Positions 1 through 64,000 of a DNA stretch of 64,000 nucleotides are shown here, piece by piece. This DNA is from Halobellus captivus (GTDB lineage: Archaea; Halobacteriota; Halobacteria; Halobacteriales; Haloferacaceae), in assembly GCF_007655485.1 (NCBI RefSeq), contig NZ_VJXQ01000002.1:369183-433182 (forward strand). The letters run 5' to 3'. The notes beneath the pieces were generated by a model. That model was not told where the DNA came from, did no database searches, and saw nothing but the letters and a program-made list of their open reading frames with translations. Each line of letters opens with the position of its first letter. Position 1 is the first letter of the stretch. The translations under genes and the position numbers were made by a program.

Positions 1-79
1 CGTACGGGACGCCGTTCAGGAGGTGATGGAGCGTCGTGCGGAATTGCCCCCTGACCGTAGCGTAACCCCGGCAACCTGC

Positions 80-463
80 TCACTCCGGGAGAACCTCGTC
101 AAGGCGATCGAGATACGCCTCCCTGGGGAGCTGATACGCGGATCGGTAGTCGATCTCGCCGTCGGCGAACCGGGCCGCGAGGTCGTTCGCGCCCGCGACG
201 GCGGTCGCGCGGCTCTCGTATGATTCGACGACGACTTCCACATCGGGTTCGAGCGTGAGCGCGACGTGCCAGGTATCGGTCGGAATCTGAGACGCGCCGG
301 GCCGGTTCGCCCGCGAGCGGTTCGAGACGAGGATCGTCGGAATGCACGCCGCGGGGAGGTCGTTACTCTCGTTGAACACGTCGGGGCGGAACACGAGAAT
401 TCGCCTTCCGCGCGGCTCGTCGTTCCAGAGCGACCAGCCACCGGGAGGTTCGGACTCGGTCAT
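80..463 (-). CDS. Hypothetical haloarchaeal protein (127 aa)
   Basis: I do not recognise a named family. The protein is soluble and acidic with no signal peptide or membrane segment. It starts MTESEPPGG, has a central beta-rich stretch (DTWHVALTLEPDVEVVVE, about residues 63-80), and ends in a helical segment (AYLDRLDEVLPE). The length and the haloarchaeal codon pattern make it a plausible real gene rather than a shadow. It is read away from the kinase operon that starts at 952. Three tandem 15-bp repeats lie just upstream of its start (495-539). The function is unknown. Confidence 0.6.
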   Translation of the reverse strand: MTESEPPGGWSLWNDEPRGRRILVFRPDVFNESNDLPAACIPTILVSNRSRANRPGASQIPTDTWHVALTLEPDVEVVVESYESRATAVAGANDLAARFADGEIDYRSAYQLPREAYLDRLDEVLPE

Positions 464-494
464 CGTCGGCTCGCTGGCGCTGGGAGCGCCGGGA

Positions 495-539
495 GGTCGG
501 CTGTTGAGGGGTCAGCTGTCGAGGGGTCGGCTGTCGGGG
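495..539. repeat. Three tandem 15-bp repeats
   Basis: Units lie at 495-509, 510-524 and 525-539, each of the form GGTCRGCTGTYGRGG. They sit 32-76 bases upstream of the start of the gene at 80-463. Confidence 0.8.
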
Positions 540-701
540 ACTCCGCTGCCGGTCGCCACCCGTTCGACCGCGACCACGAGGCCACTTCCATAGCGCGCCT
601 TCGGTCGTCCAGCTACAAATAGTCGGGATATCCGGTCCGATCGCCGCATTAGCACCCGTACATACCCACTACGTGTCTCGACAAATCCGAAGGAAGGCTT
701 A

Positions 702-722
702 TGTGTGTTGATCACTCACACA
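702..722. promoter_or_regulatory. Inverted repeat, possible operator
   Basis: TGTGTG (702-707) is inverted as CACACA (717-722) around a nine-base centre that contains TGATCA. It lies about 230 bases upstream of prkA. Regulatory use is inferred from symmetry only. Confidence 0.35.
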
Positions 723-852
723 CTTTCAGTCTCGGTCAACCAGATCGAGCGACCGCCCGCACACGTATCGCCAGCCGAATCCCGACGTTCTGTCGTTCTG
801 TCGCCGCCCTGTCGCTGTCGCCCCCGCGATGTCCCGTTGCGCGTGTGTTGAA

Positions 853-872
853 TGGTATGTGTAGTCATACCA
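853..872. promoter_or_regulatory. 7-bp perfect inverted repeat upstream of prkA
   Basis: TGGTATG (853-859) and CATACCA (866-872) are perfect inverted copies separated by six bases. The pair ends 79 bases before the ATG at 952. It could be a regulator site or an RNA hairpin in the 5' leader of the kinase operon. Confidence 0.45.
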
Positions 873-951
873 CTGATGCGGGTGGACGAGCATCCACCAC
901 GGCTCGCGCCAGACGCGCGACGGCCGTATCGCTCCCCGAGACGGACAAACA

Positions 952-3021
952 ATGAACGGTGACAGAAAAACCCTCGAAACCCTGAGTCGAGCCTACAAGG
1001 ACTCGGTGCCCGAAGACCTCCGCGAAGCCAAGCGGTTCAGTTGGTACCTCGACGCGGTGTACGACGACCCGCGGATCGCCCGGAACGCCCACCAGCGCGT
1101 GGCCGATATGTTCGATCACTACGGCACCGCCTACGACGAGCAGGCGGGCGTCGTCGAGTATCGGATGGCCTCGGAAGATCCGCTTCACGACGGCGAAAAC
1201 ACGTTTTACGGCCGAGAGGTCCACGAATCCATCCACGAGTTCGTGAACAAGGTGAAGTCGGGCGCGCGCGGGCTCGGCCCCCAGAAGCGAATCAAACTCC
1301 TCCTCGGTCCGGTCGGATCGGGGAAGTCGCACTTCGACTGGATGGTCAGACGCTACTTCGAGGACTACACGGCGACGGACGCCGGGAGGATGTACACGTT
1401 CCGCTGGACGAACCTCTCTGACGTCATCCGCGATCAGGACCCCGAGGACGACGTCGTGGTCTCGCCGATGAACCAGGACCCGCTCGTTCTGCTCCCGCAA
1501 GCGCAGCGCGACGAGGTGATCGAGCGACTGAACGGGGCGCTCGATGCGCCCTACACCATCCGGAACGACCAGACGCTCGATCCGGCCTCGGAGTTCTACC
1601 TCGACGCGCTGTTGGCCCACTACGACGACGACCTCCAGCGGGTCGTGGAGAACCACGTCGAGATCGTCCGCCTCGTCGCCAGCGAGAACAAGCGGCAGTG
1701 CGTCGAGACGTTCGAGCCGAAGGACAAGAAGAACCAGGACGAGACCGAACTCACCGGCGACGTCAACTACTCGAAGCTGGCGATCTACGGCGAGTCCGAC
1801 CCGCGCGCGTTCGACTACTCAGGCGCGTTCTGCAACGCGAATCGCGGGCTCTTCTCCGGAGAGGAGCTGCTGAAGCTCCAGCGGGAGTTCCTCTACGACT
1901 TCCTGCACGCGTCCCAAGAGCAGACGATCAAGCCGAAGAACAACCCCAGAATCGACATCGACCAGGTGATCGTCGGGCGGACGAACATGCCCGAATATCG
2001 AGAAAAGAAGGGCGATGAGAAGATGGAGGCGTTCAACGATCGGACCAAGCGGATCGACTTCCCGTACGTCTTAGAGTACGACGAGGAGGCCGAAATCTAC
2101 CGGAAGATGCTCCGAAACGCCGACGTGCCGGATATGCACATCGAGCCGCACACGCTGGAGATGGCGGGGCTGTTCGGCGTCCTCACCCGGATCACCGAAC
2201 CCGACGAGTCCGTCTCCCTCGTCCAGAAGGCCAAGGCGTATAACGGGGAAATCGACGACGGCGACGACATCGACGTCCGAAAGCTCCGCGAGAACGGCGA
2301 GGCAAGCGCCGACATCGGCGAAGGGATGGACGGCGTCTCCGCGCGGTTCATCGGCGACGAGATCGCCGAGGCGATTATGGACTCGACACACCGCGGTCGC
2401 TCCTACCTCTCGTCGCTGTCGGTGTTCTCCCACTTCGAGGCCAACCTGGAGAACCACGGCTCGATCCCGGAGGACAACCTCGACCGCTATCACCGCTACC
2501 TCGAACTCGTCCGCGAGGAGTACAGGGCGCGGGCCATCGAGGACGTTCGCCACGCGCTCGCCTACGACGTCGACGAGATCCGGCGGCAGGGCGAGAAGTA
2601 CATGGACCACGTGATGGCGTACATCGACGACGCCACGGTGGAGGACGAACTCACCGGCCGCGAGCAGGAGCCCGACGAGACGTTCCTCAGGTCGGTCGAG
2701 GAGAAACTCGAAATCCCCGAAGACCGCAAGGACGACTTCCGGCAGGAGGTGTCGAACTGGGTGTCGCGACGCGCCCGCGACGGCACCTCCTTCAACCCAC
2801 AGGACAACGACCGCCTCCGCCGCGCCTTAGAGCGGAAGCTCTGGGAGGACAAGAAGCACAACATCAACTTCTCGGCGCTGGTGAGCGCGAACGAGCTCGA
2901 CGACGACGAGCGAAGCGCGTGGATCGATGCGCTCATCGACCGGGGCTACTCCCAGTCGGGCGCCCGCGAGGTGCTCGAATTCGCGGGCGCGGAGGTCGCA
3001 AAGAGCGAACTCGAGGAGTGA
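952..3021 (+). CDS. prkA: PrkA-family serine protein kinase, first copy (YeaG-like)
   Basis: This 689-residue protein matches the PrkA/YeaG family: an AAA-type ATPase domain followed by a PrkA C-terminal kinase-like domain. The P-loop GPVGSGKS is at residues 119-126 and follows the typical PrkA N-terminus with the RFSWYLDAVYDDPRIARNAH region (residues 28-47). E. coli YeaG is a cytoplasmic Ser/Thr kinase used in stress and starvation, encoded beside yeaH. Here it is the first gene of an operon with a second PrkA-like gene (two bases later), a YeaH-like gene and spoVR, so a shared stress-signalling job is likely. The kinase substrate cannot be read from the sequence. The gene symbol is by family resemblance. 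Confidence 0.9.
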   Translation: MNGDRKTLETLSRAYKDSVPEDLREAKRFSWYLDAVYDDPRIARNAHQRVADMFDHYGTAYDEQAGVVEYRMASEDPLHDGENTFYGREVHESIHEFVNKVKSGARGLGPQKRIKLLLGPVGSGKSHFDWMVRRYFEDYTATDAGRMYTFRWTNLSDVIRDQDPEDDVVVSPMNQDPLVLLPQAQRDEVIERLNGALDAPYTIRNDQTLDPASEFYLDALLAHYDDDLQRVVENHVEIVRLVASENKRQCVETFEPKDKKNQDETELTGDVNYSKLAIYGESDPRAFDYSGAFCNANRGLFSGEELLKLQREFLYDFLHASQEQTIKPKNNPRIDIDQVIVGRTNMPEYREKKGDEKMEAFNDRTKRIDFPYVLEYDEEAEIYRKMLRNADVPDMHIEPHTLEMAGLFGVLTRITEPDESVSLVQKAKAYNGEIDDGDDIDVRKLRENGEASADIGEGMDGVSARFIGDEIAEAIMDSTHRGRSYLSSLSVFSHFEANLENHGSIPEDNLDRYHRYLELVREEYRARAIEDVRHALAYDVDEIRRQGEKYMDHVMAYIDDATVEDELTGREQEPDETFLRSVEEKLEIPEDRKDDFRQEVSNWVSRRARDGTSFNPQDNDRLRRALERKLWEDKKHNINFSALVSANELDDDERSAWIDALIDRGYSQSGAREVLEFAGAEVAKSELEE

Positions 3022-3023
3022 GT

Positions 3024-5333
3024 ATGACCGCCGCACACACACCCGGAAACGGCGCCGGTCCGACGCGGAATTACGTCGAGGTCGCCGACGACCACCTCCG
3101 CGGCACCTACGAGGAGCCGATGAGTCTCAGCGCCTACGTCGACGCCGCGTTCGAGCGGCCGTCGATCGCCGCGCACGCCTCGAAGTACCTGCTCGACGCG
3201 ATCGAGTCGATGGGGACGCGAGCGGTGTTAGAAGAGGGCGAGACGCGCGAGCGCTACCGCTTCTTCGACGACCCGGCGAACCACGGTGAGCACGCCGTGC
3301 TGGGGAACACGGCGGTCCTGAACCGGTTCGTCGACGACCTCCGGACGATCGCGGCCGAGCGCGGCAAGTCCGAGAAGATCCTCTGGTTCGACGGGCCCAC
3401 CGCGACCGGGAAATCGGAGCTGAAACGGTGTCTCATCAACGGCCTGCGCGCGTACTCGAAGACGGACGACGGGCGGCGCTACACGGTGGAGTGGAACGTC
3501 GCCGCCACGAGCGACACCCGCGGACTCTCCTACGGCGGCGAGACGACGGGGACGGAACGGGCGGCCGACTGGTACGAGAGCCCGGTGCAGGCGCATCCGC
3601 TTTCGGTCTTCCCCCCGGACGTCAGGGCGGAGCTGTTGGCCGCGCTGAACGACGCGTCGGACGGACACGTTCCCATCGCCGTCGATCAGGAACTGGATCC
3701 GTTCTCCCGGGAGGCCTACGAGCACCTCGAAGAGCGGTATCGGCGAGACGGCACCGGCGAGTTGTTCTCGGCGGTGACCGACCCTGCGCACCTCCGCGTG
3801 AAGAACTACGTCGTCGACGTCGGACGCGGGATCGGCGTGCTCCACTCGGAGGACGACGGAACGCCCAAAGAGCGCCTCGTGGGGTCGTGGATGCCGGGAA
3901 TGCTCCGCGAACTCGACTCGCGCGGCCGGAAGAACCCGCAGGCGTTCAGCTACGACGGCGTGCTCTCGCAGGGCAACGGCCTCCTGACCATCGTCGAGGA
4001 CGCCTCCCAGCACGCCGATCTGCTCCAGAAGCTCCTGAACGTCCCAGACGAGGGGCGCGTGAAGCTGGATAAGGGAATCGGAATGGACGTCGACACCCAG
4101 TTGCTCATCATCTCGAACCCCGACCTCGACGCCGAACTCGACAAGTTCGCCGAGCGCGAGGGGCGCGATCCGCTGAAGGCGCTCAAGCGCCGCCTCGACA
4201 AACACGAGTTCCGGTATCTCACCACCGTCTCGCTCGAGGCGGAGCTGATCCGCCGCGAACTCACCGACGAAACGCGCGTCTGGGACGTCGAAGACGAGGA
4301 GGCGCTGCGCGAGCGGGTCCGCGCCCCGCTCGCCATCGACGTACGCAACGGCCCCGGCGCGATCCAGCGTCGGGAACTCGCACCGCACGCCATCGCGGCC
4401 GCAGCGATGTACAGCGTGCTCACCCGGCTGGACGGCGAGGACGTCCCCGCCGGGTACGACCTGCTCGATAAGGCGCGGCTCTTCGACGTGGGCTATCTCG
4501 ACGAGGAGGGCGATCGTACGGAGATCGACGCCTTCGGCTTCGACAGGGAGAAGGAGGGCGTCCACGGGATTCCGGTGACGTTCACCCGCGACGTCATCGC
4601 AGAGCTGCTGCACGAGGAGGCGGATCGGCGGCACCCCGAGTTGCCCGTCGAGTTGGTGGTGCTCCCCGAGGACATCCTCGATGCGATGGTCGAGGGGCTG
4701 CACGACGCGCCCGTGTTCTCCCGCGCCGAACGCGCCGAGTACGAAGGGCGGGCGGAACTGGCCAGGGAGTACGTCCGCGACAGACGTGAGGCCGACGTGC
4801 TGGCGGCGTTGCTCGCGGGTCACTCCGTCGAGCGCGAGACCGTCGCCGAGTACGTCGAACACGTCTACGCGTGGGACGGCGACGAACAGGTCGAGACCGA
4901 ACGCGGCCCGGTCGATCCCGACCCGCTGCGGATGAAACTCTTCGAAACCGAACAGCTCGGCCGGTTCGACGAGGACGACTACCTCGGGAGCGCGCCCACC
5001 GAGACGGTGAAGCGCTTCCGTCGCGAGAAGATCATCACCTCGTTGAATCGCTACGCGTGGCAGAACCGCGACGAGGGGTTCGCCGTCGACGACGTCGACC
5101 TCTCGAAAATACCGGTCATCCAGTCGGTGCTGGACGCCCACGGATGGGCCGACGTCCGACGCCGCTACGAGGACTTCGACCCCGCCCAGTGGAACGATCC
5201 CCCGGCGAACACCGAGACGAGTCGGTTGAAGGCGGAAACGATCGACGAGCTCGTCGCCCGCGGCTACACGGAGGCGTCGGCGGAGCTGACGAGCCGCGCC
5301 GTGATGCGGGAGGTGCGAGAGCGATGGGACTGA
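3024..5333 (+). CDS. PrkA-family protein kinase, second divergent copy
   Basis: The reading frame is open from 2919, but the ATG at 3024 ([12 protein letters not shown]) lies two bases after the first kinase stops and gives a 769-residue protein. It has its own P-loop, GPTATGKS (residues 124-131), and the same overall layout as the upstream gene (short N-terminal region, AAA domain, long helical C-terminus) with low identity to it. The two tandem products are likely to work as a pair, perhaps a hetero-oligomer, but that is inference. It overlaps the next gene by 10 bases, which suggests translational coupling. One functional kinase plus one regulatory subunit is an alternative. Confidence 0.88.
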
Positions 5334-6703
5334 GAGAGGACCTCGAACGGTTCAGGGAAGTCGGCGAGGAGCGCCGCGAGGACCTGCAATCGTTCATCAG
5401 CTACGGCGACCTCAGCGGCTCCGAATCGGACACGATTAAGATCCCGATCAAGGTCATCGACCTCCCCGAGTTCCGATACGACCGGCTCGACCGCGGCGGC
5501 GTCGGGCAGGGACGGGGCGGCACGCCGGACGTCGGCCAGCCGGTGGGACAACCGCAGCCACAGCCCGGCGACGGCGATGGCGACGAAGACGGCGAGGACG
5601 GCGAACCCGGGGAGGACGGCGGCGAGCACGAGTACTACGAGATGGATCCCGAGGAGTTCGCCGAGGAGCTCGACGAGGAGCTCGGCCTCGACCTCGAACC
5701 GAAGGGGAAGAAGGTGATCGAGGAGGTCGAAGGCGACTTCACCGACGTCACCCGAACGGGACCGAACAGCACGCTCGACTTCGAGCGACTGTTCAAACAG
5801 GGCCTCAAGCGGAAGCTCGCAACCGACTTCGACGAGGACTTCGTTCGCGAGGCGATGAAAGTCGCCGGAGCGACCCCCCAATCGGTCTACCGCTGGTGCC
5901 GAGAAGCGCACATCCTCGTCTCACTGGCGTGGATCGAGTCCGAGTGGGACGCGATTCCGGAGCGCGAGCGCGGGAAGTGGCACTCCTTCGAGGAGATGGC
6001 GACGGAGGTCGATCGGACGACCACCATCCAGCGCATCCGCCGCGACGGGTTGCGCGAGGTCCCGTTCCGCCGCGATGACGAGCGCTACCGACACCCCGAG
6101 ATCGAGGAGAAGAAACAGAAGAACGTCGTTGTCGTCAACATCCGCGACGTCTCGGGCTCGATGCGCGAGACGAAGCGCGAGCTCGTCGAGCGGACGTTCA
6201 CGCCGCTGGATTGGTACCTGCAGGGCAAGTACGACAACGCCGAGTTCGTCTACATCGCCCACGACGCCGACGCGTGGGAGGTCGAGCGCGAGGAGTTCTT
6301 TGGGATCCGCTCGGGCGGTGGAACGCGCATCTCCAGCGCCTACGAGCTCGCGCGCGAGGTGCTGAACGAACAGTACCCGTTCGACGAGTGGAACCGCTAC
6401 GTGTTCGCCGCCGGAGATTCCGAGAACTCCTCGAACGACACCACAGAGCGAGTGATCCCACTGATGCGAGAGATCCCCGCCAACCGCCACGCCTACGTCG
6501 AGACGCAGCCCGGCGGAACCGCGATAAACGCGACGCACGCCGAGGAGGTCGCCCGCGCCTTTTCGGACGACGACGACGTCGTCGTCGCGTCGGTCAAGGC
6601 GCGGGAGGACGTCACCGGCGCGATCTACGAGATCCTGCAACCGGCGTCGTCGAAGGGCGCGGCGGCGCCGAAGAGCACCGCGAGACCGGCATCGGAGACA
6701 TAA
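5324..6703 (+). CDS. YeaH/DUF444 family VWA-domain protein
   Basis: The open frame extends upstream inside prkA2, but the ATG at 5324 ([10 protein letters not shown]) gives the expected 459-residue DUF444 protein and overlaps the previous stop by 10 bases. Residues 64-104 form a Gly/Asp/Glu-rich linker. The C-terminal half is a von Willebrand A-like domain with the metal-binding DxSxS motif DVSGS at 275-279, after the strand NVVVVNIR. E. coli YeaH is the partner of the YeaG kinase and is encoded next to it. By analogy this is likely to be an adaptor or substrate of the two upstream kinases. The cleft residues needed for Mg binding look intact. Confidence 0.9.
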
Positions 6704-6707
6704 CCGA

Positions 6708-8723
6708 ATGACCACCAGATTACGACGCTTCAACGACACCGCGCGCGCCGCGGCCGATCGACTCGAGGAACCGGTTCGAGAGGCTCGCGCGCTCGCCCTG
6801 AAACTCGGACTCGATCCCTACCCGGTGAACTATTGGATCGTCGACCACGACGAGATGAATCAGCTCATCGCCTACGGCGGCTTCCAGCGACGCTACCCCC
6901 ACTGGCGCTGGGGGATGACGTACGACCGCCAGCGCAAGCAGGACCAGTTCGGGATGGGCAAGGCCTTCGAGATCGTCAACAACGACGATCCGAGCCACGC
7001 GTTCCTCCAGGAATCGAACTCGCTGGCCGACCAGAAGGCCGTCATCACGCACGTCGAGGCCCACGCGGACTTCTTCCGCAACAACGAGTGGTTCGGTCGG
7101 TTCGCGGGCGACGACGACCTCGACGCCGCCGCGATGCTCGAACGACACGGCGAGACGATCCAGCGCTACGTCGCCGATCCCGAGATCGACCAGGACGCGG
7201 TCGAACGCTTCGTCGACGCCGTCGCGTGCCTCGAAGACACGATCGACCAACACCGGCCGCTCGCGGCCGACCGCGACGCCGAGCGGAGACCACCCGAAGA
7301 CCTGCGTGACAAACTCGACGAACTCAGGCTCTCCGAATCGGTTCGCGAGGCGGTGTTCGACGACGAGTGGCTCGATGCCCTCGCCGACGCTGAAGCGAGC
7401 GCTGCGGCGCTCGATCACCCACGCGCCGATATCCTCGGATTCCTCCGCGAGCACGGGATGGTCTACGACGATGAGTCGGGCGAGGCTGTCGATATGGAGC
7501 CGTGGCAGAAGGACGTCCTCGACCTGCTCCGCCGGGAGGCGTACTACTTCGCTCCGCAGAAGATGACGAAGGTGATGAACGAGGGTTGGGCCGCCTACTG
7601 GGAGTCGCTGATGATGGGCGAGGAGCGCTTCGCCGACGTTGAGGAGTTCGTCACCTACGCCGATCACCAGTCCCGCGTGCTGGGTTCGCCCGGGCTCAAT
7701 CCCTACAAACTCGGAAAGGAGCTGTGGGAGTACGTCGAGAACACGACCAACCGGCGAGAGGTAGTCGAGAGACTCCTGCGCGTCGAGGGGATAACGTGGC
7801 GGAACTTCCACGACGCCGTCGACTTCGCGGCGGTCCAGCGACTTCTCGAACCGGCGGAGCCGATCGAGAGCGTCGGCAGCGACACCCTCGAAGCGCTCGC
7901 GGCGCTCCCCGAGGACGACCCGCGCGTCGACTGGGAAACGCTGGACCGCGCGCTGACAGATCCCGACGCGGTCGACGTCGAGCGGTACCCGTGGAAGGTG
8001 CTCACCTACGAGGGCCTCGCCGAGCGGCACTTCTCGCTCGTGAAGCCGCAAAATCGAGGGTTCCTCGGACGCGTCCGACGCGCGGAACTCGAAGAGCTCT
8101 CCAGATACATCTTCGACGAGACGGCGTACGGGAGCGTCGAGACGGCGATCGCCGACGTCGAAAAGACCGCGGGCTGGGATCGAATGCGGTCGATCCGGGA
8201 GAGCCACAACGACGTGACGTTCGTCGACGCGTTCCTCTCGCCGGAATTCGTCGAGTCGAACAACTACTTCACCTACGAGTACACCCGCTCGACGGGTGAT
8301 TTCCGCGTCGCGTCGACCGATCCCGCGGACGTCAAGAAGAAGTTGCTCCTGCGGTTCACGAACTTCGGCAAGCCGACGGTCGCCGTCTTCGACGACAACT
8401 TCGAGAACCGCGGCGAGTTGCTGTTGGGACACCGATACAACGGGATCATCCTCGACATCCAGCAGGCGCGCGACGTCCTCGAACGCGTCCACGCGCTGTG
8501 GGGGCGGCCGGTGAACCTGATGACGATTCGAAAGGAGTACGACGACCACGACATCGAAGTGGCCAGGCGTCGCAACCGCGAACCGGAACCGACCGAGGTC
8601 GGCGTTCGGATCCGCTACGACGGCGACGCCTTCGAGGAGTTCGGGCTGGACGCCGAGTTGGAAACGCGGATCCAGGCGTCCGACATCGACTACGACACGA
8701 AGCCTGAGGAGTGGCTGTCGTAG
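6708..8723 (+). CDS. SpoVR family protein (YcgB-like)
   Basis: This 671-residue protein carries the hallmark SpoVR block RYPHWRWGMTYDRQRKQDQF (about residues 65-84), then the conserved EIVNNDDPSHAFLQESN and HVEAHADFFRNN stretches. SpoVR was named for spore cortex formation in Bacillus. In non-spore formers (E. coli YcgB) it travels with the PrkA/YeaG and YeaH genes and is tied to stress or stationary phase. The gene starts four bases after yeaH stops and closes the operon. The biochemical activity of the family is not established. A degenerate copy of the last 18 bases of the gene occurs 40 bases downstream. Confidence 0.92.
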   Translation: MTTRLRRFNDTARAAADRLEEPVREARALALKLGLDPYPVNYWIVDHDEMNQLIAYGGFQRRYPHWRWGMTYDRQRKQDQFGMGKAFEIVNNDDPSHAFLQESNSLADQKAVITHVEAHADFFRNNEWFGRFAGDDDLDAAAMLERHGETIQRYVADPEIDQDAVERFVDAVACLEDTIDQHRPLAADRDAERRPPEDLRDKLDELRLSESVREAVFDDEWLDALADAEASAAALDHPRADILGFLREHGMVYDDESGEAVDMEPWQKDVLDLLRREAYYFAPQKMTKVMNEGWAAYWESLMMGEERFADVEEFVTYADHQSRVLGSPGLNPYKLGKELWEYVENTTNRREVVERLLRVEGITWRNFHDAVDFAAVQRLLEPAEPIESVGSDTLEALAALPEDDPRVDWETLDRALTDPDAVDVERYPWKVLTYEGLAERHFSLVKPQNRGFLGRVRRAELEELSRYIFDETAYGSVETAIADVEKTAGWDRMRSIRESHNDVTFVDAFLSPEFVESNNYFTYEYTRSTGDFRVASTDPADVKKKLLLRFTNFGKPTVAVFDDNFENRGELLLGHRYNGIILDIQQARDVLERVHALWGRPVNLMTIRKEYDDHDIEVARRRNREPEPTEVGVRIRYDGDAFEEFGLDAELETRIQASDIDYDTKPEEWLS

Positions 8724-8763
8724 CCGAAAAGTGGGTATCGCCTCCGACGAGTGACTGTCGTAT
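8706..8763. repeat. Direct repeat duplicating the 3' end of spoVR
   Basis: Bases 8706-8723, which include the spoVR stop codon, recur at 8746-8763 with 15 of 18 positions identical. The offset is 40 bases. Confidence 0.6.
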
Positions 8764-8799
8764 TCGGGAGGTGGCTCCCCGCAGCCCACACTACCCGCT

Positions 8800-8851
8800 G
8801 ATCGTCGCTGAAACAACTACTCGCCGATCGTCGCTGAAACAACTACCCGCC
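8800..8851. repeat. Two tandem 26-bp repeats across a stop codon
   Basis: Units at 8800-8825 and 8826-8851 differ at a single base. The second unit contains the last two glycine codons and the TAG of the SAMP-like gene (minus strand), so the 3' end of that gene is duplicated directly downstream of itself. Confidence 0.85.
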
Positions 8852-9112
8852 GGTGACCGGCGGGAACATCGCGAGTTCGTCACCGTCTTCGAGCTTCGAA
8901 TCGGGCGAGGCGGGCGTCCCGTTCTGCATCAGATTGACGTCGTCGGCGAGCGCGCCGTCGTCCAGAATGCGGTCGTCGAGTCCGTCACACGCCGCGACCA
9001 ACGCGTCGAGCGCGTCGCCGACCGTCCCGTCGGGGTCGACGTCGACGCTGTGTTCTCGTCCGCCCGCGATCTCTGCGAGGTCGGCAAAGAGCCGCCAAGT
9101 GACCGTGTGCAT
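8843..9112 (-). CDS. MoaD/ThiS-like ubiquitin-fold small modifier protein (SAMP-like)
   Basis: This 89-residue beta-grasp protein ends in the sequence MFPPVTGG. The C-terminal Gly-Gly is the hallmark of MoaD, ThiS and archaeal SAMPs, where an E1-like enzyme activates it either for sulfur transfer (molybdopterin synthesis, tRNA thiolation) or for attachment to lysines of target proteins. It starts MHTVTWRLFADLAEIAGG, the usual first strand and helix of MoaD-type proteins. No E1 or MoaE gene is nearby, so the sequence does not decide between molybdopterin synthase small subunit and protein modifier. It converges with the spoVR operon. Confidence 0.88.
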   Translation of the reverse strand: MHTVTWRLFADLAEIAGGREHSVDVDPDGTVGDALDALVAACDGLDDRILDDGALADDVNLMQNGTPASPDSKLEDGDELAMFPPVTGG

Positions 9113-9208
9113 ACCTCCTCTCGCGCCCGCGGCGAGTTGAGCGTTACGCCGCGAGTCCGATAGTGACCGGTGTCAGTCGTCAGTCAGTGTCGCCTTCCCC
9201 GCGTATCG

Positions 9209-10513
9209 TCAATCGGCGTTGCGTTCTCCGTCGGCCATCGGTTCTGTGCCGCCCGTCGGGTCCGCGTCGCCCGCCGGGTCTGCGCCACCATCTGCTGTCG
9301 CGGCCGCGCTCGCGAGTCCGGCGATCTCGCGGAGCCGTTCGGGCCGAGCGACGACGTAGAGCGTGTCCCCGACCGCCAGTTCTCGGCCCCGTGCGGGGAT
9401 CGGCTCGGTGACGCCGCTGGCGTCGTGGACGGCGACGACGGTCGCGTCGACGGAGCCGAGCGTGGCCCCGTCGAGAGCGCTGTCCGACGCGACGGTGACG
9501 ACATCCATCGTCTCGTCGGCCGCGCGCAGGAGGGCGGTGAACTCCCGCTCCGCACCGGGGTCAGTCGGGAGTGTGATGAGCCGATAGGTGTCGTCGGGGT
9601 CGAGCGCCGCGGCGTCGGCCTCGTCGAGGATCACCGTCGCGACGTCCTCCGTCGACGCGCGGAGCTCGCCGCTCGCGATTCGAGTCGCCGTCCCGGTGCC
9701 GTCCGCGCCATCCGATCTCCGCCAGAGCTGTATCGCGTCGCCAGCCGACGCGCCCGCGCCGGGATCCGCGCGGACGGCGACGGCGGCGAATCCAGGCGCG
9801 AGCGTCGTTCCAAGCCCGGCCGCGCGCCGCCCGAGTCCGAGCCGCGTCACGGTCCCGTCGTCGTCGAGTTCGAGATCGACGTAGCCGACGCCGTAGTCTT
9901 CCTTGATACGCGTGATGATCCGGGCTCTGAGGGCGTCGCCGCGGAGGTTTCGGGGCACCAGCAACGTCTTGCCCGCCAACTCCGCTTTCGTCGCGGTCGG
10001 GACCGGTTCGTAGCCCTCGATGTCGTCGACGTCGTCGGCTTCCTCGGGGAGTTTGACGGCGCGAACCCGACCGACGTTGCTGACCAGTCGGCTAACCTCC
10101 GTGTCGAGTTCGCGCGCGCCGATGACGGCGAACGCGCTCGTGGCGATTCGGTCGCCGACGGCGCGCCCGGCCGGGGAGACCGCGATCGCCGCACCCAGTG
10201 TCGCCCCGTTGATGAGCACGGTCATCGGATCGAAGATATCCGCAGGGTTCGAGCCGACGGCCTGTTGGAACAGCCCGACGGCGTTGAGGTACAACGCGAC
10301 ACCGGACGCGCCGACGAGCGTCGCGAGCCACGCCGGAATCTCCTCGCGGGTGTACCACCGATAAACGATCGCCGCGAGCGCCGCGACGAGCGCGGCCGTC
10401 AGGCCGAGTCCGACTACCTGCGTCACCGCGCCGACGAACGTCGGATCGCCCGCGAGTCCGGTCTCGACCTGGATGGGCGAGATGGACGACATCGCGGGTG
10501 CGACCTCGATCAC
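9209..10513 (-). CDS. TrkA C-terminal (RCK_C) domain membrane protein, second of a pair
   Basis: The frame is open to 10615, but a GTG at 10513 overlaps the upstream stop codon as GTGA, so I place the start there (434 residues). The N-terminus has about three membrane segments (VVGLGLTAALVAALAAIVY and two others within the first 115 residues). Soluble repeats follow, including a segment typical of RCK_C domains with the ending RGRELAVGDTLYVVARPERL. RCK_C domains bind ligands such as nucleotides and gate K+ channels or transporters. The C-terminal 50 residues are Gly/Ala/Asp-rich. It is a paralog of the upstream gene. I see no pore helix or GYG filter, so the transported ion, if any, is unknown. 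Confidence 0.8.
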   Translation of the reverse strand: MIEVAPAMSSISPIQVETGLAGDPTFVGAVTQVVGLGLTAALVAALAAIVYRWYTREEIPAWLATLVGASGVALYLNAVGLFQQAVGSNPADIFDPMTVLINGATLGAAIAVSPAGRAVGDRIATSAFAVIGARELDTEVSRLVSNVGRVRAVKLPEEADDVDDIEGYEPVPTATKAELAGKTLLVPRNLRGDALRARIITRIKEDYGVGYVDLELDDDGTVTRLGLGRRAAGLGTTLAPGFAAVAVRADPGAGASAGDAIQLWRRSDGADGTGTATRIASGELRASTEDVATVILDEADAAALDPDDTYRLITLPTDPGAEREFTALLRAADETMDVVTVASDSALDGATLGSVDATVVAVHDASGVTEPIPARGRELAVGDTLYVVARPERLREIAGLASAAATADGGADPAGDADPTGGTEPMADGERNAD

Positions 10514-11757
10514 GCGACCACCCCCCCAAACGCGTCGAGATCCGGCTTGCCGCCCACGACGAGGAGGTCGTCGCCAGCGGTGACCTGTTGTGTCCCCCGC
10601 GGCACGATCGACCACGAACCGTCGCTCCTGATCGCGAGGACCACCACCCCGTAGGCGTCGCGAACCGCGAGGTCACCGAGCGTCGTTCCCGCGAGTTCGC
10701 TCCCGGAGCCGACGGTGAACCGTCGAAACCGCTTTCCGGTCCGGCGTAGCAGCCCCACCAGTTCGAACTCCCGTCGGCTGCCGCGGGACTTGACGATCAG
10801 CCGGACGTCGTCGGCACCGACGAGCGTCTGGGCCGACTGGCGATTCAAGGCGATCGTGACGCGTGCGCGTCCACCGGCCGCGCTCTGTGCAGTCGCGTCG
10901 ATCCCCGGCGAGTCGTCCGCGGCGGCGTCCTCACCGCCGTCGCTTTCGGCCACCGGCTGCTCGTCCGCGACCGTCTGCGCGTCGTCCGATTCGGTGTCGA
11001 CGACGCCGAGCAGCCGCGCGTCGAACCGCCGCCCGTCGGCGATGACGGTCACGTCGTCCCCCCGTGCTGCACCGGTCGGGACCAGCGCCTCGACGGAGAC
11101 GGCCCGTTCGCCGGGGCGGAGGTGTTTCGAGAGTCCGCTGGTCGGCGGAGCCGCGGCGATCGTCGCGCGGGCCCGTTCGTCGATACTCGCGGACACCTCG
11201 AGGAGGTCGTACTCGGTCCGGAGTGCGGCCTCGATCCGCGACTCCAGTTCGACGAGCGGGAGATCCGCGGGAAACGTCCACGTCTCAGTATGGATTGACT
11301 CGCGGAGGGCGGACGGGAGCGGCGGATACCCTTCGATGTCGCCGACGTCGCCGACGACGCTGATCTCTACCTGCCCGCGGCCGCCGACGAGTTCCACAAC
11401 GTCGGCCGAGAGCGTCCGCTTCGTGAGTTCGCGGAGGCTGATGCGCTTCGGGAGCGCCGCGCCCATCTTATCGCCCTGGCCGTGTGCGTAGAGCGTCCCC
11501 ATCAGCACGACGAGGAGGGCGATCGTGAGCCGTAACTGATTCGCGGAACCAGTGAGCGAGGGGTCAGCGAGGGCGAGGAGTCCGCCGTTCAGCCCGGCGA
11601 TCGTGACGCCGAGCGCGACGACACCGAGTCCGGGAATGGTGATTCCGGTGAAGTACTTGAATCCGAACCCGAGCAGCCACGCGATGAGCGCCGGAACGAG
11701 CCCTGTCAGCACACCGAGATAGAGACCGTAGAGGATTTCAACGGGGAGCGTTGCCAT
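10510..11757 (-). CDS. TrkA C-terminal (RCK_C) domain membrane protein, first of a pair
   Basis: This 415-residue protein has three to four N-terminal membrane segments (within residues 5-95). A linker containing DVGDIEGYPPLP is closely echoed in the downstream paralog. Two RCK_C-like segments follow; the last contains the GTTLGDL turn and ends with the typical TAGDDLLVVGG. The domain is known from potassium transport regulators. The pair overlaps by four bases and is probably co-translated. No TrkH-type pore subunit is adjacent. The gene lies 280 bases downstream of the TFS-like gene on the same strand. Confidence 0.8.
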   Translation of the reverse strand: MATLPVEILYGLYLGVLTGLVPALIAWLLGFGFKYFTGITIPGLGVVALGVTIAGLNGGLLALADPSLTGSANQLRLTIALLVVLMGTLYAHGQGDKMGAALPKRISLRELTKRTLSADVVELVGGRGQVEISVVGDVGDIEGYPPLPSALRESIHTETWTFPADLPLVELESRIEAALRTEYDLLEVSASIDERARATIAAAPPTSGLSKHLRPGERAVSVEALVPTGAARGDDVTVIADGRRFDARLLGVVDTESDDAQTVADEQPVAESDGGEDAAADDSPGIDATAQSAAGGRARVTIALNRQSAQTLVGADDVRLIVKSRGSRREFELVGLLRRTGKRFRRFTVGSGSELAGTTLGDLAVRDAYGVVVLAIRSDGSWSIVPRGTQQVTAGDDLLVVGGKPDLDAFGGVVA

Positions 11758-12037
11758 CGACGGCTACTCTCACGCGGAGGCTAAACACCTGTCGCTGTCA
11801 GCGCGCTGGTAGTGCGTATCGGAACTGTTCAGCGGTCTCGCCGCAGTATCCGGTGAGAGATTTACCAAGACGCAGGGGGTCAAAGGTTGACAGTCGTGAG
11901 GTATTCGGCCTGCAACCGACGGTGGTTTGGGTAGGAGTTGTCGGATTCACGCCCGCGGTAAACGGTGGGATTCTCGCCTTGAAAAAGGATGTGGCAGTCT
12001 GCACATATGTAAGCGGCGGGGTTCCCGAGATGCGCCG

Positions 12038-12355
12038 TCAGGACTCGCGCCACTTGTGGCCGCACTCGACGCAGGTGAACAGCCGAACCTCGTAGGAGCC
12101 GCCCGGCTTCGGCATCATCTCGTAGTAGGCTCGGTCGCTGTCGCAGTCATCCGCCGGACAGGGCTCCTGCATCGTCTCGGTGGTGCCCTGGGTCGCGTCG
12201 GCCACGGCGGGTGCTCCGTCGTCCCGCTGTACATCCCGGGTCGCCATCGCCGTTTCTGCTTGCGAGTCCCGCGGCTCTTCGTTCGCACAGGAGCGACACA
12301 CCCACGTGTCACCCGCTGTGTGCATCATCGAACCACACTCAACACAGAATTGCAT
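12038..12355 (-). CDS. TFS-like zinc-ribbon protein lacking the acidic cleavage motif
   Basis: The frame is open to 12487, but the ATG at 12355 gives the expected 105-residue TFS size and starts directly with the N-terminal ribbon MQFCVECGSMM...VCRSC. TFS resembles TFIIS and the RNA polymerase subunit Rpb9 and stimulates RNA cleavage by paused archaeal polymerase through an Asp-Glu pair in a hairpin of the C-terminal ribbon. Here that ribbon reads CPADDC...KPGGSYEVRLFTCVECGHKW. Counting back from the cysteine after LFT, the Asp-Glu positions are Gly-Gly. The first metal pair is spaced CX4C instead of CX2C. The fold should persist but cleavage activity should not. Sulfolobus TFS4, which inhibits polymerase and lacks these acids, is a known parallel. 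Some of the surrounding DNA is low in GC. Confidence 0.85.
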   Translation of the reverse strand: MQFCVECGSMMHTAGDTWVCRSCANEEPRDSQAETAMATRDVQRDDGAPAVADATQGTTETMQEPCPADDCDSDRAYYEMMPKPGGSYEVRLFTCVECGHKWRES

Positions 12356-12453
12356 ATAACGGAGGAATACATCGTTGTCGGATATATGTGTTAACTTCCG
12401 ACCCATCGTGGAGTTCACGCAACTGCTCATACTGACTGACTTGAGTGATCTAC

Positions 12454-12468
12454 TAATCTTGATTCCAC
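12454..12468. repeat. 15-bp direct repeat, left copy
   Basis: TAATCTTGATTCCAC occurs here and again at 13705-13719. The two copies bracket a low-GC segment with two small genes. Confidence 0.6.
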
Positions 12469-12556
12469 GTCTATTTCGTCGAATCAACCGAGAGAAGGAA
12501 CTTGCTTATTGAACACCTGATTCACTATTTTCAACGCGAAGCAAACGAAGTCGGTA

Positions 12557-12583
12557 TGCTGAACTCACGCTCTGTATTCAGCA
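12557..12583. repeat. Inverted repeat TGCTGAA / TTCAGCA
   Basis: Perfect 7-bp arms lie at 12557-12563 and 12577-12583 with 13 bases between. It is in the AT-rich spacer between the TFS-like gene and the 12703 gene. It may be a hairpin or a remnant of a mobile element end; no open frame supports the latter. Confidence 0.4.
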
Positions 12584-12671
12584 CGGCTCCTAAAACACAT
12601 CACCGCATAAGGTTTCAACAAGGCCGAATACTTCTATGAGAAATTCTGGTTTAGACAGTTCTGCAATGATC

Positions 12672-12678
12672 TTATAAG
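12672..12678 (+). promoter_or_regulatory. TATA box for the 12703 gene
   Basis: TTATAAG is centred 28 bases before the ATG at 12703, the spacing expected for a leaderless haloarchaeal transcript. Confidence 0.6.
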
Positions 12679-12702
12679 AAAGAGCAGGAGAGATGTAATT
12701 GT

Positions 12703-13116
12703 ATGGTCGTTGATCTCATTAGGGTTTTCTCAGGAACCCGCTCAGAGACGGTTTTCTTACCACCTGCCTTACTCGGATATATCTCTTATTTAAAACAGGA
12801 TTGGCAGATGTTTCTTGTCACAGCAACAGTGGTCGTTGCCGCTGCTGTGATACACGATATAGCAGAAGAAATCGAAAATACCGATGGCGATGACGAGACA
12901 GTCAAATTCGAGATAAGCTCGCATTGGGTGCCTCAAACAGCTATCCGAGTCTCTCTAGTAATATACGGAATCTCAAGTATCGCTCTTGTCCCTGTTCTAG
13001 TCGTGTATGAGTTTTATCAAACATATAATCTCTATCTCGGTATTGGAATTTTCTTGTATCTCATTTTGGGAGTAAAGCTCCTGAGGCCTGTTAAGCGGTA
13101 TCGTGTGTTAGAGTGA
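12703..13116 (+). CDS. Hypothetical low-GC membrane protein (137 aa)
   Basis: No family is recognised. Four hydrophobic segments are visible (about residues 18-30, 36-52, 79-103 and 109-125), so it is probably an integral membrane protein, with an acidic loop EEIENTDGDDETVKFE after the second. The codon use is clearly richer in A/T at third positions than that of all neighbours, which points to recent acquisition. A TATA box sits at leaderless spacing. It faces away from the TFS-like gene. Confidence 0.7.
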   Translation: MVVDLIRVFSGTRSETVFLPPALLGYISYLKQDWQMFLVTATVVVAAAVIHDIAEEIENTDGDDETVKFEISSHWVPQTAIRVSLVIYGISSIALVPVLVVYEFYQTYNLYLGIGIFLYLILGVKLLRPVKRYRVLE

Positions 13117-13273
13117 CTGAACTGACCGATCTGCACTACTTTTTCCGACTAAAATTCACAGAATCAGGCGTAGAATTGGTATTGCATATTCCTCGTAGAG
13201 GCACTGTCAACTGTTGGAACACTAACAACCCGCGTAGCTATCGGCGCGAGAATCAAAAAATTCGTCTGTGAGT

Positions 13274-13573
13274 TTACGCAGACGGTTGTTGAGCTGGCTT
13301 CTGATCGACTAACTCAACCTCGGTCAAATCGGGACGGTTCTTTAAACCAGCCTCCGTCATTATCTCACGCATTTCCTCGGATTCGAAGAAAGCACGAGGG
13401 TCTTTGTTCTCGTCCCATTCGAAGAGGACGACCACATCGTTTGGGTTATCCACTGACTGGAAGACCTGATAGCCACGTTCTCCATGTTCAGTGCGGTATG
13501 GCTCATTATCGTGGAACGCCGATTTCCACTTCTCGAAGTCCTCTACAGGAGATTTACCGATCAGGTACGTCAT
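13274..13573 (-). CDS. Small dimeric alpha-beta barrel protein, monooxygenase-like
   Basis: This 99-residue protein has the strand-helix pattern of the antibiotic biosynthesis monooxygenase / dimeric alpha-beta barrel fold: an N-terminal strand MTYLIGKSPVEDFEKWKSAF, a central strand DVVVLFEWDE, then a helix and a final strand TEVELVDQ. Such proteins bind small molecules or act as cofactor-free oxygenases. No substrate can be read here. A TATA-like sequence on the minus strand (about 13607-13614) lies 34-41 bases upstream. Codon use is moderately AT-rich, as in the 12703 gene. Confidence 0.7.
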   Translation of the reverse strand: MTYLIGKSPVEDFEKWKSAFHDNEPYRTEHGERGYQVFQSVDNPNDVVVLFEWDENKDPRAFFESEEMREIMTEAGLKNRPDLTEVELVDQKPAQQPSA

Positions 13574-13704
13574 TTTCTACACCAACAATAATGTAGGATT
13601 TGAGCGTGTATAAAGATAGCGTGACCGACAATAGCGAAGGCATCTCTCGGAGGATGTAGCTTCTGGTCTGACCGGTAGATGATCTCCTGTATTGACCGAT
13701 TCAA

Positions 13705-13719
13705 TAATCTTGATTCCAC
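13705..13719. repeat. 15-bp direct repeat, right copy
   Basis: This is identical to 12454-12468. Both copies also lie roughly 100-145 bases upstream of minus-strand gene starts (TFS-like and 13573), so a shared regulator site is an alternative to an insertion scar. Confidence 0.55.
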
Positions 13720-13833
13720 TCCCCTTTGGTAAATCATCTGATAGAACTGACCTGCGTACTGATAGTCGATAATTGCTCAAACGTTTACTTGAGCTTCGAG
13801 AACCCCTTTCCGTGACCGTAATGACGGTACTGT

Positions 13834-14826
13834 ATGCAAGACTTTCTGCTGTCTCGTCGACACCTACTCGCAAGCGGACTGGCTGTCGGGATCACTGCCT
13901 CCGCAGGGTGCCTCGAGTTCGGCAACAACACTCCGAGAGGGGATACCGGGATGGAGCTTACGCTTTCGCTCACCCGAGTCGACGAACCACTCCGTAACAG
14001 GTATGTCCACGGACGCGGGGACCCCGACGACCGCTGGGACGAGCAGGCGCTGGAGGCCGCCCTGAACGACGAGCAGTACACGACCCAACTTCGGAGACCG
14101 TTTTTCGCACGTCCCGAGGATCCTGCCTATGCCGTCCACGAGGGGATCTACTATCAGCTGAACTCGGTCATCGTCGACGAAATCACCGAGACCTATCCCG
14201 TGCTCCGACTGTTTGAATCCGAGGGTTCGACAGCTACACCCGTCGACGGGGGCGAAAACGGAGATCTCCCAGAATCCGATCACCGTGCTGTGCATATCGC
14301 ACATATGGCCGCGCGAGCCCGGGGGAACGAGGGCGGCTACCCGTCGGGGCTGGTCCAGCGTGGTGGGTACGTGTATCGAAGCGAGGCGGCCCGCGATGAG
14401 AGCGATCTCCTCGCCGAGGGTGATCCCGACCACGTCACCTACCGGGAGACCACCTACGAGGTTGAGATTACCCACGAACAGTTCTACGAGGCAGTCTACC
14501 GACCGACAGCCGAACCGGTTACCGAAGATCCCGACCGAATGGAGACGATTCTTAGGGCCACGCTCGTCGGCGCGCGAACCTCGCAGGATGACCTCTCGTC
14601 GGAGGTTCAGCGAATAATCACCGAAGCGGAGACCGACGGTTACAGTGAGACTCACCCGTTCTCGGAGGCCTACGAGGAACTTCTGCGCGCGATGGACAAA
14701 CGCCCCTACATCGACGGGAACATCCGGAAAGACGCTGGTGTCCGTACAAACGAAAAAGAAATGATCCAGTACGGAGACACGTATTACGAGTATTATCTCC
14801 GGCTCAATGGTGGCTCAGACGGGTGA
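13834..14826 (+). CDS. Tat-exported lipoprotein, function unknown (330 aa)
   Basis: The N-terminus MQDFLLSRRHLLASGLAVGI has the twin-arginine motif SRRHLL, followed by a hydrophobic stretch and a lipobox ASAGC, so the mature protein should start at Cys 28 and be lipid-anchored on the outside of the cell. The mature part is acidic and hydrophilic with no domain I recognise. The start is chosen for the signal peptide. Hairpins follow the stop codon. The base composition is intermediate between the AT-rich patch and the rest of the window. Confidence 0.75.
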   Translation: MQDFLLSRRHLLASGLAVGITASAGCLEFGNNTPRGDTGMELTLSLTRVDEPLRNRYVHGRGDPDDRWDEQALEAALNDEQYTTQLRRPFFARPEDPAYAVHEGIYYQLNSVIVDEITETYPVLRLFESEGSTATPVDGGENGDLPESDHRAVHIAHMAARARGNEGGYPSGLVQRGGYVYRSEAARDESDLLAEGDPDHVTYRETTYEVEITHEQFYEAVYRPTAEPVTEDPDRMETILRATLVGARTSQDDLSSEVQRIITEAETDGYSETHPFSEAYEELLRAMDKRPYIDGNIRKDAGVRTNEKEMIQYGDTYYEYYLRLNGGSDG

Positions 14827-14838
14827 TTCGGAATCGGG

Positions 14839-14856
14839 GATTCGCGCCCGCGAATC
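14839..14856 (+). terminator. Hairpin just after the lipoprotein gene
   Basis: GATTCGCG (14839-14846) and CGCGAATC (14849-14856) are perfect inverted arms that begin 13 bases past the stop codon. There is no T tract, so termination is only a possibility. Confidence 0.35.
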
Positions 14857-14888
14857 AACCCGAATCTGAAACAGCGTTCCTGACAGGT

Positions 14889-14910
14889 ACTGGAAATAGC
14901 GCTTTCCAGT
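14889..14910. repeat. 8-bp inverted repeat, hairpin with six-base loop
   Basis: ACTGGAAA (14889-14896) and TTTCCAGT (14903-14910) are perfect inverted copies. They lie between the convergent lipoprotein and phoU-like genes and could end transcription from either side. Confidence 0.4.
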
Positions 14911-15015
14911 GTGTGATGTCACTTCTCTGTCTTGAACGAGTCCTCTGTAGGTGTGGGAAGTCTTCTATGGTACCTCAATACGGTCTACCAAGACGGCGAG
15001 ACACACGAGGAACCC

Positions 15016-16149
15016 TCACCGCTCGCGGTCGATGCCGACAACGCCTCCGGGCGATAGGTCTCGCGGCCCCGCGTGTCCCGCTGGCGCTCGGAGGTCGTCC
15101 CTGCGAACCGCGCACTGGAGCGCCAACTCGGCGACGTTGCCCCCGCACTCGGCAGTCCGCCGGATTCTGGTGAGGCTGCGCACGAGCGCGACGTCGGGGT
15201 CGGCGCTCGTCAACAGTTTCCGGTCACTCGTTTCGAGCGACTCGCGGAGCCGGTCGCGGTCGATCAGCACGCGCCGGGCGGTCTCGGCTGCGAGGTCGCC
15301 GACGATGATGCCGACCGCGTCCGAGACGATCCCCCTGGATATCGACGCGAGCGTCTCGATACGCGTTCGGTCCCGCGTCGGGGAGGTGCGCTCGGACGAT
15401 GACGGAGGCGATTCCGAGACCGAGGGCGCACGCTCCGTGGTCGAGCGCCTGCTATCGGACGCCGCGGCGATCGCCGCAATGGCCTCGGCGTGATCGGCGA
15501 CGCGTTCGAGCTCGCGAGCTGTCAACCACAGTTCGTACAGCTCCGATCGCGTGACGCCGAGCGCGTCCGTCTCGTCGAGACGGGCCAGTCCGCGGACGAA
15601 CGACCGCTCGATCAACGCGTACAGTCGGTCAGCCTGCTCGTCGCGTCCGGTCAACCGCTCCGGCGACGCATCGCCAAGCAGAGCGTCGGTCGCGTCCCGG
15701 TGCATCGACAGCGCGACGTAGTTGAGTTGCCGGAGCGATTGGCGAACCGAGACCTCCCGCGGGTCGAGCGAGGTCCGCACGACGATCGACGCGTCGGACT
15801 CCTCGACGATCGAAACGCCCGTGAGGTTTCGAGCAGTCCGTTCGGCCGCCCGTCGCTGCTCGCTCGCGAAGGTCGTCTCCGAATCGAGCGCCACTTCGGT
15901 CGCGCCCGCCGCATAGGCCGCACGCAGTGCCTGCTCGATCCAGGCCGGGTTCTCCTCGGAGACGGGAATCGTGACCTGTCCAAGAGAGCCGTCGTCGACC
16001 TGCCGAGTCTGCACCATCAGCACGCCGTCGATGCGGGTGTGGAGGTTGACGACGTCGCCCGCTTCGACGCCCTCCGAATCCGCCCACGCCCGCGGCAGCG
16101 ACACGGTGTAGGTACCTCCACCGACGGACTGGATCTTACGCGTCTCCAT
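15016..16149 (-). CDS. phoU: AbrB-PhoU type phosphate uptake regulator
   Basis: The 377-residue protein starts METRKIQSVGGGTYTVSLPRAW, an AbrB/SpoVT-type swapped-hairpin DNA-binding or dimerisation domain (to about residue 45). Two PhoU-like helical regions follow (about 140-215 and 265-340, e.g. LWLTARELERVADHAEAI), joined by a Ser/Arg-rich linker. It ends the pst operon, starting three bases after pstB. PhoU proteins restrain phosphate uptake when phosphate is plentiful. The added AbrB domain is the common haloarchaeal form and may allow direct promoter binding. Confidence 0.85.
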   Translation of the reverse strand: METRKIQSVGGGTYTVSLPRAWADSEGVEAGDVVNLHTRIDGVLMVQTRQVDDGSLGQVTIPVSEENPAWIEQALRAAYAAGATEVALDSETTFASEQRRAAERTARNLTGVSIVEESDASIVVRTSLDPREVSVRQSLRQLNYVALSMHRDATDALLGDASPERLTGRDEQADRLYALIERSFVRGLARLDETDALGVTRSELYELWLTARELERVADHAEAIAAIAAASDSRRSTTERAPSVSESPPSSSERTSPTRDRTRIETLASISRGIVSDAVGIIVGDLAAETARRVLIDRDRLRESLETSDRKLLTSADPDVALVRSLTRIRRTAECGGNVAELALQCAVRRDDLRAPAGHAGPRDLSPGGVVGIDRER

Positions 16150-16152
16150 CGG

Positions 16153-17136
16153 TCATCCAAACTTCCCGGTGATGTAGTCTTCGACCCGGTCGCTCTCGGG
16201 GTTCTCGAAGATCTGATCTGTGTCGCCGTACTCAACCAGTTCCCCGCCGGTGAGAAAGACCGCCGTGCGGTCGGAGATTCGCGCGGCCTGCTGCATATTG
16301 TGCGTCACGATGACGACGGTGTAGTCCTCGGCGAGTTCCTCGATGAGGTCCTCGATCTTCGAGGTCGCGATCGGGTCCAGCGCCGAGGCGGGTTCGTCCA
16401 TCAGGATGATGTCGGGATCGACCGCGATCGCGCGGGCGGTGCAGAGGCGCTGCTGTTGCCCGCCGGAGAGATCCAGCGCGCTCTTGTCGAGATCCCCCTC
16501 GACTTCGTCCCAGAGCGCGGCTCGTTTGAGCGCGCGCTCGACCCGCTCGTCCAGGTTCTCGGTGTCGTCCTGGGTTCGAAGCCCGTAGGCGACGTTGTCG
16601 AAGATGCTCTTCGGGAACGGGTTGGGCTGTTGGAACACCATCCCGATACGGCGTCGCAGGGCGACCGGATCGACGTCGTCGTCGTAGATGTTCGTCCCCT
16701 CGAACTCGACGCGTCCGTCGACGCGGGCGGACTGGATGAGGTCGTTCATCCGGTTGAAACACCGGAGGAACGTCGACTTCCCGCAGCCGGACGGACCGAT
16801 GATCGCGGTGACCCGTTCGGAGCGGATTTCGATAGAGACGTCCCTGAGTGCGCGCTCGTCGCCGTAGTACACGTCGAGGTCGCGAGCGCTGATGATTCCG
16901 TTCGTCGACTCCGCCGCGGTCGATCCGCCCGCCGACTGTCGCTCCGAGGAAGGGTGGGACGCCGACGAGTCGCCCGCGTTTGATTCCGTCGTTGGCGTCT
17001 CGGCCACGGACGACTCAACCGCGGCTGCTGTCGGCTGTTCGGCGGCGGTTTCGGCATCCAGCCCTCTAGCTGTCGAGTGAGCCGTGCTGGCGTTTTCGGG
17101 CGATGCACCGGGTCGATCGAAGTCGTTTTCTACCAT
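16153..17136 (-). CDS. pstB: Phosphate ABC transporter ATP-binding protein
   Basis: This is the ATPase that drives phosphate import through PstC-PstA. Visible motifs are Walker A GPSGCGKS (residues 114-121), the ABC signature LSGGQQQRL, Walker B followed by the catalytic glutamate in [11 protein letters not shown], and the H-loop region [10 protein letters not shown]. The roughly 80 residues before the domain are rich in Ala, Ser, Thr and Glu, look disordered, and are absent from bacterial PstB. An internal start could remove part of them. It starts three bases after pstA ends. Confidence 0.95.
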
Positions 17137-17139
17137 TTG

Positions 17140-18855
17140 TCAATCACTTCGCTGATATCTGTTCCGAATGAGGATCGCCGTCCCGTTCATCAGCAGGAGA
17201 ACGAGAAGCAGCGTGACGACGCCTGCAGCGAGCACGCCGAAGCGGAAGTCCGGGTCGAACTCCGAGGACCACGCGAAGATCTGACGCGGCATCGCGCTGA
17301 ACTTGTCGAAGAAGCCGTTCGGTGCGAGGCGAACGGAGGCCGCAGCGCCGATCATTAAGAGCGGCGCGGTCTCGCCGATCGCGCGCCCGAGGGCGAGAAT
17401 CGTCCCGGTGAGGATGCCCGGAAGCGCGCGCGGCAGAACGACGTTCCGAGTCGTTTGCCACTTCGTCGCGCCCATCCCGTAGGACGCACGACGGAGCGAG
17501 TCCGGGACCGCGCGGACCGCCTCCTGTGCGGAGATGATGACGATCGGCAGGATCAACAGCCCCACCGTCAGCCCGCCCACGATGACGATTCCGGAATCGA
17601 GACCGATGCCTTTGACGAACAGACCAAGCCCGAGCAGCCCGTACACGACCGACGGCACACCGGCGAGATTGCCGATGTTGATCTCGATGAGTTCGACGAG
17701 TCGGCCGCGGGCACCCGTTTTCGGCGCGTACTCCTCGAGGTAGATCGCAGCACCGACGCCGATCGGAAACACGAGCGTGATGATGACGACGAGCATCAGT
17801 ACCGACCCAACGAGCGGTGGATAGATGCCCGCGTCCTCGGGCGTGATCGACGTCGGACTGGTCAGGAAGTCCCAGCCGATCCACGAGGACGGCCCCGCGA
17901 GACCGAAGGCGTTCGTGAGTGCCGTTCCGAGGACGAGACCCGCTCCGAGGACGATCGGAAACGCGACGCCCAAGACGCCGGTGCGGCGGCGAACCACGCC
18001 TTCCAGATAGACACCGGTCGGTAGGACAGCGGTCGTCGCCAACAGCACCCAGTGTTGGGGGGCCAACCCGAACAGCGGTGCCACAAGCGAACCGACTGCA
18101 ACGAGTCCGACGGATCCGACGACCACCTCTCGAACCCCGCGGCCGTCTCCGCGGCGCGCTGCGACCTGTCGGCCGAAGAGGGTCGCCACCGGAAGCGTCA
18201 CCGCAGCGACGAGCAGAACCCACCCCGGAACCGCGGTGAGCAGCGGGCGGAGGACGTCCCCGACGCTCGGGAGCAGCGAGGGGGTGGCCGCGTCGATCGT
18301 CACAATCTCGGTGGTCGTCAGCGGCGAGGAGAACGTACGTTGGATGTTCATCGCCGGAATCCCCGTGATTGCGAGCAGTGGGGCCAGGACGATCACGAAC
18401 AGCCGCTCGACCGCGGCGTTCGGGCGCGTCAGTTGGTGCAGTCTGACGACGGCGGCCGCACAGACGAGGCCGACGACGAGCCCGAACCAGTCCGCCGGGG
18501 TGAGAAGTTCGATGAACAGGACGACCAACCCGGAACCAGCGACGAGTCCGACGATCGGAATCCCCGTGCTCGCGATCGCGACCTCGCCCGCGGGTTCGTC
18601 CGAGGTATAGTACGTGGCCAACAGGACCAGTGCCGGAAGGACGACCGTGGTCGCGTACACTAGGTGCCACAGGGGATCCGCGCTGAACGGTCGGATCGCG
18701 TCGTTGAACACGTACGCGAGGAGCGCCGTCACCATCACGAGGCCGAACACCGTCGCCCCGAGGGTGAGCCACTCGAAGACGCGACCGCGAATCCGACTCA
18801 CGCCCGAGTCACCGGCGAATCCCTGTCCGGATCCCGCTGACTGCTCCTGCGCCAT
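17140..18855 (-). CDS. pstA: Phosphate ABC transporter permease PstA
   Basis: The frame is open to 19590, but the upstream part lies inside pstC. The ATG at 18855 shares its A with the pstC stop codon (TGATG), giving 571 residues that start MAQEQSAGSGQG. The last 280 residues are the usual permease with the MetI-like cytoplasmic loop (about SLRRASYGMGATKWQTTRNV). The N-terminal half adds several membrane segments not present in bacterial PstA (about 280-300 aa). This long form is what I expect in haloarchaea. It forms the channel with PstC in the cytoplasmic membrane. Confidence 0.9.
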   Translation of the reverse strand: MAQEQSAGSGQGFAGDSGVSRIRGRVFEWLTLGATVFGLVMVTALLAYVFNDAIRPFSADPLWHLVYATTVVLPALVLLATYYTSDEPAGEVAIASTGIPIVGLVAGSGLVVLFIELLTPADWFGLVVGLVCAAAVVRLHQLTRPNAAVERLFVIVLAPLLAITGIPAMNIQRTFSSPLTTTEIVTIDAATPSLLPSVGDVLRPLLTAVPGWVLLVAAVTLPVATLFGRQVAARRGDGRGVREVVVGSVGLVAVGSLVAPLFGLAPQHWVLLATTAVLPTGVYLEGVVRRRTGVLGVAFPIVLGAGLVLGTALTNAFGLAGPSSWIGWDFLTSPTSITPEDAGIYPPLVGSVLMLVVIITLVFPIGVGAAIYLEEYAPKTGARGRLVELIEINIGNLAGVPSVVYGLLGLGLFVKGIGLDSGIVIVGGLTVGLLILPIVIISAQEAVRAVPDSLRRASYGMGATKWQTTRNVVLPRALPGILTGTILALGRAIGETAPLLMIGAAASVRLAPNGFFDKFSAMPRQIFAWSSEFDPDFRFGVLAAGVVTLLLVLLLMNGTAILIRNRYQRSD

Positions 18856-19790
18856 CAGTTGTACTCCTCCCGATACCGCTCGGCGATCCAGTTGCTGAGG
18901 TAGTTCATCGCGAAGGTGATCGCAAACAGCGTCAGTCCGAGCGCGAACATACTCTTGTACGTCGGCGAGGCGGCCCCGACGTCGCTCGTCACGGCCTGGA
19001 CCATCGCCGAAGTCATCGTCTGTCCGGACTCCTGTAAGCTCGATAACGGCGCGCTCAGGTCGAACATCCGCGGCCGGAGGCCCATCGCCATCACCACGAC
19101 CATCGTCTCGCCGATGGCCCGCGAGAGCGCGAGGATGAACGACGCGAATATCCCGGAGATGGCGGCGGGGACGACGATTCCGGTCGAGACCTGAAACTTC
19201 GTCGCTCCCAGAGTGAAGCCACCCTCGCGCAACGACGCCGGGACGGCGCTCATCGCGTCCTCGCTGAGACTCGACACCATCGGGATGATCATCACGCCGA
19301 CCATAACCGACGCGCTCAGGACGTTGAACGTCCCGAGATCGATGCCGAGCGTGCGCAGAAACGGCGTCAGGTAGATCAGCGCCAAGTAGCCGTACACGAC
19401 CGTCGGAATGCCCGCGAGGATCTCCAATGCCGGTTTCAGGACTGACCGCGCGCGAGCGCTCGCGTACTCGCTCAGATAGATCGCCGCGAGCACGCCGACG
19501 GGGATCGCGACCAGTCCGGCGACGACCGTGACGAGAAGCGTCCCGGTCACGAGCGGCAGGACGCCGAACTGGCCTCTGTCGGTAATCCACGTCGTCCCGG
19601 TGAAGAAGTCGACGGGATCGACCATCTCGAAGAACTGTACGGCGTCGAACGCGAGCGCGAAGATGATGCTCCCGGTGACGACGACCGTCACGGACGCACA
19701 GAGCAGTAACAGGTGCCGGTACAGTCGCTCTCGGACGACTCTGCGTTGCTCACCACCGGTGAGCTGTAACTTCGCTGGTTCGTTACTCAT
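18855..19790 (-). CDS. pstC: Phosphate ABC transporter permease PstC
   Basis: This 311-residue membrane protein has six hydrophobic segments and the PstC-type cytoplasmic coupling loop (ASLREGGFTLGATKFQVSTG, about residues 178-197). It begins with a cytoplasmic stretch (MSNEPAKLQLTGGEQRR). It pairs with PstA to form the phosphate channel. It starts 33 bases after pstS stops and shares one base with pstA, so the four transporter genes are probably one transcript. Confidence 0.94.
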   Translation of the reverse strand: MSNEPAKLQLTGGEQRRVVRERLYRHLLLLCASVTVVVTGSIIFALAFDAVQFFEMVDPVDFFTGTTWITDRGQFGVLPLVTGTLLVTVVAGLVAIPVGVLAAIYLSEYASARARSVLKPALEILAGIPTVVYGYLALIYLTPFLRTLGIDLGTFNVLSASVMVGVMIIPMVSSLSEDAMSAVPASLREGGFTLGATKFQVSTGIVVPAAISGIFASFILALSRAIGETMVVVMAMGLRPRMFDLSAPLSSLQESGQTMTSAMVQAVTSDVGAASPTYKSMFALGLTLFAITFAMNYLSNWIAERYREEYN

Positions 19791-19823
19791 TGGAGAGAAT
19801 TTCGATCCGCGAATACACTCGAT

Positions 19824-20897
19824 TTAGCCGTTGTAGACGTCGTTCAGTGCATTCAGATTCTCATCGCGCATCTCGACACTCGACGGAACGTATCCGATCT
19901 CCTGGACCATATCCGTCTCGGCGTTCTCGAGGTAGAAGTTGAGGAACTCGTACACTTCCTCGCGCTGAATCGCGGCCTCGGACCCGTAGATGAACAGCGG
20001 GCGGGCCATCGGGTAGGTACCGTCCTTGGCGGCCGAGAGGCTGGGTGCACCCGGTTCGTCGCCCTCCTCTGCCGCCACGCTGATCGCCTTGACGGCGTCG
20101 GAGTTCTCGTTGTAGTAGGCGTAACCGAAGTACCCCATCGCGTACTCGGAGTCCTGAATCCCCTGAACGATGAGGTTGTCCTCCTCCGTGGGTTCGTGCT
20201 GTGCGGTGTGGTTGTAGTCCTCGCCGATCACGTTCGCGTTGAACCAGTCGTACGTCCCCGAGGTCGACGCGGGACCGAACAGCTCGAACTCCTCGTCGGG
20301 CCACTCGTCGCGGACGTCGGACCACATCTCCGCGCCGTCTTCGCGCCAGATCTGGGACATCTCATCGAACGTCATACTGTCGACCCAGTCAGCGTCGTTG
20401 TTGACCGCCATCGTGAGCGCGTCACTGGCGATGTGGAACTCGATCGGTTCGACGTCGTTGCCCGTACAGTGCTCGACCTCTTCGTCCTTGATCGCTCGGG
20501 AGGCACCGTTGATGTCGGCGTTTCCGGGACAGAAGTGGTTCTCGAAGCCGCCGCCGCTCCCGGTCGAGTCGACGGTGACGTTGACCTCCGGGTACTGCTC
20601 CATAAACCGCTCGGCCATCGCGTTGGTGACCGGGTAGACGGTACTGCTCCCGGAGTTGACGACCTCTCCCGAGAGGCCCCCGCTGCTGTCTCCGGAGCTG
20701 TCTCCGGAGCTGTCTCCGGAGCTGCTCCCGCCAGAGCTTCCGCCGCTGCCTCCGCCGCTTCCGTCCCCGCTTCCGTCTCCGCTGCTCCCGCCGGTGCTCG
20801 AACTACACCCGGCGAGTGCGGCCGCTCCCGCCACGCCCGAGGACAGGAGGAATTTGCGCCGTGATACGATGGACCGACTGTCTGCGTCTTGCGCCAT
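19824..20897 (-). CDS. pstS: Phosphate-binding lipoprotein PstS
   Basis: This is the substrate-binding protein of the Pst importer. The N-terminus has the Tat motif SRRKFLLSSG and a lipobox ALAGC. A long Gly/Ser/Asp repeat linker (about 45 residues built on GSGDGS and SSGDSSGD) follows before the PBP domain, which opens GEVVNSGSSTVYPVTNAMAE with the phosphate-binding SST motif; a further motif is DSTGSGGGF. I prefer the ATG at 20897 over the GTG one codon earlier. The low-complexity linker should hold the binding domain away from the membrane. A TATA box lies 34-42 bases upstream. It is the first gene of the operon. Confidence 0.94.
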   Translation of the reverse strand: MAQDADSRSIVSRRKFLLSSGVAGAAALAGCSSSTGGSSGDGSGDGSGGGSGGSSGGSSSGDSSGDSSGDSSGGLSGEVVNSGSSTVYPVTNAMAERFMEQYPEVNVTVDSTGSGGGFENHFCPGNADINGASRAIKDEEVEHCTGNDVEPIEFHIASDALTMAVNNDADWVDSMTFDEMSQIWREDGAEMWSDVRDEWPDEEFELFGPASTSGTYDWFNANVIGEDYNHTAQHEPTEEDNLIVQGIQDSEYAMGYFGYAYYNENSDAVKAISVAAEEGDEPGAPSLSAAKDGTYPMARPLFIYGSEAAIQREEVYEFLNFYLENAETDMVQEIGYVPSSVEMRDENLNALNDVYNG

Positions 20898-20930
20898 CAC
20901 CTGTATCGGGGCGAGAAGATACTAAAGCGG

Positions 20931-20939
20931 TTTATAATA
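20931..20939 (-). promoter_or_regulatory. TATA box for the pst operon
   Basis: On the minus strand the sequence is TATTATAAA, centred 38 bases from the ATG. That predicts a leader of about 10 bases. I cannot identify a phosphate-response box by eye. Confidence 0.6.
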
Positions 20940-21058
20940 GGAGTATAGGACCGCTCGTGGCGGTATTGAGTGACTGGTGGTGTTCTGACCGCTACGCAGT
21001 CCACCGGACCACTATATAGTGCACCCACCCGCTCCCACGTTTATTCGCACCCGACAGC

Positions 21059-21137
21059 CTCGATCCGAGCGACGGTAGCTACATCTCGGTCCACGAACGG
21101 CGGTAGCTACGCCTCGATCCACGAACGGCGATGACAC
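21059..21137. repeat. Imperfect tandem repeat, about 27 bp x 3
   Basis: Units start at 21059, 21085 and 21113 and share CTCGRTCC, then CGG and (in the first two) GGTAGCTAC. The repeat lies between the divergent pstS and channel promoters. Confidence 0.6.
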
Positions 21138-21216
21138 CGTCCCGCTTTCCGGTCGGTGGTGGCAACGGCTTCCGAGGGACGGAGTCGGATCTTCCGAGGG
21201 CGACAACCAAGTGCGA

Positions 21217-21226
21217 GATAATTAAG
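21217..21226 (+). promoter_or_regulatory. TATA box for the potassium channel gene
   Basis: GATAATTAAG is centred about 29 bases before the ATG at 21250. GGGTGAGGT immediately precedes the ATG. Confidence 0.5.
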
Positions 21227-21249
21227 TTGGTGACGCGGAAGGGTGAGGT

Positions 21250-22557
21250 ATGGGGATTTCGCGGGATTGGGTCGGGGCACGCGCATCGGTCGTGCTGACG
21301 CTGCTCGTCGGCGTGCTGTCGGTCGTGACCGGCATCGCGAACATCGGCGTCGGCGGCGCGGCCGATTTCCACCTGGTCGGCGTCCTCGTCCCGGGCGTGG
21401 TCCGACAAATCACCGCGTTCACCGGGACGTTGACCGGGTTCGTGCTCCTCATCTGCGCGTTCGGCCTTCAGCGTCGCCTCCGTGCAGCCTGGTATGCGGC
21501 GGTCGTGCTGTTCCCGGTGACGGCCGCACAGGGCGTGCTGCAGACCTCTCAGCTGTCGATCCCGTTGATCGCGCTCTCGGCGCTCGCGCTGTTGATCGTC
21601 GGGATGAACGTCCGGGCGTTCGACCGCGATATCTCGCTCACGACGACGCAGATCGCGTCGTTGTCGGCGCTCGCGGGCGCACAGGCGTACGGCACGGTCG
21701 GGGCGTTCGCCCTCCGAGAGGAGTTCGGCAACGACGTCAACACGCTGCTGGATGCGTTTTACTTCTCGCTGGTCACCGGAAGCACCGTCGGATACGGCGA
21801 CATCACCCCGGAATCGGCGGTTGGGAAACTGTTCGCGCTGTCGGTGCTTCTCGTTACGGTCTCGTCGTTCGCGGTCGTCCTCGGGGTCGTGTTTACGCCG
21901 CTCATCGAAGCGCGGTTTTCAAAGGCACTCGGACGTATGACAGAAGAACAACTCGACGTACTGGATAACCACGTCCTCGTACTCGGATTCGGGGACCTGA
22001 CGGAACCGATTCTCGAAGAACTCGCGCCGAAAGCGAACGTACTCGTCGTCGTCGACGATGAGGAGCGCGCCAGACGCCTCACGGAGCGCGGATACACGGT
22101 CCTCACCGACGATCCGAGCGACGAGGAGGCGCAGCGCCGCGGCAAGGTCGACGTCGCGAAAGCCGTCATCGCGGCGACCAACAACGACGCGGAGGACGCG
22201 CTCACGATCCTCACGGCCAGACAGCTGAATCCCGAGGTGACGATCGTCGCCGCGGCGACGCAACGGGAAAACATCGACAAGCTGAAACGCGCCGGTGCGG
22301 ACACAGTCATCAGTCCGGCGGCGCTCGGGGCGCACTTCCTGGCCGAGTCCGCCCTCGGCGGCGAGGGTGCCGAAGCGCTTGAAGCCCGGCTACTCGGCGA
22401 GGACGGCGACACCGATATGGAGGCCGCGGTGGCGGCGGTCGAGGAGATGAACGAGACGGCGAGCGGGGACCCATCGCCGGGGGGTGACCGCGACGAGGAA
22501 CGCGGCGGTTTCGAGTTCGACGGGGAGGACTCGGCGTCCGACGGGCGAAGCAGCTAA
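21250..22557 (+). CDS. Potassium channel with TrkA-N (RCK) domain
   Basis: The 435-residue protein has about four N-terminal membrane segments. A pore region follows with the K+ selectivity filter TVGYGD at 179-184 and another membrane helix. After that is a cytoplasmic RCK domain starting NHVLVLGFGDLTEPILEEL; its glycine-rich turn is GFGDL rather than the classic GxGxxG, so nucleotide binding may be altered. It resembles MthK/Kch-type ligand-gated channels, with extra N-terminal helices. The C-terminus is acidic and disordered. It probably moves K+ across the membrane, which matters in a salt-in organism. Confidence 0.9.
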   Translation: MGISRDWVGARASVVLTLLVGVLSVVTGIANIGVGGAADFHLVGVLVPGVVRQITAFTGTLTGFVLLICAFGLQRRLRAAWYAAVVLFPVTAAQGVLQTSQLSIPLIALSALALLIVGMNVRAFDRDISLTTTQIASLSALAGAQAYGTVGAFALREEFGNDVNTLLDAFYFSLVTGSTVGYGDITPESAVGKLFALSVLLVTVSSFAVVLGVVFTPLIEARFSKALGRMTEEQLDVLDNHVLVLGFGDLTEPILEELAPKANVLVVVDDEERARRLTERGYTVLTDDPSDEEAQRRGKVDVAKAVIAATNNDAEDALTILTARQLNPEVTIVAAATQRENIDKLKRAGADTVISPAALGAHFLAESALGGEGAEALEARLLGEDGDTDMEAAVAAVEEMNETASGDPSPGGDRDEERGGFEFDGEDSASDGRSS

Positions 22558-22615
22558 CGAGAACCCCTATCCGGCAGTCCGGCGCGGCACTGGCTCCGGA
22601 ATCGACCCGATCAGT

Positions 22616-24127
22616 TCAGGGCCGACCGCGATCGAAGACGGCCACGTCACAGTCGAGGTCCCGTAGCTGCTGGAACGTCGGCGGTGAAACGAACCGGGAG
22701 GCGGGCGAGCGCTCGCCGCTCGATCCGAGAACGAGCACGTCGTAGTTGTTCGCGTTCTCGGCGATGAAATCTCCGACGGGACTGCGCGCGACGCGCGTCT
22801 CGATGTTCCCCTCGACGGTTTCGACGTGTCGATCCAACCGCATCTCCGCCGTACGACGTTCGATCTCGCTGCCGATACACGTCGTGACGCTCACGGTCCC
22901 GCGACCGTGCGTGAGCCGGGTTGCGAAGTCGATCATCGCGTGGGCGGTGTCGCCGGGCCGCGCCACGAGCACTAGTACGCGCGTCCAGCGGCGGCGCTCC
23001 GACCGGGTACGAAAGGCGACGGCGTCGACGTCGCTGTTGAAGATCCCGCGGACGTACGGCGAGAGCGCGCCGCGCTCTTCCTCGTACGGCGTCACGATCA
23101 GATCGCAGTTCGCGTTTCGCGCGGCCTGGATCGTGGCGGAAACCGGATTCCCGGCGACGACGACGACCTCGCAGGGGACCCCGATTCTCGTGCGGATCGT
23201 TCCGGCGACGCCTTCGAGTTGTTCGACGCGTTCGGCCGTGGCCGGATCGAGGGCGTCGTCGCCAGCGGCCGAATCGAGGACGTCGTCGCTAGCGGCCGAA
23301 TCGAGGGCATCGTCGCCGGGGGTCGAACCGGTGTTGTACGCTGACAAATCAGAGACGGAATTCGTCGTATCGCCGTCGGTGTCCGGCGCGGAGACCACAT
23401 CACAGAGGACTACTTTCCCTGCCTCGTGTGCGGCCGCGAGACGCGCCCCGAAGAACGCGGTCTGCTCGCTCGTCTCGCCTCGCATCGGGACGAGCACGTG
23501 GTCGTCGCCGCGGACCGTCTCGTAGAGGTATTCCGCGCGCTTTTCGTAGAACTGCTCGCGCCAGACGGCGAACACGCTGGCGACGAGAGACGCGGCGATG
23601 ACGATGCTCACTACGTATGCCGCCGGGTCGACGTCCCCGGTCACGAGCGCTAAGAGCGCCGTCGCGAACGCCGACGGCGCTTCGATGTCCGCCGCCCACG
23701 TGACCAGTCCGGTGAGGAAGACGGCGAGCGCCGCGCTCTCGGGTAAGACGGTTCCGGCATCGATCCCACCGTACAGCCACGCGGTCGACGTGTACGCGAC
23801 GAGCCCACACAACGCGCCAGCGCTGAGGCTCGCGACGAACCGAACCGGGTTCGAGTACCTCCCTTCAGGGTCCGAAAAAAGCGTGTACGTCCCCGACGCC
23901 AGCGGCGGGAAGAGCAGGAACGAGAGCGTCTGGACGTGGTTCGAGAGGTAGGTGACGAAGCCGATGACGACCGGGACGATAAGGACGATCGAGAGGTGAA
24001 GCAGGTTGCTCGTGTTCTGAATCCACCGACGGAATTCACGGAGCTCCCGCCGTTCGATCCGTTGGACGCGACTCCGCGCGGCGGCGAGTCGTTCGATCGC
24101 CGCATCGAGGAGCCGCCGATCAGTCAT
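22616..24127 (-). CDS. HPP-family membrane protein with Usp-like cytoplasmic domains
   Basis: The frame is open to 24466 inside the phosphorylase gene; the ATG at 24127, one base past that gene's stop, gives 503 residues starting MTDRRLLDAAIERLAAARSR. Five hydrophobic segments occupy about residues 50-190 and fit the HPP domain. The remainder (from about 205) has two universal-stress-protein-like units (DDHVLVPMRGE and RVLVLVARPGDTA), separated by an acidic linker with the repeated motif ALDSAASDDVLDSAAGDDAL. HPP proteins have been linked to nitrite transport in plastids, but the substrate here is unknown. Confidence 0.75.
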   Translation of the reverse strand: MTDRRLLDAAIERLAAARSRVQRIERRELREFRRWIQNTSNLLHLSIVLIVPVVIGFVTYLSNHVQTLSFLLFPPLASGTYTLFSDPEGRYSNPVRFVASLSAGALCGLVAYTSTAWLYGGIDAGTVLPESAALAVFLTGLVTWAADIEAPSAFATALLALVTGDVDPAAYVVSIVIAASLVASVFAVWREQFYEKRAEYLYETVRGDDHVLVPMRGETSEQTAFFGARLAAAHEAGKVVLCDVVSAPDTDGDTTNSVSDLSAYNTGSTPGDDALDSAASDDVLDSAAGDDALDPATAERVEQLEGVAGTIRTRIGVPCEVVVVAGNPVSATIQAARNANCDLIVTPYEEERGALSPYVRGIFNSDVDAVAFRTRSERRRWTRVLVLVARPGDTAHAMIDFATRLTHGRGTVSVTTCIGSEIERRTAEMRLDRHVETVEGNIETRVARSPVGDFIAENANNYDVLVLGSSGERSPASRFVSPPTFQQLRDLDCDVAVFDRGRP

Positions 24128-24128
24128 C

Positions 24129-24857
24129 TCACGCCAGATCGACGACCGCGTCGAGCGTGAGCGCGATCGCGCGCTCGACGTTGTTCTTGGCCTTCTCCGG
24201 TAATTCCTCGTCGGAGTCGGCTCCCTTTTGCGTCCCCTCGACGAGGTTGCCGTCGACCGTACAGATCGCACCGGCGGCGAGGCCCTTCCGCCGCGCGAGC
24301 GAGAAGACGGCCGCGGCTTCCATCTCGATCGCCAGCAAGTTCGCCGCCTCCCACTCCTCGACGTACGCGTCGCTCTCGTTGTAGAAGGCGTCGTCGGAGA
24401 CGATGGGGCCGACGTGGACGTCCTCGCCGTTCGCCTCCGCGGAATCGACGAGCGCGGAGAGCACATCGTAGTCGGGAACTGCCGGAATCACGCTGTCCTC
24501 GTAGCGCTTGGAGGTGCCCTCCTCCTTCGCCGCGCCGGTCGCGACGATCATATCACCGATCTCGATGCCGCGCTGGAGCGCGCCCGTCGTCCCGACGCGG
24601 ATCACGGTCTCGACGCCGACGCGCGAGAGCTCCTCGACAGCGATCGCGGCGGACGGACAGCCGATCCCGGTCGAGCAGATGGTGAGGGGGACGCCCTCGT
24701 AGGTCGCGTTCACGACCTTGTACTCGCGGTTCTGTGCGACGGATTCGACGTCGACACACTGGGCGGCGATGCGGTCGACGCGTCCCGGGTCACCGGGAAT
24801 GAGCGCGATGTCGTTCACGTCGCCCGGTTCGATGAGGAGATGCGGCTGTTTCGCCAT
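24129..24857 (-). CDS. udp: Nucleoside (uridine) phosphorylase
   Basis: This 242-residue enzyme of the PNP/UDP family splits nucleosides with phosphate to base and ribose-1-phosphate. Visible motifs are the phosphate-binding LIPGDPGRVDRIA near the start, RVGTTGALQ, and the ribose-binding AIEMEAAAVF. I prefer the ATG at 24857 over the upstream GTG at 24866. It shares a neighbourhood with a PfkB sugar kinase and deoC, which supports a nucleoside-salvage role. Base preference (uridine or a purine) is not certain from sequence. Confidence 0.85.
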   Translation of the reverse strand: MAKQPHLLIEPGDVNDIALIPGDPGRVDRIAAQCVDVESVAQNREYKVVNATYEGVPLTICSTGIGCPSAAIAVEELSRVGVETVIRVGTTGALQRGIEIGDMIVATGAAKEEGTSKRYEDSVIPAVPDYDVLSALVDSAEANGEDVHVGPIVSDDAFYNESDAYVEEWEAANLLAIEMEAAAVFSLARRKGLAAGAICTVDGNLVEGTQKGADSDEELPEKAKNNVERAIALTLDAVVDLA

Positions 24858-24974
24858 ACCGGACACTCACGCGAAGCGGTGAAAAACGACGCGGTCAGTG
24901 TCGGCGTCGCGATCGACTGTCGAAAGGCCTCACCCTCGATGGGCTCAGTATGTCGCTGCCGACGGGTCTGACGC

Positions 24975-25553
24975 TCACACGATGCTCGCGAACGCCGGAA
25001 CCGTGACGCCGAGAACGACGCCGAAGACGACCGCCGAGCGCAACCACTGTCCGCGGACGGCCGTCGCGCGCTCTTCGTAGATCCCGCGGCCCGCACGCGG
25101 GAGAACCACGTGCGCGAAGAACGCGTAGACGAACGCCGCGATGGTAACCGTCGAGATCAGGTGACCGACAGTGATGACGGCACCGATCGATCCAGTTCTT
25201 GGGATGAGCGTCGCAACGATCAGGTAGACCAGCGCGTACAGCGCCCCGGCGAGCGCGCCCGTCGCGTGATGAACGACGAGCGCCTCGCCGAACGAGACCT
25301 CCGCCGGTGGAGTCCCGCGGAGGAGTCCGGCAGCGACGTACGCGGGGGTGAACCCGTCCTCCTGACTCGCCATCGGGAGGTCCATCACGATCGCCCCGAG
25401 GAGCCCACAGCCCACGCAGACGAGAGCGAACCGGACCAACTCGTCGCCCGGAATGCCGAACAGCACTCCGAGGGTGAGGAGGTCCGCACGCGGGACTGAC
25501 CGTGCCGTCTCGGCGAGTGCGGTGACGAGCGGAGAGAGGGCTCCAGAGAACAC
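24975..25553 (-). CDS. Conserved membrane protein (192 aa), unknown function
   Basis: A GTG start gives MFSGALSPLVTALAETARS. Four to five hydrophobic segments are present (about 27-60, 96-117, 122-147 and 172-190). A polar stretch MASQEDGFTPAYVAAGLLRG includes a possible substrate or ligand loop, and HHATGALAG carries two histidines at a membrane edge. I do not recognise the family. It sits between the phosphorylase and the PfkB kinase on the same strand. Confidence 0.65.
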   Translation of the reverse strand: MFSGALSPLVTALAETARSVPRADLLTLGVLFGIPGDELVRFALVCVGCGLLGAIVMDLPMASQEDGFTPAYVAAGLLRGTPPAEVSFGEALVVHHATGALAGALYALVYLIVATLIPRTGSIGAVITVGHLISTVTIAAFVYAFFAHVVLPRAGRGIYEERATAVRGQWLRSAVVFGVVLGVTVPAFASIV

Positions 25554-25631
25554 GCTATCGGCGTGTCTCCTCGGGGCAACAAAAACGCACCTGGTTCAGT
25601 GGCAGATACATCAGGAGATCGATATTTGGGC

Positions 25632-26495
25632 TCATTCCCCGAGAAACGCGTGGATTCGCTCCCACGTGAGCGACGTTCGAGCACCGGGCGCTTTCGATGC
25701 GAGCGCGCCGCAGGCGTTCGCGACCTCCAGCGCGCGGTGATCGTCCGCGCCCTCGACGCGTGCGGCGATGAACCCGGCCGCGAACGCGTCGCCCGCGCCC
25801 GTCGTGTCGACGACGTCGATCGGATAGCCCGGGTGGGCCGTCCGCGCCTCGCCCGCGCGGACCTCCGCGCCGTCGGGACCGTGTTTGAGGACGAGCGTCT
25901 GCTCGCGGAGGTCGAACGCGTCGAGCGCCAGCCCGGCTTCCCGGTCGTTCAAAAAGAGGTAATCGACCGACTCCAGCGCCGTGCCGTACGCCCGTTCGCC
26001 GATTCGGCGGCCGGGATCGAAACTCACGGGAACGTCGCACTCGCGCGCCCGCTCGGCGAGCCGCGTCGCCGTCTCGGGGCGCTGGCTCGTCATGTGGAGG
26101 TGGTCCGCCGCCGCGAGCGTCGACGCGGGGAGGTCGTCGGCCTCGAACGCCTCGTTGGCCCCGGGACAGCCGAGCACCATCACTTCTCCCGACGGCTCGA
26201 CGACGATGTACTTCGTGGTGGTCTCCGTTCCCGAGACAGTCACCACGTCGTCGGCGTCGACGCCGTCGTCGACGAGTTCCCGCCGGGCCGTTCGGCCGTG
26301 CTCGTCGTCGCCGACGCTTCCCAAGAGGGAGGCGTCGACGTCGAGGTCCGTAAGTCCGGTGGCGACGTTCGCGGCGCTGCCGCCCCCGCCGCAGCGGCGC
26401 TCCGTAACTCTCACTTCGCCGTCCGGATCCGGCAGCGCGTCCACGCGGAGAGTCACGTCCCAGTTGAGGTGGCCAGCGCAGACGACGCGAGACAT
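25632..26495 (-). CDS. PfkB-family carbohydrate kinase (ribokinase-like)
   Basis: The ATG at 26495 gives 287 residues starting MSRVVCAGHLNWDVTLRVD, a standard PfkB opening. The di-glycine substrate motif CGGGGSAANVATGL and the C-terminal signature DTTGAGDAFAAGF with the catalytic Asp are present. Candidate substrates are ribose, ribose-1-phosphate or a nucleoside. Its position between udp and deoC makes a kinase of nucleoside-derived sugar attractive, since archaea are known to have PfkB-type ribose-1-phosphate kinases; this is inference. Confidence 0.85.
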   Translation of the reverse strand: MSRVVCAGHLNWDVTLRVDALPDPDGEVRVTERRCGGGGSAANVATGLTDLDVDASLLGSVGDDEHGRTARRELVDDGVDADDVVTVSGTETTTKYIVVEPSGEVMVLGCPGANEAFEADDLPASTLAAADHLHMTSQRPETATRLAERARECDVPVSFDPGRRIGERAYGTALESVDYLFLNDREAGLALDAFDLREQTLVLKHGPDGAEVRAGEARTAHPGYPIDVVDTTGAGDAFAAGFIAARVEGADDHRALEVANACGALASKAPGARTSLTWERIHAFLGE

Positions 26496-26584
26496 ACTTC
26501 GGATCGACGCGGGCACGTCACTAAAGCGCTCGGTCGAGAGACGGGACAGCGGCGGACTTCAGGCGAATGTGCTCTCCGTGAATC

Positions 26585-27406
26585 TCAGGCGGGCGCGCTG
26601 ATCGTGAATAAGAGCACGTTGTGCGTCGCCGGACCGAGTCCGACGGCCGCGACGAAGCCGAGCAGCAACCGCGACTCCGTCGGATCCGTCTCGATGAGGT
26701 CGGCGAAGAGCCAGACCACGAGCGCGGCGACCGCGATCTTGACGAGCACGAACAGCCATCCGGCTCCGAGCGCCGCCTCGGTCGGCAGTCCGGCCGCGAA
26801 TTCGATAATGAGACGCGACAGCGGCGTGCGCTCGCCGAATCCCAGCAGATCGATCCCGACCGCGGTCGTGACGCCGTCGAGGACGTGCGCGAAGACCGCG
26901 AACACGCCGAGTGCGCCGGTCGAGCGGACGTCCGGAACGATCCGGACGAGCAGAAACCAGACCACCCCCGTGACGACGGCGGCGGCGACGACGCCCGCGA
27001 CGGGAAGCGTCGGTCCCAGCGTTCCCGACGCCGCGCCGACCGCGAGGACGCTCGCGACGGCCGCGACGGCGAGTATCCCGCCGATGAGCGCGAGCGCGCG
27101 AGCGACGCGGCCCGCCGTGAGGAGCGCGTCGGCCGCCGTCCACGTCGCCACGGCGAGGATCGCGACGGAGACGTACACCGCCGGAGTGCCCGCGAGCGGT
27201 CGAACGAACGGGGGGAGCGCGTCGACGATGTAGAGGACGTGCAGCGCCGATCCGAGCACCATCCACGGCGCGAACGCGAGTACTCGGGCGGTCGTGACCG
27301 CGGGCGACCGCCGATACGTCTCGCGGGCGACGAGGGCCGCCACCGCGAGCAGCACCGCAAGGTAGGGTAGTGGGGGGAGCGCGAATCCCTCGGGAAGAAT
27401 CGCCAT
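26585..27406 (-). CDS. DUF63 family membrane protein
   Basis: This 273-residue protein is almost entirely hydrophobic, with seven to eight membrane segments. The motif VFAHVLDGVTTAVGIDLLGF (about residues 170-189) and the GLGPATHN near the C-terminus are features I associate with the archaeal DUF63 family. Function is unknown. It lies 89 bases upstream of the PfkB kinase on the same strand. Confidence 0.75.
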   Translation of the reverse strand: MAILPEGFALPPLPYLAVLLAVAALVARETYRRSPAVTTARVLAFAPWMVLGSALHVLYIVDALPPFVRPLAGTPAVYVSVAILAVATWTAADALLTAGRVARALALIGGILAVAAVASVLAVGAASGTLGPTLPVAGVVAAAVVTGVVWFLLVRIVPDVRSTGALGVFAVFAHVLDGVTTAVGIDLLGFGERTPLSRLIIEFAAGLPTEAALGAGWLFVLVKIAVAALVVWLFADLIETDPTESRLLLGFVAAVGLGPATHNVLLFTISAPA

Positions 27407-27470
27407 ACTCGCGCATCCGGAGCCGCGGGCAAAACGCTACCGAACCGCCATTCCACCTTTTTCCGCCTCG

Positions 27471-27487
27471 GGTTCGCTACGCGAACC
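27471..27487. repeat. Perfect hairpin GGTTCGC-TAC-GCGAACC
   Basis: Seven-base arms lie at 27471-27477 and 27481-27487 with a three-base loop. It is in the 298-base spacer between the divergent DUF63 and deoC genes, about 220 bases before deoC. No gene is seen in this spacer. Confidence 0.45.
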
Positions 27488-27704
27488 ACTCGGCGCAAAA
27501 ACCCGGAGGGAAAAATGCCGCGAGCGATGCCGGAGGCCGAGCTCGCGGATCGATACCCTCGAAAGCCGCCTCCGCCCCGTGTGCCCGCAACACCCACCCC
27601 CATCGAATTCGATGCCTTCGGAAAGACTCACCAGCTCCTTCTGCTCGTGACCGGGTCTCGTCAGATCCCGTCGCTTTTTCTCAGTCGCCCCCGAGAGCAC
27701 GCGT

Positions 27705-28346
27705 ATGGACAGATCAGCGTTCGCCGCGCGCATCGATCACACGGTGCTGGGACCGACGACGACACCCGAGGCGGTCGAGACCGTCCTCGACGAGGCCGAG
27801 ACACACGGAATGAACGCGTGCATCCCGCCGTGCTACGTCGCCGAGGCCGCGGCGTACGCGCCCGACGTCACGATCGCGACCGTCGTCGGATTCCCCCACG
27901 GACAGCACTCGACCGCCGCGAAGCACGGCGAGGCGGTCGACGCGTGGCAGCACGGGGCCGACGAACTGGATATGGTGCTCAACGTCGGCCGATTGAAAGC
28001 TGGCGAGGACGAGCGCGTTGAGGCCGACATCGCGGAGGTCGTCGCCGCGGTGCCGATCCCGGTAAAGGTCATCATCGAGACGGCGCTGCTCGATACGGAC
28101 GAGAAACACCGCGCCTGCGGGGCGGCCGCCGACGCCGGGGCCGACTTCGTGAAGACGTCGACCGGGTTCGCCGACGGCGGCGCGACCGTCGAAGACGTCG
28201 AACTGATGGCCGAGTACCTCCCCGTGAAAGCCAGCGGCGGCATCGGCTCCTACGAGGAGGCGACGGCGATGATGGATGCCGGTGCCGAACGGATCGGCGC
28301 GTCTTCGGGCGTCGCTATCGTCGAGGGATTCCCCGCGGACGAGTGA
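27705..28346 (+). CDS. deoC: Deoxyribose-phosphate aldolase (DeoC family)
   Basis: This 213-residue TIM-barrel aldolase carries the expected motifs: [10 protein letters not shown] near the start, [15 protein letters not shown], the Schiff-base region [10 protein letters not shown] and the catalytic lysine in [15 protein letters not shown], then VKASGGI. The classic reaction splits 2-deoxyribose-5-phosphate to glyceraldehyde-3-phosphate and acetaldehyde. With the nearby phosphorylase and PfkB kinase it completes a nucleoside-sugar breakdown set. I recall that some haloarchaeal DeoC-like aldolases act on other pentose phosphates, so the substrate is not fixed. The stop codon lies inside a short tandem repeat. 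Confidence 0.92.
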
Positions 28347-28398
28347 GGGCTCTCGTCGCGGGAGTGAGCGTCGTCATCGCGGGAGTGAGGGTACTCAC
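28334..28398. repeat. Tandem repeat spanning the deoC stop codon
   Basis: Units at 28334-28356, 28357-28377 and 28378-28398 share CGCGG...GAGTGAG. The deoC TGA lies in the first, more degenerate unit, and two near-identical 21-bp units follow. Confidence 0.65.
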
Positions 28399-28439
28399 CG
28401 CGAACCTTTCGCTCGCGAGTCGCCGCCGCAGAGCGGGTG

Positions 28440-28613
28440 TTATTCCTCTTCGCGCATCTCGCCGAGCCGATCGACGAGCGAGTCAGTGTCGACGTCGGAC
28501 TGGACGCTGACGTCGCCGTCGTGATCGTGTTCGTGGACGTTGACCGTTTCCCCGTCGTCCTCGTCGGTCGTCTGTTCTTGCTGCTCGGATTCGTCGTAAC
28601 TACCGAAGCCCAT
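28440..28613 (-). CDS. Small acidic protein, DUF5786-like (57 aa)
   Basis: The ATG at 28613 starts MGFGSYDESEQQEQTTDEDD, typical of a small haloarchaeal family I recall as DUF5786. It has a His/Asp segment HEHDHDGDVSV and an acidic end LVDRLGEMREEE. No function is known. It converges with deoC. The open frame upstream of this ATG is Arg-rich and is not used. Confidence 0.65.
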   Translation of the reverse strand: MGFGSYDESEQQEQTTDEDDGETVNVHEHDHDGDVSVQSDVDTDSLVDRLGEMREEE

Positions 28614-28752
28614 AGTGGGAGGTTCACTCCGCCACGGAAGAATCACACGAACCGATTTACGAGAGACAGGTGCTCTCACACGGCACTGCGTACCGTTCAT
28701 TCCGTCGACGCCAGTAGCCTTTTGACACGATAGTGAGAACGGTGAATTCGTG

Positions 28753-29913
28753 ATGACTGTGAAGGAGGGGGTTAGTCTGGAGCATCTCCATATCGCCGAC
28801 CACGGCGACGAGATTACGGTCCTTCACGTCGACGACGACCCGGATTTCGCCGAACTCGCCGCTACGTTTCTACAACGCGAATCCAGTTCGTTTCGGGTGC
28901 TCACCGCGACGGCCGTCGAAGGCGGATGGAGCGTCCTCCGAGACCGCGAGGTCGACTGCGTCGTGAGCGATTACGATATGCCGGGGAAAAACGGCCTGGA
29001 CTTCCTCGCGACCGTCCGCGAAGAGTATCCCGAACTGCCGTTCGTCCTCTTCACCGGGAAGGGGTCCGAGGAGATCGCGAGCGAGGCGATCTCGGCGGGC
29101 GTGACGGAGTACCTTCAGAAGGAGACCGGGACCGACCAGTACACCGTGCTCGCGAATCGGATCGAGCAGGCGGTGAAACGGCGACGCGCCGAGCGGGAGG
29201 TGTACCGTGGGTTTCAGGCGATGGAATCGGCCCAAGAGGGGATCGGGATCATCGACGAAGAGGGGCTCTACCAGTACGTGAACCGATCGTACGCGGGTAT
29301 CTACGACAGTGAACCGCTGGAACTCATCGGGGAACACTGGGAGACGCTCTACTCCGAAGCGGAGGTTGAGCGGTTCTACGACGAAATCCTTCCGGAACTA
29401 CAGCAACAGGGCTCTTGGCGGGGTGAGTCGGTCGGGATCACGAAGCACGGCGAAGAAGTTCCCGAGTCGCTCGCGCTCACGCATATGGACGGCGGCGGTC
29501 ACGTCTGTGTCGTCCGTGATATCTCCGATCGGAAGGCCCGAAACAGAGACCTGCGTCGCGAGCAACAGTTCCTGCACACGGCCCTCGACGCGCTCAGGAA
29601 CGTGTTTTACGTCTTCGATACCGATCTGCGCTTCCTCCGGTGGAACGATCGGGTCGAAACGGTGACAGGATATACGCACGAAGAGCTGGAGTCGATGTCC
29701 CCGTTGGACCTGGTCCAGGACGATAGCGAGCGCGTCGAAGCGGCCATCGCGGATGCCATCTCGGGGAGCTCACAAGTGACGGTCGAAGCCGGTCTCCACT
29801 GTAAGGACGGCGAAGTCATTCCGTACGAGTTCACCGGCTCACCGGTCGAGGAGGACGGCGACGTGCTCGGGATCTGTGGCGTCGGACGCGAGATCCAGCG
29901 AGTGAACGAGTGA
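28753..29913 (+). CDS. Response regulator receiver protein with two PAS domains
   Basis: I prefer the ATG at 28753 to the GTG one codon earlier (386 residues). The receiver domain (about 20-145) has the acidic pocket VDDDP and the phospho-acceptor Asp in CVVSDYDMPG (about residue 73), and ends with the haloarchaeal motif EYLQKETGTDQY. Two PAS domains follow (about 150-265 and 275-385; the second contains WNDRVETVTGYT). No kinase domain is present. It overlaps the next gene, a histidine kinase without a receiver, by four bases. Together they carry the same module types as the single protein at 59980. Confidence 0.88.
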   Translation: MTVKEGVSLEHLHIADHGDEITVLHVDDDPDFAELAATFLQRESSSFRVLTATAVEGGWSVLRDREVDCVVSDYDMPGKNGLDFLATVREEYPELPFVLFTGKGSEEIASEAISAGVTEYLQKETGTDQYTVLANRIEQAVKRRRAEREVYRGFQAMESAQEGIGIIDEEGLYQYVNRSYAGIYDSEPLELIGEHWETLYSEAEVERFYDEILPELQQQGSWRGESVGITKHGEEVPESLALTHMDGGGHVCVVRDISDRKARNRDLRREQQFLHTALDALRNVFYVFDTDLRFLRWNDRVETVTGYTHEELESMSPLDLVQDDSERVEAAIADAISGSSQVTVEAGLHCKDGEVIPYEFTGSPVEEDGDVLGICGVGREIQRVNE

Positions 29914-31817
29914 AACCACAGTTGTCGACTGGTATGGACAGTGACTCGATGAAGCGAATTCTCGGCGGTGGCGGGATCTCCGTTCTTGGTACGTTAGCCA
30001 CGGTGCTCACGTTGTACGACGTGTATCAGGACTTCGTGTTACAAGGTTCCCCGCTGTTGCTCACGGTGCTAGAGAGCGCGCTGCCGCTGCTGCTCAACCT
30101 CGCACTCATCGCCGCGGGACTCGTCATCGTCACAGACGAGTCGCTACGGGTGGGGTTCATCACTCATACGACGAAATGGACGCTTCTGGGGGCGTTGTCG
30201 TTGCTCACTATCGTCGGCTGGGTGTACTACTTCCAGGTCATTCAAGACGATATCGAGCCCCTCGTCCTGTTCACTCACGTCGTCTCGATGGGAGCGGTCG
30301 CCGGATTCGCCGTCGGGGTCTACGACGGACAGCGGCGCGAACGCGCCGAACAGCTGACGGCCGAGCACGACAAGATCCTCGCGTTGTTCGAGAACAGTAC
30401 CGACTGCATCGCGGAGGTGGGGTTCGTCGAGGGGCGGCCGATCGTCCGCGAGGTCAATCCGTCGTTCGTCGACGTGTTCGGGTTTGACCGAAGCGAGATC
30501 ATCGACCGATCGCTGGACGAGACGATCATCCCCGAACCGGAAACAGAGCGGGCCGCCGCGCTCACCGAGCGCGCTGGCCGGAGCGAGCAGTTCGAGGTCC
30601 AGGACGTCGTTCGGCAGACGGCCGACGGCGAGTATCGCGTCGTTCGACTGCAGGTCGTCCCGCTTTCGTCGATGTCGTCGAACGCGGACGCCTACGCGGT
30701 CTACACCGACGTCACCAGCGAGCACAGATACGAGCAGCGGATCACCGCGCTGCACGAATCGACTCGCGAGTTGGTGACGATCGGATCGATCGAAGGGGTC
30801 GCCTCGGCGACGGTCGCGGCCGTCGAAGAGATTCTCGACCTCAGCTTCATCAGCGTCCACCTCTACGACGACGACGCCGGGAAACTGCGTCCGGCGGCGT
30901 ACTCCTCGGACATTGCGGGACTCATCGGAGAACCGCCGTCGTTCGCGCCGGGCGAGGCGATAGCGTGGGACGTCTTCGAGACCGGAACGGCGCGCTACGT
31001 CGAAGACGTGCACGCTGATCCGGAAGCGTATAACGGCAGTTCACCGGTGCGTAGCGAACTCATTCTTCCGCTACAGGGATATGGCGTACTGCTGATCGGA
31101 GCTCAGACGCCGTCCGCGTTCGACGAGACCGATTTCTCCCTGGCGAAGATTCTCGCGGCGAACGTCGAAACCGCGATGGAGAGAGCCGAACGCGAGGCGC
31201 GGCTCGAACAGCAGAACGACCAGTTAGAAACGTTCACGAGCGTCGTCTCACACGACCTCAAGAATCCGCTCGGCGTCGCCACGGGCTATCTCGGACTCGC
31301 CCGCGAGGGGGACGAAGAGGCGTTCGATCGGGTCGAAAACGCCCTCGAACGGATGGACGGGTTGATCGAGAACCTCCTGACGCTCGCTCGGCAGGGGGAA
31401 TCGATCGACGAGGTTCGACCGGTGGCCCTCAGAACGGTCGCCGAACGCGCGTGGAACAACACGACGACGGCGAACGCGACGCTTCAGATCCAGACCGATG
31501 CGGTGCTGGAAGCCGACGCCGATCGGCTCCAACAGCTGTTCGAGAACCTCTTTACGAACGCCGTCGAACACGGCGGCGACGACGTCACCGTCCGCGTTTC
31601 GTCGACGGATTCGGGATTCGTCGTCGAGGACGACGGACCGGGGATTCCCGAATCGGAACGCGAAGCCGTGCTCGCACACGGATACACGACGCACCAGGAC
31701 GGGACCGGGTTCGGTCTGGCCATCGTCAACGAGGTGGCGAACGGACACGGCTGGTCGGTGCGCGTCGACGCGAGCGAGTCCGGGGGGGCGGGGTTCGTCT
31801 TCGAGACGTCAACGTGA
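29910..31817 (+). CDS. Membrane histidine kinase with PAS and GAF domains
   Basis: A GTG at 29910 overlaps the previous stop as GTGA; an ATG at 29934 is the alternative. The protein of up to 635 residues has about four N-terminal membrane segments (residues 20-140), a PAS domain (about 155-275), a GAF domain (about 290-430), HisKA with the phospho-acceptor His 448 in VVSHDLKNP, and a HATPase_c domain with DDGPGIP and GTGFGLAIV. It is likely to phosphorylate the receiver of the overlapping upstream gene. The stimulus is unknown. Confidence 0.9.
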   Translation: MKPQLSTGMDSDSMKRILGGGGISVLGTLATVLTLYDVYQDFVLQGSPLLLTVLESALPLLLNLALIAAGLVIVTDESLRVGFITHTTKWTLLGALSLLTIVGWVYYFQVIQDDIEPLVLFTHVVSMGAVAGFAVGVYDGQRRERAEQLTAEHDKILALFENSTDCIAEVGFVEGRPIVREVNPSFVDVFGFDRSEIIDRSLDETIIPEPETERAAALTERAGRSEQFEVQDVVRQTADGEYRVVRLQVVPLSSMSSNADAYAVYTDVTSEHRYEQRITALHESTRELVTIGSIEGVASATVAAVEEILDLSFISVHLYDDDAGKLRPAAYSSDIAGLIGEPPSFAPGEAIAWDVFETGTARYVEDVHADPEAYNGSSPVRSELILPLQGYGVLLIGAQTPSAFDETDFSLAKILAANVETAMERAEREARLEQQNDQLETFTSVVSHDLKNPLGVATGYLGLAREGDEEAFDRVENALERMDGLIENLLTLARQGESIDEVRPVALRTVAERAWNNTTTANATLQIQTDAVLEADADRLQQLFENLFTNAVEHGGDDVTVRVSSTDSGFVVEDDGPGIPESEREAVLAHGYTTHQDGTGFGLAIVNEVANGHGWSVRVDASESGGAGFVFETST

Positions 31818-31860
31818 CGCGAGAGATGCGCCGCAGTCGGTACACACCGACAAGTCGTTT

Positions 31861-31950
31861 CAGTCCTCAATCCGAGTTGTATCAGTCGTTTGACTCAAGT
31901 TGTGTCAGTCGTTTTGATCCGAGTTGTGTCAGTCCTCAATCCGAGTCGAT
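31861..31950. repeat. Four tandem repeats of 21-24 bp
   Basis: Units begin with CAGTC at 31861, 31883, 31906 and 31930 and end near 31950; each contains CGAGTTG or a close variant. They lie between the histidine kinase stop and the FAD oxidoreductase. Confidence 0.75.
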
Positions 31951-32072
31951 CCCGCGGTGAGCCTAGATCCGTCGAAACCGACTTCGTCGATCGTCTAACC
32001 GTCGATCGGAAAAATATGGAGTTATCCCTGTGGAGTGCACTCGGGGAGATAGACACTCCCAAGGAATCGATT

Positions 32073-33413
32073 ATGTCTGGAAAATACGATCTCGTTATCG
32101 TCGGCGGCGGCATCAGCGGTGCATCGCTTCTGTACACGACCGCGAAGTTCACCGACATCGACTCGATCGCGCTGATCGAGAAGGAGTCGGAGATCGCCGC
32201 GATCAACTCTCACCACACGAACAACTCCCAAACGCTTCACTTCGGGGACATCGAGACGAACTACACCTTAGCGAAGGCCGAAGGCGTCAAGACGGGTGCC
32301 GAACTGCTCGCGGGCTATCTGGAGAATCACGACCCCGACCGCGAGATGCACGCAAAGCGGAGCAAGATGGTCCTCGGCGTCGGCGAGGAGGAGGTCGAGA
32401 AACTCGAAAATCGGTACCACGAGGAGGGCTTCGGTGATCTCTTTCCGAAACTCCGCCCGATCGGTCGCGAGGAGATCGCAGAGATCGAACCGAAGGTCGT
32501 CGAAGGCCGCGATCCCGACGTGGATATGCTCGCCCTCCAGACGCCGGACGGGTACGTCGTGGACTACGGCGAGACCGCGAAGTCGATGGTCGATACCGCC
32601 CGCCAGGAGGCAAGTGTCGACGTGTACACCGACACGAAGGTCGAAGACGTCACGGAGAACACCGAGGGATACACGCTCACGATGGGTCGGGGTCCCTTCG
32701 ACTGCGACGTCGCGGTCGTCGCCGCCGGATCCCACAGCCTTCAGATCGCGAAGGAACTCGGATACGGCGAGGATACGGTGCTGCTCCCGGTCGCGGGGAG
32801 CTTCTTCCTCGCGGACGACCTGCTGAACGGGAAGGTGTACACGCTGCAGATGAAGAAGCTGCCGTTCGCGGCGGTCCACGGCGACGCCGACGTCCACGAC
32901 GACAGCATCACCCGCTTCGGCCCGACGGCGAAGCTCGTACCGATGCTGGAGCGCGGCCGGTTCTCGACCGTCGAGGACTTCCTCGACGTCTTCGGACTGA
33001 ACCCTGCGTCGTTCCTCAGCTACGCCAACATCCTGGCCGACCGGATCCTGCTTCCGTACGTCCTCACGAACCTCCTGTACGACGTCCCCGAAGTCGGCCC
33101 GCGGTCGTTCCTCCCGGAGGTGCAAAAGGTCGTCCCGAGCGTCGAACTCGACGACATCGAGCGCGCGAAGGGCTACGGCGGCGTCCGCCCGCAGATCGTC
33201 GATACGAGCCGAAAGTCGCTCGATATGGGCGAGGCGAAGATCGTCGGCGACGACATCATCTTCAACATCACGCCCTCGCCGGGCGCGTCGACGAGCCTGA
33301 AGAACGCGATGCGTGATACGAAGACGATTCTGGAGTTCTTCGAAGACGAGTTCGAGTTCGACGAGGACGCCTTCCGCGCGGATACGATCGACAACTTCCC
33401 CCGCGGCGAGTAG
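32073..33413 (+). CDS. FAD-dependent oxidoreductase, malate:quinone oxidoreductase-like
   Basis: The frame is open upstream, but the ATG at 32073 places MSGKYDLVIVGGGISGASLL, an FAD-binding Rossmann motif, at the very start (446 residues). Residues ESEIAAINSHHTNNSQTLHF resemble the Mqo family, which oxidises malate and passes electrons to membrane quinones. A second FAD contact is VAVVAAGSHSLQIA, and the C-terminus carries ITPSPGASTSLKNA. I see no membrane helix, so it would be peripheral. Another 2-hydroxyacid substrate is possible. It is a single gene with a repeat-rich upstream region. Confidence 0.75.
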   Translation: MSGKYDLVIVGGGISGASLLYTTAKFTDIDSIALIEKESEIAAINSHHTNNSQTLHFGDIETNYTLAKAEGVKTGAELLAGYLENHDPDREMHAKRSKMVLGVGEEEVEKLENRYHEEGFGDLFPKLRPIGREEIAEIEPKVVEGRDPDVDMLALQTPDGYVVDYGETAKSMVDTARQEASVDVYTDTKVEDVTENTEGYTLTMGRGPFDCDVAVVAAGSHSLQIAKELGYGEDTVLLPVAGSFFLADDLLNGKVYTLQMKKLPFAAVHGDADVHDDSITRFGPTAKLVPMLERGRFSTVEDFLDVFGLNPASFLSYANILADRILLPYVLTNLLYDVPEVGPRSFLPEVQKVVPSVELDDIERAKGYGGVRPQIVDTSRKSLDMGEAKIVGDDIIFNITPSPGASTSLKNAMRDTKTILEFFEDEFEFDEDAFRADTIDNFPRGE

Positions 33414-33610
33414 CGACGCAGACATCGTCACCGAAACTGCGTATTCGGTCGAAGTCGAACTACTGATCCGGCCGGGACCGAACTGCTGGTTCGGCCGCGG
33501 TGGCCGCAGAATTCCTCGGGCTGTGTTCGCTGAGTGCGCGGAATCGACTGTTCACTTGGTTACGTTACCTGTTCTGTAGGAATCGGACATTCGTAACTCA
33601 CGTCCGAGGA

Positions 33611-33617
33611 TTTAAAA
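33611..33617 (+). promoter_or_regulatory. TATA box for the cold-shock gene
   Basis: TTTAAAA is centred 51 bases before the ATG at 33665. It predicts a leader of about 25 bases. Confidence 0.5.
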
Positions 33618-33664
33618 ACGAATACCGAAGTCTTATCCGTATCACGGGCATCCGTTTAGCTGCA

Positions 33665-33859
33665 ATGGCAAACGGTACGGTTGATTTCTTCAACGACACG
33701 GGCGGTTACGGTTTCATCGAGACAGAGGACGCAGACGACGACGTGTTCTTCCACATGGAAGACGTCGGCGGCGAGGACCTCACCGAGGGAACGGAGATCG
33801 AATTCGAAATTGAACAGGCCCCCAAGGGCCCCCGCGCGACGAACGTCGTCCGCCTCTAA
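33665..33859 (+). CDS. cspA: Cold-shock domain protein (CspA-like)
   Basis: This 64-residue protein starts MANGTVDFFNDTGGYGFIET and keeps the RNA-binding motifs in altered form: GGYGFIE for RNP1 and DVFFHMEDV for RNP2. It is a single OB-fold cold-shock domain that binds single-stranded RNA or DNA. The frame is open upstream from 33500, but the ATG at 33665 gives the exact family length. It has its own TATA box and no operon partner. Haloarchaea usually carry a few such genes. Confidence 0.93.
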   Translation: MANGTVDFFNDTGGYGFIETEDADDDVFFHMEDVGGEDLTEGTEIEFEIEQAPKGPRATNVVRL

Positions 33860-34088
33860 GCCGGTTCTACCCGTCGTCGCACGCTGCTGACGACGTACAA
33901 CCGCACTTTTCCGACGAATCACACGCGTAGCGGCCGCGACGGACTCACTCGTGAGCGACTGACGAACACTCGAAAGTCGCATCCATCAGGACAGAGCCAC
34001 CGCTGTCGGGACCGATAGCTGGATTCAGCGGAGTCGATGCCATCCGCCGGGCGATTTTGTGACAATCGGTAATCTATTACCGTCCCCG

Positions 34089-34098
34089 GGAGGTGATC
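34089..34098 (+). promoter_or_regulatory. Strong Shine-Dalgarno deciding a GTG start
   Basis: GGAGGTGATC is a ten-base match to the anti-SD end of 16S rRNA and lies five bases before the GTG at 34104. Such perfect sites are uncommon in haloarchaea, where many genes are leaderless. Confidence 0.7.
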
Positions 34099-34103
34099 CT
34101 CGC

Positions 34104-34859
34104 GTGAGCCTCTCTATCACAGCAACGGTTCGAGGGATGGCCGAGCGGGCGAATCCGGCGTTCGGCGCGGGAGTGGTGCTCGTTCCCGTTGGCCTGTTCG
34201 TCGCCGCAGTCCTGTTCGGCACGGTCCAGCAACTGACGTACGTCCACGTGATGGCGGGCGTCCTCTGGACCGGCATCGACCTGTTTATGGCGTTGGTTCT
34301 GGGGCCCGTTCTCGGCGGCCTCGACGTCGAGGAGCGCGCGTCGGTCTTCCAACGATTCACGCCGAAAATGACGTTTCTGATGCCGACCCTCGCGTTTACT
34401 ACAATCTTCGCCGGGATGGTGCTCGCCGGACGGATGGGCCTGCTCCCCGGCCTCGCGGCGTGGGGTGGCCTGTTCACGGTCGTCGCGATGGGTCCGGCGC
34501 TCCTCGCGGTGGGCTACCAGTTCGACTCCTTCACCGACTGGCGGTGGCTCGCGCTGTTCGCCCTCATCGTGGGCGGCGGGGCCGCCTCGCTCCTCGCGAA
34601 CCTCGGCACCTTCGCGCTGCCCGGCGGGGCGATCCTCCTCGCGCTCGCCATCGTCAGCGTCCTCACGATCATCGGGTTCGGGGTGTTGCTTCCGGGAGAG
34701 GCGCGAATGTATCTGGAGATGACCTCGGAGAATCCCGACACCGAACTCATCGGCGCAATCGGGATGCGCAACGCGAAACTGAGCGGCGTCGAAGGCGTCT
34801 TACAACTCAGCATCGTCGCGGTGATGGTGTACATCCGGTGGGGCGGCTTCGGGTTCTGA
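34104..34859 (+). CDS. Integral membrane protein, CopD/DUF2269-like
   Basis: The GTG at 34104 is chosen because a perfect SD site precedes it; a GTG at 34059 would add 15 residues. The 251-residue protein has six to seven membrane segments. The segment YVHVMAGVLWTGIDLFMALV, with a His and Trp, resembles a DUF2269/CopD-type membrane protein. There is no clear metal-binding set beyond that histidine. It converges with the spermidine-synthase-like gene. Function is unknown. Confidence 0.7.
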   Translation: MSLSITATVRGMAERANPAFGAGVVLVPVGLFVAAVLFGTVQQLTYVHVMAGVLWTGIDLFMALVLGPVLGGLDVEERASVFQRFTPKMTFLMPTLAFTTIFAGMVLAGRMGLLPGLAAWGGLFTVVAMGPALLAVGYQFDSFTDWRWLALFALIVGGGAASLLANLGTFALPGGAILLALAIVSVLTIIGFGVLLPGEARMYLEMTSENPDTELIGAIGMRNAKLSGVEGVLQLSIVAVMVYIRWGGFGF

Positions 34860-34882
34860 GACGCGTTCTGGAACGAGTCTGA

Positions 34883-36523
34883 CTATGTCGCAGCCGCCGT
34901 GAGTCCCGCCTCACGGATCGAAGCCCTTTCGGCCGCAGTCGAGGCGGGTCCCTCTGCCGTCGCCGTTCCGTTCGAGTCGTTCGCGCGAACGCGCACGTAG
35001 CGCTGCCCGACGGCGCTGTCGAGGAGACTATCCACCGGCGCGCGGTCGTCTCTGAGAACGGGAACGTCGTCGGTTGGTTCGTCCGTACGGTACGACCCGA
35101 GGTCTCCGGCAAGGTCGATTCCGACGTCGCGGCGGTCGTTTCGTGCCCGCAACTCCTCGGTCGTCAGTACCTCGCCGTTTTTGGTGGCGACGAGTTCGAT
35201 GTTCTGCACGACGGGACCGCCCGCGGTCGGGAAGCTATACACGCGGGGAAACACCTCGTGCATCGTCTTGTACTCCGCGCGGTAGAACTCGGAGGCGGGT
35301 CCCGTCGGCGCGGAGATGAGATTCGCGACCAGGACGCCGTCGTCGTCGAGGCGCTCCGAGGCGAGCCGCATAAACTCGACCGTCGTCAGCTGAAAGGGGA
35401 CCGTGTCCTTCCGGTAGGCGTCGAGGACGATCACGTCGTAGGTGTGGTTCGTATCTTCGAGGTACTGTCGGCCGCCGCTGACGTGGACGTTCATCCGCGG
35501 CGAGTCAGGAATACCAAAGTACTCGTCGGCGGCGTCGACGACCGCGGGGTCGAGTTCGACGACGTCGACGGTGACGTTCGGATACCGCTCGTGGAAGATC
35601 CGCGGGCCGCTGAACCCGCCGCCGCCGACGAACAGGACGCGGTCGACGTCATCGACTTCGCCCTCGGTGAACAGCAGCGACGCGTGGAAGTACCGGGTGT
35701 ACTCGAAGACGTGCCGCGTCGAGTCGTCGAGGTCCATCGCGCTGTGGGGTTGTCCGTCCAGGTACAGCGTCCGGGTGTCGCCGCGGTCGACGACGCGGAG
35801 CTCCTGGTAGGCGGTCTGTTCGGCGTGGACGACGTTGCCACCGATACCCGGGCCGACGCCGCCGGTCACGCCCGCGACGACGAGCGCGAGTACGACGACG
35901 CCGATACGGAGACCCTCCACCCCACGGAGGTCGGGCGCGACGATCGCGACGGCCGCGACGACCGCCGAGAGTCCGAGCACGAGGCCGATCTGCGGCACCG
36001 ACAGCGTGGGAACGAGCACGTACGTCGTCGCGAACGCCCCGACGATGCTGCCGACGGTGCCGAGCGCGTACACGTGCCCCGCGGTCGCGCCGACGTCGCC
36101 GCCAGCGAGCTCCGCGGCGTAGGGACTCACGTATCCGAGCAGGTACGTGGGCGGGCCGAACAGCAGCGTGATCGCCGGGAGCGACGCGAACTGACTGGGG
36201 AGCGGCAACAATCCGGTCGATTGGACGACGAGGTCCCCGAACAGCACGACACCGGCGACGTACATCGCGGTCGCCAGAAAGACGCCGACGAGTCGCGCGT
36301 GGGAGGCATCCGACGCGGCGCGCTTTCCCCCGCGGTGGTAGCCGAGGCTCAAGGCGGCGAGGAAGACGCCGATGATCCCGCCCCACGTGTAGATGCTGTT
36401 GCCGAACTCCGGCGCGAGGATTCGTCCGGCGAGGATCTCCAGCCCCATACTCGTGACGCCCGAGACGAACACGGCCGTCTCGGGACGTGTCGGCCACCGG
36501 TCCGGAAGAAACCGCAAGTCCAT
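34883..36523 (-). CDS. Spermidine synthase-like methyltransferase-fold protein with membrane N-terminus
   Basis: The 546-residue protein has six to eight membrane segments in residues 15-225 (e.g. GVTSMGLEILAGRILAPEFG). A soluble domain of the polyamine-synthase / Rossmann fold follows, with a SAM-type motif VLFVGGGGFSGPRIF and DVVELDPAVVDAADEYFG. In the family this acidic pair binds decarboxylated SAM or a related ligand. Fused membrane forms are widespread and their product is not established, so I do not call it SpeE. The C-terminal 100 residues are hydrophilic. Confidence 0.8.
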   Translation of the reverse strand: MDLRFLPDRWPTRPETAVFVSGVTSMGLEILAGRILAPEFGNSIYTWGGIIGVFLAALSLGYHRGGKRAASDASHARLVGVFLATAMYVAGVVLFGDLVVQSTGLLPLPSQFASLPAITLLFGPPTYLLGYVSPYAAELAGGDVGATAGHVYALGTVGSIVGAFATTYVLVPTLSVPQIGLVLGLSAVVAAVAIVAPDLRGVEGLRIGVVVLALVVAGVTGGVGPGIGGNVVHAEQTAYQELRVVDRGDTRTLYLDGQPHSAMDLDDSTRHVFEYTRYFHASLLFTEGEVDDVDRVLFVGGGGFSGPRIFHERYPNVTVDVVELDPAVVDAADEYFGIPDSPRMNVHVSGGRQYLEDTNHTYDVIVLDAYRKDTVPFQLTTVEFMRLASERLDDDGVLVANLISAPTGPASEFYRAEYKTMHEVFPRVYSFPTAGGPVVQNIELVATKNGEVLTTEELRARNDRRDVGIDLAGDLGSYRTDEPTDDVPVLRDDRAPVDSLLDSAVGQRYVRVRANDSNGTATAEGPASTAAERASIREAGLTAAAT

Positions 36524-36638
36524 TCTGTGGATCGACGGGCCGGGTGAACTTCAACGCCGCGGCCGTCGGCGACACCACTCACCGATGGACCGCGGATCGC
36601 AGCATAAGAGTCACGACCCGCGAGCACGTTGTGTCCGT

Positions 36639-37175
36639 ATGCAACGCACGGACGAGCGTCGAGACCAGCAACGCTCCGACGCCATCTCGCGAGACGGTGA
36701 GCGCGACGCCGACTCGCTCCTGTCGTCGAACCCGCGCGACGATCACGTGTCGAACGGCGAGGGACGCCTTCGACGCGCGCTTCCCTCCGTGCCGTCACTC
36801 TTGCGTCCGTCGTTTTCGGTTCGGTCCTTCCTCGTCGTTCTCGCGCTCTTGGTCGTGGGTGTCGTCGCGGGTGGTGCGATTCCGCTCATCGGAGCCGTCG
36901 GCCAATTTCTCGGGCTGTTTGTCGCCGCCTTCGCGATCGGGGTCGTCGGATCACGCGCGCGATACCTCGAAGTCGGACTGGCGGGAGCGATCGCTGCCGG
37001 TGCCGCCTTCGTCCTCGGCACGCTGACGAGCGTCTTCGCGCCGGTCGCGGTGGGAATCCTCGCCGACTACGGCGTCGCGATCGCGGGGGTCGGAACCGGG
37101 ACGGGACTGCTCGCGTCGCTCCTCGGTCACTACTTCGGTCGCGACCTCCGAGACGGACTCACCCGCGAGGTGTGA
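36639..37175 (+). CDS. Hypothetical membrane protein (178 aa)
   Basis: The ATG at 36639 (MQRTDERRDQQRSD) gives a charged N-terminus of about 65 residues and then four hydrophobic segments to residue 165. The gene is divergent from the spermidine-synthase-like gene. I recognise no family. A downstream ATG cannot be excluded because the charged region is of low complexity. The last residues LGHYFGRDLRDGLTREV are cytoplasmic by charge. Confidence 0.6.
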   Translation: MQRTDERRDQQRSDAISRDGERDADSLLSSNPRDDHVSNGEGRLRRALPSVPSLLRPSFSVRSFLVVLALLVVGVVAGGAIPLIGAVGQFLGLFVAAFAIGVVGSRARYLEVGLAGAIAAGAAFVLGTLTSVFAPVAVGILADYGVAIAGVGTGTGLLASLLGHYFGRDLRDGLTREV

Positions 37176-37249
37176 CGCGCCGTTTCGGAGACGAATGCCG
37201 CACTAATCGAGAGTGTCGCGGTGGTCCCGTTCCGCACACGTAGCGTGGC

Positions 37250-38158
37250 TCAGCAAACGATCCGCCAGCCCGTGTCGTCGTACTCGACGATATCTCGCTC
37301 TTCGAGGCGTGAGAGTGCGGTCTCGACGCGTTCGAGACCCGCGTTGAGATCGCTGGCGACCTCACGGGCGCTCTTCGGTCCCCGGACCAGCGTGGAGAGG
37401 AGTTCAGCGCAGAATCGGCTATCGGCCTCCGATCCCAGGCGCTCTGAGAGGTCGTCGAGGACGTCGGTCACTCGGCCGTGAACCCACCGCTGCGCGAGCG
37501 AAAGTTCGCTCTCGACGTCTTCGAGGTAGGCGTACTGCTGGGCGAGTTCGCTCACGTCCGCCGCCTCACCGCTGCCGTTGGTCGCGGTCGGGATGCCGCC
37601 GTTCTGCCGTCCGGAATCGCCGACGCCGGGGTCGTCTCCCCCAGAGGGGTCCGTCCCGTGCGGGTCCGCATCGCGCACTCCGTCGCTGGCTTCGGCGGCC
37701 GTCGTGCCGTGTTCCTCCTGGTGCTCGTCTTTCGCCCCGTCTCGGATACCGTCTGCGACTCCGTCTCGAACACCGTCAGTCGCCCCCTCTCGATCCACCG
37801 GTCCGCGCTCCTCGGCCGTCGAATCGGGGATCTGCAGCGAGATGTGTTGACAGCGGCCGCGCATATCGAGGCTCCGGCTGGCCGGGTAGGCGCTCTTCGC
37901 GCCGAAGCGGTACGGCGAGACGCTCACCTCCAATCTGAGGTTCCGCGCGATGTGGAAGTACTTCCGGCGTTGATCGTCCGTCCGGCTCTCGACGAGCCCC
38001 GCCTCTTCGAGCCGCCGGAGGTGGTCGATAACGGCCTTCGGACTGACCCCGAGGTACTCGCTGATCTCGGTCACGTAACACGGTTTGTGCGAGAGAAGCC
38101 GGAGAATGCGCCGCCGGTTCTCGTTACCGAGGAGATCCAGCAGTACCGCAGCGTCCAT
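37250..38158 (-). CDS. ArsR-type winged-helix transcriptional regulator
   Basis: The frame is open to 38332, but the ATG at 38158 places MDAAVLLDLLGNENRRRILR at the start of a clear winged helix (ITEISEYLGVSPKAVIDHL type), giving 302 residues. Residues about 125-215 are a hydrophilic linker with repeats of the form DGVRDGVADGIRDG. The C-terminus has a second helical domain with a further winged-helix-like segment (SAREVASDLNAGLERVETAL). It probably binds DNA as a dimer. The targets are unknown. Confidence 0.82.
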   Translation of the reverse strand: MDAAVLLDLLGNENRRRILRLLSHKPCYVTEISEYLGVSPKAVIDHLRRLEEAGLVESRTDDQRRKYFHIARNLRLEVSVSPYRFGAKSAYPASRSLDMRGRCQHISLQIPDSTAEERGPVDREGATDGVRDGVADGIRDGAKDEHQEEHGTTAAEASDGVRDADPHGTDPSGGDDPGVGDSGRQNGGIPTATNGSGEAADVSELAQQYAYLEDVESELSLAQRWVHGRVTDVLDDLSERLGSEADSRFCAELLSTLVRGPKSAREVASDLNAGLERVETALSRLEERDIVEYDDTGWRIVC

Positions 38159-38538
38159 AACCGGAGGTAAATCACCGAGACCTAAGACGCTGACGCTTAC
38201 TGACTGCGTTCTGTGAATCAGACAGGAACGATCCGTTCGGAACCGGTGACGACTCCGGAAGTCCCCGCATACTCGACAACTACGGATCGCGAACGCAGCG
38301 CCGAAACGTGTTAAATGGCGAACAGTCGGCACGGGTAGCGACTCCGTGGTAGCCGCTCAGCTTCGACCCCTACGTCGCTGTGCCGAGCAACCGCGAACGA
38401 CGCGGGGCAGACGTTACGTCACGGGAGCGCTGGCCGCTCCATCGGATATAAACCCACGCTGTTTTCACGCCCACGCCGATTTCGCGTATCCGCCCACGCC
38501 GACTTCGCGCATCCGCCACGTCGATTTCGCGCATCCGC
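38159..38538. other. Intergenic region upstream of the ArsR-type gene
   Basis: No gene is seen in these 380 bases. The region carries the upstream sequence of the ArsR-type gene and, at its right edge, tandem repeats that run into the 3' end of the DUF1405 gene. Confidence 0.5.
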
Positions 38539-38551
38539 TCACGCCGATTCG
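38470..38551. repeat. Tandem 22-23 bp repeats spanning a stop codon
   Basis: Units lie at 38470-38492, 38493-38515, 38516-38537 and a partial unit from 38538. Each contains CACGYCGAYTTCGCG or a close form. The stop codon of the DUF1405 gene (minus strand, 38539-38541) is within the last unit. Confidence 0.8.
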
Positions 38552-39234
38552 TGGCGGTCGAAGGCCCAAGCGGCGTAGCCGACGACGACGAACGAGAGAA
38601 TGACAGTGATCCCCGCCAGAAGCGCCCCCGCGTCGTACCGGAGCGGCGGGTACAGTCCGAGCCCGTAATCGAACGCGTCGTTGAGGAGGAGCAAGCAGAG
38701 CGCCGCCACCAACGCTTCCCGGGTGGTTTTCCCGTAGTAGGGAATCACCGCCGCGTGCACGAGGAAGAAGAGGTGCGTGATGAGTATCCCCCAGTACTCC
38801 CACAGGAGCGCGGGCGTGAACCCGAAGTAGAGATCCGGCCGAAGGTTGAGTGCGATAGCCGTCCAGAGACCGTATTTCACGAGCCAAACGAACGCGAGCG
38901 TGTGAAGCAGCGCGAGCAACCGGTTCGACGGGGCCGCAGTGACATCGCGACCGAGATGTGGGATGAGCGTCGCCACCGACAGCGTCGCGAGCGCCAGCGC
39001 GGTCGGCGAGTCGCCGAACAGCGGGTACGCGAGCGAGCTGAGGTCTCCGAGCGACGGGTCGCTGTGGACGTAGAAACTGACACCGAGGAGGAAGGCCGCG
39101 CCGTCGACGACGAGCAGCCAGCCGAGACTCGCACCGTTGCCGAGGTAGTATTGGACCCAGCGTTCTGGAAGGGGGCGTCTGAGCCGCGTACGAAGGGAAT
39201 TTCGGTCGCTCGGATCGGTGGACGACTCGGGCAT
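38539..39234 (-). CDS. DUF1405 family membrane protein
   Basis: The open frame runs far upstream, but the ATG at 39234 (MPESSTDPSDRNSLR) gives 231 residues with six to seven membrane segments. The conserved block LLWEYWGILITHLFFLVHA (about residues 140-158) and the YYLGNGASLGW near the start fit the DUF1405 family. Function is unknown. It is divergent from gpmI. Confidence 0.78.
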   Translation of the reverse strand: MPESSTDPSDRNSLRTRLRRPLPERWVQYYLGNGASLGWLLVVDGAAFLLGVSFYVHSDPSLGDLSSLAYPLFGDSPTALALATLSVATLIPHLGRDVTAAPSNRLLALLHTLAFVWLVKYGLWTAIALNLRPDLYFGFTPALLWEYWGILITHLFFLVHAAVIPYYGKTTREALVAALCLLLLNDAFDYGLGLYPPLRYDAGALLAGITVILSFVVVGYAAWAFDRHESA

Positions 39235-39354
39235 CGTGCGTGAGCACGGCGGCGGCGCGAAAGAAGGTGTCGCGTCCGCACGGCGAAGGCGTGTCCCGCT
39301 GTGGACGCCCGACGAAGCGAAGCCTATTCCCGGTGACCTACCGTCAGGTCGGGT

Positions 39355-40869
39355 ATGCAGGCAGCGCTCGTCATCCTCGACGGCTGGGGGCTGGGGAACC
39401 ACGACCGACGCGACGCGGTGAAGGCGGCGTCGACGCCGAACTTCGATCGCATCGCTGCATCCGGCGCGTACGGCACGCTCGACGTCTCCGGCCGCCGCGT
39501 TGGCCTCCCGGACGGACAGATGGGAAACAGCGAGGTCGGCCACCTCAACATCGGCGCGGGCCGGGTCGTCAAGCAGGCGTACACCCGCATCGAGGACGCC
39601 ATCGCCGCGGGGAGTTTTGCGACCAACGAGGCCATCGCCTCCGCGTTCGATCACGCCGAAGAGACGGGCGGCCGCGTGCACTGTATGGGGCTGCTGAGCG
39701 ACGGCGGGGTCCACTCCGAGCAGGGCCACCTCCACTCGTTGATCGAGATCGCCGCCGAGCGCGACATCGACGCCGTCACGCACGCGTTCACCGACGGACG
39801 AGATACCGACCCCTACGGCGGCGAGAGCTACCTCGAAACACTCGAAGACGTCGTCGCCGAGCACGGCACCGGCCGCGTCGCCACCGTTTCCGGGCGCTAC
39901 TACGCGATGGATCGCGATCGAAACTGGGAGCGAACGAAGCGCGCCTACGACGCCATCGTTCACCGCGAGGCCGACCACGAGGCGGCGTCGGCGGTCGAAG
40001 CCGTCCGCGACTCCTACGAGCGCGGCGACACCGACGAGTTCGTCGAGCCGACGGTAGTCGCTGGCGGTCCCCCGCTCGAAGAGGGCGACGCAGTTCTCTT
40101 CTTCAACTTCCGTCCGGACCGCGCGCGCCAGCTCGTCCGACTGCTCGCGGATATCGATCCCGAGTGGCCCTTCGAGACCGACCCGCCAGCGGTTCGGGTC
40201 GTCACGATGACCGAGTACGACGAGACGTTCGACCTTCCGGTGGCCTTTCCGCCCGAGGAGCCGACGGACACCCTGGGCGAAACGCTCGCCGCCGCGGGGA
40301 GGACGCAGCTTCGCATCGCCGAATCCGAGAAGTACGCTCACGTGACGTACTTCTTGAACGGCGGCCGCGAGGTCGCCTTCGACGGTGAGATCCGACGGAT
40401 CGTCGAGAGCCCCGACGTGGCCACCTACGACCTCCGGCCGGCGATGAGCGCCGCGGGCGTGACCGACGCGGCGGTCGAAGCGATCGACTCCGACGACCCG
40501 GACGTGCTGGTCCTCAACTACGCGAACCCCGATATGGTCGGCCACACCGGGGACTTCGAGGCCGCCGTCGCGGCCGTCGAGGCGGTCGACGAACAGCTCG
40601 GGCGACTCGTCGACGCGGTCCGAGGAGCCGGTGGCCACGTCCTCGTCACGGCCGACCACGGCAACGCCGACGATATGGGTACCGCCGAGGAACCCCACAC
40701 CGCCCACACGACGAACCCCGTTCCGTTCGTCTACCTCACGCCCGACGGCGACGACGGCGGGCGAGTCGTCCGAGCGGGCGGATCGCTCTGCGACATTGCG
40801 CCGACGATCCTCGAACTGATTGGCGTGACGAAGCCGACAGCAATGACCGGCGAGTCGCTCTTGGCGTGA
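39355..40869 (+). CDS. gpmI: 2,3-bisphosphoglycerate-independent phosphoglycerate mutase
   Basis: This 504-residue enzyme interconverts 3- and 2-phosphoglycerate in glycolysis and gluconeogenesis. It starts MQAALVILDGWGLGNHDRRD with the first metal site. The phospho-serine nucleophile is Ser 59 in PDGQMGNSEVGHLNIGAG. The second metal site HVLVTADHGNADDM and the final AHTTNPVPFVYL are intact. The length matches bacterial GpmI. It is a single gene in the cytoplasm with no operon partner. Confidence 0.96.
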   Translation: MQAALVILDGWGLGNHDRRDAVKAASTPNFDRIAASGAYGTLDVSGRRVGLPDGQMGNSEVGHLNIGAGRVVKQAYTRIEDAIAAGSFATNEAIASAFDHAEETGGRVHCMGLLSDGGVHSEQGHLHSLIEIAAERDIDAVTHAFTDGRDTDPYGGESYLETLEDVVAEHGTGRVATVSGRYYAMDRDRNWERTKRAYDAIVHREADHEAASAVEAVRDSYERGDTDEFVEPTVVAGGPPLEEGDAVLFFNFRPDRARQLVRLLADIDPEWPFETDPPAVRVVTMTEYDETFDLPVAFPPEEPTDTLGETLAAAGRTQLRIAESEKYAHVTYFLNGGREVAFDGEIRRIVESPDVATYDLRPAMSAAGVTDAAVEAIDSDDPDVLVLNYANPDMVGHTGDFEAAVAAVEAVDEQLGRLVDAVRGAGGHVLVTADHGNADDMGTAEEPHTAHTTNPVPFVYLTPDGDDGGRVVRAGGSLCDIAPTILELIGVTKPTAMTGESLLA

Positions 40870-40904
40870 GGGCGTCCCGACGCCGCGTTGGTCGCCGCTA
40901 CGCA

Positions 40905-40910
40905 TTTATC
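40905..40910 (+). promoter_or_regulatory. TATA-like element upstream of the tRNA-like gene
   Basis: TTTATC is centred about 27 bases before 40934, the spacing of an archaeal promoter. Confidence 0.45.
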
Positions 40911-40933
40911 ACTGCGAACCGTTATCTCGTGAC

Positions 40934-41027
40934 GGAAGGGTGGCTCAGTGGTAGAGCGTTCCGGCAGCGACCGTCACCCGGTCGCGCCGGATTACGGCTT
41001 CGCGTGGTTCGACTCCCGCCCCTTCCA
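40934..41027 (+). tRNA. Atypical tRNA-like gene with an extended anticodon stem
   Basis: The 94 bases begin GGAAGGG and end CCCTTCC plus a discriminator A, a perfect seven-pair acceptor stem. A D-arm follows, with stem GCTC/GAGC and loop AGTGGTA, and a T-loop TTCGACT sits in the expected place. The centre is abnormal. Instead of a five-pair anticodon stem there is a 12-pair hairpin with one bulged A (TCCGGC-A-GCGACC with its complement) closed by the seven-base loop GTCACCC. If read as an anticodon loop, U33 is kept and the triplet is CAC (Val), but positions 32 and 37 are wrong for a normal tRNA. The T-stem needs a bulged T. No bulge-helix-bulge intron is obvious. It may be a degenerate tRNA or a tRNA-derived RNA. 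Confidence 0.5.
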
Positions 41028-41196
41028 CTGATCGAGAGACAGTGTAACACTATCGTCACCAGTCGAAAATATCGACGCGTTTCGACGTCGAAATCGACGT
41101 GAACATTCGTCCACTTTTCGAGAAACGTCGAATAGCCGGTTTCTATCGCCGGAATTTATTCTGAACACTTTCGACAATCGACGTGGGCGGGTTTTA

Positions 41197-41206
41197 TTAT
41201 CGTCGA
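41197..41206 (+). promoter_or_regulatory. TATA box for the small HTH gene
   Basis: TTTTATTATC is centred 28 bases before the ATG at 41229 and supports a leaderless start there. Confidence 0.55.
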
Positions 41207-41228
41207 AGATAAGGACCTGATAACAACG

Positions 41229-41468
41229 ATGCAAGGTACGATGCACTCACGACCGACGGCGGGTATCGAGACGCCGTCGATTCCGTCGGAACTCGAATCG
41301 CCGCGTGCGAAGCTCGTCTATCTGTTCCTTTCGACACACGGAGAGGCGAGTCTCTCGGAACTCGAAACCGGACTCGATATGAAGAAAATCTCTCTGTACA
41401 GCATCCTCTCGACGCTCTGTGAACGCGACCTGATCGACCAGGACTGCGAGCGCTACCGGCTCTGTTAG
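41229..41468 (+). CDS. Small winged-helix DNA-binding protein (79 aa)
   Basis: Residues 27-79 form a helix-turn-helix with a wing: LVYLFLSTHGEASLSELETG, then KKISLYSILSTLCERDLIDQ, ending in the short strand ERYRLC. It resembles the TrmB/MarR-type minimal winged helices common in haloarchaea. The ATG at 41229 fits the TATA spacing; an internal ATG at 41241 would remove four residues. It has no ligand-binding domain. Targets are unknown; it may regulate itself or the DUF4188 gene it converges on. Confidence 0.75.
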   Translation: MQGTMHSRPTAGIETPSIPSELESPRAKLVYLFLSTHGEASLSELETGLDMKKISLYSILSTLCERDLIDQDCERYRLC

Positions 41469-41509
41469 ATTCTCGTCCGGGCCGATACTGATTTCCGGAG
41501 GTCAGTCTT

Positions 41510-42034
41510 TCATCTACCGCTTCGAGACGCTTCGCTCGCGGCGTCGGCAGGCGGCGGCGTCTCCGTCTCGGTGAGTCCGAGCTGACGGTGGTGATCCTCC
41601 ATCGGCACGAGCGAGCCGTGCTCGCCGAGTCCGGTGGGCGGCATATTGCGGTAGAAGGTCTCGAAACTGCCGTCTTTGACGACGTAGAGTTCGGCCCAGA
41701 AGCCAAGTTCGCCGCAGTTTCCGACCTCCTCGTTGTACCACTGCCACGCCGGAACGTGGGTTCCGTCCGGATCCCCCGCGAAGCGCTTGATATCTTCGAG
41801 CGATCGCCAGTATTGGATCGCCGCGCCGCTTCGCAGACTCATATACGCCGGGAGATACCCGAGAAACCCGCTGTCGGGATCCGCCGCTAATTGCTTGAAC
41901 ATCTCCCCGGCTTTGAGTCCCGCACGGAGATACTTCGGCAGGGCTCGAAGCTTGTTGAGGCGCATTCCGTTGATGTAAATCACGTACTCACCATCGATCT
42001 CGGCGGTCATCCGTTCGGTGATAATTGGTTTCAT
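41510..42034 (-). CDS. DUF4188-like protein (174 aa)
   Basis: The protein has the pattern I associate with DUF4188: an N-terminal strand YVIYINGMRLNKLRALPKYL, a central SLRSGAAIQYWRSLEDIKRF, and a C-terminal half containing ETFYRNMPPTGLG. The family has a dimeric alpha-beta barrel-like fold and may be related to monooxygenases or aldoxime dehydratases; activity is not established. The last 20 residues are disordered. It is a single gene that converges with the small HTH gene. Confidence 0.72.
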   Translation of the reverse strand: MKPIITERMTAEIDGEYVIYINGMRLNKLRALPKYLRAGLKAGEMFKQLAADPDSGFLGYLPAYMSLRSGAAIQYWRSLEDIKRFAGDPDGTHVPAWQWYNEEVGNCGELGFWAELYVVKDGSFETFYRNMPPTGLGEHGSLVPMEDHHRQLGLTETETPPPADAASEASRSGR

Positions 42035-42175
42035 TTGACACGGCTTCTACGCCGCCGCCGAGTATCTACCTAGCGGTGGACACACGGAAAACCGAACTCG
42101 ATCGATATCGTCAAAAACACCCGCAGTCCCTCCCCTGCAGTTCCCCAGTGCGGCAGTGCGGCAGACCGGCGACGC

Positions 42176-42325
42176 CTACACCTCGTCGCCGCCGTGGAAG
42201 AGAGTCAACTCTTCGGCCTCGTAGATGTTGATGAGTTCGGTGACGAGTTCGTCGTAGTCTTCGTCCTCCTGTCGAAGCGCGTCTAATCGCGCTACGGTCT
42301 CCTCGTCGAGGTGTATTTGTGGCAT
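42176..42325 (-). CDS. Small acidic haloarchaeal protein (49 aa), DUF7557-like
   Basis: The frame from the ATG at 42325 to TAG at 42176 encodes MPQIHLDEETVARLDALRQE, then an acidic helix ending ELTLFHGGDEV. The start resembles ribbon-helix-helix or antitoxin-like proteins (a strand, then a helix ETVARLDAL). I recall short haloarchaeal proteins of this shape as DUF7557. It has typical codon use and a self-contained length. Function is unknown. Confidence 0.6.
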   Translation of the reverse strand: MPQIHLDEETVARLDALRQEDEDYDELVTELINIYEAEELTLFHGGDEV

Positions 42326-42458
42326 ACCAGAAAGAACGGCGTGTGGAGACTTAAACGCCCGGGAGCGGGTATCCGATCAGGTCGTCCGGGTATTTCCGTC
42401 TCGATCGTACGCGTGTTTTCATAACGCGGCAGCGACGCGCGTTGCCGACGCGTTTCGA

Positions 42459-43451
42459 CTACGCGTAGCGACTCTGTCCCGCGCTGCCGGAGACTTCGGT
42501 GAGATCGGCGTGAACGTCGGCGATGCGGTCGCGAATCTTCCGTCCGGCGACGCGCGGATCGAAGACGTCCTTGTTCGGCGACCAGTCGGTGTCGTTGAAG
42601 AACGTGTCGCGGTCGCCGTCGACGTCCGCGGGCGGGACGACGTTCGTCGGGTCCTCGCGGTAGAGGTCGTAGGCGGTGCGCGTGTACTCGTACTGGTACC
42701 GGGTGTCCTTGTTTACCTTGCAGATGCCGTGTTGGAGCATCCGCTGGAGTTGATCGGGCTGAACGCCGGAGGAGCCGTGCAGCACCAGCGGCGTGTCGAG
42801 CCCGTGGTCGCGAAGCGCCTGGCGGATGTCGCCCGCAAGGTCCGGGCGAAGCTCCAGATCCTTCCCCTTCGCGACGCCGTGCTGGGTCCCGACCGAGATC
42901 GCGAGCAGGTCACAGCCCGTCCGGTCGACGAACTCGACGGCCTGTTCGGGATCGGTGTAGAACGCCTCCTCGGATTCGATCTCGTCCTCGACGCCCTTGA
43001 TCTGGCCGAGTTCGGCCTCGATGAGGACGTCTGCGCCCTTCGCCTCTTTCATCTCGACGACTTCCTGGCTCGTCGCGACGTTCTCCTCGAACGGCTCGTG
43101 GGAGGCGTCGATCATTATCGAGGAGGGAATCCCCAACTCCAGTTGCGTCTCGATGAGATCGAGATCCGTCTGGTGATCCATATTGAGGAAGACGCCGATG
43201 TCGTACTGGTCGGCGATGGTGTCGATGTACGTCCCCATCGCCCGCAGCCCGTCGACGGCATCCCCGTTGCCCGCGAACGAGCAGGCACCGCCGCTGAGCT
43301 GTAAGAGGAGATCCGATCCCGTTCGGGAGGCCCCCTCCATCAGCCCCATCATCACGTTCGGTTCGGCGATGTTCGACGCCACGAGTCCGAATCCCTTCTC
43401 GAGCGCGTCGTCGTAGACGTTGCCGAGTTCACTTCCGCCGTAGAATGGCAC
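42459..43451 (-). CDS. fba: Fructose-bisphosphate aldolase, class II
   Basis: This 330-residue enzyme splits fructose-1,6-bisphosphate to the two triose phosphates. The class II zinc and substrate motifs are visible: [20 protein letters not shown] with the first His, [26 protein letters not shown], the zinc histidine in GTQHGVAKG, and [12 protein letters not shown]. It follows the PTS genes on the same strand, 145 bases after ptfB, and completes fructose-1-phosphate breakdown after PfkB. I recall the same arrangement in Haloferax volcanii. Confidence 0.93.
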
Positions 43452-43596
43452 TGTGTGTCACCTCACGTGCGATTTCTTCCGCCGCCGTGATAAGGTATGC
43501 GGAGTGTGCTTGAATATGCACGAAATTGCACGTTCCGATGCTCGACCGCTCACGAACCGCGTCGCACTGCGGCGGATATGTGAGTAAACCGAGACG

Positions 43597-44058
43597 TTAG
43601 GAGAACAGTCGCTTGAGCCGCGCGAACAATCCCTTCTCTCGATCGCCACCGCGTCGGCCTGTATCCGATCCCGCCGTGCTGCTCGCGCCGTCGTCCGTCG
43701 GTTCGGCGTCGCCGTCGGAGCCCCCGCCGACCTCGACCGTGCCTGTCTCGCCCTGTTCGACGAGTTCGGCCGCGCGGTCGAAGAGGCTCTCTGGGTCGTT
43801 GACGCCGTCCTTCACGGTTCCCTTCACCACTGGCTTCCCCTCGAATCGGTCGCGGCTGACCGCGGTGTCGGAAGCGATGATGACCGCTTCCGCGTCGGCG
43901 ATTTCGGAGGCCGTGAGTTCGTTCTGCGCGCCCATCGCGCCCTGTACCTCGACTTTGATCTCGTGGCCGAGGCGCTCGGCCGTCTGTTCGAGGTTCTCCG
44001 CGGCCATCTGGCTGTGTGCGATTCCCGTCGGACAAGATGTGACTGCGACAAGGTTCAT
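43597..44058 (-). CDS. ptfB: PTS fructose-specific IIB component
   Basis: This 153-residue cytoplasmic protein passes phosphate from EIIA to fructose at the EIIC channel. The phospho-cysteine is Cys 9 in MNLVAVTSCPTGIAHSQMAA, the standard fructose-IIB opening. The domain ends near residue 100; about 50 Gly/Ser/Asp-rich residues and a basic tail LFARLKRLFS follow, which may dock to EIIC or the membrane. It overlaps ptsI by four bases (ATGA). Confidence 0.93.
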   Translation of the reverse strand: MNLVAVTSCPTGIAHSQMAAENLEQTAERLGHEIKVEVQGAMGAQNELTASEIADAEAVIIASDTAVSRDRFEGKPVVKGTVKDGVNDPESLFDRAAELVEQGETGTVEVGGGSDGDAEPTDDGASSTAGSDTGRRGGDREKGLFARLKRLFS

Positions 44059-45755
44059 CGTGTGGTCTCCGTTAACACGCCGAGGACTTCAGCTTTCGTA
44101 CTGGCCGCGAGCGCCCGCTCGGCGAGGGCGCGCGCGTCCGCGACTGTCGTCTCGGTCACGGCGTGCTTCACCTGCGGCACCGTGACCGCGCTCATACTCA
44201 GTTCGTCGAGCCCGAGCCCGACGAGCAGTTCCGTCAGATCCGGATCTCCGGCCATCTCTCCGCACATCCCGACCCAGACGTCGGTTCCCTCGGTCGCCTC
44301 GACTGTCGCGCGGATCGCCCGGAGCACCGCGGGCTGGTGGTAGTCGCCCAAATCCGCAACGCGGCTGTTGCCGCGCTCCGCCGCCATCACGTACTGGGCG
44401 AGGTCGTTCGTGCCGATGCTGAAGAAGTCGACATCGTCGACGAGATCCGGTGCCAAAAACGCCGCGGCGGGCGTCTCGATCATCACGCCGAACTCCGGGA
44501 TCGCGTACGACTCGCCGTCGTCTTCCAGATCCGCCGCGACCGACTTCAACGCCTCTTGCGCCTCGCGTACCTCCTCGACGGTGGAGACGAGCGGCAGCAT
44601 CACCGAGAGTTGTCCGCCGTTCTCGCTCCCGGCCGCGCGTAGCAGCGCCCGAAGCTGCGTCTCGAAGAGGTCCGCGTCGGGCCCGAGCGAGCGGCGGATG
44701 CCCCGTTCGCCGAGGAAGGGGTTCTCCTCCTCGGGGAGATCCAGATACTCGATCGGCTTGTCGCCGCCGATATCGAGCGTGCGGACGACGACGCGTCCGC
44801 CGGGGAACGCCTCTAAGGCCTCCAGGTAGGCCTCGTACTGCTCGTCCTCGTCTGGCGGCGACTGCCTGTCGAGAAAGAGGAACTCCGTCCGGAACAACCC
44901 GATGCCGTCCGCCCCGCGCTCGGCGGCGGGAGCGAGATCGGCGCGCGTTCCGACGTTCGCGGCGATCTCGATCGGCGTGCCGTCGGCGGTCTCGACTGAC
45001 TCCGCCGTGATCTCGACGTCCTCGCCGCCAGCGGCCGCATCGCGCGTTTCCGCGTCGGGATCGACGGTCACCGTTCCCTCGGTGCCGTCGACGACGACTT
45101 CGGAGCCGTCCTCGATATCGTGAAGACCCTCACCGACGCCGACGACGGCCGGGAGGGCGAGCGAGCGCGCGAAGATCGCCGCGTGCGACGTTCGACCGCC
45201 GGTCACCGTGACGAACCCGGCGACGCGCTCGGGATCGAGCTGTGCGGTGTCGCTCGGCGTCAGCCGCTCTGCGAGAACGACGCTCCCGTCGGGGAGGTCG
45301 GCGAGGTCGACCCGATCACTGCCGATAAGGACGCGTACCAGCCGGTCTCTGACGTCTCTGAGGTCGTCCGCGCGCTCGGCCATCCGGCCCTCCATCCCCT
45401 CGAACTGCTCGACGAACCGGTCGAAGGTCCGGGTGACTGCGTGCTCGGCGGGGAGGCCATCCCCGATCTCGCTCTCGACACCGTCGGATATCTGGGGATC
45501 GTCGAGAAACTGCACGTGCGCGTCGAACACCTCCGCCTCGGCCTCGCCGACGCGCTCGGCCGTCCGCTCGCGCTCGGCGCGGATCTCCGCGCGGGCGCCG
45601 TCGCGGGCGCTCTCGAACCGCTCGCGCTCCGCGTCGGCATCGACGGTCTCGGGCTCGGGCGGCGCGTCGAGTTCCGCGTCGGGCGCGTACCAGACGGCGG
45701 TACCGACGCCCGAGAGGGGCGTGACACCGACGCCGGAGAGTCGTCGCTCCGTCAT
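44055..45755 (-). CDS. ptsI: PTS enzyme I (phosphoenolpyruvate-protein phosphotransferase)
   Basis: This 566-residue protein takes phosphate from phosphoenolpyruvate onto its active His 191 (TGGRTSHAAIFARSLALPAV) and passes it to HPr. The C-terminal PEP-binding barrel includes GLFRTEFLFLDRQSPPDEDEQ, MLPLVSTVEEV and SIGTNDLAQYVMAAERGN, and the MCGEMAGDP cysteine is present. Length is close to that of bacterial enzyme I (about 575). It lies between ptsH and ptfB in the operon. Confidence 0.96.
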   Translation of the reverse strand: MTERRLSGVGVTPLSGVGTAVWYAPDAELDAPPEPETVDADAERERFESARDGARAEIRAERERTAERVGEAEAEVFDAHVQFLDDPQISDGVESEIGDGLPAEHAVTRTFDRFVEQFEGMEGRMAERADDLRDVRDRLVRVLIGSDRVDLADLPDGSVVLAERLTPSDTAQLDPERVAGFVTVTGGRTSHAAIFARSLALPAVVGVGEGLHDIEDGSEVVVDGTEGTVTVDPDAETRDAAAGGEDVEITAESVETADGTPIEIAANVGTRADLAPAAERGADGIGLFRTEFLFLDRQSPPDEDEQYEAYLEALEAFPGGRVVVRTLDIGGDKPIEYLDLPEEENPFLGERGIRRSLGPDADLFETQLRALLRAAGSENGGQLSVMLPLVSTVEEVREAQEALKSVAADLEDDGESYAIPEFGVMIETPAAAFLAPDLVDDVDFFSIGTNDLAQYVMAAERGNSRVADLGDYHQPAVLRAIRATVEATEGTDVWVGMCGEMAGDPDLTELLVGLGLDELSMSAVTVPQVKHAVTETTVADARALAERALAASTKAEVLGVLTETTR

Positions 45756-45759
45756 CGCC

Positions 45760-46029
45760 TCAGAGTTCGTCCTCGGGCGTCGACAGGATGCGTTCGAGTT
45801 CGTCGAGCGCGGCCTCGGCGTCGTCGCCCTCGGCGGTCAGTCGGACTTCCTCGCCCGCGGCCGCGCCCAGTCCAGTGACAGCCAGCATACTCGCCGCGTT
45901 CACCAGGTCACCGTCGACGTGGCCGACTTTCACTTCCGAGTCGAACTCGTTGGCCGCCTCGACGAACTTCGACGCCGGGCGCGCGTGGAGCCCGTCCTCC
46001 GGAACGATGGTGACGACGCGCTCTGGCAT
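45760..46029 (-). CDS. ptsH: PTS phosphocarrier protein HPr
   Basis: This 89-residue protein carries phosphate from enzyme I to EIIA. The phospho-histidine is His 15 in EDGLHARPASKFVEAA, and Ser 47 (NAASMLAVTGLGA) corresponds to the regulatory serine of Gram-positive HPr. No HPr kinase is seen here. It shares one base with the ptfA stop codon and ends four bases before ptsI. Confidence 0.96.
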   Translation of the reverse strand: MPERVVTIVPEDGLHARPASKFVEAANEFDSEVKVGHVDGDLVNAASMLAVTGLGAAAGEEVRLTAEGDDAEAALDELERILSTPEDEL

Positions 46030-46493
46030 CAGTTCACAGCCTCCCTGACGGTCTCTTGGATGGTCTCCGCGTCCTCGGCTTCCAGCAGCGTCTCGCGTAC
46101 GTCTTCGTGCATCAGTGCGCGTGAAAGGGCGCTCAAGATCTGTAAGTGTTCCTCGCCACCCTCCGCCGGGACGAGAATCATGAACAGCAGCCGCGCGGGC
46201 TTGTCGTCCATCGCGTCGAAGTCGATCCCCTCAGTGGAGCGCGCGAACGCGACCGACGGCTCGTCGACGGCGCTGGTTTTCGCGTGCGGAATCCCGATTC
46301 CCATTCCGACGCCGGTCGTCGCTTCCTTCTCGCGCTCTCTGAGCGATTCCAGCGCGGCCGCGCGGTCCGTCACGCGGCCGTTGTCCGCGATGAGATCGAG
46401 AAGGAACTCGATCGCGGCCTCTTTCTCCGTCGGCGGCTCCGACAGGGAGATGTGCGCGAGCGGAAGCAGCCGGTCGATGTCATCTTCGAGCAT
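46029..46493 (-). CDS. ptfA: PTS fructose-specific IIA component
   Basis: This 154-residue cytoplasmic protein receives phosphate from HPr on His 70 (GVGMGIGIPHAKT, the standard EIIA-fructose site). The C-terminal part EGGEEHLQILSALSRALMHE is also conserved. It is the first of four tightly spaced PTS genes (ptfA-ptsH-ptsI-ptfB), 138 bases after ptfC. Confidence 0.95.
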   Translation of the reverse strand: MLEDDIDRLLPLAHISLSEPPTEKEAAIEFLLDLIADNGRVTDRAAALESLREREKEATTGVGMGIGIPHAKTSAVDEPSVAFARSTEGIDFDAMDDKPARLLFMILVPAEGGEEHLQILSALSRALMHEDVRETLLEAEDAETIQETVREAVN

Positions 46494-46631
46494 AACCGAT
46501 CGGATATGTGCACGCTACTGGTAAGGAATTTTCTCTTCGATTTGGCGATTTACTACAAAGAGGAAGAACGGATTGCCGCGAAATGCGGAGTGTCTCTCCA
46601 CGCCGACAGGTCAGTCGGCGATCGAATCGAA

Positions 46632-47780
46632 TCAGTCGCCAGCGCTGGCTGCGGCGGCGGAGTCGCTCTCGCTCGCGCCGACGCCCTCCTCGTAGTCGGG
46701 CTTGAGAATCGTCGCAAGCGCGGCCGTCACGAGCGATCCGATGACGATCGCGGCAAGGAACAGCAGCGGGCTGTTCGCCAGCGGAACGACGAAGATGCCG
46801 CCGTGCGGCGCGGGCATCGAGATGCCGAACGACATCGACATCGCCGCGCCGACGGCGCTACCGACCATTATCGACGGAATGACGCGGATCGGATCAGCCG
46901 AGGCGTACGGGATCGCACCCTCCGTGATGAACGAGAAGCCGAGGACGATCCCGGATTTGGCGTTCTCGTACATCTCTTCGGCGTACTTGTGCGGGGCGAT
47001 GAAGTTCGAGATCGCCAGTCCGATCGGCGGGATCATCCCGGCGATCATCACCGCCGCCATCGGTTCGTTGATCCCCTCGGTGATCAGTCCGGCCGCGAAC
47101 ACGTACGCGACCTTGTTGACCGGGCCACCCATGTCGAACGCCATCATCGCGCCGAGGAGCGCACCGACCAGAAGCGCCTGGCTCCCCTGCAGCCCTTCGA
47201 GATACGCGGTGAGTCCGGCGTTAGCGATCGCGACCGGCACGCCGAGAACGAACAGGACGATCGGCGAGACGATCGCCATCGTCAGCACCGGCACGATGAG
47301 TACGGGCATCATCGGTTGGATGAAGTCCGGAACGCTCCAGTTCTTGATCCACTTGGCGACGTAGCCGACGAGCAGACCGGTGACGAGCGCTCCGAGGTAG
47401 CCCGCACCGGCTTCGCCGCCCTGCAGGCCGATCACTTCACCGGCGGCGACCAGCACTTCGCCCTGCTGAATCAGGTACGAGGCGAGGAAACCGGGGGCAA
47501 GCCCGGGTCGGTCCGCGATCGCGTACGCGACGTACGCGCCGAGGATCGGGACCATAATCGTGAGCCCCAGCCCACCGATCTGCCCGAGGAAGTACGCGAG
47601 CGTCCCCGCCTGGGACGTATCAGGTGCGCCGTTCGGACCCGTCGGCGCCACGGCGAATCCGAGGGCGAGGAAGATCCCGCCGATCGTGACGAACGGAATC
47701 ATGTACGATACGCCAGTCATGAGGTCCTCCTTGACTTTCGTCAGATGGGACCGCATCTTGCTCTCAGCTTTGCTTGACAT
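46632..47780 (-). CDS. ptfC: PTS fructose-specific IIC permease
   Basis: This 382-residue protein is the membrane channel of the fructose PTS, with about nine hydrophobic segments. It starts MSSKAESKMRSHLTKVKEDL, then the first membrane segment GVSYMIPFVTIGGIFLALGF. Typical FruA-type motifs include FITEGAIPYASADP and MPAPHGGIFV. The C-terminal 25 residues are a soluble tail rich in Ala/Ser. IIA, IIB and IIC are separate genes, unlike the fused bacterial FruA. A near-palindrome at 47848-47867 lies upstream of its start. Confidence 0.95.
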   Translation of the reverse strand: MSSKAESKMRSHLTKVKEDLMTGVSYMIPFVTIGGIFLALGFAVAPTGPNGAPDTSQAGTLAYFLGQIGGLGLTIMVPILGAYVAYAIADRPGLAPGFLASYLIQQGEVLVAAGEVIGLQGGEAGAGYLGALVTGLLVGYVAKWIKNWSVPDFIQPMMPVLIVPVLTMAIVSPIVLFVLGVPVAIANAGLTAYLEGLQGSQALLVGALLGAMMAFDMGGPVNKVAYVFAAGLITEGINEPMAAVMIAGMIPPIGLAISNFIAPHKYAEEMYENAKSGIVLGFSFITEGAIPYASADPIRVIPSIMVGSAVGAAMSMSFGISMPAPHGGIFVVPLANSPLLFLAAIVIGSLVTAALATILKPDYEEGVGASESDSAAAASAGD

Positions 47781-47847
47781 AAGTCTCCCTCACGGATATT
47801 GCTGAAGGTCCTCAAAAATACTTTCGCTCGTGATTGTTTCTGATCTA

Positions 47848-47867
47848 TTACACTGATATCAATGCAA
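47848..47867. promoter_or_regulatory. 20-bp near-palindrome upstream of ptfC, possible operator
   Basis: TTACACTGATATCAATGCAA reads almost the same on both strands (16 of 20 positions) and has the central core TGATATCA. It lies 68-87 bases upstream of the ptfC ATG, in the 102-base gap after pfkB. GlpR is a natural candidate to bind it, but this is inference. The sequence does not look like the GlpR motif I recall from Haloferax. Confidence 0.5.
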
Positions 47868-47882
47868 TATCGCTCAAATCGA

Positions 47883-48872
47883 TCAAATCGCCGTGACGTC
47901 GACTCGCTCCCGATCCGAATACACGTCGTCGAACGGGGGGACGCGCGTTCCGGAGACGGACACAACCCGCGCGGCCACCGCGACGGCGGTTTTGAGCGCG
48001 ATGTCGACTGATTCGTCGCGTGCGAGTCCCGCGAGGAAGCCCGAGAGGAGCGCGTCGCCAGCGCCGACCGTGTCGACGACGTCTACCGGAAGGGCGGGAG
48101 CGTAGTACGCATCCGACGCCGAAACGACCAGCGCCCCGTCGGGCCCGAGCGAAGCCAACACGAACCGGAACCCTCGCGCCCGGAGGTCACGCGCCGCGGC
48201 GACGGCGTCGTCGACGGTCTCGACATCGCGGCCGGTCGCGGCGGCGAGTTCGTCCCGGTTCGGCTTGCACACGAGGTACTCGGCGTCGAGTCGCTGCAGA
48301 AACGACCCGCCCATATCGACGGCCGTCTCCCACGGTCCGGCCTCCGCCAGGCGATCCACCGCATCGGCGTCGATACCGCGCGGAAGGCTCCCGGCGACGA
48401 CGAGTCGCTCGGGGTCGCGGGCCTCGACCCGTCGAATGAGTCCGTCCACCTCCCTGTCGTCGACGACGGGTCCGTTGTGATTGATTTTGTACTCGCCGCC
48501 CGGACTCAACACCGTCGTATTCATCCGGGTCCGTCCCCCGATCTCGACGAAGTCGCGGGCGATCCCCTCCTCGTCGAGCGCGTCGCCGATCATCCCACCG
48601 AACGGCCCGCCCAAGAACCCGGTTGCTGGCGCGTCGACGCCCAGTTCGGTGAGGTACTGCGAGACGTTGATTCCCTTTCCCCCCGCGTCGAACTGCGCGT
48701 CGTCGGTCCTCGCGACCGCCCCCTCTCGAAGCGGCTCGTCGATCGTCACCGTGTGATCGAGCGCCGGGTTCATCGTGACGGTCAGAACGTCCGGGCCGGT
48801 CGCGTTCGTCTCCTCGGCGTCTATCGAATCTGCCGGATCAGCCGAATCCGTCGGATCAGTCGAAGCGGTCAT
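47883..48872 (-). CDS. pfkB: 1-phosphofructokinase (PfkB family)
   Basis: This 329-residue kinase converts fructose-1-phosphate, made by the PTS, to fructose-1,6-bisphosphate. After a 30-residue acidic N-terminus it has MNPALDHTVTIDEPLREGAV, the signature of 1-phosphofructokinases, then FDAGGKGINVSQYLTELG, and the ATP motif DTVGAGDALLSGF with the catalytic Asp. The ATG at 48872 overlaps the glpR stop by four bases, so the two are co-translated as in Haloferax. It is the second gene of the glpR-pfkB unit. Confidence 0.94.
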   Translation of the reverse strand: MTASTDPTDSADPADSIDAEETNATGPDVLTVTMNPALDHTVTIDEPLREGAVARTDDAQFDAGGKGINVSQYLTELGVDAPATGFLGGPFGGMIGDALDEEGIARDFVEIGGRTRMNTTVLSPGGEYKINHNGPVVDDREVDGLIRRVEARDPERLVVAGSLPRGIDADAVDRLAEAGPWETAVDMGGSFLQRLDAEYLVCKPNRDELAAATGRDVETVDDAVAAARDLRARGFRFVLASLGPDGALVVSASDAYYAPALPVDVVDTVGAGDALLSGFLAGLARDESVDIALKTAVAVAARVVSVSGTRVPPFDDVYSDRERVDVTAI

Positions 48873-49648
48873 TTCGCGACGGCCTCCGCGTCGGCGACGA
48901 CGACGGTGACGTCTTCGGCCTCGAACCGCTCGATCTCCTCCTGGGAGATCTCTCCCGCGGTGATGAACACGTCGACGTCCGACAGGTCCGCGAAGGTCAC
49001 GAACGAGCGTTCGCCGACTTTCGTCGCGTCCGCGACGAGAACGACGCGCGAAGCGCGCTGCACCATCAGCTCTTTCACGCGGGCCTCCTCCTCGTTGGGC
49101 GTCGTGAGCCCGGTCTCGACGTCGACCGCGTTCGCGCCCAGAAAGAGGAGATCGAAGTTCGTCCGTTCGAGGAACGATTCGGCGGTCGGCCCGACGAGCG
49201 AGCGCGTCCGGCGTCGGAGGGTGCCGCCGGTTAGCTTCACGTCGTTGTCCTCCTTCCCGAGCTCGACTGCGAGCCGCGGAGAGTTCGTCACGGCGAGCAT
49301 CGACCCATCTTTCGGCGTGTTCTGTGCGACCTGCATCGTCGTCGTCCCCGCATCGAAGAAGACCACCTGGCCGTCGGTGATCTCCTCGACGGCGCGCTCG
49401 GATATCGCGCGCTTCGCGTCGAGGTTCTGGACTTCCTTCTGTCCGTACGCCTGCTCGTGTCCGACGCTCGTTACGGGCACGGCACCGCCGTGGGACCGCT
49501 CGATGAGACCTCGGTCCTCCAGTTCGTGGAGGTCGCGACGGATCGTCGCCTTCGAGTATCCCAGTTCGTCGGCGAGGGCTTCGACCGACTGACCGTCCGC
49601 GGCGGTGACGAGTTCCACGATGCGCCGTTTTCTCTCAGCGGGTAACAT
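48869..49648 (-). CDS. glpR: DeoR-family transcriptional regulator GlpR
   Basis: The frame is open to 49741, but the ATG at 49648 starts MLPAERKRRIVELVTAADGQ directly at the DeoR winged helix (259 residues). The recognition helix is ALADELGYSKATIRRDLHEL, followed by the typical SHGGAVP. The C-terminal sugar-phosphate sensor domain has FFDAGTTTMQVA and LGANAVDVETGLTTPNEEEA. In Haloferax, GlpR represses fructose and glucose catabolic genes, and fructose relieves the repression. The context here (pfkB, PTS, fba) agrees. Confidence 0.93.
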   Translation of the reverse strand: MLPAERKRRIVELVTAADGQSVEALADELGYSKATIRRDLHELEDRGLIERSHGGAVPVTSVGHEQAYGQKEVQNLDAKRAISERAVEEITDGQVVFFDAGTTTMQVAQNTPKDGSMLAVTNSPRLAVELGKEDNDVKLTGGTLRRRTRSLVGPTAESFLERTNFDLLFLGANAVDVETGLTTPNEEEARVKELMVQRASRVVLVADATKVGERSFVTFADLSDVDVFITAGEISQEEIERFEAEDVTVVVADAEAVAK

Positions 49649-49911
49649 GAGGGTCGTCTGTCCGAGATTCGATCTGAATATTGTTAATGGTTTGTGTTCG
49701 TATCGGATCGGATACGGGAGAATCCTATATCGAACAATCACGAACGGACACTAACGGTCGGAGTCGACCGCCTCGGCTACGTTCCGGACGATCGAGGTGC
49801 GTGTATACGCGATGAGATCGTTGCTGGCATCACTGGAGATCGCGAACGAAACAAAAACCAAAACGATCCGTGCCTCAGTCGAAGCGATGTACGACTGCGC
49901 GCGTGAGGCCT

Positions 49912-50892
49912 TCAGTCGAGGCGGTCGAGGACCGCGCTCGTGACGTCCTCGGTTCCGGCATCGCCGCCGAGATCGGCGGTCCGCGGCCCGTCTTCGAGCA
50001 CGGACTCGACCGCGTTGCGGACGTTCGCCGCCTCGTCGGCGTAGCCGAGGTGGTCGAGCAACATCGCGGCAGAGAGGATGGCCGCGGAGGGGTTGGCGAC
50101 GCCCTCTCCCGCGATGTCGGGAGCGGTGCCGTGAACGGGTTCGAACAGCGCGTTGTCGGGGCCGACGTTGGCGGAGGGAAGCAGTCCCAGTCCGCCGACG
50201 AGCCCGGCCGCTAAGTCCGAGAGCACGTCGCCCGCGAGGTTCGGGCAGACGACGACGTCGAACTGCGTCGGATCCAGACACACCCGCGTCGCGAACGCGT
50301 CCATCAGGACCTCTTCGGTCTCGACGCCCGCCTCTTCGGCGACGTCGACGACCGCGTCGCGGAACCGACCATCGGTCTCGCGCATCACGTTCGCCTTGTG
50401 GACGACCTGGAAGCCGCCGTTCCCCTGCTCGGTGACGTACTCGCAGGCGAATTCGGCCAATCGCTCGCTCGCGGAGGTCGTCACGACGCGGGTGAGCGTC
50501 GACAGATCGTCGGAGAGACGGTTCTCGTGGCCAGCGTAGACCCCCTCGGTGTTCTCGCGCAGGAAGACCAGGTCCGTTTCCGGACGAACGGCGTCGACGC
50601 CGGGGTACGCCCGCGCGGGGCGGATGTTGACGTAGGAACCGACCGCCTCCCGAAGCGGGAGGATGACGTCCGCGGCGGTCTCACCGGCCGCGCCGAACAG
50701 CGTCGCGTCGGCGTCGGCGACGGTGTCGTACGTCTCCTGCGGCAGCGCTTCTCCGGTCGCTTCCAGCACTCCGTCTCCGGCCTCGGCCTCGACGAACTCG
50801 AAGTCGCCGACGGCCTCCAGCACGGAGACCGCCGCGGGGACGACTTCCGTGCCGATGCCGTCGCCCTCGATGACGACGATCTCCTCACTCAT
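49912..50892 (-). CDS. leuB: 3-isopropylmalate dehydrogenase
   Basis: This 326-residue NAD-dependent decarboxylating dehydrogenase of leucine synthesis begins [20 protein letters not shown]. Visible motifs are [12 protein letters not shown] (substrate contact), the catalytic Lys in [13 protein letters not shown], the metal-binding Asp region [20 protein letters not shown] and the NAD region [15 protein letters not shown]. It overlaps leuD by eight bases. Homologous isocitrate or tartrate dehydrogenases are excluded mainly by the leucine operon context. Confidence 0.93.
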
Positions 50893-51493
50893 CGATATAG
50901 GGCAGGGCGGCGGCTTTCTCGGCGACCGCGTCGGCGTTGGACTTCATCAGCGCCGTCGTGTCCCAGACGCCCTCGGTGAGCGCCCGTCGCTGTGCGTCGT
51001 CGACCGTCGCCTCGATCGTCGTGTCGCCGTAGGTGACGGTCTCGGCCTCGACGTCGACGTCGATCTCGCCGTCGGGGTTCTCGTCGATCCACTCCTGCAG
51101 TTCGACGATCGTGTCGTGGTCGGCCGTGACCGTGGGAATTCCCAGCGCGAGGCAGTTCCCGGCGAAGATCTCGGCGAAGGACTCGCCGATGATCGCGTCG
51201 ATTCCCCAGCGCATCAGCGCCTGCGGCGCGTGTTCGCGCGAGGATCCGCAGCCGAAGTTGGCGTTGACTGCGAGGACGGAGGCGTCCTGGAACTGCGGTT
51301 CGTTGAAGGGGTGGTCCTTCTGGTTGTCGTCCTCGTCGAACCGGAGATCGAAGAACGCGAACTCGCCGAGGCCGTCGAAGGTGACGACCTTCATAAAGCG
51401 CGCGGGGATGATCTGGTCGGTGTCGATGTCGTTCCCGCGGATCGGGATACCCGTGCCAGAGACGGCGTCGATTTCGGGGATCTCGTCGGTCAT
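50885..51493 (-). CDS. leuD: 3-isopropylmalate dehydratase small subunit
   Basis: This 202-residue subunit pairs with LeuC to isomerise 2- to 3-isopropylmalate. It has the swivel-domain signature [16 protein letters not shown] near the start and the substrate-binding motif [14 protein letters not shown]. The ATG at 51493 overlaps the leuC stop by four bases (ATGA), and its own stop overlaps leuB by eight. The length matches bacterial LeuD (about 200). Confidence 0.95.
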
Positions 51494-52911
51494 ACCAGAG
51501 TCACCTCCTTCAGTTCGCGCACGTCAGTCACTTCGCCGGTGATCGCCGCGGCGACGACCATCCGGGGGCTCATCAGCACGGTGCGGCCGTCCTTCGATCC
51601 TTGGCGGCCGATGAAGTTGCGGTTCGAGGAGGACGCGCAGGCCTCGTCGCCCTGCAGTTGGTCCTCGTTCATCCCGAGACACATCGAACAGCCCGCGTTG
51701 CGCCACTCGAAGCCCGCCTCCTCGAAGATCTTGTCGAGACCTTCGGCCTCGGCGGCGGCCTTCACGCGCTGGCTGCCGGGGACGACCATCGCGCGGACGT
51801 CCTCGTGGACCTGCTGGCCCTCCACGACCTCCGCCGCGCGGCGCAGATCGGGGAGCCGCGCGTTCGTACACGAACCCAGGAAGGCGACGTCGATCTCGTA
51901 GCCCTCCATCGTGTCGCCGGGCGTGACGCGCATGTGCTCCTGTGCGTGCCGTGCGCTGTCCGCTTTGTCGGCCGGAAGCGACTCGGGGGTCGGGATTGGA
52001 TCGCTGATGCCGACGCCCTGTCCGGGCGTGGTTCCCCAGGTGACGACGGGTTCCAGTTCGGAGCCGTCGATGGTGACGACGTCGTCGTACTCGGCGTCGT
52101 CGTCCGAGCGGATCGACTCCCAGTAGGGCTTCAGCTCGTCGAATTTCTCGGGGTTCTCCCGGAAGTGGTCGGTCTCCGCCAGCCACTCGTAGGTGGTCTC
52201 GTCGGGGTTGACGTAGCCCGCGCGAGCGCCGCCCTCGATGGACATATTGCAGATGCTCATCCGCCCTTCCATATCGAGGTTCTCGATGGCCTCGCCCGCG
52301 TACTCGTAGACGTAGCCGACGCCGCCCTCGGTGCCGAGCCGACGGATCACTTCGAGGATGATATCCTTCGCCTCGACGCCGGGGCCGAGTTCGCCCGTGA
52401 CCTCGATCTTCCGGACCTTCTTCTTCTCCATCGCGACGGTCTGGGTCGCGAGCACGTCGCGGATCTGGCTCGTCCCGATCCCGAACGCCAGCGCGCCGAA
52501 CGCGCCGTGCGTCGAGGTGTGGGAGTCGCCGCAGACGATCGTCTTCCCGGGCTGGGTGAGTCCCTGCTCGGGGCCGATGACGTGGACGATCCCCTGCTCG
52601 CCCGTCGTCGGGTCGGAGAACTGAATCCCCGACTCGCGGACGTTCTGTTCCAGTTCGGACATCATCTCCTCGGCGGCGGCATCGCGGTACGGCCGCGACT
52701 GGTCCGCCGTCGGGACGATGTGGTCGACCGTCGCGTGGGTGAGCTCCGGATAGGCGACCTCCAGATCCCGCTCCTGCAGCATCCCGAACGCCTGGGGGCT
52801 CGTCACCTCGTGGATGAGGTGGAGGCCGACGAACAGCTGCGTCTGTCCGGTCGGCAGCTCGGAGACGGTGTGTTCCTCCCACACCTTGTCGTACAGCGTT
52901 CCCTCACTCAT
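51490..52911 (-). CDS. leuC: 3-isopropylmalate dehydratase large subunit
   Basis: This 473-residue aconitase-family protein holds the [4Fe-4S] cluster. It starts [20 protein letters not shown]. Cluster cysteines are seen in [16 protein letters not shown] and in [15 protein letters not shown]. Substrate motifs [19 protein letters not shown] and [15 protein letters not shown] are intact. It resembles the bacterial LeuC length (about 465) rather than the short archaeal type. It follows ilvC by 50 bases in the operon. Confidence 0.95.
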
Positions 52912-52961
52912 ACTCTATCACCGTCTGTCGCGAATACCTGTGTCACTGTCGTCATCGTGGT

Positions 52962-53999
<1,038 letters not shown>

Positions 54000-54009
54000 T
54001 GTAGTATCG

Positions 54010-54684
54010 TTATTGTGTGTTTGTCGGCTTCGTCGGTTCGTCCGCGGTGCCCGGCTTCTCGCCCGGCACGGTCGCTTGATCGCCGCGCGCCAGCGCGGTG
54101 TATCCTGTCCGAGCGATCTCGATGATGCCGAACTGGCGGAACGCGTCGATGGCGTCGTCGACCTTCTGTTCGTCGCCGGTGAGTTGGACCGTGATGGTCC
54201 GCGGCCCGGCGTCGAGCGTCTGTCCGTCGTACATCTCCGTGACGGCGTGCACCTTGTCGGGTTCGTCGCCCTCAACCTTCAGGAGGACGAGTTCGGTCCG
54301 CACGGCGTCGTCGTCGAGTTCACCGACGGAGATGACCGGCTTGAGTTTGGCGAGTTGCTTCTCCGCCTGGTCGATCCCCGGATCGGGCTCTTCGATGACC
54401 ATCGTGATCCGCGAGTGGTTCTCGACGGTCGTCGGACCGACGGTGAGGCTCTCGATGTTGAACTGCCGTCGCGAGAACAGCCCCGCGATGCGCGAGAGCA
54501 CGCCGGGATCGTTCTCGACGAGCGCCGACAGCACCGCCCGACGCGGTTCGTGTTCGGACTCGGCCGCCGGATCGATGCGGATCCCCTGGGCGTTCCGTCG
54601 GCCCTCGGGATGCGGCCGCTCCTCCGGCTCCGGTCCTTGCAGTCCGTGCTTCGGCAGATCGTCGTGGGAATCGTCCGAGCTCAT
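54010..54684 (-). CDS. ilvN: Acetolactate synthase small (regulatory) subunit
   Basis: The ATG at 54684 overlaps the ilvB stop by four bases and gives 224 residues. A hydrophilic N-terminus of about 45 residues precedes the ACT domain, [20 protein letters not shown], with [11 protein letters not shown]. The ACT domain is the site of valine feedback inhibition in the family. A second ALS_ss domain follows (about 130-205). It controls and activates the catalytic subunit. Confidence 0.93.
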
Positions 54685-56456
54685 AGCTGGTCCTCCGTCA
54701 GTGCGAACTTGCCGTTTGCGCCGCCGGAGGCGACCATCGGATAGACGTTCTCCGCCGGGTCGATGTGGAAGTCGATGACCGACGGCCCGTCGTACGCGAG
54801 CGCCTCCTCGACGGCGTCTGTGACCTCGTCGTAGTCGTCGACGCGCCACCCGCGCGCGCCGAACGCCTCCGCCAGTTTGTCGAACTCGGGACACCAGTTG
54901 TACTCGGCGGCCATCCGTCGGCCCTCGAAGAAGGCGTCCTGCCACTGGCGGACCATCCCGATGTACTCGTTGTTGAGCACCGCGACGGTGATGTCCAGTT
55001 CCTCGCGGACGGCGACCGAAAGCTCCTGGATCGTCATCAGGAACGAGCCGTCGCCGTCGATGCAGACGACGTCCTGGTCGTCGTCGGCCGCGATCCGCGC
55101 GCCGATCGCCGCGGGCAGCCCGTAGCCCATCGTTCCGAGGCCGTGAGACGACACCCACGTCCGCGGCTCGGTGAAGTTCCAGTACTGGGCGGCCCACATC
55201 TGATGCTGTCCGACGCCGCTCGTGACGATGGTGTTGTCGTCGGTCGCCTCGTCGAGCACCTCAACGACGAACTGCGGCTTCAGCGGCTCGTCGTCGGGCG
55301 TCGCATAGTCCATCGGGTACTCGTCCTTCCACGTGCGACACTGCTCGCGCCACTCCTCGGCGTCGGGAGCGGTCGCGATCGCGTCGTCGAGCTGGTTGAG
55401 GACGATTCCCGCGTCGCCGATGAGCGGGTAGTCCGCGTGGACGTTCTTCGAGATCTCGGCGGGATCGATGTCGATGTGAACGACCTCCGCTTCGGGCGCG
55501 AACGTGTCGATACCACCGGTCAGGCGGTCGTCGAAGCGCGTCCCGACGGCGATCAGCAGATCGGTGTGCGTGATCGCCATATTCGCGTAGCCGGTGCCGT
55601 GCATCCCCGCCCACGACAGGCAGAGATCGTCGTCCTCGGGGAACGAGCCGATCCCTGGCATCGTCGTGACGACCGGGATATCGTGCCCGTCGGCGAACGC
55701 GCGGGCCTGCTCGGTGGCGTCGGCTTTGATGACGCCGCCGCCGAAGAGCAGCAGCGGCCGCTCGGCGGCCTCGATCGCCTCGGCGGCCGTTTGCACGTTC
55801 TCCTCGTCGGCGACGTACTGCGGCCGCGTCGTCTCCGGCGGCTCCGCCGGACCGGGTTCGACTTCGGTGTCGGCGAGCGAGACGTCCTTCGGCAGGTCGA
55901 CGAGCGTCGGCCCGGGACGTCCCTCGCCCGCGAGCGCGAGCGCCTCGCCGACGGTGTCGCCGACGCTGTCGGGGTCGCTGGCGAAGTAGTTGTGCTTCGT
56001 GATCGGCGCGGTCACGCCGGTCGTGTCGGTCTCCTGGAACGCGTCGGAGCCGACCATATCCGCCGGGACCTGGCCGGTGAGTGCGAGCAACCCGTCGGAG
56101 TCCATATTGGCGTCGGCGATTCCCGTGACGAGATTCGTCGCGCCCGGGCCCGACGTCGCCAGACAGACGCCCGGTTCGTTCCGGACGACGCTGAACGCGT
56201 CGGCGGCGTGCGCCGCCCCCTGCTCGTGCGCCATCGTGACGTGGCGGATGTCCGAGTGGTACAGCGCGTCGTAGATGGGCATAATCGCCCCACCCTGGAC
56301 GCCGAATGCGGCCTCGACGCCCTCGTTTTCGAGGGCGCGAATGACGGATTCGGAGCCCGTCGTGACGGGCGATTGCGCCGCCTCGGTCGCTTCGGCTTCA
56401 CCCTCCGCGGCCGGGTTCGTCTCCTCGTTCGGCGAGGACGGTGCCTGTTTGCTCAT
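54681..56456 (-). CDS. ilvB: Acetolactate synthase large (catalytic) subunit
   Basis: This 591-residue ThDP enzyme joins pyruvate units to acetolactate. After an acidic low-complexity N-terminus of about 30 residues it has the catalytic Glu in MAHEQGAAHAADAFSVV, the ThDP motif VCIDGDGSFLMTIQELSVAV ending in VLNNEY, and the FAD-like middle domain. The start ATG overlaps the stop of a 44-codon upstream frame (ATGA), and a GAGGTGAG Shine-Dalgarno precedes it. It leads the ilvB-ilvN-ilvC-leuC-leuD-leuB operon. Confidence 0.95.
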   Translation of the reverse strand: MSKQAPSSPNEETNPAAEGEAEATEAAQSPVTTGSESVIRALENEGVEAAFGVQGGAIMPIYDALYHSDIRHVTMAHEQGAAHAADAFSVVRNEPGVCLATSGPGATNLVTGIADANMDSDGLLALTGQVPADMVGSDAFQETDTTGVTAPITKHNYFASDPDSVGDTVGEALALAGEGRPGPTLVDLPKDVSLADTEVEPGPAEPPETTRPQYVADEENVQTAAEAIEAAERPLLLFGGGVIKADATEQARAFADGHDIPVVTTMPGIGSFPEDDDLCLSWAGMHGTGYANMAITHTDLLIAVGTRFDDRLTGGIDTFAPEAEVVHIDIDPAEISKNVHADYPLIGDAGIVLNQLDDAIATAPDAEEWREQCRTWKDEYPMDYATPDDEPLKPQFVVEVLDEATDDNTIVTSGVGQHQMWAAQYWNFTEPRTWVSSHGLGTMGYGLPAAIGARIAADDDQDVVCIDGDGSFLMTIQELSVAVREELDITVAVLNNEYIGMVRQWQDAFFEGRRMAAEYNWCPEFDKLAEAFGARGWRVDDYDEVTDAVEEALAYDGPSVIDFHIDPAENVYPMVASGGANGKFALTEDQL

Positions 56457-56587
56457 CGGCGCTCACCTCGTTCGGTGGCCGAGCGGTTACTCGCGCGCGT
56501 GCTGGTCACTGCGCGGTGGGCCGCTGGGCGGTTGGTCTGCGTGCGATACGTCGATGTCGGTCGTGCGGATCGAGCGTGGTACTCCAT
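56453..56587 (-). CDS. 44-codon upstream ORF overlapping the ilvB start
   Basis: An ATG at 56587 opens a frame that ends in TGA overlapping the ilvB ATG by four bases. The predicted peptide begins MEYHARSARPTSTYRTQT and is rich in Arg, Thr, Ser and Ala, with no Leu or Ile and one Val. It is therefore not a classical branched-chain attenuator peptide. It could couple translation into ilvB, or it may be chance. It is untested and lacks similarity that I can recognise. Confidence 0.3.
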   Translation of the reverse strand: MEYHARSARPTSTYRTQTNRPAAHRAVTSTRASNRSATERGERR

Positions 56588-56907
56588 AGTCGGTGTGTGA
56601 CGGTCACTGGTCGGTTGGACGGCGAGCGCGAACGGAATCGAGACGAAAATGTGGCTATGCGGGGCTATAGGGCCCCTACAATGATCCGCGTGTCGACGCC
56701 GAGCGTCTCGGCGTCGGCCGACCGGCACACGGCGGCGAACGGCGCCGCTCTCGGCGCGGCGTCCCTCGCGTGGGTGTGCGGTCGTCGCATCGTATCCCAC
56801 AGATTCGTCTCGTCGGTTATTAACGTTTCGCGCCGCGCGCCCGTTCGGAGAGATCGGTCGGCAGCGCACCCGTGGCTCGTCGGATCGAGCAACCGGCGCG
56901 CGCGCCA
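56457..56907. other. Region between leuA and ilvB
   Basis: The 451 bases contain the upstream ORF (56453-56587), a possible TATA element inside GGGGCTATAGGGCCCC (about 56665-56680), and otherwise no convincing gene. Confidence 0.45.
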
Positions 56908-58110
56908 TCAGGCGCGGACCTCCTCCTGTTCGTCGTCCTCGTCGACCCGCTCGACGTCCGCCTCGCGGGCGAATCGCGTCAACACGTCGACGGTGACGCG
57001 CTCTTTCTCCGCGCCGTAGTCCTTGACGCGGCGGGTGACCTCGCGGACCTCCGTGTCCGTCGGGGTGAACCCGGACTCCTCCAGTCGCTTCCGGACGGAG
57101 TGCGTGCCGGTGTGCTTTCCGAGGACGAACTCCCGCTGGGCACCGACCATCTCGGGCGTCATCACGCCGGGTTCGAACGTGTCGGCGTTCTCGAGGACGC
57201 CCGCGGCGTGGATCCCGCTCTCGTGTGAGAAGGCGTTTCGTCCCACGACCGGCTTGTTGGCCGGAACCGGGATGTCGCTGGCCTCCTCGACCATCCGCGA
57301 CAGTTCGGTGATTCGGGTGGTGTCGACCCCCGTATCGACGCCGTACAGCGACTCCGCCGCCATCACGACCTCCTCGAAGGCGGCGTTGCCAGCGCGTTCG
57401 CCGATCCCGTTGACCGACACCTGCGCCTGCGACGCGCCGGCCTCGAAACCGGCCATCGCGTTCGCGGCGGCCAGTCCGAAGTCGTCGTGCGCGTGGACGT
57501 CGATCCGCGCGTCGGTGTGCTTTCGGACCTCGCGAACCATATTCGCGAAGCGCGTCGGCGTCGCGACGCCCGTCGTATCGGGGATGTTGACCCAATCGAC
57601 GCCCGCCTCGTCGACGGCGCTCAGGATCTCCGCCAGGAAGTCGATGTCGGTCCGGGTGGCGTCCATCGGCGAGAACATCGCTTCCGCGCCCGCCTCTTTC
57701 ACCCGTTCGACGCTCGCGACGGCGCGCTCGACGGCCTCCTCGCGGGAGGCGTGCATCGAGTCCGCCAACTGGACGTCGCTCGTGCTGACGAAGACGTGGA
57801 TCAACTCCACCCCGGAGTCGATCGCGGCTTCGACGTCTTTGTCGACGACACGAGCCAGTCCGCAGACGGTCGTGTCCGTCGCGGCGGCGATGTCGCTCAC
57901 GGATTCGAACTCGGCCTCGGAGTTGACCGGGAATCCCGCCTCGATGACGTGCGTCCCCATCTCGTCCAGCGTCGCGGCGATGTTACGCTTCTCGTCGTAG
58001 CTGAACGAGGTGCGTGGCGACTGCTCACCGTCGCGGAGCGTCGTGTCGAAAATCCGTACGTTCTCGATCTCGGATTCAGTTATTTGGGCTAATGTGCCCT
58101 GGAAGAACTC
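56908..58110 (-). CDS. leuA: 2-isopropylmalate synthase (LeuA/CimA family); start unresolved
   Basis: The catalytic motif FDTTLRDGEQSPRTSFSYDE and the rest of the HMG-CoA lyase-like barrel (VIEAGFPVNSEAEFE, HAHDDFGLAAANAMAGFEAG, NGIGERAGNAAFEEV, HESGIHAAGVLENADTFEPG) are in one frame. The first in-frame ATG, at 57960, lies after the catalytic motif and would give an inactive protein, so translation must begin upstream. I find no in-frame ATG, GTG or TTG between the catalytic motif and the TATA box. I set the end at the conserved block that starts EFFQGTL (about 400 residues, the usual short archaeal LeuA length). A leaderless ATG at 58156 is in another frame. The enzyme joins acetyl-CoA to 2-ketoisovalerate; citramalate synthase is a possible alternative. 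Confidence 0.85.
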   Translation of the reverse strand, partial: EFFQGTLAQITESEIENVRIFDTTLRDGEQSPRTSFSYDEKRNIAATLDEMGTHVIEAGFPVNSEAEFESVSDIAAATDTTVCGLARVVDKDVEAAIDSGVELIHVFVSTSDVQLADSMHASREEAVERAVASVERVKEAGAEAMFSPMDATRTDIDFLAEILSAVDEAGVDWVNIPDTTGVATPTRFANMVREVRKHTDARIDVHAHDDFGLAAANAMAGFEAGASQAQVSVNGIGERAGNAAFEEVVMAAESLYGVDTGVDTTRITELSRMVEEASDIPVPANKPVVGRNAFSHESGIHAAGVLENADTFEPGVMTPEMVGAQREFVLGKHTGTHSVRKRLEESGFTPTDTEVREVTRRVKDYGAEKERVTVDVLTRFAREADVERVDEDDEQEEVRA

Positions 58111-58156
58111 GACCAGCCGGGGTGTCCGACTGAGCCTCCATGTCGTCGTGAGACAT
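58076..58156 (-). CDS. 26-codon ORF at the leuA 5' end, different frame
   Basis: The ATG at 58156 lies 29 bases downstream of a TATA box and is preceded by ACA, so it is where a leaderless transcript should start. The peptide begins MSHDDMEAQSDTPAGRVL and ends at TGA 58076-58078, overlapping the leuA coding region in a different frame. A +1 shift at that TGA would enter the leuA frame at Glu-Ser-Glu-Ile-Glu. It may be the true start of leuA separated by a frameshift, or a leader peptide. Confidence 0.5.
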   Translation of the reverse strand: MSHDDMEAQSDTPAGRVLPGHISPNN

Positions 58157-58564
58157 TGTATCTGTTCACTGCCCGGGAAAGCTATTAAAGGCTTTCGCTG
58201 TGGCCGGTCTCGACGGCGGATTTCGGCTCACGCGACGACCGTGGAGATCGCTTCCGAAACGTCCGAATCCGCCGTGTGATCCGCACTCTTCCGACAGAAT
58301 CACCCGAGTCGCATTCTCAGTGATTCGCCGGTTCGGGCCGTGTCACGACTCCGGAATTGGCGCAATTTCCGCCGCAAATCCGGCCGATCGACCACTCGAA
58401 ACGCTCGCGCGCACGTCAGAAGTGGACACACGACCAAGCTCTTGTCGGACGGATGCGTATCCTCGTCGCCGCCACTTCCGGACCATCGTACGTGGCGCCG
58501 CTCTCCGTCACCGGCGGGCAACCACGCCCGAATCCTTTTCGTCCCGCTTCTCGTGGGAGCGATT
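58157..58564. other. Intergenic region between divergent leuA and the 58565 gene
   Basis: There is no gene in these 408 bases apart from the leuA TATA region. No clear operator or repeat was seen. Confidence 0.45.
58181..58190 (-). promoter_or_regulatory. TATA box for leuA
   Basis: On the minus strand the sequence is CTTTAATAGC, centred 29 bases before the ATG at 58156. Confidence 0.55.
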
Positions 58565-58849
58565 ATGAGCGATTTCAACCTGAACCTCTCGGAGGCCGAA
58601 GAACACCTCGACGACGACGTCGAGGGCGACGTGGTGCTCGGTGTGCTCGACGGCTCGACGGATCCCGAACTGTGGATCGAAGCGATCGAGTCCGACAACG
58701 TCCTCGTGCTCGCCGTCGAGGGCGACCTCAACGAACTGGCGAAGGGCTTCGCCCGACCCGTGCGGGATATGGGCGGTACCCTGACGCACTTCCGCCGGTT
58801 CCTCGTCGTCGCGCCGCCGGGCGTCGATATCGACACCGACCGGCTCTGA
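58565..58849 (+). CDS. Small conserved haloarchaeal protein, DUF5779-like (94 aa)
   Basis: The ATG at 58565 starts MSDFNLNLSEAEEHLDDDVE. The alternating strands and helices (GDVVLGVLDGSTDPELWIEA, NVLVLAVEGDLNELAKGF, GTLTHFRRFLVVAPPGVDI) suggest a compact alpha-beta fold. I recall similar haloarchaeal proteins as DUF5779. Function is unknown. The open frame upstream of this ATG is not used. Confidence 0.72.
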   Translation: MSDFNLNLSEAEEHLDDDVEGDVVLGVLDGSTDPELWIEAIESDNVLVLAVEGDLNELAKGFARPVRDMGGTLTHFRRFLVVAPPGVDIDTDRL

Positions 58850-58956
58850 TCAGCGGTCCTCGGCCATCGATTCGCATCTCACTGCCCACGATTCCCCAGT
58901 GACATCGACCGCGGGACTCCCGGATTCACCGTTCCCACCGCCGGGTCGTCGAGTCA

Positions 58957-59763
58957 TCAGTCGTCGGTTCGCAGAAACGTCAGCACGTGTCCGTCGTCGT
59001 CGACGACGCGGATCCCGCCGTCGACGGGTACCGGGTCATTCGGCCACGGTCCGCCCGCCTCGACCGCGGCGTCGGGGTTCGGTGCGGCGAACGCGAGATC
59101 GACGTGGACGCCGCCGCGCGCGTCTGCAATCCCCAACTGCGGCTCCCAGAGTTCGAGTGCCACCGGGCCGTCGAGGCGGACGCGGCGGCGCTCGGATCCG
59201 CGGTCGACCACCTCGAATCCCAGCCGTCGGTAGCGGGCCTCCGCGCGACCGAGATCCGTCACCTCCAGCACGACCTCGAAGATTCCCGTGAGCGGGGGCG
59301 TCGTTTCGTCGGACTCGGGGGCCGCGGGGGGCGGGGTCGCACTTTCTGCCCCGGTGTCGACACTCCCGATCTCGACGCAGTTCCCGTCCGGATCGTACAC
59401 GTACAGCGAGTCGCTCGATCCGAACGAGAACTCGACGGGGTCGAGATCGGCGAGTCGGCGTCGCCAGCGCGGGTACGCCTCCGGCGTCGTCGAGAACGCG
59501 TAGTGGGTGTGGACGCCGCCGCGCGGCCGATCGGTCGGCCGACGGAGCACGAGCGTGGTCGGATCAGCATCGCCGGTGCCGATCCGGTATCCAATCGATT
59601 CGGAATCCGGATCGGCGTCGCGGTTCGACCTCGCGTCCCGTGCGGTCTCCGTTCGCGACACTGATTCACCCGACGGCGCGAGACCGAACCGCTTCTCGTA
59701 GAACGTCCGCGCCCGTTCGAGCGATTTCACTTCGAGGCCGAGCCGACGGAATCCGGTGAGCAT
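58957..59763 (-). CDS. VOC-family (glyoxalase-like) protein
   Basis: This 268-residue protein contains two VOC (vicinal oxygen chelate) beta-alpha units: residues 1-140 (FRRLGLEVKSLERARTFYEK to YVYDPDGNCVEIGS) and 160-268 (FEVVLEVTDLGRAEARYRRL to VVDDDGHVLTFL). The metal ligands typical of active glyoxalases are plausible (Glu of NCVEIG, His of GVHTHYAF), but the substrate cannot be read. A 25-residue Asp/Ser/Arg-rich insertion occurs in the first unit. It is divergent from the 59980 kinase. Confidence 0.8.
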   Translation of the reverse strand: MLTGFRRLGLEVKSLERARTFYEKRFGLAPSGESVSRTETARDARSNRDADPDSESIGYRIGTGDADPTTLVLRRPTDRPRGGVHTHYAFSTTPEAYPRWRRRLADLDPVEFSFGSSDSLYVYDPDGNCVEIGSVDTGAESATPPPAAPESDETTPPLTGIFEVVLEVTDLGRAEARYRRLGFEVVDRGSERRRVRLDGPVALELWEPQLGIADARGGVHVDLAFAAPNPDAAVEAGGPWPNDPVPVDGGIRVVDDDGHVLTFLRTDD

Positions 59764-59802
59764 ACCACCGATTGGCGCTCGACTCCCAAGGGTGTGCTGC
59801 CC

Positions 59803-59853
59803 GGGCGGAGTATCGTTTCGAGCAGAGTGTCAGTTCGGGCAGAGTGTCGGTTC
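59803..59853. repeat. Three tandem 17-bp repeats
   Basis: Units at 59803-59819, 59820-59836 and 59837-59853 share GRGCRGAGTRTCRKTTC. They lie in the divergent region between the VOC gene and the histidine kinase. Confidence 0.75.
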
Positions 59854-59948
59854 GGGCGTTCCGAGAGGGAACCCAGCGGTCAACTAGCGTCGCATCGGCC
59901 AAATGGCGGTGCGTCGGCAAGCTATCAGCCGCGATACCCGCCGCGTAC

Positions 59949-59957
59949 TTATATATC
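59949..59957 (+). promoter_or_regulatory. TATA box for the 59980 kinase
   Basis: TTATATATC is centred 27 bases before the ATG at 59980, so a leaderless start is expected. Confidence 0.65.
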
Positions 59958-59979
59958 AGCAGTCTCTGTATTGTTTCGT

Positions 59980-62274
59980 ATGGCTGAAACGACGGGGGTC
60001 TCGCGGGACCAACCCACGGAGACGCGCGTGCTCCACGTCGACGACGATCCGGCGATCGTGGATCTCACGGCCGCGTTTCTGACTCGGTTCGACGACTCGT
60101 TCTCCGTCTACACCTCGACCGATGCCGAAGCGGCGCTGGAACGTATCGAAGGCGAACAGATCGACTGCGTGGTCAGCGACTACGAGATGCCGAAGATGGA
60201 CGGACTCGAACTCCTCGAACGGGTGCGGGAGTTCGACCCCGACGTTCCGTTCATCCTCTTTACGGGCCGGGGATCCGAGGAGATCGCGAGCAAGGCGATC
60301 TCCGCCGGAGTGACTGACTACCTCCAGAAGGAAACCGGGACCGAGCAGTACACCGTCCTCGCGAACCGGATCGAAAACGCCGTCGAACAGACCCGTTCAC
60401 AGCGGGCGCTGGCCGAAAGCGAGAAGCGGCTCTCCCGTCTGTTCGATCAGTCGCCGCTGGGGATGATCGAATACGACGAGACGTTCACGGTCGTCAGGGT
60501 CAACCACGCGGCGACGGAGATCACGGGCTACGACGCCGAGGAACTGGTCGGCGGCACGTGGCTCCCGATCGTCCCCGAGGAGCTCCACCGCCACGTCGCC
60601 GAAGTGGAGCGACAGTTGCTCGCGGACCGCGGCGGCTACCAGAGCGTGAACGAGCTGGTGCGCAAAGACGGTGAGCGACGGCTGTGCGCCTGGCACAACC
60701 GGGTCGTCACCGACGGCGACGGCGAGATCATCACGATCTTCTCGCAGTTCGAGGACATCACCGAAGAGCGTCGTCAGCGCGAGGCGCTCGAACAGACGAA
60801 CATCCTCCGGTCGACGCTCTTCGAGACGCTTCCGGTCGGCGTCCTCGCGGAGGATTCCGATCGGAACGTGCTCCGGATCAACGATCGGTTGCTTGAACTG
60901 TTCGACATCTCCGCAGACCTCGACGACGTAATCGGTTCCGACTGCGAGGCCTTTGCCGAGGAGATCAGCACGCTCTTCGAGAACCCGGCGGGCTTCGTCT
61001 CGCGGATCGAGAAACTGATCGACTCGCGGGAAGCCGTCTGGAACGACGAACTCGTCCTCGCGGACGGCCGCGCCTTCGAGCGGAACTACCGCCCGATCGA
61101 GCTTCCGGACGGGCCGGGGCATCTGTGGGTGTACTACGACATCACGGAGCGCAAGCGACGCGAACAGCGACTCGAAGCGCTGAACGAGACGGCCAGAGAG
61201 TTGATGACGGCCGAAAGCTGCACCGAGGTGGCCGATATCGGCGTCGACGCAGCCGAGACGGTCCTCGAACTCGACGCCAACGTCATCAACTTCTACGAGG
61301 AGGGCACGGGCCTGGTTCCCGTCGCCTACAGCGAGACGGCGACAGAACTCGTCGGTGAGCTACCCGCGTTTTCGACCGGCGAGGGAATCGCGTGGCGCGT
61401 CTACGAACAGGGAACGCCGCAGTCGGTCGAGGACGTCCAGTCGGATCCGGACGTCTACAACCCCGACACGAACATCCGCAGCGAGCTGTACATCCCGCTC
61501 GACGAGTACGGGCTACTCATCGCGGGATCGCCGACGCCGGACGCGTTCGACGCCGAGGACGTCGTCCTCGGCGAGATCCTCGGGATCAACATCGTGACGG
61601 CGCTCGAACAGGTCCAGCGCAACGAGCGGATTCGCGAGCGCGAACGGGAGCTGACCCGACAGAACGCGCGGCTGGAGGAGTTCGCGAGCGTCGTCTCGCA
61701 CGACCTCCGCAATCCGTTGAACGTGGCTGAGGGACGCCTGGAACTGGCCGCCGAGGAGTGCGACAGCGAGCAGCTCGAGTACGTCGCGGACGCGCACGAC
61801 CGGATGATCGAACTCATCGACGACCTCCTCACGCTCGCGCGCGACCGGGACACCGACATCGATCCGACGCCCGTCTCGATCGGTTCGTTCGTCGAGTCGT
61901 GTTGGCAGAACGTCGAAACAGGGGACGCCGACCTCGCGGTCGACGTCGACGGCGTGATCAGCGCCGACGAAACACAGCTCAGACAGCTCCTGGAGAACCT
62001 CCTCCGCAATGCCATCGAACACGGTGGGGGCGCGGTGCGAGTCGGCTGCGTTCCGGGCGGGTTCTACGTCGAAGACGACGGGCCGGGCATCCCGGCCGAC
62101 GAACGCGAGCAGGTCTTCGAGTACGGCTACTCGACGACCCAAGGCGGGACGGGATTCGGCCTCTCGATCGTGCAACAGTGCGCGGCGTCGCACGGCTGGG
62201 AGATCCGCGCGACCGAGAGCGACTCCGGCGGCGCGCGGTTCGAGGTCACCGGCGTCGACCTCGCGGAGGAGTGA
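59980..62274 (+). CDS. Fused response regulator-PAS-PAS-GAF histidine kinase
   Basis: The ATG at 59980 fits the TATA spacing (764 residues). An N-terminal receiver carries HVDDDPAIV and the phospho-Asp 67 in CVVSDYEMPK, ending DYLQKETGTEQY. Then come two PAS domains (about 145-260 and 270-395), a GAF domain (about 405-545), HisKA with His 574 in VVSHDLRNP, and a HATPase_c domain with EDDGPGIP and GTGFGLSIV. There is no membrane segment. It has the receiver-PAS-PAS-GAF-kinase order that is split between two overlapping genes at 28753-31817. The downstream HTR-like gene converges on it. Confidence 0.9.
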   Translation: MAETTGVSRDQPTETRVLHVDDDPAIVDLTAAFLTRFDDSFSVYTSTDAEAALERIEGEQIDCVVSDYEMPKMDGLELLERVREFDPDVPFILFTGRGSEEIASKAISAGVTDYLQKETGTEQYTVLANRIENAVEQTRSQRALAESEKRLSRLFDQSPLGMIEYDETFTVVRVNHAATEITGYDAEELVGGTWLPIVPEELHRHVAEVERQLLADRGGYQSVNELVRKDGERRLCAWHNRVVTDGDGEIITIFSQFEDITEERRQREALEQTNILRSTLFETLPVGVLAEDSDRNVLRINDRLLELFDISADLDDVIGSDCEAFAEEISTLFENPAGFVSRIEKLIDSREAVWNDELVLADGRAFERNYRPIELPDGPGHLWVYYDITERKRREQRLEALNETARELMTAESCTEVADIGVDAAETVLELDANVINFYEEGTGLVPVAYSETATELVGELPAFSTGEGIAWRVYEQGTPQSVEDVQSDPDVYNPDTNIRSELYIPLDEYGLLIAGSPTPDAFDAEDVVLGEILGINIVTALEQVQRNERIRERERELTRQNARLEEFASVVSHDLRNPLNVAEGRLELAAEECDSEQLEYVADAHDRMIELIDDLLTLARDRDTDIDPTPVSIGSFVESCWQNVETGDADLAVDVDGVISADETQLRQLLENLLRNAIEHGGGAVRVGCVPGGFYVEDDGPGIPADEREQVFEYGYSTTQGGTGFGLSIVQQCAASHGWEIRATESDSGGARFEVTGVDLAEE

Positions 62275-62325
62275 CTCGGGTGTCTGAACGAGAGGAGATC
62301 CGAACCGCCGCCGCGCATCGCATTT

Positions 62326-62366
62326 CGCGCCTCTCCTCACCTACTCATACGCGCCTCTCCTCACCT
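62326..62366. repeat. Direct repeat across the stop codon of the HTR-like gene
   Basis: CGCGCCTCTCCTCACCT occurs at 62326-62342 and 62350-62366. The second copy contains the TGA of the minus-strand HTR-like gene (62361-62363). Confidence 0.7.
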
Positions 62367-63197
62367 GATCTTTCGCACGTCGCTGACGTCGAAGCCGCCC
62401 TCGTGAATCTCGGTCTCGAACCGGACGATGTTCTCGCGTTCGATCTGCGAGAGGACGCCGCGGAACTCCTGGACGACCATCGTCCGCGCGCGTTTCGATC
62501 CGCCGGACTCCCACTCGAACTGCAGCGTCCCGTCGGCGGCGTCGATCAGGTGACCGAGTTCGGTCCGTGCGAGCGCCTCGCGGCTGGCGTACGCCAACAC
62601 GAGGCCGTCCCAGCGGTGTGCGGCCTTGCCGAGCCCGCGCAACAGCATCGCGATGTCGTTCCAGGTCATCTCGTCGGAGATCGCCGCGAGGAGGTCCGTG
62701 ATCGAGTCGATGACGACGAGGTTCCCCGGCGCGTGGGCGTTGAGGTGACGTCCGAGCGCCGTGAGGACCGACGCTCGCTCCTCGCGACCGCCGAGGTCCT
62801 GTAGCGTCGTCGTCTCGCCTAAGTACCACTCGCGCGGGACCGGGCTCAACTGGAAGTATTCCGGAGAGAAGTCGCGAACGGAGATCTGATCCGCCGCGGC
62901 CCTCACGAGGTCGTCGTCGAGCACGTACGACATCTCCCGATACAGGTTCTCCTCCCCGTCGGTAAAGGAGAGGTAGTGAACATTCTCGGGGAGCCTGGCG
63001 TCGTCGTGAAGGTCGCCGTAGTGGAGTCCGAACAGCTCGGGATCGACGTGCGCGACGGCGTTCATCGTCGCGCTCGTGTACATAAACTCCCGCGCGCCCG
63101 CCCCCGGTTCCCCGACGAGGAGCACGACCGTCCCCGACGGCGCGCCGCCGCCGACGACGCTGTCGAAGTGGGACACGCCGAACGGGATGCGATCCAT
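62361..63197 (-). CDS. HTR-like / KaiC-RecA superfamily protein with altered Walker A
   Basis: I prefer the ATG at 63197 (278 residues) to the GTG two codons earlier. The protein has a KaiC/RAD55-like fold: MDRIPFGVSHFDSVVGGGAP, then VVLLVGEPGAGAREFMYTSA. The Walker A lysine position is Ala in GAGAREF, so ATP hydrolysis is doubtful. Walker B-like VVIDSITDLLAAI is present. Haloarchaeal relatives are often annotated HTR-like and lie beside sensor kinases, as here. It may bind nucleotide or act as an adaptor in signal transduction. It ends in a short repeat that spans its stop codon. Confidence 0.8.
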   Translation of the reverse strand: MDRIPFGVSHFDSVVGGGAPSGTVVLLVGEPGAGAREFMYTSATMNAVAHVDPELFGLHYGDLHDDARLPENVHYLSFTDGEENLYREMSYVLDDDLVRAAADQISVRDFSPEYFQLSPVPREWYLGETTTLQDLGGREERASVLTALGRHLNAHAPGNLVVIDSITDLLAAISDEMTWNDIAMLLRGLGKAAHRWDGLVLAYASREALARTELGHLIDAADGTLQFEWESGGSKRARTMVVQEFRGVLSQIERENIVRFETEIHEGGFDVSDVRKIR

Positions 63198-63320
63198 ACG
63201 CACCCGTCTCGGGCGTCGCCGTTAACCGTTTCGGGCAACCGGGGACAGCAACCGTTCTCTCGGACGTGAGATATCGAAGAACCAGTTACGGGAGCGGATC
63301 CCGAACCTCTCGGACCGACG

Positions 63321-63647
63321 TCAGGGCAGCGGACAGAGACTCGCGGTGAAGACGGCGACCTCGTCGGCCTCGTTGCGCGCGCCGTGGACGGCCCCGCGGT
63401 CGTGCCGGACCACGCCGGGAGCGTCGACGGTCTCAGTCTCCCCGTCGCGCACGACGGCGACAGCGCCTTCGAGCACGTGGAAGACGTTCGTGCTCTCGGC
63501 GTGTTCGTGCGGTTCGAGTTCGGCTCCGGGACCGAGCGCGAACGCCTTCACGAGCACGTCGTCGGTGACCACGAGCTCTGCGGTCTGGATCTCTCCGTCG
63601 TCGGGGTCGAGCGTCGAACGGACGTCGTCGTACAGGTCGAGTGCCAT
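63321..63647 (-). CDS. Cupin-domain protein (108 aa)
   Basis: This is a single cupin barrel. The first metal motif reads PHEHAESTNVFHVLEGAV (two His and a possible Glu), and the second is HDRGAVHGARNEAD. The likely role is metal-dependent binding or turnover of a small molecule; the substrate is unknown. It lies between the HTR-like gene and the partial kinase on the same strand. Confidence 0.85.
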   Translation of the reverse strand: MALDLYDDVRSTLDPDDGEIQTAELVVTDDVLVKAFALGPGAELEPHEHAESTNVFHVLEGAVAVVRDGETETVDAPGVVRHDRGAVHGARNEADEVAVFTASLCPLP

Positions 63648-63769
63648 ACCTGAGCGGTGCGGCGGAACCGCCTATAGGTTGTCGGTCGCGCGCACGTGCG
63701 ATGACGACAGAGGTGAACCGGGGACTATACGGTGATGAATCGATGGCTCGACCGTGGAAAGTCGATGGA

Positions 63770-64000
63770 TCAGTCCGTTCGGACCTCGAAGCGTGCGCCG
63801 CCGTCCGTCCCCTCGGCCGCCCGAATCTCCCAGCCGTGGGCGTCGACGATCTCGGAGACGATAGCGAGGCCAAATCCGGTTCCGTCGGTGGACGTCGTGT
63901 ACCCTGCCTCGAAGATCTGCTCGCGTTCGTCGGCCGGGATGCCCGGCCCGTCGTCTTCGACGTAGAACCCCGGCCCGTCATCGAGGGGGCCGACTGTCAC
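63770..64000 (-). CDS. Histidine kinase C-terminal fragment (HATPase_c), runs off the window
   Basis: This is the last part of a kinase ATP-binding domain, with [20 protein letters not shown] and [18 protein letters not shown]. The 5' end lies beyond base 64000, so only about 77 residues are seen. It closely resembles the same segment of the kinase at 59980, so a paralog is likely. The upstream domains cannot be described. Confidence 0.88.

Follow-up and report, generated by a model that had tools for sequence, protein, structure and literature searches.

A mobile haloarchaeal TFS paralog without the catalytic Asp-Glu pair, a candidate regulator of RNA polymerase

A stretch of 64,000 nucleotides from Halobellus captivus (contig NZ_VJXQ01000002.1, positions 369,183 to 433,182; hereafter the window) encodes a two-ribbon protein of the TFS/RPB9 type that lacks the catalytic Asp-Glu pair, which we call TFS-GG. 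It belongs to a family found in many haloarchaea, in which the missing acids have been replaced by a new and almost invariant hairpin tip. Our analysis suggests that TFS-GG is a travelling RNA polymerase regulator that seems not to have been described. The multiplication of tfs genes in Halobacteria was mentioned, without being characterised, in the paper on TFS4 (PMC5715097), and our search of open-access text found no paper on such a TFS paralog in haloarchaea. The gene and its parts are located in the window as follows.

12038..12355, minus strand: TFS-GG gene, 105 amino acids, ATG start at 12355-12353 and TGA stop at 12040-12038; homologs share this length and start
12269..12355, minus strand: N-terminal zinc ribbon, residues 1-29, with Cys4, Cys7, Cys20 and Cys23
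12041..12166, minus strand: C-terminal zinc ribbon, residues 64-105, with Cys66, Cys71, Cys95 and Cys98, placed by an AlphaFold2 model and by matches to the RPA12, RPC11, RPB9 and TFIIS ribbons
12086..12112, minus strand: hairpin tip PKPGGSYEV, residues 82-90, in place of IRSADESET
12098..12103, minus strand: Gly85-Gly86
12356..12415, minus strand: promoter region that accompanies the gene in the majority of mobile copies, from column conservation over 90 loci

The translated protein (MQFCVECGSMMHTAGDTWVCRSCANEEPRDSQAETAMATRDVQRDDGAPAVADATQGTTETMQEPCPADDCDSDRAYYEMMPKPGGSYEVRLFTCVECGHKWRES) keeps all eight cysteines and the CGHKW end, in agreement with the original prediction, which had described the C-terminal ribbon in these terms. 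The N-terminal ribbon matches PF02150 (Zn_ribbon_RPB9) at 4e-10, and the C-terminal ribbon gives a weak match to the TFIIS ribbon. Over residues 2-104 the archaeal TFS model TIGR01384 (TFS_arch) matched with 6.8e-11 and 42.8 bits, below its cut-off of 64.75, while the TFS4 model NF047723 gave 29.2 bits, far below its cut-off of 120. When we searched PDB sequences, the best matches were RPC11/RPC10 and RPB9 chains. AlphaFold2, run with 45 family members, predicted two ribbons in a single-chain model of modest confidence (mean pLDDT 72); the hairpin strands cover residues 76-82 and 89-95, and the linker at 33-56 is disordered. The fold matched chains of RPA12, RPC11, RPB9, TFIIS and TFS4 with modest Z values of 4-5.5 over the small ribbon, and such a predicted fold cannot by itself separate TFS from RPB9. 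A longer reading frame from a TTG at 12487 was rejected, since the homologs start at the ATG and the conserved promoter lies inside the extension.

The original prediction had placed Gly-Gly at the positions of Asp-Glu. With the alignment anchored at the last cysteine pair and TFS1 of the same genome (QIRSADESETRFFTC) as the reference, the acids were indeed absent, but the register was different: Asp corresponds to Gly86 and Glu to Ser87, and the Gly-Gly pair covers the Ala-Asp positions, with the Ala of the TFS1 tip aligned with Gly85. The hairpin of TFS-GG is one residue shorter than that of TFS1. Acidic residues at the tip in another register had been considered in advance; none is present at residues 82-88 in either register, and the nearest acid is Glu89, which is aligned with the Glu of 'SET'. 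The tip retains 1 of 9 positions of the closest TFS1, against 12-13 of 14 in the stretch that follows it, made up of the last strand and the knuckle, and 24-25 of 30 in the N-terminal ribbon, indicating that the change is concentrated in the tip, together with an altered linker.

TFS-GG is not the sole TFS of its genome, as a search for further copies with Asp-Glu found two. TFS1 (L001, C1:469323-469634) is 52% identical to TFS-GG, and TFS2 (L002, C12:361673-361990), with KQTGSADEPPTRFFKC, is 35% identical. Both canonical paralogs were also present in all five of the other genomes checked. The haloarchaeal genomes that we examined usually contain two canonical TFS types, with tips ending in ADESET and ADEPPT. 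A Pfam TFIIS match at C18:9443 of the same genome proved to be NrdR and not a TFS.

At a match threshold of 1e-32, TFS-GG was found in 107 of the 292 near-complete haloarchaeal genomes that represented the class, and in 43 of 76 genera. When 60 relatives were searched with the whole protein, some of them proved to have intact homologs of 69-90% identity beside the two canonical paralogs, and 18 haloarchaeal plasmid records contain a copy of more than 80% identity. In addition, 80 loci from named genomes were gathered with motifs that contain the tip; the statements on conservation rest on the whole-protein searches instead. In these searches, the intact homologs share a PKPGG-S/A-Y/F-E-V-R tip with few exceptions, such as PEPRGS in L198, so the lost acids are due neither to chance nor to a local error. 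No part of the protein is more strongly conserved across the family than the tip, PKPGGSYEVRLFTC. In a set gathered without the tip motif, the amino-acid-changing difference (pN) was 0.012 for the hairpin, 0.07 for the N-terminal ribbon, 0.11 for the linker and 0.12 for the rest of the C-terminal ribbon at similar synonymous difference, and the median dN/dS of all pairs was about 0.23. Moreover, 12-14 of 14 hairpin residues are identical even where the remainder is 49-70% identical. The low hairpin pN and the near-identical hairpin of divergent copies indicate that the new tip is under selection, and from these sequence comparisons we regard it as a selected replacement, not decay. As a separate observation, the longer protein at L165 (G007:C5:111272-112021) has a TFS-like C-terminal ribbon with the tip LRSIDEPPTRLLSC and is another divergent TFS relative.

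The original prediction that the gene encodes a TFS paralog was borne out by the tree, in which TFS-GG forms a single clade (100/100) nested in haloarchaeal TFS1, with the short sequences limiting the resolution. The nearest TFS1 proteins have the same CX4C spacing in the C-terminal ribbon and the N-terminal ribbon motif CGSMMHTxxDxWVCRSC. In five genomes of one family and three genera (G161, G338, G324, G315 and G331), TFS-GG lies directly upstream of canonical TFS1 on the same strand with a gap of 70 to 355 nt, and these tandem copies stand at the base of the TFS-GG clade. Read most simply, this arrangement indicates that TFS1 was probably duplicated in tandem and that the tip of one copy was then replaced to give TFS-GG. 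It is possible that the tandem copies are later immigrants, but this is less likely, since the nearest TFS1 genes belong to those same genomes.

We then compared TFS-GG, TFS1 and TFS2 pairwise among five genomes of different families in which all three genes are present. In almost every pair the two TFS-GG copies resembled each other more closely than did the TFS1 or the TFS2 copies, at the level of both amino acids and four-fold sites; between the Halobellus captivus genome and G056 the values were 0.15 for TFS-GG and 0.55 and 0.55 for TFS1 and TFS2. About 45-60 nt of upstream DNA travels with the gene, and over 90 loci the conservation falls to background beyond about -60. At 12380-12395, some 25-40 nt before the ATG, this segment contains the TATA-like core GTTAACACATATATCC, and because of this short distance the transcript is probably leaderless. 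The promoters of the tandem copies are unlike those of the mobile copies. Around the gene, homology stops at varying distances, 0-366 nt downstream and 2-217 nt upstream. Broken copies are common and were seen at L019, L020, L021, L153, L154, L155 and L199. Another broken copy, in two frames and partly under an 'ATP-binding protein' ORF, lies on pNRC200 of Halobacterium salinarum NRC-1 (L041, 7001-7242). The greater likeness of TFS-GG, the shared promoter, the variable ends of homology and the broken copies point to frequent gain and loss driven by transfer, and the sequence comparisons indicate that TFS-GG has spread horizontally with its own promoter, many copies being on plasmids. A search for a transposon of defined ends around the gene yielded no clear unit, as the limits of homology vary between pairs. 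The 14-nt inverted repeat on either side of the gene (11898/12621) is within chance.

The neighbours of TFS-GG are unrelated at most of the 96 loci inspected, among which neither a conserved operon partner nor a constant defence neighbour was found. PADLOC gave no match for TFS-GG or five neighbours, and the phage and viral-contig (IMG/VR) collections contained no homolog. These results give no support to the defence setting that the original prediction had raised. The low-GC patch that it had noted beside the gene does adjoin it in the window but is absent from the surroundings of most homologs. Within the patch are two ORFs, one for a small membrane protein (12703-13116) and one with an ABM domain (13274-13573). 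An imperfect 44-nt direct repeat of 73% identity lies at its edges (12436-12479 and 13687-13730), and the patch looks like an inserted segment. The segment at 12557-12628, containing CCTTGTTGAAACCTT, has copies of 75-81% identity on many haloarchaeal plasmids and, to judge from the sequence, is probably an insertion-sequence end; such ends are commoner within 1 kb of TFS-GG genes than farther off (6 of 11 sites).

Eight plasmids of 146-540 kb contain TFS-GG and an extra haloarchaeal RNase J, and the two genes lie within 7 kb of each other in 8 of 8, with the 7 kb limit set post hoc and the plasmids possibly sharing ancestry. We thus treat this association as a lead, not as a demonstrated system. 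Genes for RNase Z, aCPSF1 (the archaeal termination nuclease), eIF1A, DUF5786, amphi-Trp and macro-domain proteins recur nearby, and a TBP gene was seen once. Regions with additional copies of RNA-processing and transcription genes (RNase J, RNase Z, aCPSF1, eIF1A, TBP), accompanied by DUF5786, amphi-Trp and macro-domain genes, were observed on the plasmids NZ_CP098520, NZ_CP096663, NZ_CP100395, NZ_CP100402 and NZ_CP054710 (L125, L126, L127, L128 and L129). The genome of Halobellus captivus has a single RNase J, about 61 kb from TFS-GG on the same contig.

Archaeal TFS1 and TFS-GG are of equal length, and both consist of two Cys4 ribbons and a linker. They differ in the linker and in the tip, which is RSADESET with Asp-Glu in TFS1 and PKPGGSYEV in TFS-GG, and while archaeal TFS is universal, TFS-GG is patchy, mobile and below the TIGR01384 cut-off. 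TFS and TFIIS push Asp-Glu through the funnel of the polymerase, holding a second magnesium for RNA cleavage (PMC5715097). Since the ribbons are kept, the acids are missing and other TFS genes with Asp-Glu are present, a polymerase-binding, cleavage-incompetent factor is the natural reading. TFS-GG would bind RNA polymerase at the TFS site, with its C-terminal ribbon in the funnel and its N-terminal ribbon on the lobe/jaw, where it is expected by analogy with RPB9 and TFS4 (PMC8448823). Without Asp-Glu the second metal site would be incomplete and TFS-GG would not stimulate RNA cleavage, and with the rest of the protein kept it should act as a competitor of TFS1 and TFS2, which it would antagonise or tune. 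The rescue of backtracked polymerase would be altered, as with TFIIS D290A/E291A, a cleavage-dead form that is dominant negative in human cells (PMC11122683). In that protein, as in TFS-GG, both acids are removed and the rest is intact, but it is a eukaryotic laboratory mutant, whereas TFS-GG occurs in nature and its tip is both new and conserved. We infer polymerase binding, absent cleavage activity and TFS antagonism from what the protein has kept and lost, and consider the chances that this mechanism is right to be about even.

Other readings have to be weighed against an antagonist or tuner of TFS. RPB9, RPA12 and RPC11 have the same two-ribbon architecture and provided the best PDB structure and sequence matches. 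The C-terminal ribbon of RPB9 stays outside the funnel, and that of TFS-GG could lie there as well. TFS-GG would then be a stably bound, RPB9-like factor with its C-terminal ribbon outside the active site, altering processivity, start-site choice or fidelity and not cleavage. RPB9 is also without cleavage activity (PMC5715097), and RPB9 chains are among both the fold and the sequence matches. However, the closest relatives of TFS-GG by far are haloarchaeal TFS1 proteins, the hairpin has almost its full length, and the tip is the most conserved part, pointing to work at the tip, so that we find this reading rather improbable. RPB9, RPA12 and RPC11 are stable subunits in every cell of their lineage. 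TFS-GG, in contrast, is accessory and the paralog of a reversible factor, and its patchy distribution argues against an obligatory polymerase subunit. Fixation of the new tip exceeds the needs of a blunt dominant negative. The tip may contribute an activity of its own inside the funnel, such as holding the trigger loop or the 3' end of the RNA in place, and TFS-GG would then be an elongation or anti-backtracking factor. A simple loss of function would not demand an almost invariant tip in divergent copies, but an inert plug could equally need a fixed shape, and a positive activity seems unlikely to us.

The original prediction had compared the protein with TFS4 of Sulfolobus (NF047723, PDB 7oqy), and the comparison stands as far as the lost acids are concerned: both are full two-ribbon TFS paralogs in which Asp-Glu is gone and all zinc ligands are kept. 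The tip, the hairpin length and the origin all differ. The TFS4 hairpin is much shorter (7 vs 15 tip residues), with three lysines and a basic C-terminal ribbon, and its inhibition needs the lysine tip, as the AAA mutant is inactive (PMC5715097); its C-terminal ribbon is located at the funnel rim (PMC8448823). In contrast, TFS-GG has a near full-length neutral tip with the single Lys83 (PKPGGS), a net acidic C-terminal ribbon and an independent haloarchaeal origin, and relative to TFS1 its hairpin is shortened by one residue, against eight in TFS4 by the published tip-swap boundaries (PMC5715097). TFS4 is thus a functional analogy only. A global inhibitor that shuts the polymerase down under stress or virus infection has its sole tested natural precedent in TFS4 (PMC5715097, PMC8448823), and the weak NF047723 match of 29 bits agrees with it; this score is far below 120, there are no defence neighbours and no PADLOC match, and together with the different tip this makes such a role quite unlikely. 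That TFS-GG is a decaying pseudo-paralog without function is hardly credible: although broken copies exist in several genomes and on pNRC200, the gene is intact in more than a third of the genomes at the threshold used, the tip is nearly frozen, and the purifying selection described above already contradicts it.

A wider form of the antagonist reading is that TFS-GG is a travelling cleavage antagonist, derived from a tandem duplicate of TFS1 in one haloarchaeal family, with a PKPGGSYE hairpin and its own promoter. Moving through both chromosomes and megaplasmids, in some cases within an island that also contains additional genes for RNase J, RNase Z, aCPSF1, eIF1A and TBP, it would allow mobile DNA to retune host transcription and RNA turnover. 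We put this forward tentatively, as a possibility that may well prove wrong.

Database records label these genes either 'RPA12/RPB9/RPC11 family' or 'DNA-directed RNA polymerase subunit M', and the latter label is misleading for TFS-GG. TFS4 of the Sulfolobales is the tested natural example that we found of a TFS paralog turned against the polymerase. If our reading is true, TFS-GG would be a second, independent natural TFS paralog turned polymerase regulator, with a tip unlike that of TFS4, spreading by gene transfer and present in roughly one in three of the sampled haloarchaea. Polymerase regulators would then have arisen recurrently from factors that gave up cleavage but retained the funnel domain. 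Since Haloferax species, which have good genetics, carry TFS-GG, the cellular role of a cleavage-dead cleavage factor is directly testable.
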